Part shown: one piece after another, positions 1 through 35,695 of the stretch
How the letters are laid out: every line of letters begins with the position of its first letter
Position numbering within the stretch: position 1 is the first letter of the stretch
From: Natrialbaceae archaeon Tc-Br11_E2g8
Lineage (GTDB): Archaea > Halobacteriota > Halobacteria > Halobacteriales > Natrialbaceae
Reading direction: 5' to 3'
DNA length: 35,695 nt
Assembly (NCBI GenBank): GCA_001564115.1
Contig: LKNG01000002.1
Location: 1-35,695, forward strand
Made by a program: the position numbers and the translations under genes
Notes under the pieces: generated by a model
What the model was told of the DNA's origin: nothing
The model's input: only the letters and a program-made list of their open reading frames with translations
Databases searched by the model: none

Positions 1-1223
1 GCCGTCTCGCCGACGGCGGGACGTCGGTGACGCTGTTCGAACGCGAGCCGACGGTCGGCGGCCGGGTGCGGACCGACCGCGTCGAGGGCTACCGGCTCGA
101 CCGTGGCTTCCAGGTGCTCTTTCCGGCGTATCCGGCCGCGAAGCGGGAACTCGACCTCGACGCGCTCGACCTGCGGCGGTTCGCCCCCGGAGCGACGATC
201 GCCAGACCCGGGGAGCGATCGACGCTCTCGGATCCGCTCAGGGAGCCTGCGGCCCTGCCCGCGACGCTTTTCAACCGCGAGCTGTCCCTCGGCGACAAGC
301 TCCGGGTGCTCCGCTTGCGCCGTCGGCTCGCACGGACCGACGAGTCGACCATCTTCGAGAGCGAGGACCGATCGATCCGGGAGTACCTCCGGGAGCGTGG
401 CTTCTCCGAGCGGTTCGTCGAGAACTTCGCCGCGCCGTTCTACGGCGGGATCACCCTCGATCGCTCGCTGTCGACCTCCAGTCGGGTGTTCGAGTACACC
501 TTCAAGTTCCTCGCGAGCGGGCCGACGGCCGTGCCGGCGGCGGGGATGGAGGCGATCCCGCGCCAGCTCGCCGCCTCCACACGGCGGGCCGGCGTGGCGG
601 TCGAGACCGACGCGGCGGTCCGTGCGGTCGACGCCGACGGCGACGGCGCCACGGTGACCGTCGACGGGGAGCGCCACGACGCCGACGCCGTCGTGGTCGC
701 GACCGATCCGCCGACCGCCAGGGAGCTAGCGGGCGTCGAGACCGTGCCGACGGAGCCACGCGCCTGTGTGACCCAGTACTACACCCTCCCCGACGAGCTC
801 GGGACGGGCGGCCGGCTCCTGTTGAACGCCACGTCCGAGGGGCCGAACCAGCTCGTCCCCCACACCGAGGTCGCCCCCGAGTACGCCCCCGACGGCGGGG
901 CCCTGCTGAGCGCGACCTTCCTCGGCGAGCGCGAGGACGACGAGGCGGCCCTCGCCGCCGAGAGCCGTCGGGCCCTCGCCTCGTGGTACCCCGAGCGGCG
1001 GTTCGACGCCCTCGAGACGCTCGCGACCTACCGGATCCCGTTCGCCCAGTTCGCCCAGCCACCGGGCTGTCACGACGGGCTGCCGGACGCGGACGATCCC
1101 GAGGGAGCCGTCTACCTCGCGGGCGACTACACCCGCTGGTCCTCGATCCAGGGGGCCATAGAGAGCGGTCGCGACGCGGCACGGGCGGTGCTCGCGGAGC
1201 TGGACGGGGCGTCGGTCGAGTGA
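1..1223 (+). CDS. FAD-dependent oxidoreductase (amine oxidase / phytoene desaturase-like), 5' truncated by window edge
   Basis: The reading frame is open from base 3, upstream of the first possible GTG at 27. The residues there (RLADGGTSVTLFE) continue a Rossmann beta-alpha-beta fold into the EREPTVGGRVRT segment typical of flavin amine oxidase and carotenoid desaturase families. The true start therefore lies outside the window. The C-terminus carries the second FAD-contacting segment, YLAGDYTRWSSIQGAIESG, followed by a helix rich in Ala and Arg. Family knowledge: such proteins use a non-covalent FAD to oxidise or desaturate a hydrophobic or amine substrate. The exact substrate cannot be read from the sequence; protoporphyrinogen oxidase-like and carotenoid-modifying roles are both possible. 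The gene ends 51 bp before the universal stress gene, which has its own promoter. Confidence 0.85.
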   Translation, partial: RLADGGTSVTLFEREPTVGGRVRTDRVEGYRLDRGFQVLFPAYPAAKRELDLDALDLRRFAPGATIARPGERSTLSDPLREPAALPATLFNRELSLGDKLRVLRLRRRLARTDESTIFESEDRSIREYLRERGFSERFVENFAAPFYGGITLDRSLSTSSRVFEYTFKFLASGPTAVPAAGMEAIPRQLAASTRRAGVAVETDAAVRAVDADGDGATVTVDGERHDADAVVVATDPPTARELAGVETVPTEPRACVTQYYTLPDELGTGGRLLLNATSEGPNQLVPHTEVAPEYAPDGGALLSATFLGEREDDEAALAAESRRALASWYPERRFDALETLATYRIPFAQFAQPPGCHDGLPDADDPEGAVYLAGDYTRWSSIQGAIESGRDAARAVLAELDGASVE

Positions 1224-1242
1224 ACTCCCCCGAAAACCGTCC

Positions 1243-1251
1243 GGACTTTAT
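1243..1251 (+). promoter_or_regulatory. TATA box for the universal stress protein gene
   Basis: CTTTATACC is centred about 28 nt upstream of the ATG at 1275, the spacing expected for a leaderless haloarchaeal transcript. No Shine-Dalgarno sequence pairs with this start beyond a run of G directly before it. Confidence 0.6.
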
Positions 1252-1274
1252 ACCATCGGCCGGTTAGCGGGGGT

Positions 1275-1691
1275 ATGACGGTACTCGTCGCGTACGACGG
1301 CTCCGGTCCGGCGAAGAAGGCCTTGCGACGTGCGTTCGCGGACCATTCCGACGAGGAGATCGTGCTCCTGCGAGTGGTCGAGGCGGCGGAGGGGTCGACG
1401 GGTGCGGGGCTCGAACTCCTCCGCGAGCGATTCAGAGACCGCCGGAAGGAGGTCGAAGCGGAGACTGTCGAGGCGATCGACGACCTCGTCGACGCGGGCG
1501 ACGTCGACTACCGGACCGAGGTGACCGTGGGTCGTCCCGACCGCGAGATCGTCAGGTTCGCCGAACGGGAGGGCGTAGACCGCATCTACGTCGGCAGTCA
1601 CGGCCGCGCTGGCGTCTCCCGCGTGTTGCTCGGTAGCGTCGCCGAACGGGTCGTCCGCCGGGCTCCCGTGCCGGTCACCGTCGTCCGCTGA
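1275..1691 (+). CDS. Universal stress protein, UspA family
   Basis: This 138-residue protein has the usual length and fold of a single-domain UspA protein. It starts TVLVAYDGSGPAKKAL, the first beta strand and nucleotide-contacting loop. It ends with the ATP-binding signature G-x2-G-x9-GS within residues 107-121 (GSHGRAGVSRVLLGS), then the terminal strand PVPVTVV. The presence of that signature suggests the ATP-binding subclass. Haloarchaea carry many paralogues, so a specific stress cannot be assigned. The gene is monocistronic behind its own TATA box and converges with the metallophosphoesterase gene. Its last three codons, stop and 10 downstream bases are duplicated in tandem (see repeat at 1680-1723). 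Confidence 0.92.
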   Translation: MTVLVAYDGSGPAKKALRRAFADHSDEEIVLLRVVEAAEGSTGAGLELLRERFRDRRKEVEAETVEAIDDLVDAGDVDYRTEVTVGRPDREIVRFAEREGVDRIYVGSHGRAGVSRVLLGSVAERVVRRAPVPVTVVR

Positions 1692-1723
1692 CCGACCGAC
1701 TGTCGTCCGCTGACCGACCGCCA
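1680..1723 (+). repeat. 22-bp tandem duplication spanning the uspA stop codon
   Basis: Two copies (1680-1701 and 1702-1723) match over at least 20 of 22 bases and share GTCGTCCGCTGACCGACCG. Copy 1 contains the last codons and the TGA stop of the universal stress gene (1689-1691). Copy 2 repeats that TGA at 1711-1713 in the 34-bp gap before the convergent metallophosphoesterase gene. Confidence 0.9.
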
Positions 1724-1725
1724 GG

Positions 1726-2427
1726 TCACAGTAGCTCCCGACACTCCCCGAGCGACGGGAACCACAGCGTCTCCCCGGCAGCTTCGTCCCGGACCGCCGG
1801 CCTGAGCCCGTCGGCGTCGGTGACGAGCGGCGAGAGAAACTCCCCGGCACGGAGCCGGTTCACCGTCGTCCCGGCCGCCAGCCGATCGAACGCCGGCAGG
1901 ACGATTACCTCGCTGTCCCCGTGGCCCGGCCCGTAGAGCAGACACGGCAGCTTCCGGCCGTCGACCGACAGCGCGGGGTGGTCGTGGCCGATCACGTACC
2001 GATCCGCGTCCCTCTCTGGCGGTTCGTGGCCGTGGAGGACCACCGTCCCGTCGGTTAGACGATGCTCCGTGGAGACGGAGCCGTCGTACACCCTTTCGAG
2101 GCTCACATCGTGGTTTCCGGGCGTCACGACGAGCGCCGCGCCCGACCGTTCGACGGCGCGTTCGAGCTCGGCCACGCGGTCGGCCACGCCGTCCGGGATC
2201 CACGAGACGGCGTGTAACAGGTCGCCGGCGACGACGACGATCCTCGGCTCGAACCGGTCGAGCAGCCCCTCGAGACGGTCGACGGTGTTTCGTCCGTCGC
2301 CGAGCGGGGCGTCGACCCGGGAGGCCACGCCCCGTCCGAGGTGGAGGTCGGCGACGACGAGCGCGTCCGCCTCCGCCAGGTACATCCCCCGGTCGGCGAA
2401 CGCGAGCCGAGGGTCGGGGGCGGTCAT
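1726..2427 (-). CDS. Metallophosphoesterase (calcineurin-like, archaeal SbcD/Mre11-like small family)
   Basis: The 233-residue product has the metallophosphoesterase motifs in order: VVADLHLGRG (D-x-H), VVAGDLLHA (GD), VTPGNHDVS (GNHD), a VLHGHEPP segment and VIGHDHPAL (GHxH-type). These ligate the two-metal centre that hydrolyses phosphoesters. The compact size and lack of a capping domain match a haloarchaeal family of unknown substrate related to the Mre11 fold. The ATG at 2427 overlaps the artA TGA (2424-2426) in an ATGA arrangement, so the two genes are translationally coupled and almost certainly cotranscribed. Longer upstream reading in this frame runs antisense and out of frame through artA and is not real. 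Confidence 0.87.
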   Translation of the reverse strand: MTAPDPRLAFADRGMYLAEADALVVADLHLGRGVASRVDAPLGDGRNTVDRLEGLLDRFEPRIVVVAGDLLHAVSWIPDGVADRVAELERAVERSGAALVVTPGNHDVSLERVYDGSVSTEHRLTDGTVVLHGHEPPERDADRYVIGHDHPALSVDGRKLPCLLYGPGHGDSEVIVLPAFDRLAAGTTVNRLRAGEFLSPLVTDADGLRPAVRDEAAGETLWFPSLGECRELL

Positions 2428-3476
2428 TTTTCGCCGCCGTCGGCGCGTGGCTCCGGCGAGGGGGCGAACGCCGCCTCGAGTTCGTACTCGGAGCCGGTCA
2501 GCACGTAGAGGGCCTCCTCTAAGACCACGAGTACCTCCGGGACGACCCTGATCACGAGGTAGGTGATCGCGATCAGCGCGACGATCGACAGCGTCTGTGC
2601 GATGAAGTTGTGTGCGACGATAAAGGAGGTCCTGGCTGCGGGCTCGCCCATGTACGTCGTAACGACGTAGACGAGTGGCTCCTGTTGGAACCAGCCGTAC
2701 GGCGAGGCGATCCCGATGAAGACGTTCCGGACGAGGTTCAGAAACCAGATGATCCCGACCGCGAGCGCCACGCCGGCGAGCTTCCGGCGCAGCGGCGCCC
2801 GTACGGCGGCGATCAGCCCGCCGAAGATCGCCATGCTCCCGAGGCCGGTACAGGCCATCACGATGTAGGTCGTCCGGCCGGTCACCGTCTCGTCGGGGTC
2901 GAAGTCGAACCGGCTCTGATAGCCGTTCGCCCCCTCGTTTATGCCCGGGCTGTGGCCGAACAGCTCCATCCCCCAGTGGGCCTGGACGGCGGTCGTCTCT
3001 ATCAGCCACCGGCGGACGAACGGGATCGTCTCGGCAGGGAGGTAGATGATCCCCATGATCGCGACCGCCTTCGAGAGCAACAGAAGCGAGTCACGGCCCC
3101 GAAAGAGCAGATACCCCGTGTAGACACACAGCGGTAGCGCGAGGATACTGAGCACCGTCTGGAGCGGGCTGCGGGCGTCGTAGTAGTAGTACGGCACCAT
3201 CGTGAGCCAGAAGACCCCAAAGAGGATCCACGCCGCGGCGCCGACGTACCGGGCCGGATCGGGAGTTCCACGCCAGTCGAGGGCGAGCGCGATGACGAAC
3301 GCGCCGATCGCGATCCACGCCAGCGCGTCGGTCGCCGAGACCGAACCGACGAGCGCGGGCGTCGGCGGACCGACGAGCGCGGGCACCGCCGAACCGACGA
3401 GTTCGGACGCCGTCGAACCCGCGAGTCCGGGCACCGAACCGGCGACCGTCCCGACGGCTCCGACGGTAGTCGACAT
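2424..3476 (-). CDS. artA: Archaeosortase A
   Basis: This 350-residue polytopic membrane protein matches archaeosortase A, a membrane transpeptidase-like enzyme that processes PGF-CTERM surface proteins such as the S-layer glycoprotein and links them to lipid. The conserved active-site segments are visible: Cys209 in YIVMACTGLGS, Arg250 in WFLNLVRNVFIG, and His289 in SFIVAHNF. Hydrophobic helices occupy most of residues 50-315. The first 45 residues are an unusual Val/Pro/Ala/Gly/Ser-rich tail encoded by a roughly 24-bp tandem repeat around 3340-3440. The ATG at 3476 was chosen because upstream codons in this frame come from a non-coding 27-bp array. The gene is coupled to the downstream metallophosphoesterase by a 4-bp overlap. 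Confidence 0.92.
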   Translation of the reverse strand: MSTTVGAVGTVAGSVPGLAGSTASELVGSAVPALVGPPTPALVGSVSATDALAWIAIGAFVIALALDWRGTPDPARYVGAAAWILFGVFWLTMVPYYYYDARSPLQTVLSILALPLCVYTGYLLFRGRDSLLLLSKAVAIMGIIYLPAETIPFVRRWLIETTAVQAHWGMELFGHSPGINEGANGYQSRFDFDPDETVTGRTTYIVMACTGLGSMAIFGGLIAAVRAPLRRKLAGVALAVGIIWFLNLVRNVFIGIASPYGWFQQEPLVYVVTTYMGEPAARTSFIVAHNFIAQTLSIVALIAITYLVIRVVPEVLVVLEEALYVLTGSEYELEAAFAPSPEPRADGGEK

Positions 3477-3513
3477 ATTCGATTCGAACGCACGGACTTG
3501 TCCGCTATCAACC

Positions 3514-3648
3514 TGTCGGGTTCGGAAGGTCTGATCGACGTGTCGGGTTCGGAAGGTCTGATCGACGTGTCGGGTTCGGAAGGTCTGATCGACGTGTCGG
3601 GTTCGGAACGACTGATCGACGTGTCGGGTTCGGAACGAGTGGCCGACG
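3514..3648 (-). repeat. Five 27-bp tandem repeats upstream of artA
   Basis: Units lie at 3514-3540, 3541-3567, 3568-3594, 3595-3621 and 3622-3648. Units 2 and 3 are identical; units 4 and 5 differ at a few bases. Each plus-strand unit begins TGTCGGGTTCGGAA. The array stops directly before the likely artA core promoter: the minus-strand bases next to it read CCGACAGGTTGATAGCGG, with a TATA-like TTGATA about 31 nt from the ATG, and resemble a degenerate sixth unit. Because 27 is a multiple of three, the array is open in several frames and creates spurious ORFs encoding a repeated RTRHVDQ peptide. Confidence 0.93.
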
Positions 3649-3730
3649 CTGCCGTCGGCTTGGAGGGTGGTCGACGACTCCGTCGATCCGGGGAAATCGA
3701 AATCCCGTCGACTCGAGGGAGACGGACCGT

Positions 3731-4801
3731 TCAGGCCGGCCACGTCTCGGCGACGGTCCGGTAGATCCGGTAACACCGCTCGAGCACCTCGATCGAGACG
3801 CTCTCGTCTGCGGTGTGGGCCTCGCCGGGCTCGGCGGGACCACAGACCACACACGCCGTGCCGGCCCCGGCGAGCCAGCCCGCGTCGGTCGCGTGGGGTT
3901 TGGTCGTCAGGGTGGGAGAGCTATCCTGGCCGGCGGCGGCGGCCGAGAGGACCGCGTCGGCGAACGCGTCGTCGGCACACTCCATCGGTGGCAGGTCCTG
4001 GGTGACCGTCCACGCGACGCCGTCGGCGTCGGCGACCCGTTCGAGGGGGGCCCGCTCGCCCGGCACCGTCCGTTCGTCGACCGTGATCGTACACCGCTCG
4101 GGAATCACGTTCATCGCCGTCCCGCCTTCGATCTCCGTGACCGCGAGACTCCCCTCCAGGCGCTCCCCGGCGACCTCGACCGCCGGGGCGTCGATCCCCC
4201 TGACGGCGTCGACGGCGTCGGCCGCCCGGTAGATCGCGTTCTCGCCGGCTTCGGGCTCGCTCGCGTGTGCGGCGACGCCCGAGGCCGTGATCGTGCTCCC
4301 CCGTCGGCCCTTGTGTGCGACGACGACGTCGGTGACGTCGGGACCGGAGTAGTTCGTCGATCCCTCGCCGACGACGGCGTACTCCGGGGCGAAGCCGGCG
4401 TCGATCGCGTGGCGGGCGCCGACGCCGCCGACCTCCTCGCCGACGAAGCTGGCGAACACGAGTTCGCCGGCCGGCTCGGCGTCCCGGAAGGCGAGTGCGG
4501 CCGCCGCGACCGCACCCTTCATGTCCGCCGTCCCGCGCCCGTACAGGCGGCCCTCGCGCTCCTCGAGGAGGTACTCCCGTCCGTCCAGCTGACCCTCGTC
4601 CGGCGCCACCACGTCGTGGTGGCCGACCAGCGCCAGCGACTCCCCCTCTCCCTTGCGGGCGATCACGTTTCCGGCCCCGTCGCGGTCGACGTCGGCGTCG
4701 GTCTCGGCGCGCAGCCAGCCCTCCAGCCGGTCGCCGGCGGCCGTCTCGTCGTCGTGACTCGGGATGGCGACGAGCTCGCGGGTCAACTCGAGTACGCTCA
4801 T
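3731..4801 (-). CDS. M20 family metallopeptidase / deacylase (ArgE/DapE-type)
   Basis: The product is 356 residues, the normal size for M20 dimetal amidohydrolases. Metal-site motifs are present: GHHDVV (residues 60-65, His62), GRGTADMKG (Asp93) and FVGEEVGG (Glu122/Glu123). A dimerisation domain follows at roughly residues 165-280. Enzymes of this fold hydrolyse N-acyl amino acids or succinyl-diaminopimelate. Haloarchaeal members are often annotated as succinyl-diaminopimelate desuccinylase or ArgE-like, but the substrate cannot be decided from sequence alone. The ATG at 4801 (MSVLELTREL) puts the first helix at the usual position; an in-frame ATG 21 codons upstream adds a low-complexity stretch and is less likely. 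The artA start lies 254 bp downstream, beyond the 27-bp array. Confidence 0.87.
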   Translation of the reverse strand: MSVLELTRELVAIPSHDDETAAGDRLEGWLRAETDADVDRDGAGNVIARKGEGESLALVGHHDVVAPDEGQLDGREYLLEEREGRLYGRGTADMKGAVAAAALAFRDAEPAGELVFASFVGEEVGGVGARHAIDAGFAPEYAVVGEGSTNYSGPDVTDVVVAHKGRRGSTITASGVAAHASEPEAGENAIYRAADAVDAVRGIDAPAVEVAGERLEGSLAVTEIEGGTAMNVIPERCTITVDERTVPGERAPLERVADADGVAWTVTQDLPPMECADDAFADAVLSAAAAGQDSSPTLTTKPHATDAGWLAGAGTACVVCGPAEPGEAHTADESVSIEVLERCYRIYRTVAETWPA

Positions 4802-5158
4802 GTCAGCCGGTAGCGTGGCCGGCGAGTTCACTCCACCGATCCCGTCGGTCGGGGCCGACTGCAACGGGCCGACGAACAGGGGTGGAGCCGTGGAGCGTGT
4901 GACAGGGATTCCCAGGCTCCGACGACGTTAACGGCACGGGGAATCAAAAATCCCTCCCCCGGGATCACGCGGTGAGATCGCCGACGGTGCGGGCGAGCCG
5001 CCGGATGACACGCGCCCCGACCCAACCATCGGTAATTCCCATAACGCCACGTGGACGACATACTCAGCGGAGTTACCAGTCCGGAGCCGTTCCACGAATC
5101 GACCAGTTGGTTCGGATCGAAACTTCGGCCCGGGCGGGCCGCTCGTCACCGTGGAGCC

Positions 5159-5174
5159 GGTTCGAATTCGAACC
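5159..5174. promoter_or_regulatory. 16-bp perfect palindrome upstream of the PadR promoter
   Basis: GGTTCGAATTCGAACC is a perfect 16-bp palindrome that ends 17 bp before the TATA region of the PadR-type gene. Its position just upstream of the TATA/BRE region suits a second regulator site. It may instead be partly BRE sequence. Confidence 0.5.
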
Positions 5175-5186
5175 AGCCTCAATCAA

Positions 5187-5206
5187 CAGATTTATCTTTA
5201 AATCTG
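5187..5206 (+). promoter_or_regulatory. TATA box inside an inverted repeat: probable PadR autoregulatory operator
   Basis: CAGATTTA TCTT TAAATCTG is an inverted repeat with perfect 8-bp arms and a 4-bp centre. It contains the TTTATCTTTAAA core promoter of the downstream HTH gene, whose ATG is at 5221. Binding here would block TBP/TFB directly. PadR-family repressors commonly bind such palindromes in their own promoters, so autoregulation is the natural inference. Confidence 0.65.
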
Positions 5207-5220
5207 ATGTAAGGGAGGAC

Positions 5221-5502
5221 ATGTACGACCTGACTGGCTTCCAGCGCGACCTGTTGTACGCCATCGCCGGCCTCGAGGAACCCCACGGACTGGCGATCAA
5301 AGACGAACTCGAGGAGTACTACGAGTCGGAGATCCACCACGGCCGGCTCTACCCGAACCTCGACACTCTGGTCGATAAGGGGCTCGTGGAAAAAGGCACC
5401 CTCGACCGCCGGACGAACTTCTACGCCGTCACCCGGCGTGGCCGCCGGGAGATCGAGGCCCGCCGGGAGTGGGAGGACCAGTACGTCGAGGAGCTGGTGT
5501 AG
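5221..5502 (+). CDS. PadR-family winged-helix transcriptional regulator
   Basis: This 93-residue protein is nearly all winged-helix domain. LTGFQRDLLYAIAGLEEPHGLAIKDELEEYY is helices 1-2, IHHGRLYPNLDTLVDKGLVEKG is the recognition helix and turn, and RRTNFYAVTRRGRREIEAR is the beta wing and final helix. The GRLYPNLDTLVDKGLV core is the PadR hallmark. The ATG at 5221 follows GGGAGG by two bases, one of the few good Shine-Dalgarno sites here, and it places the first helix correctly; the longer upstream reading is intergenic. It lacks the long C-terminal dimerisation domain of large PadR proteins, as is usual in haloarchaea. A perfect palindrome covers its TATA box. The alpha/beta hydrolase gene starts 41 bp downstream with its own TATA-like element. 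Confidence 0.9.
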   Translation: MYDLTGFQRDLLYAIAGLEEPHGLAIKDELEEYYESEIHHGRLYPNLDTLVDKGLVEKGTLDRRTNFYAVTRRGRREIEARREWEDQYVEELV

Positions 5503-5512
5503 GGCCCCGCAC

Positions 5513-5519
5513 GTATTTG
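5513..5519 (+). promoter_or_regulatory. TATA-like element for the alpha/beta hydrolase gene
   Basis: GTATTTG lies about 28 nt before the ATG at 5544, in the 41-bp gap after the PadR gene. This allows an independent leaderless transcript in addition to readthrough. Confidence 0.45.
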
Positions 5520-5543
5520 TTCCCGCGGCGTCCAGTCACGTCC

Positions 5544-6344
5544 ATGCCACGAGCGACGCACAACGGTACGCGTCTGTACTACGAGGACCGCGGCGAGGGC
5601 GACCCCGTGGTCTTCCTCCACGGGGTCACGATGGGGTCGCGCTTTTTCGACGACCAGCTGCCGTACTTCGCCGACCGGTTCCGGACGATCGCCCTCGACT
5701 TCCGGGGACACGGCCGCTCGGAGGCGGCCGAGACCGGACACACCGTCCCCCAGTACGCCCGTGACCTCCGGGCGTTCCTCGAGGGCCGGGAGCTCGAGGG
5801 GGTCGTCCCCGTCGCCTGGTCGATGGGCGCGCTCGTGCTCTGGGAGTACGTCGAGCAGTTCGGCACCGACGGGCTCGCCGGCGCCGTGATCGTCGACCAG
5901 CACGCCTCCGATTTCACCTGGGAGGGGTACGATCACGGCTTCGCCGACTTCGACGCCTTCCGGGAGCTGATCGAACTGTCCCAGACCGACCCCGACGCCC
6001 TCGTCGACCAGCTGATGACGTCGATGTTCCGCGAGCCGCCGGCGGAGCCGACCGCGAGCCGGCTGGCCGACGAGATCTCCCGGGTACGCCCGCCGATCCG
6101 GACGGCGATCCTCTTCGATCAGACGCTGCGCGACTACCGGGAGACCCTCCCCGCGGTCGACGTCCCGGCGCTGGTGTGTGCCGGGGAGGACGACGGACTC
6201 ATCTCGACTGCGGGCGTCGAGTACGTCGCCGACCGGATGCCACAGGCGGAGTTCGAACGCTTCGAGGAGAGCGGCCACTGTCCGTTCTTAGAGGAGCCCG
6301 ATCGGTTCAACGAACGGGTCGCGGGGTGGATCGAGTCGATCTGA
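5544..6344 (+). CDS. Alpha/beta-fold hydrolase
   Basis: The 266-residue product is a single alpha/beta hydrolase domain. It shows the oxyanion-hole region VVFLHGVTMGSRFFDDQ, the strand and turn IALDFRGHGRSE, and the nucleophile elbow VAWSMGALV, with Ser as nucleophile in a variant W-S-M-G sequence. The catalytic acid is probably in the VCAGEDDGLIS segment, and the His lies in ESGHCPFLEEPDRFN near the C-terminus. The family includes esterases, lipases, haloperoxidase-like and C-C hydrolases; the substrate is unknown. The ATG at 5544 begins MPRATHNGTRLYYED, the usual first strand, and longer in-frame readings overlap the PadR gene. Proximity to the regulator suggests but does not prove that PadR controls it. 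Confidence 0.88.
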   Translation: MPRATHNGTRLYYEDRGEGDPVVFLHGVTMGSRFFDDQLPYFADRFRTIALDFRGHGRSEAAETGHTVPQYARDLRAFLEGRELEGVVPVAWSMGALVLWEYVEQFGTDGLAGAVIVDQHASDFTWEGYDHGFADFDAFRELIELSQTDPDALVDQLMTSMFREPPAEPTASRLADEISRVRPPIRTAILFDQTLRDYRETLPAVDVPALVCAGEDDGLISTAGVEYVADRMPQAEFERFEESGHCPFLEEPDRFNERVAGWIESI

Positions 6345-6442
6345 GCCGGGTCGGCCCCTCCCGGGATGGGGCGACCGCGACGAGCCCGTGTGTCGGTGGC
6401 CGGCTACACAAGAATTAACGGCACGCACTTCCCAGGGCGAGC

Positions 6443-8527
6443 ATGACCGGCGACCCCGAGGGATCGACGGCGATCCGGGAACTCGACGCGGACACCGTCG
6501 CCCGGATCGCCGCCGGCGAGGTGGTCGAACGGCCGGCCAGCGCGGTCAAAGAGCTCGTCGAGAACAGTTTGGACGCCGACGCCTCCCGGATCGACGTGAC
6601 GGTCGGGGAGGGTGGAACCGAGCTGATCCGCGTCGCCGACGACGGCCACGGGATGAGCGAGGCCGACCTCCGGGCGGCCGTCCGCCAGCACACCACGAGC
6701 AAGATCGAGGGGATCGGCGACCTCGAGAGAGGGGTCGCCACCCTCGGATTCCGCGGGGAGGCTCTGCACACGATCGGCTCGGTTTCCCGGCTGACGATCC
6801 GCTCGCGGCCCCGTGAAGCCGCCGGCGCGGGGCGGGAGCTCGTCTACGAGGGTGGGGAGCTCGTCGAAATCCAGCCCGTCGGCTGTCCCGAGGGGACGAT
6901 AGTCGAGGTGACCGACCTCTTCTACAACACGCCCGCACGTCGGAAGTTCCTCAAGACGACAGCGACGGAGTTCGCCCACGTCAGCCGCGTCGTCACCCGG
7001 TACGCGCTGGCGAACCCGGAGGTGGCCGTCTCCCTGAACCACGACGGCCGTGAGGTGTTCGCGACGACCGGCCGGGGGGAGCTCCGGGAGGCCGTCCTCG
7101 CGGTGTACGGTCGGGAAGTAGCCGAAGGGATGATCCCCGTCGACGCCGGCGGCGAGGAACTCCCGGCCGGCCCGCTCGAGGGGATCTCGGGGCTGGTCTC
7201 TCACCCCGAGGTCAACCGCTCGAGCCGGGAGTACCTCTCGACGTACGTCAACGGACGGTCGGTCACCTCGGGGGCGATCCGCGAGGGGATCGTCGACGCC
7301 TACGGGGGACAGCTCGGCGACCGCTACCCGTTTGCGGTCCTCTTTCTTACCGTGCCCGGCGAGGCCGTCGACGTCAACGTTCACCCGCGCAAAGCGAGAG
7401 TGCGCTTCGACGACGACGACGCGGTCCGTCGGGGGGTCGAAACCGCCGTCAGGGAGGCCCTCCTGGAGGAGGGGCTGCTCCGCTCTCGGGCCCCACGCGG
7501 CCGGTCGGCCCCCGGAGAGGCCCGGATCGAACCGGGCGAATCGGCCGCCAGCCCCGACGAGTCCGGGGACGCCGCCGAGAGGACCGGCGGAGACACCGAC
7601 TGCCGGAGTGCGCCGGAGACGGTCGACGACCGGAAACCGGCACACGGCGTGGCCGACACGCGGGACGCGGAGACGGCGACGGTGGACAGCCGCGAATCCC
7701 GAGACGACGGGACGACCGACACGGTGACCGACGGGCCGGACCGGTCGCCGACGGAATCCGCGGGATCGCCGGACAGTCGGGCAGATCACGCGGACGGCCG
7801 GACTGATCACGCGGACCGCCGGGCTGACCACGCGGACCGCCCGACCGATCGGAAGTTCGTCGGGGAAGCCGATCAACGAACCCTCGACGGGGAGGCCGCG
7901 ATCGGCGAGGGGCGTCGGTTCGACTCGCTGCCGCCGCTTCGGGTGCTCGGCCAGCTCCGGGAGACGTTTCTGGTCTGTGAGAGCCCCGACGGGCTCGTGC
8001 TCGTCGACCAGCACGCGGCCGACGAGCGGGTCAACTACGAACGCCTGCGGGAGGCGTTCTCGGCGGAGACGACGGTCCAGACGCTCGCCGATCCGGTCGA
8101 GCTCGAGCTGACCGCCGCCGAGGCCGAGACGTTCGCGAGCTGCCGTGAGGCGCTCGCGCGGCTGGGCTTTCGCGCCGAGTCGACCGACGGACGACGCCTC
8201 GCCGTGACCGGCGTTCCGGCGGCGCTGACGACGATTCTCGAGCCCGAACGGCTCCGGGACGTGCTGACCGCGATGGTGACCGGAGACCGAAAGGCGGGCG
8301 CCGAGACGGTCGAGGCCATCGCCGAGGGGTTTCTCTCCGACATGGCCTGTCACCCCTCGATCACCGGCAACACCTCGCTCACCGAGGGGTCGACGCTCGG
8401 GTTGCTCGAGGCACTCGACGACTGTGAGAACCCCTACGCCTGCCCGCACGGCCGACCCGTGCTCGTCGAGATCGACGCCGACGAGCTGGAGGACCGCTTC
8501 GAGCGGGACTACCCCGGCCACGGCTGA
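6443..8527 (+). CDS. mutL: DNA mismatch repair protein MutL
   Basis: This 694-residue MutL begins with a complete GHKL ATPase: motif I ELVEN (residues 37-41, Glu catalytic, Asn binding Mg), ADDGHG (65-70) and GFRGEAL (102-108). A transducer domain reaches about residue 345. Residues of roughly 350-490 are a disordered Asp/Ser/Thr/Arg-rich linker containing three copies of a DHADxRx heptad. The C-terminal dimerisation domain contains DQHAADERVNYE at residue 522, an exact DQHA-x2-E-x4-E metal-binding motif, so this should be the endonuclease-active type that nicks the discontinuous strand after MutS finds a mismatch. No mutS is present in the window. A TATA-like GAATTAACG lies about 28 nt before the ATG. 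It converges with the DUF5305-like gene 13 bp away. Confidence 0.96.
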   Translation: MTGDPEGSTAIRELDADTVARIAAGEVVERPASAVKELVENSLDADASRIDVTVGEGGTELIRVADDGHGMSEADLRAAVRQHTTSKIEGIGDLERGVATLGFRGEALHTIGSVSRLTIRSRPREAAGAGRELVYEGGELVEIQPVGCPEGTIVEVTDLFYNTPARRKFLKTTATEFAHVSRVVTRYALANPEVAVSLNHDGREVFATTGRGELREAVLAVYGREVAEGMIPVDAGGEELPAGPLEGISGLVSHPEVNRSSREYLSTYVNGRSVTSGAIREGIVDAYGGQLGDRYPFAVLFLTVPGEAVDVNVHPRKARVRFDDDDAVRRGVETAVREALLEEGLLRSRAPRGRSAPGEARIEPGESAASPDESGDAAERTGGDTDCRSAPETVDDRKPAHGVADTRDAETATVDSRESRDDGTTDTVTDGPDRSPTESAGSPDSRADHADGRTDHADRRADHADRPTDRKFVGEADQRTLDGEAAIGEGRRFDSLPPLRVLGQLRETFLVCESPDGLVLVDQHAADERVNYERLREAFSAETTVQTLADPVELELTAAEAETFASCREALARLGFRAESTDGRRLAVTGVPAALTTILEPERLRDVLTAMVTGDRKAGAETVEAIAEGFLSDMACHPSITGNTSLTEGSTLGLLEALDDCENPYACPHGRPVLVEIDADELEDRFERDYPGHG
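7784..7846 (+). repeat. Three 21-bp in-frame repeats in the MutL linker
   Basis: Units at 7784-7804, 7805-7825 and 7826-7846 each encode DHADGRT, DHADRRA or DHADRPT. They share G-A-[TC]-CACGCGGAC. The period keeps the reading frame and the repeats lie in the disordered linker between the ATPase and endonuclease domains, so they alter only linker length. Confidence 0.9.
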
Positions 8528-8540
8528 TCGGGCAGGACGC

Positions 8541-10298
8541 TCAGTCGGCTCCCGTCGACTCGTCCTCCTCGGTGCTCACCGACGCCGATTTCGACTTCTC
8601 GTCTCCGCCCCCCTCGTGGTCATCCTCGGTACTGGCCTCCTCGGCATCGACATCCTCGGCTTCGGCCTCTCCGCCGGCCGCGTCCTCGCCTTCGTCTTCC
8701 CCGCCGACGGTGTCCTCGTCTTCTCGATTGCCGGTGTCCTCGCTTTCGGCTCGCTCACCGTCGGCGTCCTCTTCTTCCCTATCCCTGCCATCGATATCCT
8801 CGTCTTTGGCTTCTCCGTCGACGGCATCCTCGGCACTGACCTCCTCGCCATCGACGTCCTCCTTTCCACCCTCTCCGTCGCCGTCCTCGTCTTGGGCTTC
8901 CCCGTCGCCGTCCTCGTCTTGGGCTTCCCCGTCGCCGTCCTCGTCGTACATGACTACGTAGGTAGTGACGTCGTCGGATTCTCCGGCTCCGGTCGTCTCG
9001 GGGTCGGATCCGCTCGCGGTAGCCCCCCTCCTTCGGTCGTCGTCGAGGGCGGGTTCCGTCTCCTCGCTGTCAGAGATGGTCGTCTCATCCGAGATGCCGA
9101 CTTCCGGATCTTCCGCCGTCGACTTCGGACTTCCACCGCCGGAGCCGAGTAACCCGTCCAGAATAGAGTCGCCGTCGTCCCCCTCCGAGTCGGCGTCGCC
9201 CGCCGACGTCCCGGTGTCGCCGAACTCACCCCTCGTTGGCTCCGCGGGCGGGGTGTAGACGTATAGCAGCTCCGGATCCCTGACGACGTACTGGTTTCGT
9301 TGCCGGTCCTCGACGATCGCCGACTCGACGTCGATGGCGAACCGGGAAAGTTGCCCGAGGCTCGCGACCGGCACCTCCGGCCTGTCGAGGGCGGCTTCGG
9401 GAAGCTCAACCCGCGTGATCAGGTCGTCGAACTCCGCGAGGTCCTGCCGGTAGGCAAGCCACTCGCGGTCGGCATCCGTGGGCTCCAATCCTCGATGCCG
9501 GAACAAGCCCAGCCCGAGCAGGGCGGCCGCGCCGACGACCGCCGCGAGCGGACCGACGACGGCCTCGAGCCGACTCGGGGGAGCTTCCTCCGTCTCGACG
9601 CCGGTCTCGTACTCGAACTCCTCGGAGAAGCCGCCACCCTGGAGGCTGTACGTCTCCCCACCGGCGTCGATCTCGATCTCCTCGTTCCGGGTGATTTCCC
9701 GACCCTCACCGCCGAACTCCCCGTCGTAGCTCGTCTCGACGGCCAGGACGGTCTCGGTCGTCCCCGGGCTCGCACCCAGACTCTCCTCGATCTCGCCGAT
9801 CCGCTCGTCGAGTGTGGTCACGTTTATTGAGACGTCCGCGGTCACCGGCTCTCCCGGATCGACCGCCCCCCCACTCTCCGAGGCCAGCGTTTCGGACTCG
9901 TTCCAGTACTCGACGTCGTCGTCGACCGCCCGGTGGAGGAGGTCGACGGTGACCGTGATCGTCACGTCCTCGCCCTCCGTTCCCGCGTAGGAGGCGTTGT
10001 ACCGGCCATCGACGACCGGGGAGAGCGACGTGTAGTAGAGCGGTTCGTTGGCGAGGACGGTCCCGACCGGGAACACCTCGTTTTCCTCCTCGACGGCCGC
10101 GGAGTGTACGAACTCGCCGTCGATCGACCACTCGTTCGTCACCGGGACCTCCTCGACCTCCGGCTCGCCCGCGTAGACGCCGTAGCTGAGCCAGATGCCG
10201 CCGACGAGGAGCGCGACTGCCACGAGCGCGAACAGCCACTGATACTTCGCGAGCAGGAGACGCGCCCGCAGCGTCGTCTCGCTCACGTTCACCACCAC
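8541..10298 (-). CDS. DUF5305-like membrane protein with long acidic cytoplasmic tail
   Basis: The product (585 residues) resembles the haloarchaeal DUF5305 family, found next to SipW-like signal peptidases. An N-terminal transmembrane helix (about 18-38, WLFALVAVALLVGGIWLSY) is followed by an extracellular beta-rich domain (about 40-235) and a second helix (about 250-270, VVGPLAAVVGAAALLGLGLF). A cytoplasmic domain with the conserved EWLAYRQDLAEFDDLITRVELP segment reaches about residue 360. The last 220 or so residues are low-complexity Asp/Glu/Gly, including a 9-residue EDGDGEAQD repeat. Three GTG codons in a row (10298, 10295, 10292) make the exact start uncertain. It lies 21 bp after the signal peptidase gene, probably in the same transcript. 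Its biochemical role is unknown; the context suggests assembly or export of the DUF1102-like surface protein. Confidence 0.8.
   Translation of the reverse strand: MVVNVSETTLRARLLLAKYQWLFALVAVALLVGGIWLSYGVYAGEPEVEEVPVTNEWSIDGEFVHSAAVEEENEVFPVGTVLANEPLYYTSLSPVVDGRYNASYAGTEGEDVTITVTVDLLHRAVDDDVEYWNESETLASESGGAVDPGEPVTADVSINVTTLDERIGEIEESLGASPGTTETVLAVETSYDGEFGGEGREITRNEEIEIDAGGETYSLQGGGFSEEFEYETGVETEEAPPSRLEAVVGPLAAVVGAAALLGLGLFRHRGLEPTDADREWLAYRQDLAEFDDLITRVELPEAALDRPEVPVASLGQLSRFAIDVESAIVEDRQRNQYVVRDPELLYVYTPPAEPTRGEFGDTGTSAGDADSEGDDGDSILDGLLGSGGGSPKSTAEDPEVGISDETTISDSEETEPALDDDRRRGATASGSDPETTGAGESDDVTTYVVMYDEDGDGEAQDEDGDGEAQDEDGDGEGGKEDVDGEEVSAEDAVDGEAKDEDIDGRDREEEDADGERAESEDTGNREDEDTVGGEDEGEDAAGGEAEAEDVDAEEASTEDDHEGGGDEKSKSASVSTEEDESTGAD
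8875..8948 (-). repeat. 27-bp in-frame repeat encoding an acidic nonapeptide
   Basis: Two identical 27-bp units (8875-8901 and 8902-8928) and a partial third (8929-8948) encode EDGDGEAQD in the acidic tail of the DUF5305-like protein. The antisense strand reads as a spurious hydrophobic repeat and should not be taken as a gene. Confidence 0.9.
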
Positions 10299-10319
10299 CG
10301 TTCGGATAGCGCGTTCATG

Positions 10320-11471
10320 TCATGACCTCCGTGTGTCGGATCCGGCCCGCCGGCGTCGGGCCCGCTGGCGTCTTTCGCGCACCCCTCCCGTTCCGATCAG
10401 GAGTCGACCGAGCGCGTAGGTGCCGCCGCCGAGTAGCCCCAGAATCGCCGCGTACGGGAGCCACGGGTGGACGGCGAACAGTGCCCCGATGATCGGTGCC
10501 GGAAGGACGTGGAGATACCGGTACTCAGTCGTGTACATCGGGTAGTAGCCGGTCTCCTCGGGCGCCGTGAGCTCGACGGTGACGTTCACCTCGTCGCGTC
10601 CGTCGACGTACGCCGGGCTCCCGTCGACGGCGACGCCGTCGCTCGCCGGTACGACGTAAGAGACGACCGGCACGAGCCCACCGTTTGGCACCGCGTACGT
10701 GAGCTCTTCGGTCGTCCCGGACTCGATCACGAGCGGGCGATCGGAGTCGAACGATGCGCTGACGACGTCGAACGACTCCGTACCCGCGGGTGCGGCCATC
10801 GCGGCCACGGCGGCGATCACGACGATGGCGGCGAAGATCCCACACAGCACGCGCGGGTCGATCGGCTCGCTCTCGCTGCCGAACCGCGACTCGTGGGAAC
10901 GGCCCCGACGTTCCCGGATCGTCTCGACGGCGTAGGCGATAACCGAGAGTCCGAGCAGGACGTACGCCAGTCCCGAGCTCCCGAGCAACGCGCCGGTGCC
11001 GAGGGTGGTCGCGAGCCAGCGTTGAACGCCCTCAAAGGCGTCGGATATCGCCGTCGCCGCCACGCCGAGTCGCGGGATCCTGAGGACCTCGCCGTTTACC
11101 TGCAGCGCCGTCGCGACGATCTGGCCGTCCTGGACGTACGGCTCCGCCCCGTCCTGATCGACGAAGGGATTGGCATCCCCTCTGGTCTCGTAGCCGTGCT
11201 CGGTCTCCCCGACGACGCGGTGGGTCGTCAACCCGCCGCCCTCGAGCTCCTGAGCGTCGAAGACGACGACGTCCCCCGGCTCCGGCTCGCCGGCGAGCGC
11301 GCTCGGTATCGCCACGAAACCGTCGCCCGGCGAGAGGGTGTCCTCCATGCTCCCGGTCTCGACGAACCCAAGCAGTATCGGCTGGCCGAGCAACTGGCCC
11401 GCGACCAGCGCGACGATCGCGAGCGCCAGGAGTACCTGCAACCCCACCCCGAGCCACCGTCGTGGCGTCAC
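10320..11471 (-). CDS. Signal peptidase I, archaeal/ER type (SipW-like), with C-terminal extension
   Basis: The 383-residue protein begins with a transmembrane helix (about 8-30) and then the catalytic domain of an S26B signal peptidase. Ser41 is in the box ETGSMEDTLSPGDG, GDVVVF is at 66-71, His84 is in TTHRVVG, and Asp99 is in ETRGDANPFVDQD. A Ser-His dyad replaces the bacterial Ser-Lys dyad, as expected for archaea. A second helix (about 160-183) follows, then a third (about 210-228), an extracellular beta-rich domain (about 232-330) and a final helix (about 335-362) with an Arg-rich tail. The added domain goes beyond the minimal enzyme and fits a dedicated peptidase for the neighbouring secreted protein. 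It starts with GTG behind its own strong promoter. Confidence 0.9.
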   Translation of the reverse strand: MTPRRWLGVGLQVLLALAIVALVAGQLLGQPILLGFVETGSMEDTLSPGDGFVAIPSALAGEPEPGDVVVFDAQELEGGGLTTHRVVGETEHGYETRGDANPFVDQDGAEPYVQDGQIVATALQVNGEVLRIPRLGVAATAISDAFEGVQRWLATTLGTGALLGSSGLAYVLLGLSVIAYAVETIRERRGRSHESRFGSESEPIDPRVLCGIFAAIVVIAAVAAMAAPAGTESFDVVSASFDSDRPLVIESGTTEELTYAVPNGGLVPVVSYVVPASDGVAVDGSPAYVDGRDEVNVTVELTAPEETGYYPMYTTEYRYLHVLPAPIIGALFAVHPWLPYAAILGLLGGGTYALGRLLIGTGGVRERRQRARRRRAGSDTRRS

Positions 11472-11494
11472 TACCTCGACGGAGTTGGTCAGCC

Positions 11495-11510
11495 GGTATT
11501 ATACTTTCGG
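11495..11510 (-). promoter_or_regulatory. BRE/TATA promoter of the signal peptidase gene
   Basis: On the minus strand CCGAAAGTATAATACC combines a BRE-like CCGAAA with a TATA sequence centred about 31 nt before the GTG at 11471. It lies in the 89-bp gap after the DUF1102-like gene, so peptidase plus DUF5305-like protein can be made separately from the putative substrate. Confidence 0.7.
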
Positions 11511-11560
11511 CCGTCCGGAACGACCGTCGAGCCGACAGATAAGCGACGCGATACCGGCAG

Positions 11561-13198
11561 TCACGAGCCGGATTCGCCACGCCTTCTGGCGATCCAGAGC
11601 GTCCCGAGCGCCGCCGTCAACCCGAGGAGGAGGCCGAGTCCGCCGACCGGCGTGATCCCCGCTTGCTCTTCGATCGGTTCGACGACCGTGGGAGTCGAGT
11701 CGCCCTCCGTTTCAGCGGCGAGGGTAGTATCGTCGTCGACCGACCCGTCGCCGTCGGACGGGGACTCGTCGGTCGATCCGTCGTCGCCGGATGACCCGTC
11801 ACCGGGCTCTTCCGTATCGTCGGCCGCGTCCCCGGGCGGGGTGTCGGCTTCGTCGACGACCACGGTCGCCGACGCCTCGCCGGCGTCGATCTCGTAGCTG
11901 CCGGGAGCCTCCGGGGTCCACTCGACGGCGACCGTCTCCGTGTCACCGGGCTCGACCGTCGTCTCGACGACCTCGACGCGCTCACCGTTGACCGTCACCG
12001 GCTCGGAGAGCTCCCCCGGCGCCGCGCCGTCGTTCTCGACGGTCACCGCCGTCCGTAACGGCTCGTCGGCGACGGGGCCCTCGGAGACGGCCTCGAGTCC
12101 CGTCACCGAGAGGTCGGGCGCGTCGAGGCCGACCGCGTACGTCGAGAACCGATCGAGCGTGGCGACGTAGGTAACCTCCTCGTCGGTCCGTTCGACGACC
12201 GCCGCGCCCACGTCCTCCCAGCCGTCGTCACCGTGGCGATACAGCGAGACTCCCTCCGCCCTCCGGTCTTCGAGGACCTCCCGCTCGACGGTAAACCGGT
12301 ACTCGATCCCGTCGACGTCGTCGACCTGGGTGTCGCGGACGACGTACGCGCCGACCGGTTCGGCGTCGACCTCCCCGGGCATGGCGTCGAGCTCCGCCGT
12401 CCCCGAGACGGCCTCGACCTCGAAGGCCACGTCGGCGAAGTTCGAGAGCTCCAGTTCGACCGCCTCGAGGGTGACGCCGGGACCGATCTCGAGATCGAGG
12501 TCGGCCTCGGCGTCGGCGTCTCGTCGCTCCGAGTCGACCTCGACGGATCTGGCGTCGCCGTCGCCGGTCACGCTGACGTCGGTCGAAGCGGCGTACCACT
12601 CGCCGTCGGTCGTCTCGGTGGTCATCGCTCCCTCGCCGTCTTCCGCCGTATCTCCGGAACCTGTGACGTGTCTCTCTTTGATCGAGAAGTCGCCCTCGAT
12701 CTCACTCCCGGCGTCGACCTCGGTGGCGTCGACGGTCAGCCCGACTGCGACAGGATCGTCGGGCCCCACCGTGAAGGTGACACCGTCTCCCTCCGGCCGC
12801 TCCTCCTCGTCGAGCGGTTCGGCATCCGAACGATACTCGATCTCGCTGACGTTACTTTTGATCCAAACGTCGATGTCGGTATCGCCCTCGTTCTCGAGGA
12901 CGAAGATGTCGTCGACGGACGTCGTGGATCCCGCGGAGACGCCGCTGGCGTTCTCGAGGGTGTGCTCGGAGATCTCGATCGCGATCTCGCCGTCCTCATC
13001 GAGGGAGGCGTAGACACCGTTCGGTCCCGGGTGGGGGTAGGCGATCAGGTCACTCTCGCCGTCGAGGGAGTCGAACTCCTTGGCCTGCGGGGGGGAGTCC
13101 CCGACTTCGCCGGGCACCTCGGTGAAGACGGTCGCGCCGGTCGAGACGGCCAGTCCGCAGGCGAGCAGGGCGACGACGACGGCCAGCGTCCGATACAT
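11561..13198 (-). CDS. Secreted DUF1102-like protein with PGF-pre-PGF-like and CARDB-like domains and C-terminal membrane anchor
   Basis: The 545-residue protein has an N-terminal signal sequence (RTLAVVVALLACGLAVSTGA). Residues of about 30-190 form a DUF1102/camelysin-like beta domain, including a SVDDIFVLENEGDTDIDVWI strand pair. Residues of about 285-365 resemble a PGF-pre-PGF domain (VDGIEYRFTVEREVLEDRR, then RFSTYAVGLD). Residues of about 365-460 resemble a CARDB adhesion domain. An Asp/Ser/Thr/Gly-rich stalk follows, then a membrane helix (about 515-537) and an RRRGESGS tail. No PGF tripeptide precedes the helix (the sequence is GITPVGGLGLLLG), so it looks membrane-anchored rather than an obvious archaeosortase A substrate. 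With the signal peptidase and DUF5305-like genes it forms a SipW/TasA-like export unit. Function is inferred from domains. Confidence 0.8.
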   Translation of the reverse strand: MYRTLAVVVALLACGLAVSTGATVFTEVPGEVGDSPPQAKEFDSLDGESDLIAYPHPGPNGVYASLDEDGEIAIEISEHTLENASGVSAGSTTSVDDIFVLENEGDTDIDVWIKSNVSEIEYRSDAEPLDEEERPEGDGVTFTVGPDDPVAVGLTVDATEVDAGSEIEGDFSIKERHVTGSGDTAEDGEGAMTTETTDGEWYAASTDVSVTGDGDARSVEVDSERRDADAEADLDLEIGPGVTLEAVELELSNFADVAFEVEAVSGTAELDAMPGEVDAEPVGAYVVRDTQVDDVDGIEYRFTVEREVLEDRRAEGVSLYRHGDDGWEDVGAAVVERTDEEVTYVATLDRFSTYAVGLDAPDLSVTGLEAVSEGPVADEPLRTAVTVENDGAAPGELSEPVTVNGERVEVVETTVEPGDTETVAVEWTPEAPGSYEIDAGEASATVVVDEADTPPGDAADDTEEPGDGSSGDDGSTDESPSDGDGSVDDDTTLAAETEGDSTPTVVEPIEEQAGITPVGGLGLLLGLTAALGTLWIARRRGESGS

Positions 13199-13361
13199 TT
13201 CGGTCCCTGTGGGAGTGGGAGGGAACCGATCCCCATTGTATTGAGATCGTTGAACCGCGTGACCGTGCCCTCAGGCTCGGCCTGTAGCGGTATGGATCGG
13301 CTTGAATCGGTGGCGACCGACGGCTCGAACGCTCAAGTGGGCCGGGGCCCAACGCGGGGGC

Positions 13362-13640
13362 ATGTCCATAGAGCCGGGTCGGCTGGAGGTGCGTCTGCGC
13401 CGGGAGTTCGGCGGCACGATGGGCGAGTCACGGGTCGTCGTGCGCCAGGCGGTCGACCTCTCGGACGCGGGTCGGTACGGCGAGGACGTCGGGGCCACAC
13501 TCACGAACGACGTGGTAGTAGAGGAGCTCGCGGACGCCCCGTCCGGAACCCCTGCCGACCGGTGGAACTGGTGGATGGGTGCCCTCGAGGTTGCCTACGG
13601 CGGCTACGAGCGGTTCGGGGTCGGACGCTACCGCAGGTGA
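13362..13640 (+). CDS. Conserved haloarchaeal hypothetical protein, 92 aa
   Basis: A 92-residue soluble protein with no signal sequence or membrane segment. Notable stretches are LRREFGGTMGESRVVVRQAV, with charged and glycine residues, and an aromatic C-terminus RWNWWMGALEVAYGGYERFG. I recall similar short proteins as conserved in haloarchaea but know no function. The ATG at 13362 begins MSIEPGRLEVRLRREF; an earlier in-frame ATG at 13302 adds 20 unpromising residues. It is transcribed divergently from the DUF1102-like gene and is followed by two perfect hairpins. Confidence 0.72.
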   Translation: MSIEPGRLEVRLRREFGGTMGESRVVVRQAVDLSDAGRYGEDVGATLTNDVVVEELADAPSGTPADRWNWWMGALEVAYGGYERFGVGRYRR

Positions 13641-13644
13641 CCGC

Positions 13645-13679
13645 CGGGGATCGTATCCCCGAAAGATGCCCCGACGGGG
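13645..13679 (+). terminator. Two adjacent hairpins after the 92-aa gene
   Basis: Four bases after the stop codon, CGGGGAT-CGT-ATCCCCG (13645-13661) forms a perfect 7-bp stem with a 3-nt loop. It is followed by CCCCG-A-CGGGG (13669-13679). No T-run follows, so a terminator or 3'-end processing role is plausible but unproven. Confidence 0.4.
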
Positions 13680-13865
13680 TGCCGGTCGGAACGTCGACCG
13701 GCCGTGGGGAGGAACTGACCGTCAGTAGAGGAACGACCCCGTCGACGGAGTCGAGAAAGACCGGAAATCACGCCGGGGAGGATGGCCGTCCCGCCCGGAC
13801 GAGCTCGAGGGCGGGAATCCCGCGGTCGAATCGCCGAAGCTGTGGCCGTCGGTCGGTTCGAGCCC

Positions 13866-14417
13866 TCACCGACGACAGATCTCGAGGAAGTTCTCGAAGA
13901 CGGCCTCGCCCTCCTCGGTGTGGGCGACCTCCGGATGCCACTGGACGCCATAGAGGTCCCGGTCGACGTCGCTCATCGCTTCGACCCCACAGACGTCGCT
14001 GCGGGCGGTCAGCTCGAACCCCCCCGGGAGCTCTTTGACCTCGTCGGCGTGACTCGCCCAGACGCGGGTCTCCGGGTGGAGCGAGCCGATCAGCGGATCT
14101 CCCTCCTCTAGTATTTCGACGGTCACGTCGGCGTAGCCGCCGTACTCGCCGCCGCCGACCCGGCCGCCGAGCGCGTCGGCCATGAGCTGCATGCCGAGAC
14201 AGATGCCAAGCACCGGCCGACCGTCCTCTAAGTACTCCACCGAGCGGCCGATCCGACCGATGTCGGGCCCTCCGGAGAGCACCACGCCGTCGGCGTCGAC
14301 CTCCTCCGGTGGGGTTTCGTTGTCGATCAACTCGGTGTCGACGCCGAGGTCACGAAGGGCCCGGCGCTCGAGATGAGTGAACTGTCCGTGGTTGTCGACC
14401 ACGACGATCCTCGTCAT
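13866..14417 (-). CDS. guaAa: GMP synthase glutamine amidotransferase subunit (subunit A)
   Basis: The 183-residue protein is a stand-alone class I glutamine amidotransferase: the nucleophile Cys73 lies in the elbow VLGICLGMQLMA, and His161 and Glu163 in VQWHPEVAHT complete the triad. In archaea GMP synthase is split, and this subunit supplies ammonia from glutamine to the separate ATP pyrophosphatase subunit, which aminates XMP to GMP in the cytoplasm. The synthetase subunit is not in this window. The start MTRIVVVDNHGQFTHL is the standard one for the family. A T-rich stretch around 14440-14450 (GGTTTTTGTTCC on the minus strand) may serve as its TATA element. Confidence 0.94.
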   Translation of the reverse strand: MTRIVVVDNHGQFTHLERRALRDLGVDTELIDNETPPEEVDADGVVLSGGPDIGRIGRSVEYLEDGRPVLGICLGMQLMADALGGRVGGGEYGGYADVTVEILEEGDPLIGSLHPETRVWASHADEVKELPGGFELTARSDVCGVEAMSDVDRDLYGVQWHPEVAHTEEGEAVFENFLEICRR

Positions 14418-14685
14418 TGCCGGAGATAGCCGACCAGGGAACAAAAACCGACCGGACCGGGAGCGGTCGACGACGCCGGGACCCCAACCCGCGGAGCCGA
14501 CGGTCGGGGGAGACGCGATCCACCACGTTCTGCCCCTCGCGTACCCGCCGTCGGCTCCGCTCGGTCGATTCTCGACCGATCGACCTAACGGTTGTGGCCG
14601 ATTCGGTTCTCGACCGTGCCACGCGACGACTACCCCCGTAGAACGTACCACGTGGACCGTGGCCCCACGCGAACCATGGCCCGCG

Positions 14686-14925
14686 TCAGAACGTCCCACG
14701 CAGGTGGATCGCGTCGTCGGTGATCCGGGCGACGCTCCCCCCGTCGACGGGATGGGTCCCGTCGGTAGCGGTCCCCCAGCCGAGTCTCATCCTGATTGCG
14801 TCGGCGACGGTCGGTTCCGGTTCGACGTAGCCACGTCCGTCGGCGACGGCGAGGAGGCGACCGACCTCGGCCCCTTCGGCGTCCAGCACGGGCTTTCCCT
14901 CGTCCGCCTTCGTGAGTCCGGTCAT
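14686..14925 (-). CDS. PRC-barrel-like domain protein, 79 aa
   Basis: The small protein (MTGLTKADEGKPVLDAEGAEVG start) has the strand pattern of a PRC-barrel: GKPVLDAEGAEVGRLLAVADGRGYVEP, a helix (ADAIRMRLGW) and closing strands (SVARITDDAIHLRG). PRC-barrel proteins are compact beta-barrels found in RNA-processing factors and other small adaptor proteins. No partner or substrate is evident. A TATA-like GGTTTATGCC on the minus strand lies at about 14960-14969. I assign the fold with moderate confidence and no function. Confidence 0.7.
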   Translation of the reverse strand: MTGLTKADEGKPVLDAEGAEVGRLLAVADGRGYVEPEPTVADAIRMRLGWGTATDGTHPVDGGSVARITDDAIHLRGTF

Positions 14926-15193
14926 CGTGGCACGTCCGCCGGAAGGCGGCGTTCCGGAGGCATAAACCGGCGGAATCGTTTTCCACCTCCACCGCCGGTT
15001 GTGCGACGGAAACTCGTGGTAAGCACGTGGTACGCCGGGGAGCAACCGCCGCAGGGAGGGCAGCTGCCGGTTACGGCGACGAAACGACGGAACGACCGTC
15101 CACGCGAGGGGTAGCAACCGACGGTCTCGAAACCGGGGCTCCGACGCCGTGTCTCGGCTCTCGAGGGGGAGCCGACGAACACCGACGACGCGA

Positions 15194-15478
15194 TCAGTGA
15201 CGGAGCGGCGAGACGCAGTTCCAGCAGTACGTAAACGCCTGGTCGGGCTCGTTTCCGGCGTGACAGTGCGGACAGCGAACGCCTTCGGCGGGGTCGACGC
15301 GCTCCTCGGGCACGGGGTGGGCGACCTCGCGGGCCGCCGGTCGCCGGGGCGTTCCGTTTCCGGGAACCGACCGCGAGCGTGCCCCGTCGTCACCGCGACG
15401 GACGTAGACGTAGTACAGTAGCAGGTGAAAGAGGGCCAGCAACACCACGTAGCCCGCGAGCCAGCCCCAGAGCTCCAT
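15194..15478 (-). CDS. Small membrane-anchored zinc-ribbon protein (DUF7577-like), 94 aa
   Basis: One N-terminal transmembrane helix (WGWLAGYVVLLALFHLLLYY, residues 4-23) is followed by a short charged linker. The C-terminal zinc ribbon has CPHC (residues 69-72) and CWNC (residues 85-88), a C-x2-C...C-x2-C rubredoxin-like knuckle. Such haloarchaeal proteins are common and mostly of unknown function; the ribbon would face the cytoplasm if the helix is a simple anchor. It is transcribed divergently from the MFS gene. Confidence 0.78.
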   Translation of the reverse strand: MELWGWLAGYVVLLALFHLLLYYVYVRRGDDGARSRSVPGNGTPRRPAAREVAHPVPEERVDPAEGVRCPHCHAGNEPDQAFTYCWNCVSPLRH

Positions 15479-15591
15479 ACCATGTGGTACGTTCTCTACC
15501 CACTTGGAGTTTCCGCGCCGAAACGGCCTTCGCTCGCCGGCATCCGAACGTTCTTGGGGCGGTTGGCCGAAGGCGAGCCATCGACGAGCAG

Positions 15592-16968
15592 ATGGACGAC
15601 GAGAGCACCGACGTCGGACACTCCGAAGGCGGTCATCCGAATCCCGAGCGGACTGGAGACGACGACCCGGATCCCGAGCGGACTGGGGGCGGCTACTCCG
15701 ACGCCGAGGTCCGGACGATCGCGCTGGCGATCGTCGCCGGCGTCTTCTTCGGCGGGATCGCCACCGGGGTGGCGTTTCCCACGTTGCCGCTTCTGGACGA
15801 CGTGCTCGTGATCGGTGCGGTCATGCTGAGTCTCATCCTCGCGGCAAACCGGATCGCCAGGCTGGTGATGAACACCCCGGCCGGGGCGATCGTCGACCGG
15901 GTCGGCGCGCGAAAGCCGATGATATTCGGGCTGTTCACGCAGGCGATCGCCCCGTTCGGCTACGTCGCCGGCCTCCACACGCCGCCGGGCGTGCTCGCGG
16001 TCGTCCCCGTCCTCGGGGAGGTCTCCTACCCCGGCGTCGTCTTCGTCCTCGCGCGGCTGGCCTGGGGGGTCGGCAGCGCGTTCGTCTTCATCGGCGCGTT
16101 CGCGACCATAACCTACGTGACCGACTCGGGCAACCGCGGTCGGTGGATCGGCTACATGCGCGGGGGCCAGTCGCTCGGGTTTCCGACCGGGCTCGTGCTC
16201 GGCGGGGTGCTCACCGACCTCGCGGGCATGGAGACCGCGTTTCTCGTCGCCGGCGTCCTCGCGCTGGTCGCCGGGACCGTCGCCTCGCTCGTCCTCCCCG
16301 ACGTCCGGACGTCGGGCGACGCCCGCTCGGCGACGATCCGGGAGATCCCCGCGATCGTCCGACGCCACCCGGCGGTGTTGCCGATCGGCTTCGGCAACTT
16401 CACCCTCCGATTCCTCTGGGGTGGGCTCGTGTTGACGACCCTGGCCAGGTACGCAGAGCGCAACGCGATGTCCGTCTCGGCGCTCGAGGCCGCCGGCGTG
16501 GCCGGCGTCGTGATGGCTCTCGGTGTCCTCACTGCGGGCGCGACGACGGTCGTCAGCGGCCGGCTCTCCGATCGGCTCGATCGTCGTGCGCTCGTGACCG
16601 TCCCCGCGTTCTGTTCGCTGACCGTCGGCTTTCTCGTGATCGCGTTCGTTCCGACCGTCCCCGCCCTCCTGGTCGCGATCCTCTGTATGGGCGCGGGCGT
16701 CGGCGCGGCGGCGCCGGTGTTGCTCGCCCTGCTCGGGGATCTCACGCCCGACGCCGAGGTCGGCCGCATGGGTGGGGTGTACAACGTCTTCGGGGATATC
16801 GGGCTCAGCCTCGGTCCGCTGGTCGCGATCCCGGCCGTCGAACTCTGGCTCGGCTACGAGTTGACCTACCTGCTCGCCGGGGGGCTCGTCGTCGCCTGCC
16901 TGTTCGTCGTCTCCCTCCCGTTGCTGGGCGCGCCCGAGGCCGAGGGGACGCCCACGAGCGCCGACTGA
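15592..16968 (+). CDS. Major facilitator superfamily transporter
   Basis: This 458-residue membrane protein shows about twelve hydrophobic helices after a 34-residue acidic N-terminal tail. The MFS motif A between helices 2 and 3 is present as GAIVDRVGARKPM, with an equivalent GRLSDRLDRRALV in the second half. The N-terminal tail contains a 30-bp direct duplication giving two PERTG segments. The ATG at 15592 (MDDESTDVGH) was chosen because upstream in-frame sequence overlaps the divergent zinc-ribbon gene region. It resembles proton-driven multidrug or sugar exporters, but the substrate is unknown. It converges on the MaoC gene 93 bp downstream. Confidence 0.9.
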   Translation: MDDESTDVGHSEGGHPNPERTGDDDPDPERTGGGYSDAEVRTIALAIVAGVFFGGIATGVAFPTLPLLDDVLVIGAVMLSLILAANRIARLVMNTPAGAIVDRVGARKPMIFGLFTQAIAPFGYVAGLHTPPGVLAVVPVLGEVSYPGVVFVLARLAWGVGSAFVFIGAFATITYVTDSGNRGRWIGYMRGGQSLGFPTGLVLGGVLTDLAGMETAFLVAGVLALVAGTVASLVLPDVRTSGDARSATIREIPAIVRRHPAVLPIGFGNFTLRFLWGGLVLTTLARYAERNAMSVSALEAAGVAGVVMALGVLTAGATTVVSGRLSDRLDRRALVTVPAFCSLTVGFLVIAFVPTVPALLVAILCMGAGVGAAAPVLLALLGDLTPDAEVGRMGGVYNVFGDIGLSLGPLVAIPAVELWLGYELTYLLAGGLVVACLFVVSLPLLGAPEAEGTPTSAD

Positions 16969-17061
16969 GCTAGTGGCCACTGTCGACTCGAGCCGGCCGA
17001 CCGCCGACACCCCGGATTGGGCCGACAGAAGTCGAGCACCGGTCGATCGCTGGCTGGTCGA

Positions 17062-17526
17062 CTACTCCCCGTCGGGCCGTTTCACCGAGAGAGCAGTCCG
17101 TTCGAACGAGCAGACCAGCGGCTCGTCGGGATCGTTCACCTTGAACGCCTCGACGCGCATCGTGACGATCCCGCGCTCGCCGTCGCTGGTCTCGCGTTTG
17201 TCCGTCACCGTCGACTGGACGCGGATCGTATCGCCGTGGAAGACGGGTTCGGGGTGTTCGACGTCGTCGTAGGCGAGGTTCGCGACGATGGTGCCGTCGG
17301 TCGTCTCCGGGATGGAGATGCCCACGGCCAGAGCCATCGTGTACAGCCCGTTGACCAGCCGCTCGCCGAACGGCGTCTCGGCTGCGAACTCGCTGTCGAG
17401 GTGTAGCGGCTGCTGGTTCATCGTCATGTCACAGAACCGCTGGTTGTCGCTCTCGCTTATCGTCCGACGCCGATCGTGTTCGATCGTCTCCCCGACGGTG
17501 AACTCCTCGTAGTACAGTCCCGGCAT
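17062..17526 (-). CDS. MaoC-like (hot-dog fold) acyl-CoA hydratase/dehydratase
   Basis: The 154-residue protein has the MaoC hydratase-2 segment MTMNQQPLHLDSEFAAETPFGERLVNG. His42 aligns with the catalytic His of R-specific enoyl-CoA hydratases. The position of the usual catalytic Asp (D-x4-H) is Asn37, which as I recall is typical of the mesaconyl-CoA hydratase-like subgroup rather than a defect. Likely reaction: reversible hydration of a (methyl-branched) enoyl-CoA. The ATG at 17526 (MPGLYYEEFTVGETIEHD) is the natural start; 24 more in-frame codons upstream come from the 26-bp tandem array and should be excluded. It follows the carboxyltransferase and acyl-CoA dehydrogenase genes on the same strand, supporting a role in branched or odd-chain acyl-CoA metabolism. 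Confidence 0.85.
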   Translation of the reverse strand: MPGLYYEEFTVGETIEHDRRRTISESDNQRFCDMTMNQQPLHLDSEFAAETPFGERLVNGLYTMALAVGISIPETTDGTIVANLAYDDVEHPEPVFHGDTIRVQSTVTDKRETSDGERGIVTMRVEAFKVNDPDEPLVCSFERTALSVKRPDGE

Positions 17527-17575
17527 GGCGGACCCTCCTCGCCCGATCTCCGTATGGGTATCGGTCCCGTATCGA

Positions 17576-17705
17576 TCCGGCTCTCGGTCGTAGAGCATCG
17601 GTCCGGCTCTCGATCCCGGAGTACCGATCCGGCTCTCGGTCGTAGAGCATCGGTCCGGCTCCCGATCCCGGAGTACCGGTCCGGCTCTCGATCCTAGAGT
17701 ATCGT
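17576..17705 (-). repeat. Five 26-bp tandem repeats overlapping the carboxyltransferase stop codon
   Basis: Units lie at 17576-17601, 17602-17627, 17628-17653, 17654-17679 and 17680-17705; each plus-strand unit begins TCCGGCTC. Units 1 and 3 are identical and units 2 and 4 differ at two bases, giving a higher-order 52-bp A-B-A-B pattern. Unit 5 contains the TAG stop (17694-17696) and last three codons of the upstream carboxyltransferase gene. The array separates it from the MaoC gene, and the MaoC frame stays open through it. Confidence 0.94.
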
Positions 17706-19520
17706 CCCGTGTTTTTTCTCCGGGAGCTCCTTCTCGACGTCCTCGTAGAACGCGAACCGTCGATCGAGCTCCTCGCGTAGCGTCGATGGGGGGACGATCT
17801 CGTCGATGACGACCTCGCTCGCCATCCGGCGGACGTCGATGTCCTCGCGGTACTCCTCGCGGAGTTCCCGCTCGCGTCTCGCCCGTTCGTCCGGATCGTC
17901 GATCTCCGCGAGGCGGTTGGCGTAGACGGCGTTGATCGCCGCCTCCGGACCCATGATCGCGATCTCGCCGGAGGGGAGTGCGATGACGCTCTCGGGATCG
18001 TAGGCCGGTCCCGACATGGCGTAGATGCCCGCCCCGTAGGCTTTCCGAACGATCACCGACAGCTTCGGCACCGTCGCGGCCGAGGTCGCGTAGATCAGCT
18101 TCTTGCCCTGCTCTAGGATCCCCGCTCGCTCGACGCCCGAGCCGGCCATGAAGCCCGGGGTGTCACAGAGGTACAGAAGCGGGATCCCGTAGGCGTCACA
18201 GGTCCAGACGAACTCGGCGGCTTTCCTCGCGGAGGCGGGGAAGATCGCCCCGGCCCGGTGAGCCGGCTGATTGGCGACGACGCCGATCGGCCGGCCGTCG
18301 ATCCGGGCGAACGCCGTGAGGATCTCCGCTCCGTACTCCGGGCGGAGTTCGAGGATCGAGCCGGCGTCGACGAGCCGCTCTATCACGTCGAACATGTCGT
18401 AGCCGCGGTTCGGCTCCCGCGGAACGACCGCGTCGATCCCCTCCGGGGACCGTTCGGGGGACCGTCCATCGGTCCGCGGGGGGTCGTCCTCACAGCTGTC
18501 GGGCAGGTAGCCGATCAGCTTCGCGACCAGCTCGCAGGCGTGCTCCTCGTCGTCGGCGATCAGGTCCGCGCTGCCGGAGTGGCGGGCGTGGACGTCCGGT
18601 CCGCCGAGATCCTCCATGGTGATCTCCTCGCCGGTGACCATCTCGACCATCCGGGGGCTCGCGATGGCCATCGCGGACATCCCCCGGACCATCACGGTGA
18701 AGTCGGCGAAGACGGGGGTGTAGGCCGCGCCGGCGATACAGGGGCCGTAGAGCACGCAGATCTGGGGCACCCGCCCGGAGAGCATCGAGTGGTTGTAGTA
18801 GTACTTCCCGATCCCCTCGCGGTTGGCGAAAAAGCCCGTCTGTCGGTCGATCCGCCCGCCCGAGGAGTCCATCAGGTAGAGGACGGGTTTGCCGGTCTTC
18901 AGCGCCCGCCGTTGCATCCGCAGGAACTTCTCGACCCCCCGGCGGGCCATCGATCCCGCCTTCACCGAGAAGTCGTTGGCCATGAAGTGAAGCTCCCGTC
19001 CTTCGAACTCCGCGGCGCCGGTGAGCAGCCCGTCGGCCGGCAGCCGCTCGTCGGCGTCGACGTTCGCGAACTTCCCATCCTCGAAGAGCACACCCACATC
19101 TCCCTCCGTGTCCGGATCGCCGAACCAGAGCTCGAGGCGGTCCCGGACGAACAGCTTCCCCTGCTCGGCGAGACGCTCCCGATACTTTTCAGGGCCACCC
19201 TGGAGGATGTCCTCGATCTCCGCCCACAGCCGCTCCTCGCGGTCGGTCGGGCCGAGCTCGTCGCCCCCCGGCGTGGACCGTCTCCCTGAGCCGTCGTCCG
19301 TTGTCGAGTCCGTTCGTCCCGGTGTCGAGACCGTCCGATCCGTTGTCGATCCCGTCCGGCCCGGTGTGGGATCGGAGACGTCCGGCGCGGACACGCTCGC
19401 GGTCGGCTCCTCGGCGTCGCCGACGTAGAGCTCGACGCGCTCGCCGACGTGTGAGGCGATCGCCCGGGCGATCGCCTCGGCCTCCTCCGTGGTCGTCGAG
19501 TCGGTGACTCGCAGCTCCAT
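17694..19520 (-). CDS. Acyl-CoA carboxylase carboxyltransferase subunit (propionyl-CoA carboxylase beta-like) with N-terminal extension
   Basis: The 608-residue protein contains the two crotonase-like halves of a biotin-dependent carboxyltransferase. The N half has KAGSMARRGVEKFLRMQRRAL, LMDSSGGRIDRQTGFF and GPCIAGAAYTPVFADF (oxyanion loop). The C half has GVVANQPAHRAGAIFP, LCDTPGFMAGSGVER and KAYGAGIYAMSGPAYDP. It transfers carboxyl from carboxybiotin to propionyl-CoA or a similar acyl-CoA. Before the canonical start of the family at about residue 95 is an extra segment: a small alpha/beta unit (residues 1-38, VTDSTTTEEAEAIARAIASH) and a Thr/Ser/Asp linker with repeated TPGRT/STTD. No biotin carboxylase/BCCP gene lies in the window. 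The start is 2 bp after the acyl-CoA dehydrogenase stop (TGACCATG), so the two are cotranscribed. Confidence 0.88.
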   Translation of the reverse strand: MELRVTDSTTTEEAEAIARAIASHVGERVELYVGDAEEPTASVSAPDVSDPTPGRTGSTTDRTVSTPGRTDSTTDDGSGRRSTPGGDELGPTDREERLWAEIEDILQGGPEKYRERLAEQGKLFVRDRLELWFGDPDTEGDVGVLFEDGKFANVDADERLPADGLLTGAAEFEGRELHFMANDFSVKAGSMARRGVEKFLRMQRRALKTGKPVLYLMDSSGGRIDRQTGFFANREGIGKYYYNHSMLSGRVPQICVLYGPCIAGAAYTPVFADFTVMVRGMSAMAIASPRMVEMVTGEEITMEDLGGPDVHARHSGSADLIADDEEHACELVAKLIGYLPDSCEDDPPRTDGRSPERSPEGIDAVVPREPNRGYDMFDVIERLVDAGSILELRPEYGAEILTAFARIDGRPIGVVANQPAHRAGAIFPASARKAAEFVWTCDAYGIPLLYLCDTPGFMAGSGVERAGILEQGKKLIYATSAATVPKLSVIVRKAYGAGIYAMSGPAYDPESVIALPSGEIAIMGPEAAINAVYANRLAEIDDPDERARRERELREEYREDIDVRRMASEVVIDEIVPPSTLREELDRRFAFYEDVEKELPEKKHGTIL

Positions 19521-19522
19521 GG

Positions 19523-20689
19523 TCAGTAGGATTTCGGGAAGCCGAGCTCCCGGGCGACGTGGTTGTACGCCATCTGCTGGGAGACGGGCGCCAGCCGGGT
19601 GAGGTTTATCTCGCGCCACCAGCGTTCGACGTCGTACTCCTCGGCGTACCCCCAGCCGCCGAACGCCTGCATCGACTGCTTTACGGCCTCGATTCCGGCC
19701 TCGACGGCGGTGGCTTTCGCGACGTTCGTCTCGTAGCCACACGCCTCGCCGCGGTCGTAGAGCCAGGCGGCTTTCTCGCGCATCAGCCGCGCGGCCTCCA
19801 TCCGGGCGTAAGCTCTGGTGATCGGGAAGGAGACGGCCTGGTGGGTACCGATCGGCGCGCCGAACACCTCCCGATCGTTCGCGTACTCGATCGCGGTGTC
19901 GGCGGCGAGCGTGCCGATTCCCGTCGCGGCCGCGGCGAACGCGATCCGTTCGGGGTTGAGCGTCGAGACCAGCGCCCACCAGCCGCCGTCCTCCTCGCCG
20001 AGCAGGTTCTCCTCGGGAATTCGGACGCCGTCTACGAACACCTCACAGGATTTCGAGTAGTTGATGCCGTGTTTCGGAATCGGCGAGACGTCGATCCCCG
20101 GACGGTCCATCTCGACGATACAGAGGCTGATGCCGTCGGTCGGTCTGTCGACCGCCTCCAGCGGGGTCGTCCGCGCCACGAGGATCATCGCGTCCGCCCG
20201 GTCGGCGAAGGTGATCCACGCCTTCTGCCCGTCGAGGACGTACTCGTCGCCGTCTCTTCTCGCCGTCGTGGCCACCGCCAGGGTGTTCGTCCCCGCCTCG
20301 GGTTCCGTGATGCCGATCGAGAAGTTCACCTCCCCGTCGGCGATGGCCGGCAGGTACCGGTCGCGCTGTTCGTCGGTGCCGTGTTCGCGGATGCCGACGG
20401 CGGCCATCCCGGCGGTGAGCACGAGATACCAGGTGCCGGCCATCCCACAGCCTTCCGCACAGAGGGTCTCCATCGCCAGCCCCATCTCCGCCATCCCCAT
20501 CCCGGCGCCGCCGTAGGCCTCGGGGACGAGCAGGCCGTGAAAGCCCGCGTCGGCGAGCTCGTTCCAGAACGCCTCGGAGAACTCCCCCTCGCGTTCTTTC
20601 TCCCGCCAGTGTTCGGGTCCGAACTCGGCGGCGACCTCCTCGGCCGTGGATCGGATCAGCGACCGTTCCTGTGTGGGTTCGAAGTTCAT
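19523..20689 (-). CDS. Acyl-CoA dehydrogenase
   Basis: The 388-residue flavoenzyme has the standard three-domain acyl-CoA dehydrogenase layout. Visible signatures are GLLVPEAYGGAGM (50s), FSIGITEPEAGTNT (123-136, FAD contact), GQKAWITFADRADAMIL, and the C-terminal QAFGGWGYAEEYDVERWWREI. It oxidises an acyl-CoA to the trans-2-enoyl-CoA with electrons going to ETF. The frequent catalytic Glu in a C-terminal E-G-T motif is absent (TRLAPVSQQ instead). Glu247 in LNPERIAF sits where isovaleryl-CoA and long-chain dehydrogenases place theirs, which suggests a branched-chain or long-chain substrate. The ATG at 20689 gives a normal N-terminus; an in-frame GTG at 20806 would add 39 unlikely residues. 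It leads an operon with the carboxyltransferase. Confidence 0.92.
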   Translation of the reverse strand: MNFEPTQERSLIRSTAEEVAAEFGPEHWREKEREGEFSEAFWNELADAGFHGLLVPEAYGGAGMGMAEMGLAMETLCAEGCGMAGTWYLVLTAGMAAVGIREHGTDEQRDRYLPAIADGEVNFSIGITEPEAGTNTLAVATTARRDGDEYVLDGQKAWITFADRADAMILVARTTPLEAVDRPTDGISLCIVEMDRPGIDVSPIPKHGINYSKSCEVFVDGVRIPEENLLGEEDGGWWALVSTLNPERIAFAAAATGIGTLAADTAIEYANDREVFGAPIGTHQAVSFPITRAYARMEAARLMREKAAWLYDRGEACGYETNVAKATAVEAGIEAVKQSMQAFGGWGYAEEYDVERWWREINLTRLAPVSQQMAYNHVARELGFPKSY

Positions 20690-20915
20690 TCGGATCCGGC
20701 GCGGATCGGGGAGCACGGCCGCGAACGCGCGTCGGCCGTGCCCGCCAGCCACCACGCCCTGGCCGGCGTCGAGATCCTCGTGGACGACGATCGCCTCGAC
20801 GCCCACGGTGACACGTGCCGTGAACGCTGTCCGACCGGTATTAACTCCTTCGGTGGGGTGTCCGACGACGTGGTCGTCACAGCCGTGTCCGGCCGCGTCG
20901 GCCGACGACGTCGGC

Positions 20916-22049
20916 TCACTCCGCGGACGGGGCGGTCCGCTGGTCGGCGGGGAACCAGGCCAGCTCGTGGTCGGCGGTGAGCGTGACCGTCACGCGCTCG
21001 TCGAGGTCGATCCGGTCCGTGTGGTTGTGCATACACTCGATCACCTCTCCGGTGTCGAGTTCGACCCGATAGAGGACCGTCGGGCCGAGGTACCGCCGGT
21101 AGACGACCCGGCCGTCGGCGCCGTCGCCGTTCGCCGGCGTGGCAGTCACGTCGTCCGGGCGGACGAGCAGGTCGATCTCGGTGCCGTCGTACGCCGGCGC
21201 GAGCCCGTCGACGAGGTCGCGGGGAACGTCTCCGAGTCGCGTCTCGACGCGGTCGCTTTTCACCCGCCCGGAGAGGAACGTCGCGTGGCCGAGGAAGCCG
21301 GCGACGAACCGGGAGGTGGGACGCTGGAAGACGCCCTCGGGAGTGTCGACCTGTTCGAGCCGACCGTCGTTCATGACGGCGACCCGATCGGAGATCGACA
21401 GCGCCTCCTCCTGGTCGTGGGTGACGGATATCGCGGTCACTCCGGCGTCTTTGATGATCCGCCGGACCTCCTCGCGCATCTCGACTCTGAGGTCGGCGTC
21501 GAGGCTCGCGAAGGGTTCATCGAGCAACAGCATCTCGGGTTCGGGGGCCAGTGACCGCGCGAGCGCGATCCGCTGTTGTTGTCCCCCGGAGAGCTCCTCG
21601 GGGGACGCGTCGGCGTGGTCGGCGAGGCCGACGAGTTCGAGCAGCTCCTCGACCCGCCGGTCGCGCTCGTCCGCCGGCAGCTCCGAGATGCCGAAGGCGA
21701 CGTTCTCGCTCGCGGTGAGGTGTGGAAAGAGGGCGAACTCCTGGAAGACGACTCCGACGTCGCGGCTCTCGGGCGGGACGAACCGGCCGTTCCCGGCGAC
21801 GGAACTTCCCCGAAGCCGGATCTCGCCCTCGTCGGGCCGTTCGAGGCCGGCGACGAGCCGAAGCGTCGTCGTCTTCCCACAGCCGGAGGGGCCGAGCAGG
21901 GTGAGAATCTCCCCGTCGAGGACCGAGAGCGAGAGCGAAGAGAGCACCCGTTCGTCGCCGAAGGACTTCCCGACGCCGTCGAGTTCGAGGACGCTCTCGA
22001 CGGTGTCGGGCTCCCGTCGCCGCGTTCCGATCGTTCGTGCGTTCGCCAT
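20916..22049 (-). CDS. ABC transporter ATP-binding protein, iron(III)/spermidine-putrescine type
   Basis: The 377-residue ATPase has Walker A GPSGCGKTT (53-61), Q-loop VVFQEFALFPHL, signature ELSGGQQQRIALARSL, Walker B MLLLDEPFASLD and switch His in SVTHDQEEAL. A C-terminal TOBE-like domain (about 265-370, VRPDDV and HNHTDRIDLDERVTV) follows. This is the FbpC/PotA subfamily that energises uptake of ferric iron, polyamines or similar substrates. A perfect iron-box-like inverted repeat next to the TATA box points to iron. No permease or binding-protein gene is adjacent, so the ATPase is expressed alone and its partners must be outside the window. The ATG at 22049 has an approximately 25-nt leader. 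Confidence 0.9.
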   Translation of the reverse strand: MANARTIGTRRREPDTVESVLELDGVGKSFGDERVLSSLSLSVLDGEILTLLGPSGCGKTTTLRLVAGLERPDEGEIRLRGSSVAGNGRFVPPESRDVGVVFQEFALFPHLTASENVAFGISELPADERDRRVEELLELVGLADHADASPEELSGGQQQRIALARSLAPEPEMLLLDEPFASLDADLRVEMREEVRRIIKDAGVTAISVTHDQEEALSISDRVAVMNDGRLEQVDTPEGVFQRPTSRFVAGFLGHATFLSGRVKSDRVETRLGDVPRDLVDGLAPAYDGTEIDLLVRPDDVTATPANGDGADGRVVYRRYLGPTVLYRVELDTGEVIECMHNHTDRIDLDERVTVTLTADHELAWFPADQRTAPSAE

Positions 22050-22079
22050 CGGATCTCCCGCCGGTGTGGCGTTCGTCCG

Positions 22080-22095
22080 TTTAGGCGAGCCTAAA
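22080..22095 (-). promoter_or_regulatory. DtxR/IdeR-like iron box overlapping the ABC ATPase promoter
   Basis: TTTAGGC-GA-GCCTAAA is a perfect inverted repeat with 7-bp arms. It matches the TTAGG-n4-CCTAA core of DtxR/IdeR-family operators. It begins 2 bp downstream of the TATA box (22098-22104) and covers the stretch between TATA and the predicted transcription start, an ideal repression position. By analogy with haloarchaeal Idr/SirR regulators, iron sufficiency should silence the ATPase gene. Confidence 0.75.
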
Positions 22096-22096
22096 A

Positions 22097-22106
22097 CATA
22101 TATAGC
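22097..22106 (-). promoter_or_regulatory. TATA box of the ABC ATPase gene
   Basis: The minus strand reads AGCTATATATGT here, one of the strongest TATA boxes in the window, about 50 nt upstream of the ATG at 22049. Confidence 0.7.
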
Positions 22107-22129
22107 TGACGGTCGCGAGCCGCCGCCAC

Positions 22130-22145
22130 GACGCCGGCCGGCGTC
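22130..22145. other. 16-bp GC palindrome between DUF5793-like and ABC genes
   Basis: GACGCCGGCCGGCGTC is a perfect palindrome 41 bp past the end of the DUF5793-like gene and upstream of the ABC promoter. It could form a termination hairpin for the former or be a protein site; nothing further distinguishes these. Confidence 0.4.
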
Positions 22146-22186
22146 GGTCCGTGGCCCGCTATGGCCCAGTCCCGACGCCAGCCGGG

Positions 22187-22657
22187 CTACAGCTCGACGC
22201 CGCTCGGGATCAGGCTGTGAGCCCGGAGAAGGTCACCCTCGTCGTCGTAGACCAGGAAGGTACCTTTCTCGTAGGTGACGACCGGTTCGCCGTCGGCGGC
22301 GATCTCGATCCGGTACCGGCCGGAGCCGTCGGTCGTCGTCTCGCCGTAGCTGCGAGCCGCACGGATAAATCGGAGGACGTCGCCCGCCTCGACGTTGAGC
22401 TCGAGGATGAAATCGCCCGTGAGCCGGTCGGTGACGCCGACGACGCCGGCGGCGTCCTCCTCCAGTGGCTCCTGAAGGCGGAGGGCGACGTCGACCTCCG
22501 TGTCCGCGAGAAGCTCGCCGTCGGGTGCGGTGAGGCGCTCGTGGAGCGTCGTCGTCGAGCCGGAGAAGTCGATCGATACCGACGGCTCCCGTGGCTCCCC
22601 GTCGGTCTCGACCCAGTCGACGTCCCTGACGTCCAGCGTGAAGTGCTCGCGCCTCAT
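22187..22657 (-). CDS. DUF5793-like conserved haloarchaeal protein, 156 aa
   Basis: The protein opens MRREHFTLDVRDVDWVETDG and closes GTFLVYDDEGDLLRAHSLIPSGVEL, which I recognise as a highly conserved haloarchaeal family (DUF5793-like). It is soluble, mostly beta with one helix (VLRFIRAARSYGE), and very acidic. No catalytic motif is visible and no function is known to me. It is divergent from the PilB-type ATPase gene. Its promoter region carries a 27-bp direct duplication (22684-22737). Confidence 0.82.
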   Translation of the reverse strand: MRREHFTLDVRDVDWVETDGEPREPSVSIDFSGSTTTLHERLTAPDGELLADTEVDVALRLQEPLEEDAAGVVGVTDRLTGDFILELNVEAGDVLRFIRAARSYGETTTDGSGRYRIEIAADGEPVVTYEKGTFLVYDDEGDLLRAHSLIPSGVEL

Positions 22658-22683
22658 TCCGTACACGCGAGTTGGTACTCGGA

Positions 22684-22737
22684 CCGTATGAACGTAACGC
22701 CCTGCCGCGGCCGTACGAACGTAACGCCCTGTCCCCC
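22684..22737 (-). repeat. 27-bp duplication at the DUF5793-like promoter
   Basis: Two copies (22684-22710 and 22711-22737) match at 20 of their first 21 bases; both contain GAACGTAACGCCCTG. On the minus strand the copy nearer the gene provides a TATA-like GTTCATACGG about 32 nt before the ATG at 22657. In the outer copy the matching position is GTTCGTACGG. Confidence 0.85.
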
Positions 22738-22752
22738 GGAACCAGCCGGCCC

Positions 22753-22758
22753 ATTTAA
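22753..22758 (+). promoter_or_regulatory. TATA box for the PilB-type ATPase gene
   Basis: ATTTAA within CCATTTAAGT would place transcription start near 22780, giving a leader of about 40 nt before the ATG at 22822. The element is nearly symmetric and could also serve the divergent DUF5793-like gene. Confidence 0.45.
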
Positions 22759-22821
22759 GTGATCGCGGTGGCGTGCTACGCACGAACCGAACGGCGGGAC
22801 GCTCCGTCGAGGACTCGACCG

Positions 22822-24564
22822 ATGTCAGAGCACACGAACGACCGCCGAGGCGTCGAACGGGGATCGCAGCTGCCGACGGACGGAGACACGGCCGGCGGTC
22901 GGACGTCAGACGGGGCCACAACGGGGCGTGGGGACGTCAGACGGGAAGCCACAACGGGGCGTGGAACCGTCTTCGGCCGCGTGAGCCGGCGCGTCGGTCG
23001 CCTCCTCGAGGTGCTCCGTGGCTCGACGATCGAGCTGGAGCCGTACGCCCCGGAGAGACACGGGCCGCTGGTCGAGTTCGACGGACTCGACGGCGAACGG
23101 GAGGTCGAGCGATACTGGGTCAACGCGCCATTCTCGTTCGTCGTGATCGGCTACGATCCCGACGCCAGCGCACATCGCTACCACGTCGTCGAGCCGACCC
23201 TCGAGGACGACGAGCGACTCCTCCTCGAGACGCTGTTCGAGGACGTCCGCGATCCGCTCTTGTACCGCGACTCGGCGGACGCCGACCTCGAGACGCTGCT
23301 GTGGGAGATCATAAAGGAGTATCTAGAGCGTTACGGCGCCGACGTCGACGTTCCCGGCTTCTACCGACTGTTCTACTACGTCCACCGGGAGTTCCGGGGG
23401 TACGGCCGGCTCGATCCGATCATGCACGACCCCCACGTCGAGGACATCTCCTGTGACGGCTACGATCTCCCGATCTTCGTCTACCACGACCGACACACCG
23501 ACGTGAAGACGGACGTCTCCTTCGACGAGGCCGACCTCGATCGGTTCGTGGTCCGGCTGGCCCAACACTCCGGTCGGCACATCTCGATCGGCGACCCGAT
23601 GGTCGAGACCACCCTCCCGGACGGCTCGCGGGCCGAACTCGCCCTCGGCCGTGAGGTCACCCCGCGGGGATCGGCGTTCACCGTCCGGAAGTACTCCGAG
23701 GAGCCGTTCACGCCCGTCGACCTCATCGAGTACGGAACGTTCAGCGTCGAACAGATGGCCTACCTCTGGCTGGCCATCGAGCACAACCGGAGTCTCATAT
23801 TCGCCGGCGGCACCGCCAGCGGGAAGACCACGAGCATGAACGCTATCTCGATGTTCATCCCACCACGATCGAAGGTGCTCACGATCGAGGACACCCGCGA
23901 GCTCCAGCTTTACCACGAGAATTGGCTCTCGGCGGTCACTCGCGAGCGCGCCCACGAGGGCTCTACCGTGTCGATGTACGACCTGCTTCGCTCCGCCCTG
24001 CGTCACCGACCGGAGTACATCATCGTCGGCGAGGTGCGTGGCGAGGAGGCGATCACCCTCTTCCAGGCGATGAACACCGGCCACACCACCTACTCGACGA
24101 TGCACGCGGACTCCGTCCAGACGGTGATCAACCGCCTGGAAAACGAGCCGATAAACGTCCCCCGGGCGATGGTCGGGAGCCTCGACGTGCTCTCCGTACA
24201 GACCCAGACCCGGGTCGACGACGAACGGATCCGACGCAACCGGACGATCGCCGAGATCGAAGGGATCGACGCCCGGACGGGCGAACTCGACTACTCGATC
24301 GCCTACGAGTGGGAGCCCGAGACGGACGAGTACACGGGCCGAGCGAGCCGGCTGTTAGAGCGGATCCAGGAGGACCGGGGCTGGAGCCAGCGGGAACTGC
24401 TCGTCGAGCGACGAAACCGGGAACGGTTCCTCGAGGGACTCCGCGAGCGGGGAGTCTCCGACTACAGGCAGTTCACGGCGCTGATAAACGAGTACTACGC
24501 CGATCCCGAGAGCGCCCTCGATCGGATCGCCGTCGACGACGCCGTCGAGCCCCCCGACGTATGA
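22822..24564 (+). CDS. Type II/IV secretion system ATPase, archaeal PilB family
   Basis: This 580-residue hexameric ATPase has Walker A GGTASGKTT (329-337), the Asp box LTIEDTREL, Walker B IIVGEVRGEE (about 400-409) and the His box TTYSTMHADSV. A long N-terminal domain (about 70-300) includes the HREFRGYGRLDPIMHDPHVEDI segment common to archaeal FlaI/PilB proteins. Such ATPases drive assembly of type IV pilus-like filaments or pseudopilus secretion on the inner face of the membrane. The first 60 residues are a disordered tail with a duplicated ATTGRG. An earlier in-frame GTG at 22759 overlaps the TATA element and is unlikely. The TGA overlaps the ATG of the membrane platform gene by 4 bp. Confidence 0.92.
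   Translation: MSEHTNDRRGVERGSQLPTDGDTAGGRTSDGATTGRGDVRREATTGRGTVFGRVSRRVGRLLEVLRGSTIELEPYAPERHGPLVEFDGLDGEREVERYWVNAPFSFVVIGYDPDASAHRYHVVEPTLEDDERLLLETLFEDVRDPLLYRDSADADLETLLWEIIKEYLERYGADVDVPGFYRLFYYVHREFRGYGRLDPIMHDPHVEDISCDGYDLPIFVYHDRHTDVKTDVSFDEADLDRFVVRLAQHSGRHISIGDPMVETTLPDGSRAELALGREVTPRGSAFTVRKYSEEPFTPVDLIEYGTFSVEQMAYLWLAIEHNRSLIFAGGTASGKTTSMNAISMFIPPRSKVLTIEDTRELQLYHENWLSAVTRERAHEGSTVSMYDLLRSALRHRPEYIIVGEVRGEEAITLFQAMNTGHTTYSTMHADSVQTVINRLENEPINVPRAMVGSLDVLSVQTQTRVDDERIRRNRTIAEIEGIDARTGELDYSIAYEWEPETDEYTGRASRLLERIQEDRGWSQRELLVERRNRERFLEGLRERGVSDYRQFTALINEYYADPESALDRIAVDDAVEPPDV
22901..22964 (+). repeat. Imperfect duplication of 31/33 bp in the PilB N-terminal tail
   Basis: GGACGTCAGACGGG starts both copies (22901 and 22932) and CCACAACGGGGCGTGG ends both. 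A 2-bp length difference means only the second half repeats in frame (ATTGRG twice). Confidence 0.8.
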
Positions 24565-26630
24565 ACGTCGTCAGCTACGTCCCCCTGCTCCTCGCGCTCG
24601 CGCTCGTCGGCTTGCTCGCGCTCGGTCGGATGAGCGGCCGTGTCGACGCGCTGATAACGAGGATCGCCGTCGCCGCTTTCGGCGAGTACGTCGAGACGTT
24701 CCGGACCGAACACCCCGACCGTCGGGCCGCCCTCCAGGCGGCCCGGGTTCCGATCACCTACCGGGAGTACGGCGCCAGAAGCTACCTCTATGCGGCTATC
24801 GGAGCCGTCGTCGGGAGCTTCCTCGGTATCTACCTCGTCTGGGGGGTCTTGCTCGCGCTCGCGATCGACCCCGAGACGATGCGGGAGGCGTTACCCCCGA
24901 CACTCGAGTTTCTCGCGAACGTCGGGGGGCTGCCGACGCTCTCGCCGTCGGAGCTTCTGGTGTTCGTCTCCATCTCCGCGATCACCTTCGGCGCGCTCAG
25001 CGCCGGCGGAACCTACTGGCTTCGGTGGTGGTACCCCTCCTACGTCGCCGACGAGCGCGCCCGACGGATCGAGACGAGCCTGCCGGCAACCGTGGCGTTC
25101 ACCTACGCACTGTCGAAAAGCGGTATGGAGTTCCCGCGGGTGATCCGGATCCTCGCGGAAAACGAGGCGACCTACGGCGAGGCCGCCGCCGAGTTCGAGG
25201 TCGCGGTCAGACAGATCGACACGTTCGGCACCGACGTGATAACGGCTCTAGGGGAGATGGGACGACGGACGCCGAGCGGGCAGTTCCAGGAGTTCTCCGA
25301 GAACCTCGTCGGCGTCCTCCAGTCGGGTCACTCCCTCTCTGCGTTCCTCGAACGACAGTACCACGACTACCGCGAGGAAGCCGAATCCCGCCAGCAGAAC
25401 ACGTTGAGCCTGCTTGGAACCCTCGCGGAGGCGTACGTCACCGTCCTCGTCGCCGGACCGCTATTTTTGATCACCATCCTCGTCGTCATCGGCTTCTCCG
25501 TCGAGGACACCACCGAACCCCTGCAGGCGCTCATCTACCTCGTCCTCCCGTTCGCCAACCTCGCGTTTATCATCTATCTGAGCGTGGTGACCGATCGGAT
25601 CGATCCCGGGGGAACTGACTTTACGGATCCCTCGACGCTCCCGACGGTCACGCTGGGGGACGACTTGGATCCCGTGACCGACGGCGGCGTCGATTCCCCG
25701 ATCGCCGAACGCCTCCGGATCTACCGGCGGCTGCGCGAGCTCCGCCGACGACTCGGCGATCCGATCGGCGCGGTGCTCGAACGGCCGGAGCGGCTGTTTT
25801 ACCTCACCGTCCCGATCGCGATCGGGGCGATCGGCTTGCGGATCGTCACGTCGGCGGCCGCTGGGCGTCTCGGCGTCGAGGTGATCGACACGGCCCTCGC
25901 CGTCGTCGCCGTCTTCGTCCTCGGAACGTTCGCGGTCGCCTACGAGCTCCACCGGCGGCGAATCGACGCGATCGAGGCCGCGATACCGGATCTGCTCGAG
26001 CGCCTCGCCGGCGTCAACCGGGCCGGGATGCCGATCGTGTCGGCGATCGACCACGTCCGTGGTCCGGAGCTGGGCGCGCTCGCCGACGACGTCGATCGGA
26101 TCTGGGCCGACCTCCAGTGGGGTGCGGACCTCCAGACGGCCCTCGAGCGGTTCGGGAGCCGCGTCCGGACGCGGGTGACGAGCCGGATGGTGACGCTGCT
26201 GACCGAGTCGATGAACGCGAGCGGAAACCTCTCGGACGTACTCAGGATCGCCGCCAGACAGGCCGCTGCCGACCGACGGCTCAAACGCGAGCGCAAGGGG
26301 ACGATGACCGAGTACATGGTCGTCGTCTACGTTTCCTTTCTGGTGTTTCTCTTTATCGTCGCGATCCTCTCTACGGTGTTGCTCGCGAGCCTGCCGACGG
26401 AACCCATCGGCGGGATCGACGGAGTTGGCGGCAGTCCTGCCGGGCTCACCGGCGTCGGACAGGTCGACGTCGAGGCGTTCGAGCGGCTGTTGTTCCACGC
26501 CACGCTCGTCCAGGGGCTGCTCTCGGGGCTGATCGCCGGTCAGCTCAGCACCGGCGACGTCCGCGCCGGGGCGAAACACGCCACCGTGTTGGTGGCTATC
26601 GCTATCGGTCTCTTCGTCGTCGTCCTCTGA
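24561..26630 (+). CDS. Type II secretion system F / PilC (TadC-like) membrane platform protein
   Basis: This 689-residue polytopic protein contains two T2SSF domains. The first is about 165-295 (SLPATVAFTYALSKSGMEFPRVIRIL to a conserved ELLGTLAE-like segment). The second is about 475-600 (AIPDLLERLAGVNRAGMPIVSAI to LIAARQAAADRRLKRERKG-like residues). Helices flank these at about 5-22, 75-100, 130-155, 300-325, 335-355, 420-460, 590-615 and 640-689. It forms the inner-membrane platform on which the PilB ATPase assembles pilins. The 4-bp ATGA overlap with the ATPase gene shows coupled translation. No pilin with a class III signal peptide and no PibD peptidase are in the window, so the filament subunit is encoded elsewhere. 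Confidence 0.92.
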   Translation: MNVVSYVPLLLALALVGLLALGRMSGRVDALITRIAVAAFGEYVETFRTEHPDRRAALQAARVPITYREYGARSYLYAAIGAVVGSFLGIYLVWGVLLALAIDPETMREALPPTLEFLANVGGLPTLSPSELLVFVSISAITFGALSAGGTYWLRWWYPSYVADERARRIETSLPATVAFTYALSKSGMEFPRVIRILAENEATYGEAAAEFEVAVRQIDTFGTDVITALGEMGRRTPSGQFQEFSENLVGVLQSGHSLSAFLERQYHDYREEAESRQQNTLSLLGTLAEAYVTVLVAGPLFLITILVVIGFSVEDTTEPLQALIYLVLPFANLAFIIYLSVVTDRIDPGGTDFTDPSTLPTVTLGDDLDPVTDGGVDSPIAERLRIYRRLRELRRRLGDPIGAVLERPERLFYLTVPIAIGAIGLRIVTSAAAGRLGVEVIDTALAVVAVFVLGTFAVAYELHRRRIDAIEAAIPDLLERLAGVNRAGMPIVSAIDHVRGPELGALADDVDRIWADLQWGADLQTALERFGSRVRTRVTSRMVTLLTESMNASGNLSDVLRIAARQAAADRRLKRERKGTMTEYMVVVYVSFLVFLFIVAILSTVLLASLPTEPIGGIDGVGGSPAGLTGVGQVDVEAFERLLFHATLVQGLLSGLIAGQLSTGDVRAGAKHATVLVAIAIGLFVVVL

Positions 26631-26731
26631 GGGCGGCCCCGTTCGGACGTCGATTCGTCCGTTCCCCGCCGTCGATCCGTCTTCGCCCCGGACGTCGAAC
26701 CGCTTTTGAGCGCGCCGACCGACCGGAGCGT

Positions 26732-27370
26732 ATGGATCGTCGAGTCGACGTCCGCGAGACCTACGACCGGATCGCCACTCACTTCGCGGCGACCCGCGAG
26801 TACGCCTGGCCGGAGGTCGAAACGTTCGTGGCCGACGCTCCGACCGGAGCGGTCGGTCTCGACGTCGGATGTGGCAACTGTCGGCACGCAGCACTCCTCG
26901 CCGACCGGGTCGAACGGGTCGTCGGCGTCGACGTGAGCCGTGGCGTCCTCGAGACGGGGCGCGAGCGGGCCCGCGAGCGTGACTTTTCGGTTTCTCCGGT
27001 CCAGGCCGACGCCGCCGCCCTGCCGCTCGCGACGGGGGCCGTCGATCTCGCCGTCTACGTCGCCACCATCCACCACCTGCCCGACAGGGGGGCCCGGATC
27101 GAGAGCCTCGACGAGCTCGCACGCGTTCTCGCCCCTGGAGGTCGCGCGCTCGTGAGCGCGTGGTCGACCACGCACGATCGGTTCGACGCCGAGACGGGTT
27201 TCGACACCACGGTCGCGTGGACGCTCCCGGACGGGGAGACCGTCGATCGCTTCTATCACATCTACGATCCGGCGGAGTTCGCCGCCGACCTCGAGGGGAG
27301 CGCGCTCGAAGTCTCCGATCGGTGGCTCTCCAGCGGAAACTGCTATGCGACCGTCGGGGCCGGAGACTGA
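26732..27370 (+). CDS. SAM-dependent methyltransferase, Trm9/ABH8-like
   Basis: The 212-residue class I methyltransferase starts ETYDRIATHFAATREYAWPEV, which closely resembles the N-terminus of Trm9/ALKBH8 tRNA wobble-uridine methyltransferases. Motif I is VGLDVGCGNCRH (41-52), the acidic strand-2 end is VVGVDVSR, motif IV is LAVYVATIHHLPDRG and the post-motif is LARVLAPGGRALVSAWS. The likely role is methyl esterification of a carboxymethyl-uridine at tRNA position 34, but substrate assignment rests only on this resemblance. A TATA-like CTTTTGAG lies about 28 nt upstream of the ATG. The gene stands alone. Confidence 0.82.
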   Translation: MDRRVDVRETYDRIATHFAATREYAWPEVETFVADAPTGAVGLDVGCGNCRHAALLADRVERVVGVDVSRGVLETGRERARERDFSVSPVQADAAALPLATGAVDLAVYVATIHHLPDRGARIESLDELARVLAPGGRALVSAWSTTHDRFDAETGFDTTVAWTLPDGETVDRFYHIYDPAEFAADLEGSALEVSDRWLSSGNCYATVGAGD

Positions 27371-27490
27371 AACGGTCCGATCCTCGAACGAGCTCAGAGA
27401 ACGGACGGACGCGCTCGCCGTCACAGGTAGTGACTCCGGATGTCCCATCCACACGGACCAGTGCTCCCCACGTGGGTCAGCGCGCTCTCC

Positions 27491-27564
27491 GTGGCCGTAG
27501 GTCAGCACGTCCTCGGTGGCCGTAGGTCAGCACGTCCTCCGTGGCCGTGGATCACAGCGCCTCG
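27491..27564 (-). repeat. Three 24-25-bp tandem repeats spanning the hisA stop codon
   Basis: Units at 27491-27515 and 27516-27540 differ at one base; a third, 27541-27564, is 24 bp and contains the hisA TGA (27552-27554) and the codons for its last residues. All start GTGGCCGT. A partial fourth copy (GGGTCAGCGCGCTCTCC) precedes them at about 27474-27490. Confidence 0.9.
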
Positions 27565-28277
27565 TTCGCCTCCGCGAGCGTGAATCGACCCTCGTAGAGG
27601 GCGCTCCCGACGACGACCGCCGCCGCGCCTGCGTCCCGAAGCGCCAGGACGTCCTCGACAGACGCCACCCCGCCGCTCGCGACGACGGGGAGGGTCGTCT
27701 CGCCGACCAGCTCGCCGACCGGGCCGGCCCTGATCCCGTCCAGACGACCCTCGACGTCGACGTCCGTATAGAGGATCGCCGCCGCACCGAGACGCTCGTA
27801 CCGTCTGGCTGCCTCGGCGGGGGCGATGCCGGCTCCCTCGGTCCAGCCCTCGACGACGACCTCGCCGTCGCTGGCGTCGAGGCCCACGATGACGCTACCC
27901 GGGTGGGCCTCGCTTATCCGTTCGACGATCGAGGGCTCTGCCACCGCCGCCGTTCCGAGGATGACTCGATCGACCCCGCTGTCGAGCAGCTCGATCGCCT
28001 CGCTCGCGGAGCGGATCCCGCCGCCCAGCTGGACCGGTACCTCGACGGCCTCGACGACCGCCTGGATGGCCTCGGCGTTGTGGCGCTCGCCCTCGAACGC
28101 TCCGTCGAGGTCGACCAGGTGGAGCGTCTCCGCCCCCGCCTCCACCCAGCGCTCGGCCGCCTCGACCGGGTCGCCGTACTCCGTCGCGGTTCCTCGCTCG
28201 CCTCCGACCAGCTGGACGACGGCACCGTCCTCGACGTCGACCGCCGGCACCACCTCGAACGATGGAAACGGGCTCAT
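27552..28277 (-). CDS. hisA: 1-(5-phosphoribosyl)-5-[(5-phosphoribosylamino)methylideneamino]imidazole-4-carboxamide isomerase
   Basis: The 241-residue (beta/alpha)8 protein catalyses the Amadori rearrangement of ProFAR to PRFAR in histidine biosynthesis. Catalytic Asp14 is in PAVDVEDGAVVQL and the second Asp (134) in VGLDASDGE. Phosphate-binding loops are QLGGGIRS (83-90) and VASGGVAS in the second half, with ALYEGRFTLAEA at the C-terminus. Length and motifs are standard for HisA rather than HisF. No other his genes are adjacent. Its last codons and stop lie in a tandem array. Confidence 0.95.
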   Translation of the reverse strand: MSPFPSFEVVPAVDVEDGAVVQLVGGERGTATEYGDPVEAAERWVEAGAETLHLVDLDGAFEGERHNAEAIQAVVEAVEVPVQLGGGIRSASEAIELLDSGVDRVILGTAAVAEPSIVERISEAHPGSVIVGLDASDGEVVVEGWTEGAGIAPAEAARRYERLGAAAILYTDVDVEGRLDGIRAGPVGELVGETTLPVVASGGVASVEDVLALRDAGAAAVVVGSALYEGRFTLAEANEAL

Positions 28278-28350
28278 GGCAGTCCGGCCGGCCGCCGGGG
28301 CAATAATCCTCTCGGTGGAGCCGTGCCGATCGGACGGCCCGAAACGGCGT

Positions 28351-28357
28351 GTTTATT
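28351..28357 (+). promoter_or_regulatory. TATA box for the 77-aa membrane protein gene
   Basis: TTTATTA lies about 28 nt upstream of the GTG at 28382, consistent with a leaderless transcript and supporting the GTG start. Confidence 0.65.
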
Positions 28358-28381
28358 ATCGCACGCTCGCCAGGACACACC

Positions 28382-28615
28382 GTGCCCGAGCCCGTCGAAA
28401 CGACCGAGCCCGAGGGCGTCGACTACGGCTGGGTGATGCAGACGACGTTTCTCGTGACGATCCTCCTCGGTGCGCCGCTCGTCGCTGTGCTCTCGACGGG
28501 CGTCGACCTACCGACCTGGGGCGCGCGGGCGGGCTTTGCGATCCGGGTCGGCGCAGTCGTCTGGTTTCTGACGGCGATCGGCGTCTTCGTGTACGCCAAA
28601 CGCGCACGGACGTGA
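28382..28615 (+). CDS. Small haloarchaeal membrane protein (DUF5822-like), 77 aa
   Basis: The start is GTG at 28382, fixed by the TATA spacing. An acidic head (VPEPVETTEPEGVDYGWVMQ) precedes two transmembrane helices: about residues 20-40 (TTFLVTILLGAPLVAVLST) and 50-70 (FAIRVGAVVWFLTAIGVFVYA), ending in a basic KRART. I recall this as a conserved haloarchaeal family without known function. It is divergent from hisA. Confidence 0.8.
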   Translation: MPEPVETTEPEGVDYGWVMQTTFLVTILLGAPLVAVLSTGVDLPTWGARAGFAIRVGAVVWFLTAIGVFVYAKRART

Positions 28616-28844
28616 ACCGGCGATACGTCGCCGTCGATCGACGTCCACTGGTGGCGAGTCGCCGTCGACCGAGTCCGCGTCGCCGCCGGGTCGAAACCAC
28701 TACTGGCCGAGTCATCCGACTGCCATCGGCCGAGTCGTTCGACCACACCAGCCGAATCACCCGACCACCACCGACCCTAACGTACGGTTCGAGTGACACT
28801 CTCGACGACGATAGTTTATCTGTTTCGAGTACGTTCAGCCGACC
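28616..28844 (+). other. 229-bp intergenic region with degenerate ~23-bp repeats and a promoter
   Basis: Between about 28690 and 28775 the motif GCCGAGTC/GCCGAATC plus CCGA recurs three times at 22-24 bp spacing, a decayed tandem array. AGTTTATC at 28813-28820 is a TATA box about 28 nt before the ATG at 28845. Confidence 0.55.
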
Positions 28845-29495
28845 ATGGTTGATCTGGTCACGATCGGACTCGTCCTCGGTGGGGCAGTGTTGCTGTTCGC
28901 CGGGGCTGCCCTCTCGGTGTACGGCGTCGTCGTTCTGGGTGGCATCGTCGGCGGCGGCGCGGGCTACCTGCTGGCGCCGACGATCGGCTCCGTGCTGGGG
29001 CTAGAGGGCGCTCTCGCGAGTGCGGGCGCGATGGTCGTCGGTGGGCTCGTCGGGATCGGGCTCGGCTACGCGTTGCTCTCGGCGGCCGTCGCAGCGATCA
29101 GCTTCGTCGTCGGCTCCTTCGTCGGGGCGACCGCCATCGCGCCGGTGATCGTCGACGGTGCGTGGTATCTCGAGATCGGGTTCGCGCTGGCGGTCGGGAT
29201 CGCTGCGGCGTTTTTCGGCCTCTTGCTCACGCGGACGGCGATGGTCGTCGTGACGGCGATCGTCGGCGCCGCCTTCGCGTCGACGTCGCTGACGGTCGCG
29301 GAGTTCCAGGCCGCACAGGCGTCGGTCAGCGTCGAGCCGCTGCTTTTCGACCTCTACTCGCCCGTCTACCTGGGGCTCGTCGTACTCGGGATCCTCGCGC
29401 AGTTCGGGCTCGTCAAACTCGGCTACGTCCGCCGGATCGCGGCGATCCTCCCCGGCGGCCGGATGCTACCCGAGCGGGGCGGGGAGTCGACCTGA
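28845..29495 (+). CDS. Multi-pass membrane protein of TMEM198/DUF4203-like type
   Basis: This 216-residue protein is almost entirely hydrophobic, with about seven glycine- and alanine-rich helices (for example VVVLGGIVGGGAGYLLA, MVVGGLVGIGLGYALL, FVVGSFVGATAIA) and a final basic cytoplasmic tail (KLGYVRRIAAILPGGRML). The GxxxG-rich pattern resembles DUF4203/TMEM198 proteins. No transport motif is recognisable and function is unknown. It has its own leaderless promoter. Confidence 0.78.
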   Translation: MVDLVTIGLVLGGAVLLFAGAALSVYGVVVLGGIVGGGAGYLLAPTIGSVLGLEGALASAGAMVVGGLVGIGLGYALLSAAVAAISFVVGSFVGATAIAPVIVDGAWYLEIGFALAVGIAAAFFGLLLTRTAMVVVTAIVGAAFASTSLTVAEFQAAQASVSVEPLLFDLYSPVYLGLVVLGILAQFGLVKLGYVRRIAAILPGGRMLPERGGEST

Positions 29496-29543
29496 CCGAC
29501 ACCTCGTCCGCGCGGGTCGGCCCCTCGGCGAAGCGGGCCACCG

Positions 29544-29549
29544 TTATAT
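29544..29549 (+). promoter_or_regulatory. TATA box for the amphi-Trp/DUF1508 gene
   Basis: TTATAT within CCGTTATATG lies about 30 nt upstream of the ATG at 29576. Confidence 0.6.
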
Positions 29550-29575
29550 GAATCCGGCCCGAACCGCCCATCCGT

Positions 29576-30223
29576 ATGTCCGAGGAGACTGTTCACGAAT
29601 CCGAGGAGAAGCGGAGCCGACGGGGGCTCGCGACGTTCTTCCGGCGGATCGCCCGCCGGCTGGACCGCGGCGAGAACGTCCCGCTGAACGACGAACAGAC
29701 CGTGGCGTTCGACCCTCCAACGGAGGCCGAACTGGAGGTCGACGTGGTTCGGGAGGACGGAACGGTCAGCCTCGATATCGGGATGGAGTGGCCCGAGGAG
29801 GAGGGAGAAGTCGACACCGACGCCACGGAGAGCAAGGCGACCTTCCAGCTGTACGAGGACGCCGCCGAACAGTACCGCTGGCGGCTCCGCCACGACAACG
29901 GCAACATCATCGCCGACGGAGGGGAGGGATACTCCTCGAAACAGAAGGCACGGCAGGGTCTCGAGAGCGTCAAAGAGAACGCGGCGGGCGGTCACGTCGT
30001 CGACCAGTCGAGAGACGAGACGGTCGACTCAGAGGAAAGTGGGAGCAAGGCGACGTTCGAAATCTTCCGTGACGCCGAAGAGAAGTGGCGCTGGCGGCTC
30101 CGCCACGACAACGGCAACATCATCGCCGACTGTGGCAGCGGCTACTCCTCGAAGCAGAAGGCGAAACAGGGGCTGCGAAGCGTCAAGACGAACGCGGCCG
30201 GCGCCGCAGTCGAAGAGGAGTAG
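29576..30223 (+). CDS. Amphi-Trp-like domain plus two tandem DUF1508 (YegP/HVO_2922-like) domains
   Basis: The 215-residue protein has an N-terminal amphi-Trp-like domain (about 14-75, FFRRIARRLDRGEN, then LEVDVVREDGTVSLDIGMEW) and two DUF1508 modules (about 84-138 and 155-210). Each reads KATF-x-[LI][YF]-x-DA, W-R-LRHDNGNIIAD and GYSSKQKA-x-QGL-SVK-NAA. DUF1508 modules are small beta-beta-alpha units of unknown biochemical role, often in stress-linked or poorly characterised proteins. The two modules share an identical 42-bp DNA stretch. The gene has its own TATA box. Confidence 0.87.
   Translation: MSEETVHESEEKRSRRGLATFFRRIARRLDRGENVPLNDEQTVAFDPPTEAELEVDVVREDGTVSLDIGMEWPEEEGEVDTDATESKATFQLYEDAAEQYRWRLRHDNGNIIADGGEGYSSKQKARQGLESVKENAAGGHVVDQSRDETVDSEESGSKATFEIFRDAEEKWRWRLRHDNGNIIADCGSGYSSKQKAKQGLRSVKTNAAGAAVEEE
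29876..30130 (+). repeat. 42-bp exact duplication within the DUF1508 modules
   Basis: The bases at 29876-29917 and 30089-30130 are identical across 42 positions (213 bp apart) and encode RWRLRHDNGNIIAD in both modules, synonymous positions included, while the flanking DNA has diverged. Confidence 0.92.
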
Positions 30224-30273
30224 CCGTCACCCGGGATCGGGCGTCGAAGCCGTCACGCCGCTGGCACGGGGAC

Positions 30274-30381
30274 GATCGTTCGTTCGGCTGGTGTGGGGAT
30301 GGTCGTTCGTTCGGCTGGTGTGGGGATGGTCGTTCGTTCGGCTGGTGTGGGGATGGTCGTTCGTTCGGGAACACTATGGGC
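30274..30381 (+). repeat. 27-bp tandem repeats running into the ribbon-helix-helix gene promoter
   Basis: Units lie at 30274-30300, 30301-30327 and 30328-30354; the last two are identical and the first differs by one base. Each has TCGTTCGTTCGGCTGGTGTG. A fourth (30355-30381) keeps the first 14 bases, then changes to GAACACTATGGGC, which supplies a TATA-like ACTATG about 32 nt before the ATG at 30407. Confidence 0.93.
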
Positions 30382-30406
30382 GTGTGGTGGCTACCGTACC
30401 GGTACC

Positions 30407-30586
30407 ATGCCGAAGATCAGCGTCGAGATTCCCCAGGAGTTGCTCGACGACCTGGACGAGCACGTCGGCGACGACGGCAAGTTCGTGAACCGAAGCGACG
30501 CGATCCGTGCCTCGATTCGCAAGAGCCTCGACATCTTCGACGAGATCGACGCCAGACACGGCCGTCTGGAAGAGGACGAATCATGA
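30407..30586 (+). CDS. Ribbon-helix-helix (CopG/Arc-type) DNA-binding protein, 59 aa
   Basis: The product begins MPKISVEIPQELLDDLDEHV, with the DNA-contacting beta strand ISVEIP, helix 1, and helix 2 in NRSDAIRASIRKSLDIFDEID. It would bind DNA as a dimer of two such units. The ATG at 30407 was chosen because upstream in-frame codons come from the 27-bp array. Its TGA overlaps the ATG of the next gene by 4 bp. RHH proteins often autoregulate; no clear palindrome is seen in its promoter, only the tandem array. Confidence 0.88.
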   Translation: MPKISVEIPQELLDDLDEHVGDDGKFVNRSDAIRASIRKSLDIFDEIDARHGRLEEDES

Positions 30587-31017
30587 GAGGCGAGGATCCG
30601 GTCGACCGCGCGGCGAGGCTCCGGGAGGAGGCCGCCCAACTCGACACTCGGGCCGAGGCTCTCAAGGGGCTACGCGAGGAGCTCGCGAACGAGCCCGTCC
30701 CCGAGACGCGGCTGGCGGGGCTGTTCGAGGAGGCGGCGGGGAGCGATCCGCGGATCTGGAACACCGTCACCGCGTTCATCGACGTCGAGGACGGCGAGGC
30801 GGTCGTCACCGACGAGTCGAAGCTCGCGGCGGGCAAGTGGGCCCCGGAGATCGTCGAGGGCTGTGACGCGATGATCACCGTGGAGATCGGCACGGGCTGG
30901 ACCCACGAGCGGTTCGTCGAGGTCACACGCGGGAAGCTCGCCGAGCGGATCGCCGAGGCCCGCGAGCGGGCACACGATCGCCGGGCCGAGGCCGACGAAC
31001 TCGTAGACGAGGGGTGA
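30583..31017 (+). CDS. Conserved hypothetical protein, 144 aa, coupled to the RHH gene
   Basis: A soluble protein with an N-terminal coiled-coil-like segment (about 5-40, ARLREEAAQLDTRAEALKGLREEL), a central alpha/beta stretch (WNTVTAFIDVEDGEAVVTDES, ITVEIGTGWTHERFVEVTRG) and a C-terminal charged helix (KLAERIAEARERAHDRRAEAD). I do not recognise a characterised family. The ATGA overlap with the ribbon-helix-helix gene indicates coupled translation and a joint function. It could be a haloarchaeal conserved partner or an antitoxin-toxin-like pair, though no toxin catalytic motif is visible. Confidence 0.75.
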   Translation: MRGEDPVDRAARLREEAAQLDTRAEALKGLREELANEPVPETRLAGLFEEAAGSDPRIWNTVTAFIDVEDGEAVVTDESKLAAGKWAPEIVEGCDAMITVEIGTGWTHERFVEVTRGKLAERIAEARERAHDRRAEADELVDEG

Positions 31018-31053
31018 GCCCCGTTCACCCTCCGGCGGCCGGCCGACGTCCGG

Positions 31054-32118
31054 CTAGCCGACGACGCGACCGACGCGCTCGAGTCCCTCCTCGAGTTCCG
31101 CCGTCGGGAGCCCGAAGCCGATCCGGAACCGGTCGTCGTGGCCGAAGAACTCGCCGGGTGCGAGCACCACACCCTCCTCGAGGACGGCCCGGCAGAACTC
31201 GACGCCGTCGGCGAAGCCGTCGGGGACGGTCACGAAGCCGTTGACCCCGACGGGCTCGTGCCACTCGAGGCCGTGGGCGTCGAGAAATCGTGACACCCGC
31301 TCGCGGTGGTCGGCGGCCAGCCGGCGGCTCTCCTCGAGGATCGACGCCTCGCGGTCGCCGAGGGCCTGTCTCGCGACGTGCTGGCCGAAAATCGACGGCG
31401 AGATGGTCGTGTAATCCTTCCACCGCCAGGCGGCGTCGACGACCTCCCGGTCGCCGACGAGCCAGCCGAACCGGAGCCCGGCGAGCCCGTAGGCTTTCGT
31501 CAGGCTCGCCGTCGAGAGACCGTGTGGTCCGAGGCTCGCGACCGGCGGGAGCGGCTCCTCGGCGAGCAGCCGGTAGACCTCGTCACAGAGCAGGTAGGCG
31601 TCGTTCTCGGCGGCGAGGTCGTACAGCGCCCGGACCGTCTCGATGGAGTGGTACCGTCCGGTCGGGTTGTTCGGGTTGACGAGGACGACGACGCGGGTCT
31701 CCGGACGGACGGCGTCGGCGACCGCGTCGACGTCGAGCTCCCAGTTCGGGGGTTCGAGGCCGATCCGGGTGACCTCACAGAGCGCCTCGGGGACGGCCGA
31801 GAGCGCCTGGTAGGTCGGCGTGACGACGACGGCGTGTCCGGGACCGTCCCCCGCGAGCACGGCGAGAAAGGCGAGGAAGTTCGCCTCCTGGGTGCCACAG
31901 GTAAAAAGCACCTCGTCGGGGCCGCGGTCGTACCGTCGGCCGACGTCCGCCCGGAGCTCCGGATCGCCGTTCGTGGGTATGACGTAGCCCAGCTCGCCCG
32001 GATCCGTGTCGAACTCGGCGGCGTCCAGGCTCCTGATCCCGCTCTCTGCGAGCATGACGTCGGCCCCGTGTTCGTGCTCGGCGAACCACCGTTCGAGGCC
32101 GAAGGGTTCGATCTCCAT
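31054..32118 (-). CDS. PLP-dependent aminotransferase, class I/II
   Basis: The 354-residue enzyme has the fold type I aminotransferase landmarks: GTQEANFLAFLAVL (75-88, phosphate loop), the NPNNPTG motif (148-154), CDEVYRLL (178-185, Asp179 and Tyr182 contacting PLP), Schiff-base Lys208 in TASLTKAYGLAGLRFGW, and the terminal FRIGFGLPTAELEEGL. The family includes aspartate and aromatic aminotransferases and LL-DAP-like enzymes; the substrate is not determinable here. The ATG at 32118 (MEIEPFGLERWF) is conventional; nine upstream in-frame codons are leader. The promoter lies in a 34-bp duplicated segment. Confidence 0.9.
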   Translation of the reverse strand: MEIEPFGLERWFAEHEHGADVMLAESGIRSLDAAEFDTDPGELGYVIPTNGDPELRADVGRRYDRGPDEVLFTCGTQEANFLAFLAVLAGDGPGHAVVVTPTYQALSAVPEALCEVTRIGLEPPNWELDVDAVADAVRPETRVVVLVNPNNPTGRYHSIETVRALYDLAAENDAYLLCDEVYRLLAEEPLPPVASLGPHGLSTASLTKAYGLAGLRFGWLVGDREVVDAAWRWKDYTTISPSIFGQHVARQALGDREASILEESRRLAADHRERVSRFLDAHGLEWHEPVGVNGFVTVPDGFADGVEFCRAVLEEGVVLAPGEFFGHDDRFRIGFGLPTAELEEGLERVGRVVG

Positions 32119-32151
32119 GGCTACCGTGGGTGTGGCCGGAGACAAATAGCT

Positions 32152-32205
32152 TCCCCGGACGGCGGGAGGTCGGACATTTCACCCGTCCCCGGACGGCGGG
32201 AGGTC
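32152..32205 (-). repeat. 34-bp spaced duplication at the aminotransferase promoter
   Basis: TCCCCGGACGGCGGGAGGTC occurs at 32152-32171 and again at 32186-32205. On the minus strand the copy closer to the gene runs directly into AAGCTATTTGTC, a TATA-like element about 30 nt before the ATG at 32118. Confidence 0.88.
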
Positions 32206-32269
32206 CTGCCGTCCAGTTCGGTTTCGTGGCGGCAGGTTCGGCTGTCGTCGGCTCCGGACGCTGACTCTT

Positions 32270-32424
32270 CAGGTCGACCCTAGACGCTGACTCTTCAGGT
32301 CGCTCCCAGACGCTGACTCTTCAGGTCGCTCCCAGACGCTGACTCTTCAGGTCGCTCCCAGACGCTGACTTTCCAGGCCACCCCCAGACCCTGAACCGCC
32401 AGTCGCCCCTAGACGCTGACTTTC
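32270..32424 (-). repeat. Six 25-26-bp tandem repeats derived from the 3' end of the small HTH gene
   Basis: Units lie at 32270-32295, 32296-32321, 32322-32347, 32348-32373, 32374-32399 and 32400-32424. The core AGACGCTGACT[CT]T[TC] recurs in most. Unit 5 (32374-32399) is the most diverged. Unit 6 holds the TAG stop (32409-32411) and the last codons of the HTH gene (minus TGGAAAGTCAGCGTCTAG). In the other copies those codons have decayed, for example TGAAGAGTCAGCGTCTGG. A degenerate further copy precedes the array at about 32250-32269. Confidence 0.94.
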
Positions 32425-32645
32425 CAGGTCGTACTAGAGGAGTAGCCCCACTTTTCGATGTCGACGTCGTAGTCGCCCTCCTGGAGGGCACGGATGTTCG
32501 AGCCGACCTCCTTCGCGGTCATTCCGAGCTCCTCGCCGATGAGCCGGGATTTGAAGTAGGTCTTCGTCGGGGCCTTTCTCCGCAGGTACTGGAGGATCCG
32601 CCGCTGTTTGCCGTTGAGGTCGGCGGTGGTCATCGCGCTGCTCAT
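32409..32645 (-). CDS. Small winged-helix-like DNA-binding protein (DUF7123-like), 78 aa
   Basis: The product has one HTH domain: LNGKQRRILQYLRRKAPTK, then TYFKSRLIGEELGMTAKEVG (turn and recognition helix) and a beta hairpin DYDVDIEKWGYSSSTTWKV. I recognise it as a conserved haloarchaeal family (DUF7123-like) with no assigned target. Start options are the ATG at 32645 (MSSAMTTADL) or 32633 (MTTADL); longer readings are leader. A perfect GAGGGTC-GA-GACCCTC inverted repeat lies just upstream, probably its own operator. The stop codon and last residues lie in a 26-bp tandem array. Confidence 0.83.
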   Translation of the reverse strand: MSSAMTTADLNGKQRRILQYLRRKAPTKTYFKSRLIGEELGMTAKEVGSNIRALQEGDYDVDIEKWGYSSSTTWKVSV

Positions 32646-32654
32646 ACTCTCCAG

Positions 32655-32670
32655 GAGGGTCGAGACCCTC
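32655..32670. promoter_or_regulatory. Inverted repeat directly upstream of the small HTH gene
   Basis: GAGGGTC-GA-GACCCTC has perfect 7-bp arms and ends 10 bp before the ATG (32645), downstream of a TATA-like CTTAACC (about 32693 on the minus strand). An autoregulatory operator is the simplest reading; a 5'-UTR hairpin is the alternative. Confidence 0.5.
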
Positions 32671-32856
32671 TTAGGGGGTTTGGTACACGTGGTTAAGCCG
32701 CCTCCCTCCCCCGGTTTCCTCCCGGAGAGCCGCGTCGGTACGCCGGTGGAGCCGAGGGGTTGGTACGGCCGGTTAATCGTCTCTTTCAAGTGACCGTCGT
32801 CGAACTGTGAGTATCACCGGACGGCAGCGGGGCCGGCGAACGGGGATAATAACCCC

Positions 32857-33420
32857 TTACCGATCGGGCGTGGTTCCGTCCGTGGATCGATCGGGCGTGG
32901 TTCCGGCGGCGTAGTGTGGCGTGAGAAACGGGCCGAACGCGACGGCGACGGCGCTCTCTAAGGCCCGCGTCCGATCGATCAAGTCGTCGGTCAGGACGCC
33001 GATGGCCCCCTCGTGGCGGGCGAGACCGTCGGCGTCGACCAGCCCGTCCATCACCGGCCCGAGCTCCGCTCCGTCCTCCAGTCGGGCCACGACCGGATCC
33101 GGCAGGGGGACGGTGGGACCGCCGCCGCGGCCGATCGACTCGCCGTCGGTGACCGCCGCCCACATGATCAACGACGGCTCCGGAGCGCCGTCGATCCGGG
33201 CCACGCCACCCTCCAGGCCGACGCCGTAGTCGGCGCCGGTCGCGGCGTGGGCCCGCCGGGCACGGTTCTCGGCGCCGGTGACGGTTTCGGCGACCGAGCG
33301 CGGCTGTTCGGCCACCCCGGAGTCGACGCCGACGGCCGTGACGGTCGGCCCGTACCGCTCGAGGGCTCGGGACACCGCCGTCGCCTTCGCCGGGTTTTCG
33401 CTACCGACTGTGACTTCCAT
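32857..33420 (-). CDS. Inosine/xanthosine triphosphatase, DUF84 (YjjX) family
   Basis: The 187-residue protein starts MEVTVGSENPAKATAVSRAL, the nucleotide-binding start of the DUF84/YjjX family, and continues with GVDSGVAEQPRSVAETVTGAENRA, DYGVGLEGGVAR and GPTVPLPDPVVARL. Family members hydrolyse non-canonical ITP/XTP to monophosphates, cleaning the nucleotide pool. The normal C-terminus seems to be near PHYAAG. It is extended by GTTPDRSTD-GTTPDR, encoded by a 27-bp direct duplication running up to the stop codon (TAA, 32857-32859). The upstream TFB gene is divergent. Confidence 0.88.
   Translation of the reverse strand: MEVTVGSENPAKATAVSRALERYGPTVTAVGVDSGVAEQPRSVAETVTGAENRARRAHAATGADYGVGLEGGVARIDGAPEPSLIMWAAVTDGESIGRGGGPTVPLPDPVVARLEDGAELGPVMDGLVDADGLARHEGAIGVLTDDLIDRTRALESAVAVAFGPFLTPHYAAGTTPDRSTDGTTPDR
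32861..32914 (-). repeat. 27-bp duplication within the last codons of the DUF84 gene
   Basis: CGATCGGGCGTGGTTCC appears at 32861-32877 and 32888-32904, exactly 27 bp apart and in frame, encoding GTTPDR twice. The second copy in the gene's direction abuts the stop codon. Confidence 0.9.
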
Positions 33421-33553
33421 GGTCGCCCGTTAGGACGGGTGGAACTTGCCTTTCGGGGCCGGACGAGTGGTCCTATTTCAACCTGTCGGTAGTCAACTCT
33501 GTCACCGACGAATATACGGGTTTTCGGCGGTGTATCGCCACAATACCGGAACC

Positions 33554-33560
33554 TTTATCA
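33554..33560 (+). promoter_or_regulatory. TATA box of the TFB gene
   Basis: TTTATCA in AACCTTTATCAATG would start transcription near 33583, leaving a 5' leader of about 55-60 nt before the ATG at 33640, longer than most genes here. Confidence 0.55.
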
Positions 33561-33639
33561 ATGTGGTGACTGAACGTGGCGGGTGACGAACCCGTCCGAC
33601 CTTCTCCGATAGGTTCGGCCGGACAGCACACGCCCTCGT

Positions 33640-34617
33640 ATGCCACACACGACATCCACAAGAGTACGACGTAGCGATCGACGAACGACCGAACGAGAGA
33701 CCGAGACCACCGACAGCGGGCTGAACTGCCCCGAGTGTGACGGCCAGCTCGTCAGCGACGACGAACACGGCGAGACCGTCTGTGCGGACTGTGGGCTGGT
33801 CGTCGCCGAGGACTCCGTCGACCGCGGTCCTGAGTGGCGCGCGTTCGACGCCGCCGAGAAGAACAAAAAGTCCCGCGTCGGCGCGCCCACGACTAACACG
33901 ATGCACGACAAGGGGCTGTCGACGAACATCGACTGGCGCAACAAAGACGCCTACGGCAACTCCCTCGGATCGCGCCAGCGCGAGAAGATGCAGCGCCTGC
34001 GCAAGTGGAACGAACGGTTTCGCACCCGCGACAGCAAAGAGCGCAACCTCAAACAGGCGTTGGGCGAGATCGACCGGATGGCCAGCGCGCTCGGCCTGCC
34101 GAACAACGTCCGGGAGACCGCGTCGGTCATCTACCGACGAGCTTTGGAAGAGGATCTCCTTCCCGGGCGGTCGATCGAGGGGGTCTCGACGTCCTGTGTG
34201 TACGCCGCCGCCCGCCAGGCAGGCGTCCCGCGCAGCTTAGACGAGATCGCCGACGTGAGTCGCGTCGAGAAAAACGAGATCGCCCGCACCTACCGGTACG
34301 TCGTCCGGGAGCTGGGACTGGAGGTCCAGCCGGCCGATCCGGAGAGCTACGTCCCCCGCTTCGCCTCGGGACTCGAGCTCTCCGACGAGGCCGAACACCG
34401 CGCCCGCGGGCTGCTCCGGAACGCGAAGGAGAAGGGCGTCCACTCGGGGAAATCGCCCGTCGGTCTCGCCGCCGCCGCGGTGTACGCCGCCGCCCTCCTC
34501 ACCAACGAGAAGACGACCCAGGCCGCAGTCAGCGACGTCGCCGACATCTCCGAGGTGACGATCCGGAACCGGTACCACGAACTCCTCGAGGCCGAGGAGT
34601 CGATCGGCATCGCCTAG
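33640..34617 (+). CDS. tfb: Transcription initiation factor IIB
   Basis: The 325-residue TFB has the N-terminal zinc ribbon (Cys30, Cys33, Cys48, Cys51 in CPEC...CADC), the B-finger/reader region (GPEWRAFDAAEKNKKSRVG) and two cyclin repeats (about 125-215 and 220-315, including KNEIARTYRYVVRELGL and the terminal VSDVADISEVTIRNRYHEL recognition helix). It recruits RNA polymerase to TBP-bound promoters and contacts the BRE. Haloarchaea have several TFB paralogues; which one this is cannot be told here. A T6 tract follows the stop. Confidence 0.96.
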   Translation: MPHTTSTRVRRSDRRTTERETETTDSGLNCPECDGQLVSDDEHGETVCADCGLVVAEDSVDRGPEWRAFDAAEKNKKSRVGAPTTNTMHDKGLSTNIDWRNKDAYGNSLGSRQREKMQRLRKWNERFRTRDSKERNLKQALGEIDRMASALGLPNNVRETASVIYRRALEEDLLPGRSIEGVSTSCVYAAARQAGVPRSLDEIADVSRVEKNEIARTYRYVVRELGLEVQPADPESYVPRFASGLELSDEAEHRARGLLRNAKEKGVHSGKSPVGLAAAAVYAAALLTNEKTTQAAVSDVADISEVTIRNRYHELLEAEESIGIA

Positions 34618-34619
34618 AC

Positions 34620-34625
34620 TTTTTT
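34620..34625 (+). terminator. Oligo-T tract after TFB
   Basis: Six T residues follow the TFB stop by two bases. Archaeal termination relies on such tracts. The same T-rich stretch lies about 26 nt before the aroD ATG, so it may also stand in for a TATA element. Confidence 0.45.
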
Positions 34626-34647
34626 CCCACGGCGCCGTCCCCACTGC

Positions 34648-35334
34648 ATGGAGTTCGACGCGTTTACCCTCGCGGCCAGCACCGCCGACCTCGGAGACGA
34701 GCCGGCCGCACGCGGGGTGGCCGACTGCCTCGAGTTTCGGATGGATCTCACGGACGACCCGCTCGCGGCCCTCGCGGGCTACGACGGCGAGTTGCCGATC
34801 CTGGCGACGAACCGGGCCGCCTGGGAGGGCGGGGAATGGGCGGGGACCGATGCGGAGCGTCTCGAGATGCTGGCGGCAGCGACTCGGTTCGAGGCCGTGG
34901 GGGCGATCGACGTGGAACTGCAGGCGATCGTAGACGACGGGATCGATACTGACGAGACCCTCGAAACTGCGCGGGAACGTGACGTTTCAGTGGTGGCGTC
35001 GGCACACGACTTCGAGGGGACACCCCCTCGCGGCGAGATGGTCGCGACGCTGACCGAGGCGATCGAGTACGCCGACGTGGCGAAGCTGGCCGTGACTGCG
35101 GAGTCGAAGGCGGATACGATCGCGTTGCTCTCGGCGACCGAGCAACTGACCCACCACGGGGATCGGGTGGCGACGATGGCGATGGGTGCGGTCGGACGTC
35201 ACACGCGTGCCGTGGCGCCGGTGTACGGGTCGAAAATCGGCTACGCACCCGTCGATCCCGCCGAGGCGACCGCGCCGGGGCAGTACGATCTCGAGACGCT
35301 CTCGAGACTGGTCACACAGCTGGACGGCGAGTGA
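34648..35334 (+). CDS. aroD: 3-dehydroquinate dehydratase, type I
   Basis: The 228-residue enzyme converts 3-dehydroquinate to 3-dehydroshikimate in the shikimate pathway by Schiff-base chemistry. The catalytic Lys146 is in DVAKLAVTAESK and the general base His120 in VASAHDFEGTP. Substrate-binding EFRMDLT (29-35) and LATNR (52-56) segments are present, and the C-terminal GRHTRAVAPVYGSKIGYAP is the family signature. Its length is slightly below bacterial AroD, as is usual in archaea. In most archaea the pathway feeds aromatic amino acids from an aldolase-derived precursor; no other aro gene is next to it. Confidence 0.94.
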   Translation: MEFDAFTLAASTADLGDEPAARGVADCLEFRMDLTDDPLAALAGYDGELPILATNRAAWEGGEWAGTDAERLEMLAAATRFEAVGAIDVELQAIVDDGIDTDETLETARERDVSVVASAHDFEGTPPRGEMVATLTEAIEYADVAKLAVTAESKADTIALLSATEQLTHHGDRVATMAMGAVGRHTRAVAPVYGSKIGYAPVDPAEATAPGQYDLETLSRLVTQLDGE

Positions 35335-35399
35335 TCGTCGGGATCGAGGGGTCTAACTGTAGCCGATACAGACTCAGCCAGGGCCACTCCGGGCCGCGA

Positions 35400-35695
35400 T
35401 CAGCCGGGTACCGGAGCCGCGTTCGAGAAGACGAACTCCCGGACCAGCTTGCCCGCCAGCGTCGCGGCCTGTCCGTCGTCCCTGTCGTTCACCTCGACGA
35501 CGTCGAAGCCGGTCGCGTGGGGGGCGACCTCGCGGACGACGTCACGCAGCTCCCGGGGCTCGAGGCCGAACGGCTCCATGGTCCCCGTCCCGGGCGCGTA
35601 CGCCGGATCGGCGGCGTCGACGTCCACGCTCAGATAGACGTCCCGGCCCCCGAGGCGGTCGCCGACGCCACGATCGCCGACCGCCTCGGGGGGGA
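35400..35695 (-). CDS. Agmatinase/arginase (ureohydrolase) family, C-terminal part; 5' end outside window
   Basis: The frame stays open to the window edge; its visible part begins with PPEAVGDRGVGDRLGGRDVYL. The metal-binding signature SVDVDAADPAYAPGTG follows and matches the S-x-D-x-D-x3-D-P-x3-P-G motif of the binuclear manganese centre. The C-terminal VVEVNDRDDGQAATLAGKLVREFV matches ureohydrolases, normally VEVNP-x-DP. Likely reaction is hydrolysis of agmatine to putrescine and urea (speB-like), but arginase or formiminoglutamase activity cannot be excluded from this fragment. It converges with aroD. Confidence 0.87.
   Translation of the reverse strand, partial: PPEAVGDRGVGDRLGGRDVYLSVDVDAADPAYAPGTGTMEPFGLEPRELRDVVREVAPHATGFDVVEVNDRDDGQAATLAGKLVREFVFSNAAPVPG

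Follow-up and report, generated by a model that had tools for sequence, protein, structure and literature searches.

A minisatellite at the stop codon of a DUF7123 gene, one of many tandem arrays in a haloarchaeal genus

A tandem array in the gap behind a DUF7123 gene

The window analyzed here (the whole stretch of 35,695 nucleotides) is a contig of a haloarchaeal assembly (G000) that comprises 2.29 Mb in 192 contigs and is 70% complete. In this window, a gene for a small HTH-like protein is followed on the same strand by a class I/II aminotransferase gene, and the 290-bp gap between the two, in front of the latter, holds a tandem array. The small protein matches DUF7123 (PF23438) over the whole domain (109.5 bits versus a Pfam gathering cut-off of 27), its C terminus reads WGYSSSTTWKVSV-stop, and orthologues were present in all 61 of the 61 genomes searched. 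The features discussed below are as follows, with the units delimited by their alignment and, for U0, also by the gene ends of orthologues.

32409..32645, minus strand: DUF7123 (PF23438) gene, 78-aa HTH-like small protein, start ATG at 32645 or 32633, ending in GYSSSTTWKVSV-stop
32404..32429, minus strand: unit U0, the last 18 coding nt, the stop codon and flanking bases; the ancestral copy
32379..32403, minus strand: unit U1, 25 nt, the most diverged
32353..32378, minus strand: unit U2, retaining the gene's TGGAAAGTCAGCGTCT
32327..32352, minus strand: unit U3, TGAAGAG variant
32301..32326, minus strand: unit U4, same sequence as U3
32275..32300, minus strand: unit U5, TGAAGAG variant with TAG retained
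32249..32274, minus strand: unit U6, distal, in part diverged
32152..32205, no strand assigned: second direct repeat in the same gap, two copies at 34-bp spacing, 20 nt identical
31054..32118, minus strand: class I/II aminotransferase gene
6443-8527, plus strand: mutL gene

The array consists of seven head-to-tail units (window positions 32249-32429), all of 26 bp except one of 25. TRF, run on the window, reports it at 32257-32431 (period 26, 6.8 copies) with a score of 224, whereas the score never exceeded 77 when the full 35.7-kb sequence was dinucleotide-shuffled 20 times; the existence of the array is thus confirmed far beyond chance. The units are GC-rich and diverged, and given their head-to-tail order, similar length and above-chance similarity, we class the array as a minisatellite, a noncoding tandem repeat with a unit in the 10-100 bp range.

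At the gene end, U0 reads ACCTGGAAAGTCAGCGTCTAGGGGCG on the minus strand. Its core, GTCAGCGTCT, is repeated without change in U2-U5, and U1 has TTCAGGGTCT at the same place. The first-pass annotation had counted at least five downstream copies with this core; four of these (U2-U5) are exact, but the fifth, U6, reads GTCAGCGTCC instead. The substitutions that it described likewise apply to part of the array. The change of TGG to TGA is present in U3-U6 and absent from U1-U2 (the gene's TGGAAAG is retained by U2, and TGAAGAG is common to U3-U6), and the change of the stop triplet from TAG to TGG holds for U1-U4, but U5 still has TAG and U6 has CGG.

A search of the 2.29-Mb assembly with the array unit gave a single match and no second copy; with no related copies elsewhere in the assembly, the array does not qualify as a dispersed mobile repeat (MITE, SMR or PATE). 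Nor does it look like a structured RNA or an intrinsic terminator, since Rfam returned no match and the predicted RNA fold is unremarkable (z -1.33, a stability that 20 of 200 shuffles also reach). Other arrays with periods of 25-27 bp, unrelated to this one, lie in the window at 3507-3635, 17569-17704, 27471-27548 and 30268-30368.

Origin of the repeat unit

The window and 95 orthologues supply 96 distinct gene ends, and TTWKV followed by one to three residues is terminal in all 96; the C terminus (WKVSV-stop in the window) is therefore conserved, as the first-pass annotation had held. A downstream repeat of the tail occurs in none of the 95 other orthologues, which include the only congener compared, and when the last 21 nt are compared with the 300 nt that follow them, the closest stretch agrees at 19/21 positions here versus 8-14/21 in the other orthologues. 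In another genus (G021, locus L007), the last 21 nt are identical (21/21) and no array follows. A gene tail that is conserved and unrepeated in 95 orthologues argues that the gene end is the older element and that the array was made from it. To judge from these alignments, the gene end is indeed ancestral and the source of the array unit, as had been proposed from the window by itself.

The opposite order of events, in which an existing intergenic repeat invaded the gene, overran its 3' end and now encodes the C terminus, would draw on the close match between U0 and the other units and would predict orthologues that lack the C-terminal sequence. However, all 95 carry the tail without an array, and the tail is identical to the nucleotide in another genus. 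The orthologue tails refute invasion, and we give it essentially no credence. The exact locus offers no clean empty site, because the DNA behind the gene differs in the congener: genes of 3.4 kb and 0.8 kb lie between its DUF7123 and aminotransferase genes (L054, 1684-5846) and are missing from the window, two genes having been gained or lost. In some relatives (L011, L018 and L021), the equivalent gap contains unrelated arrays of 25-30 bp.

The direction in which the array grew is less legible than the ancestry of its unit. The first-pass annotation took the loss of coding sense as a clear sign of outward amplification, a reading that does not survive: the copies lie behind the stop codon in a 26-bp register and are never translated, and because the period is not divisible by three, coding sense is expected to drift away, and its loss is uninformative on direction. 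The array is not graded outward either, given that the distal U5 has TAG and U1-U4 do not, and substitutions along it form a mosaic with no gradient. The order of events is unreadable because U1 is so diverged and U2 and U5 are so mosaic. The alignments bear out the ancestry of the unit, and they do not appear to support a simple outward march.

A genus-wide load of arrays and its filter

The sampled 400 kb of this genome contains 130 arrays at a TRF score of at least 80 (32.5 per 100 kb), mostly with periods of 20-45 bp, from which we estimate many hundreds in the whole genome. The congener has 18.5 per 100 kb in its first 92 kb and 13.3 over 263 kb, whereas the density is 3.2 in 24 other genomes of the family and 3.25 in 20 genomes of the order, about 20 kb having been sampled from most of these. 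When noncoding sequence is considered by itself, each 10 kb of it contains 14.65 arrays here, 7.6 in the congener, 0.71 in the family and 0.69 in the order. With a re-implementation of a SATFIND-like count, this genome has 65 arrays per Mb; by that count the congener has 30.5 and relatives have about 8. The load in the genus is about tenfold above that of its relatives. As a control, 79 loci around the DUF7123 orthologues of named records have 3.7 arrays per 100 kb, and MAGs are no higher. In the open-access literature on haloarchaeal minisatellites, we found no paper on this genus or on such a load.

A common unit sequence does not underlie these arrays, since the top similarity between units of different arrays is 0.70 versus 0.73 for shuffled units. 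This dissimilarity, together with the lack of a second copy of the unit, points to local origin and not to dispersed elements. Copy number also changes between species: an orthologous 27-bp array present in both genus genomes (L047 14594-14749, L053 1733-1860) differs by exactly one unit.

Selection is visible in this lineage, in codon-length units within genes and in the avoidance of start codons. Of the 56 coding arrays, 50 have a period that is a multiple of three, versus 24 of the 74 noncoding ones, which fall 24/27/23 into the three modulo-3 classes. Start codons are overlapped by 8 arrays versus 22.7 +/- 3.8 under random placement, and stop codons are overlapped by 18 of the 74 intergenic arrays versus 20.6 +/- 4.0 (400 kb), counts that come from a simple gene caller and carry some error because it chose the wrong strand for mutL. 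The random-placement null rules out a preference for gene ends, and a gene end is not a special seed; a stop-spanning duplication keeps the protein intact, and gene ends are therefore simply tolerated. Pfam matches were obtained for 16 stop-overlapping genes, DUF7123 included, among them ribosomal protein S10, glutamine synthetase, S9 peptidase, amidase and SDR. Two of these gene tails tell the same story as that of DUF7123: the S9 peptidase tail (DEHV-stop) occurs in most relatives with no array behind it, and the glutamine synthetase tail occurs in relatives in a diverged form, also with none. Behind an OB-fold/S1 protein gene (L034, 9155-9249), the tail GGCGAGCTGCTCGGCTGA and its stop recur about five times with 98% identity, which is a cleaner case of the same phenomenon.

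Could the arrays be largely artefacts of metagenome assembly? Both genus genomes are fragmented (70% and 53% complete), and an array is found within 200 bp of 8 of the 39 contig ends, versus about 9% expected. However, real repeats that interrupt assembly would likewise place arrays at contig ends; moreover, point mutations distinguish the units, the multiple-of-three rule holds for coding arrays, one array is common to the separately assembled congener, and other MAGs show the normal density of the control. We see only a very slim chance that assembly explains the load, and the copy numbers of near-identical units may be wrong in the assembly. Somewhat less remote, yet still improbable, is the idea that selection keeps the array as a functional cis element, either a termination or processing region behind DUF7123 or a binding-site array before the aminotransferase gene. 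The array does fill most of a same-strand gap, U3 equals U4, and the core GTCAGCGTC is retained in 6 of 7 units. Nevertheless, it is missing from all relatives, the congener included, the RNA structure and Rfam results given above speak against such a role, and the many unrelated arrays of varied period argue for a general mutational cause. RNA structure, Rfam and conservation were checked and revealed no function, and the array is most likely neutral.

Proposed mechanism and known systems

We posit that the array would have started when about 26 bp across the DUF7123 stop codon were locally duplicated in tandem, and that later copy gain and point mutation would have built it up. Because translation ends at the first stop and the protein is unchanged, the extra copies would be tolerated and free to drift. 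Array formation most likely proceeded by replication slippage or by microhomology-mediated template switching. An extra partial unit of at least 3 nt is found in 74% of 23 near-perfect arrays versus 11% of simulated blunt duplications, a statistic that fits slippage between short direct repeats, although extra partial units can also follow a first duplication. Selection would then act as a filter that admits codon-length units within genes and any length between genes and that spares start codons. Microhomology-mediated slippage duplication with such a filter is the most likely mechanism. Taken whole, we consider it highly probable that this noncoding minisatellite arose by local duplication at the DUF7123 stop, as one of a genus-wide load generated by slippage or template switching and filtered by selection. 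The array would then represent the harmless copying of a gene tail into intergenic DNA.

What raises the load across the genus? We tentatively suggest, as one candidate of less than even probability, a heritable alteration of replication or repair that raises the rate of 20-45 bp tandem duplication about tenfold over that of relatives. Loss of known repair genes was considered and rejected: NucS and FEN1 are found in both genus genomes, and MutL is found in G000. Several relatives have mutS 2-6 kb from mutL; there is no mutS elsewhere in the 35.7-kb window, and a mutL-linked mutS copy was found in neither genus genome, both being incomplete. The absence of mutS is a weak lead because of that incompleteness and because MutS/MutL are reported to be dispensable for mutation rate in Halobacterium salinarum (PMC2816208). 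High GC content is ruled out as the cause, as array density is low in relatives whose GC content matches or exceeds that of this genome. If a heritable change were responsible, the genus would be a natural minisatellite mutator open to study, its activity recorded in gene tails and intergenic DNA. The lineage offers a natural comparison on the control of medium-length tandem duplication in archaea.

The arrays differ from the tandem repeats of Borgs (PMC9879509), which are perfect, A-rich and carried on extrachromosomal elements of methane-oxidising archaea; those described here have GC-rich, diverged units and lie scattered between housekeeping genes of the chromosome, and the contig itself encodes mutL and TFB, among other chromosomal genes, so that a Borg-type repeat is not what we see. 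In Haloquadratum walsbyi (PMC3119063), small haloarchaeal rearrangements are similarly mediated by short direct repeats, some 4-20 bp long, but there the outcome is mostly deletion, and here it is a net gain of tandem copies. The closest likeness is to prokaryotic minisatellites and VNTRs, described in a survey as head-to-tail units of 10-200 bp, of local origin and usually species-specific, with coding minisatellites in Halobacteria mostly of a period divisible by three (PMC6749651). The present arrays share the head-to-tail units, the local origin and the codon-length coding periods, and the array behind DUF7123 is an ordinary tandem duplication, a minisatellite of known type. Among the survey's values considered here, the highest, for Methanobrevibacter ruminantium, is about 28 per Mb, and two haloarchaea have 5-9 per Mb (PMC6749651), versus the 65 per Mb counted in this genome, a comparison that is approximate because the software differed. 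What stands out is not this one array but the load across the genome, in a lineage of a well-sampled haloarchaeal family.
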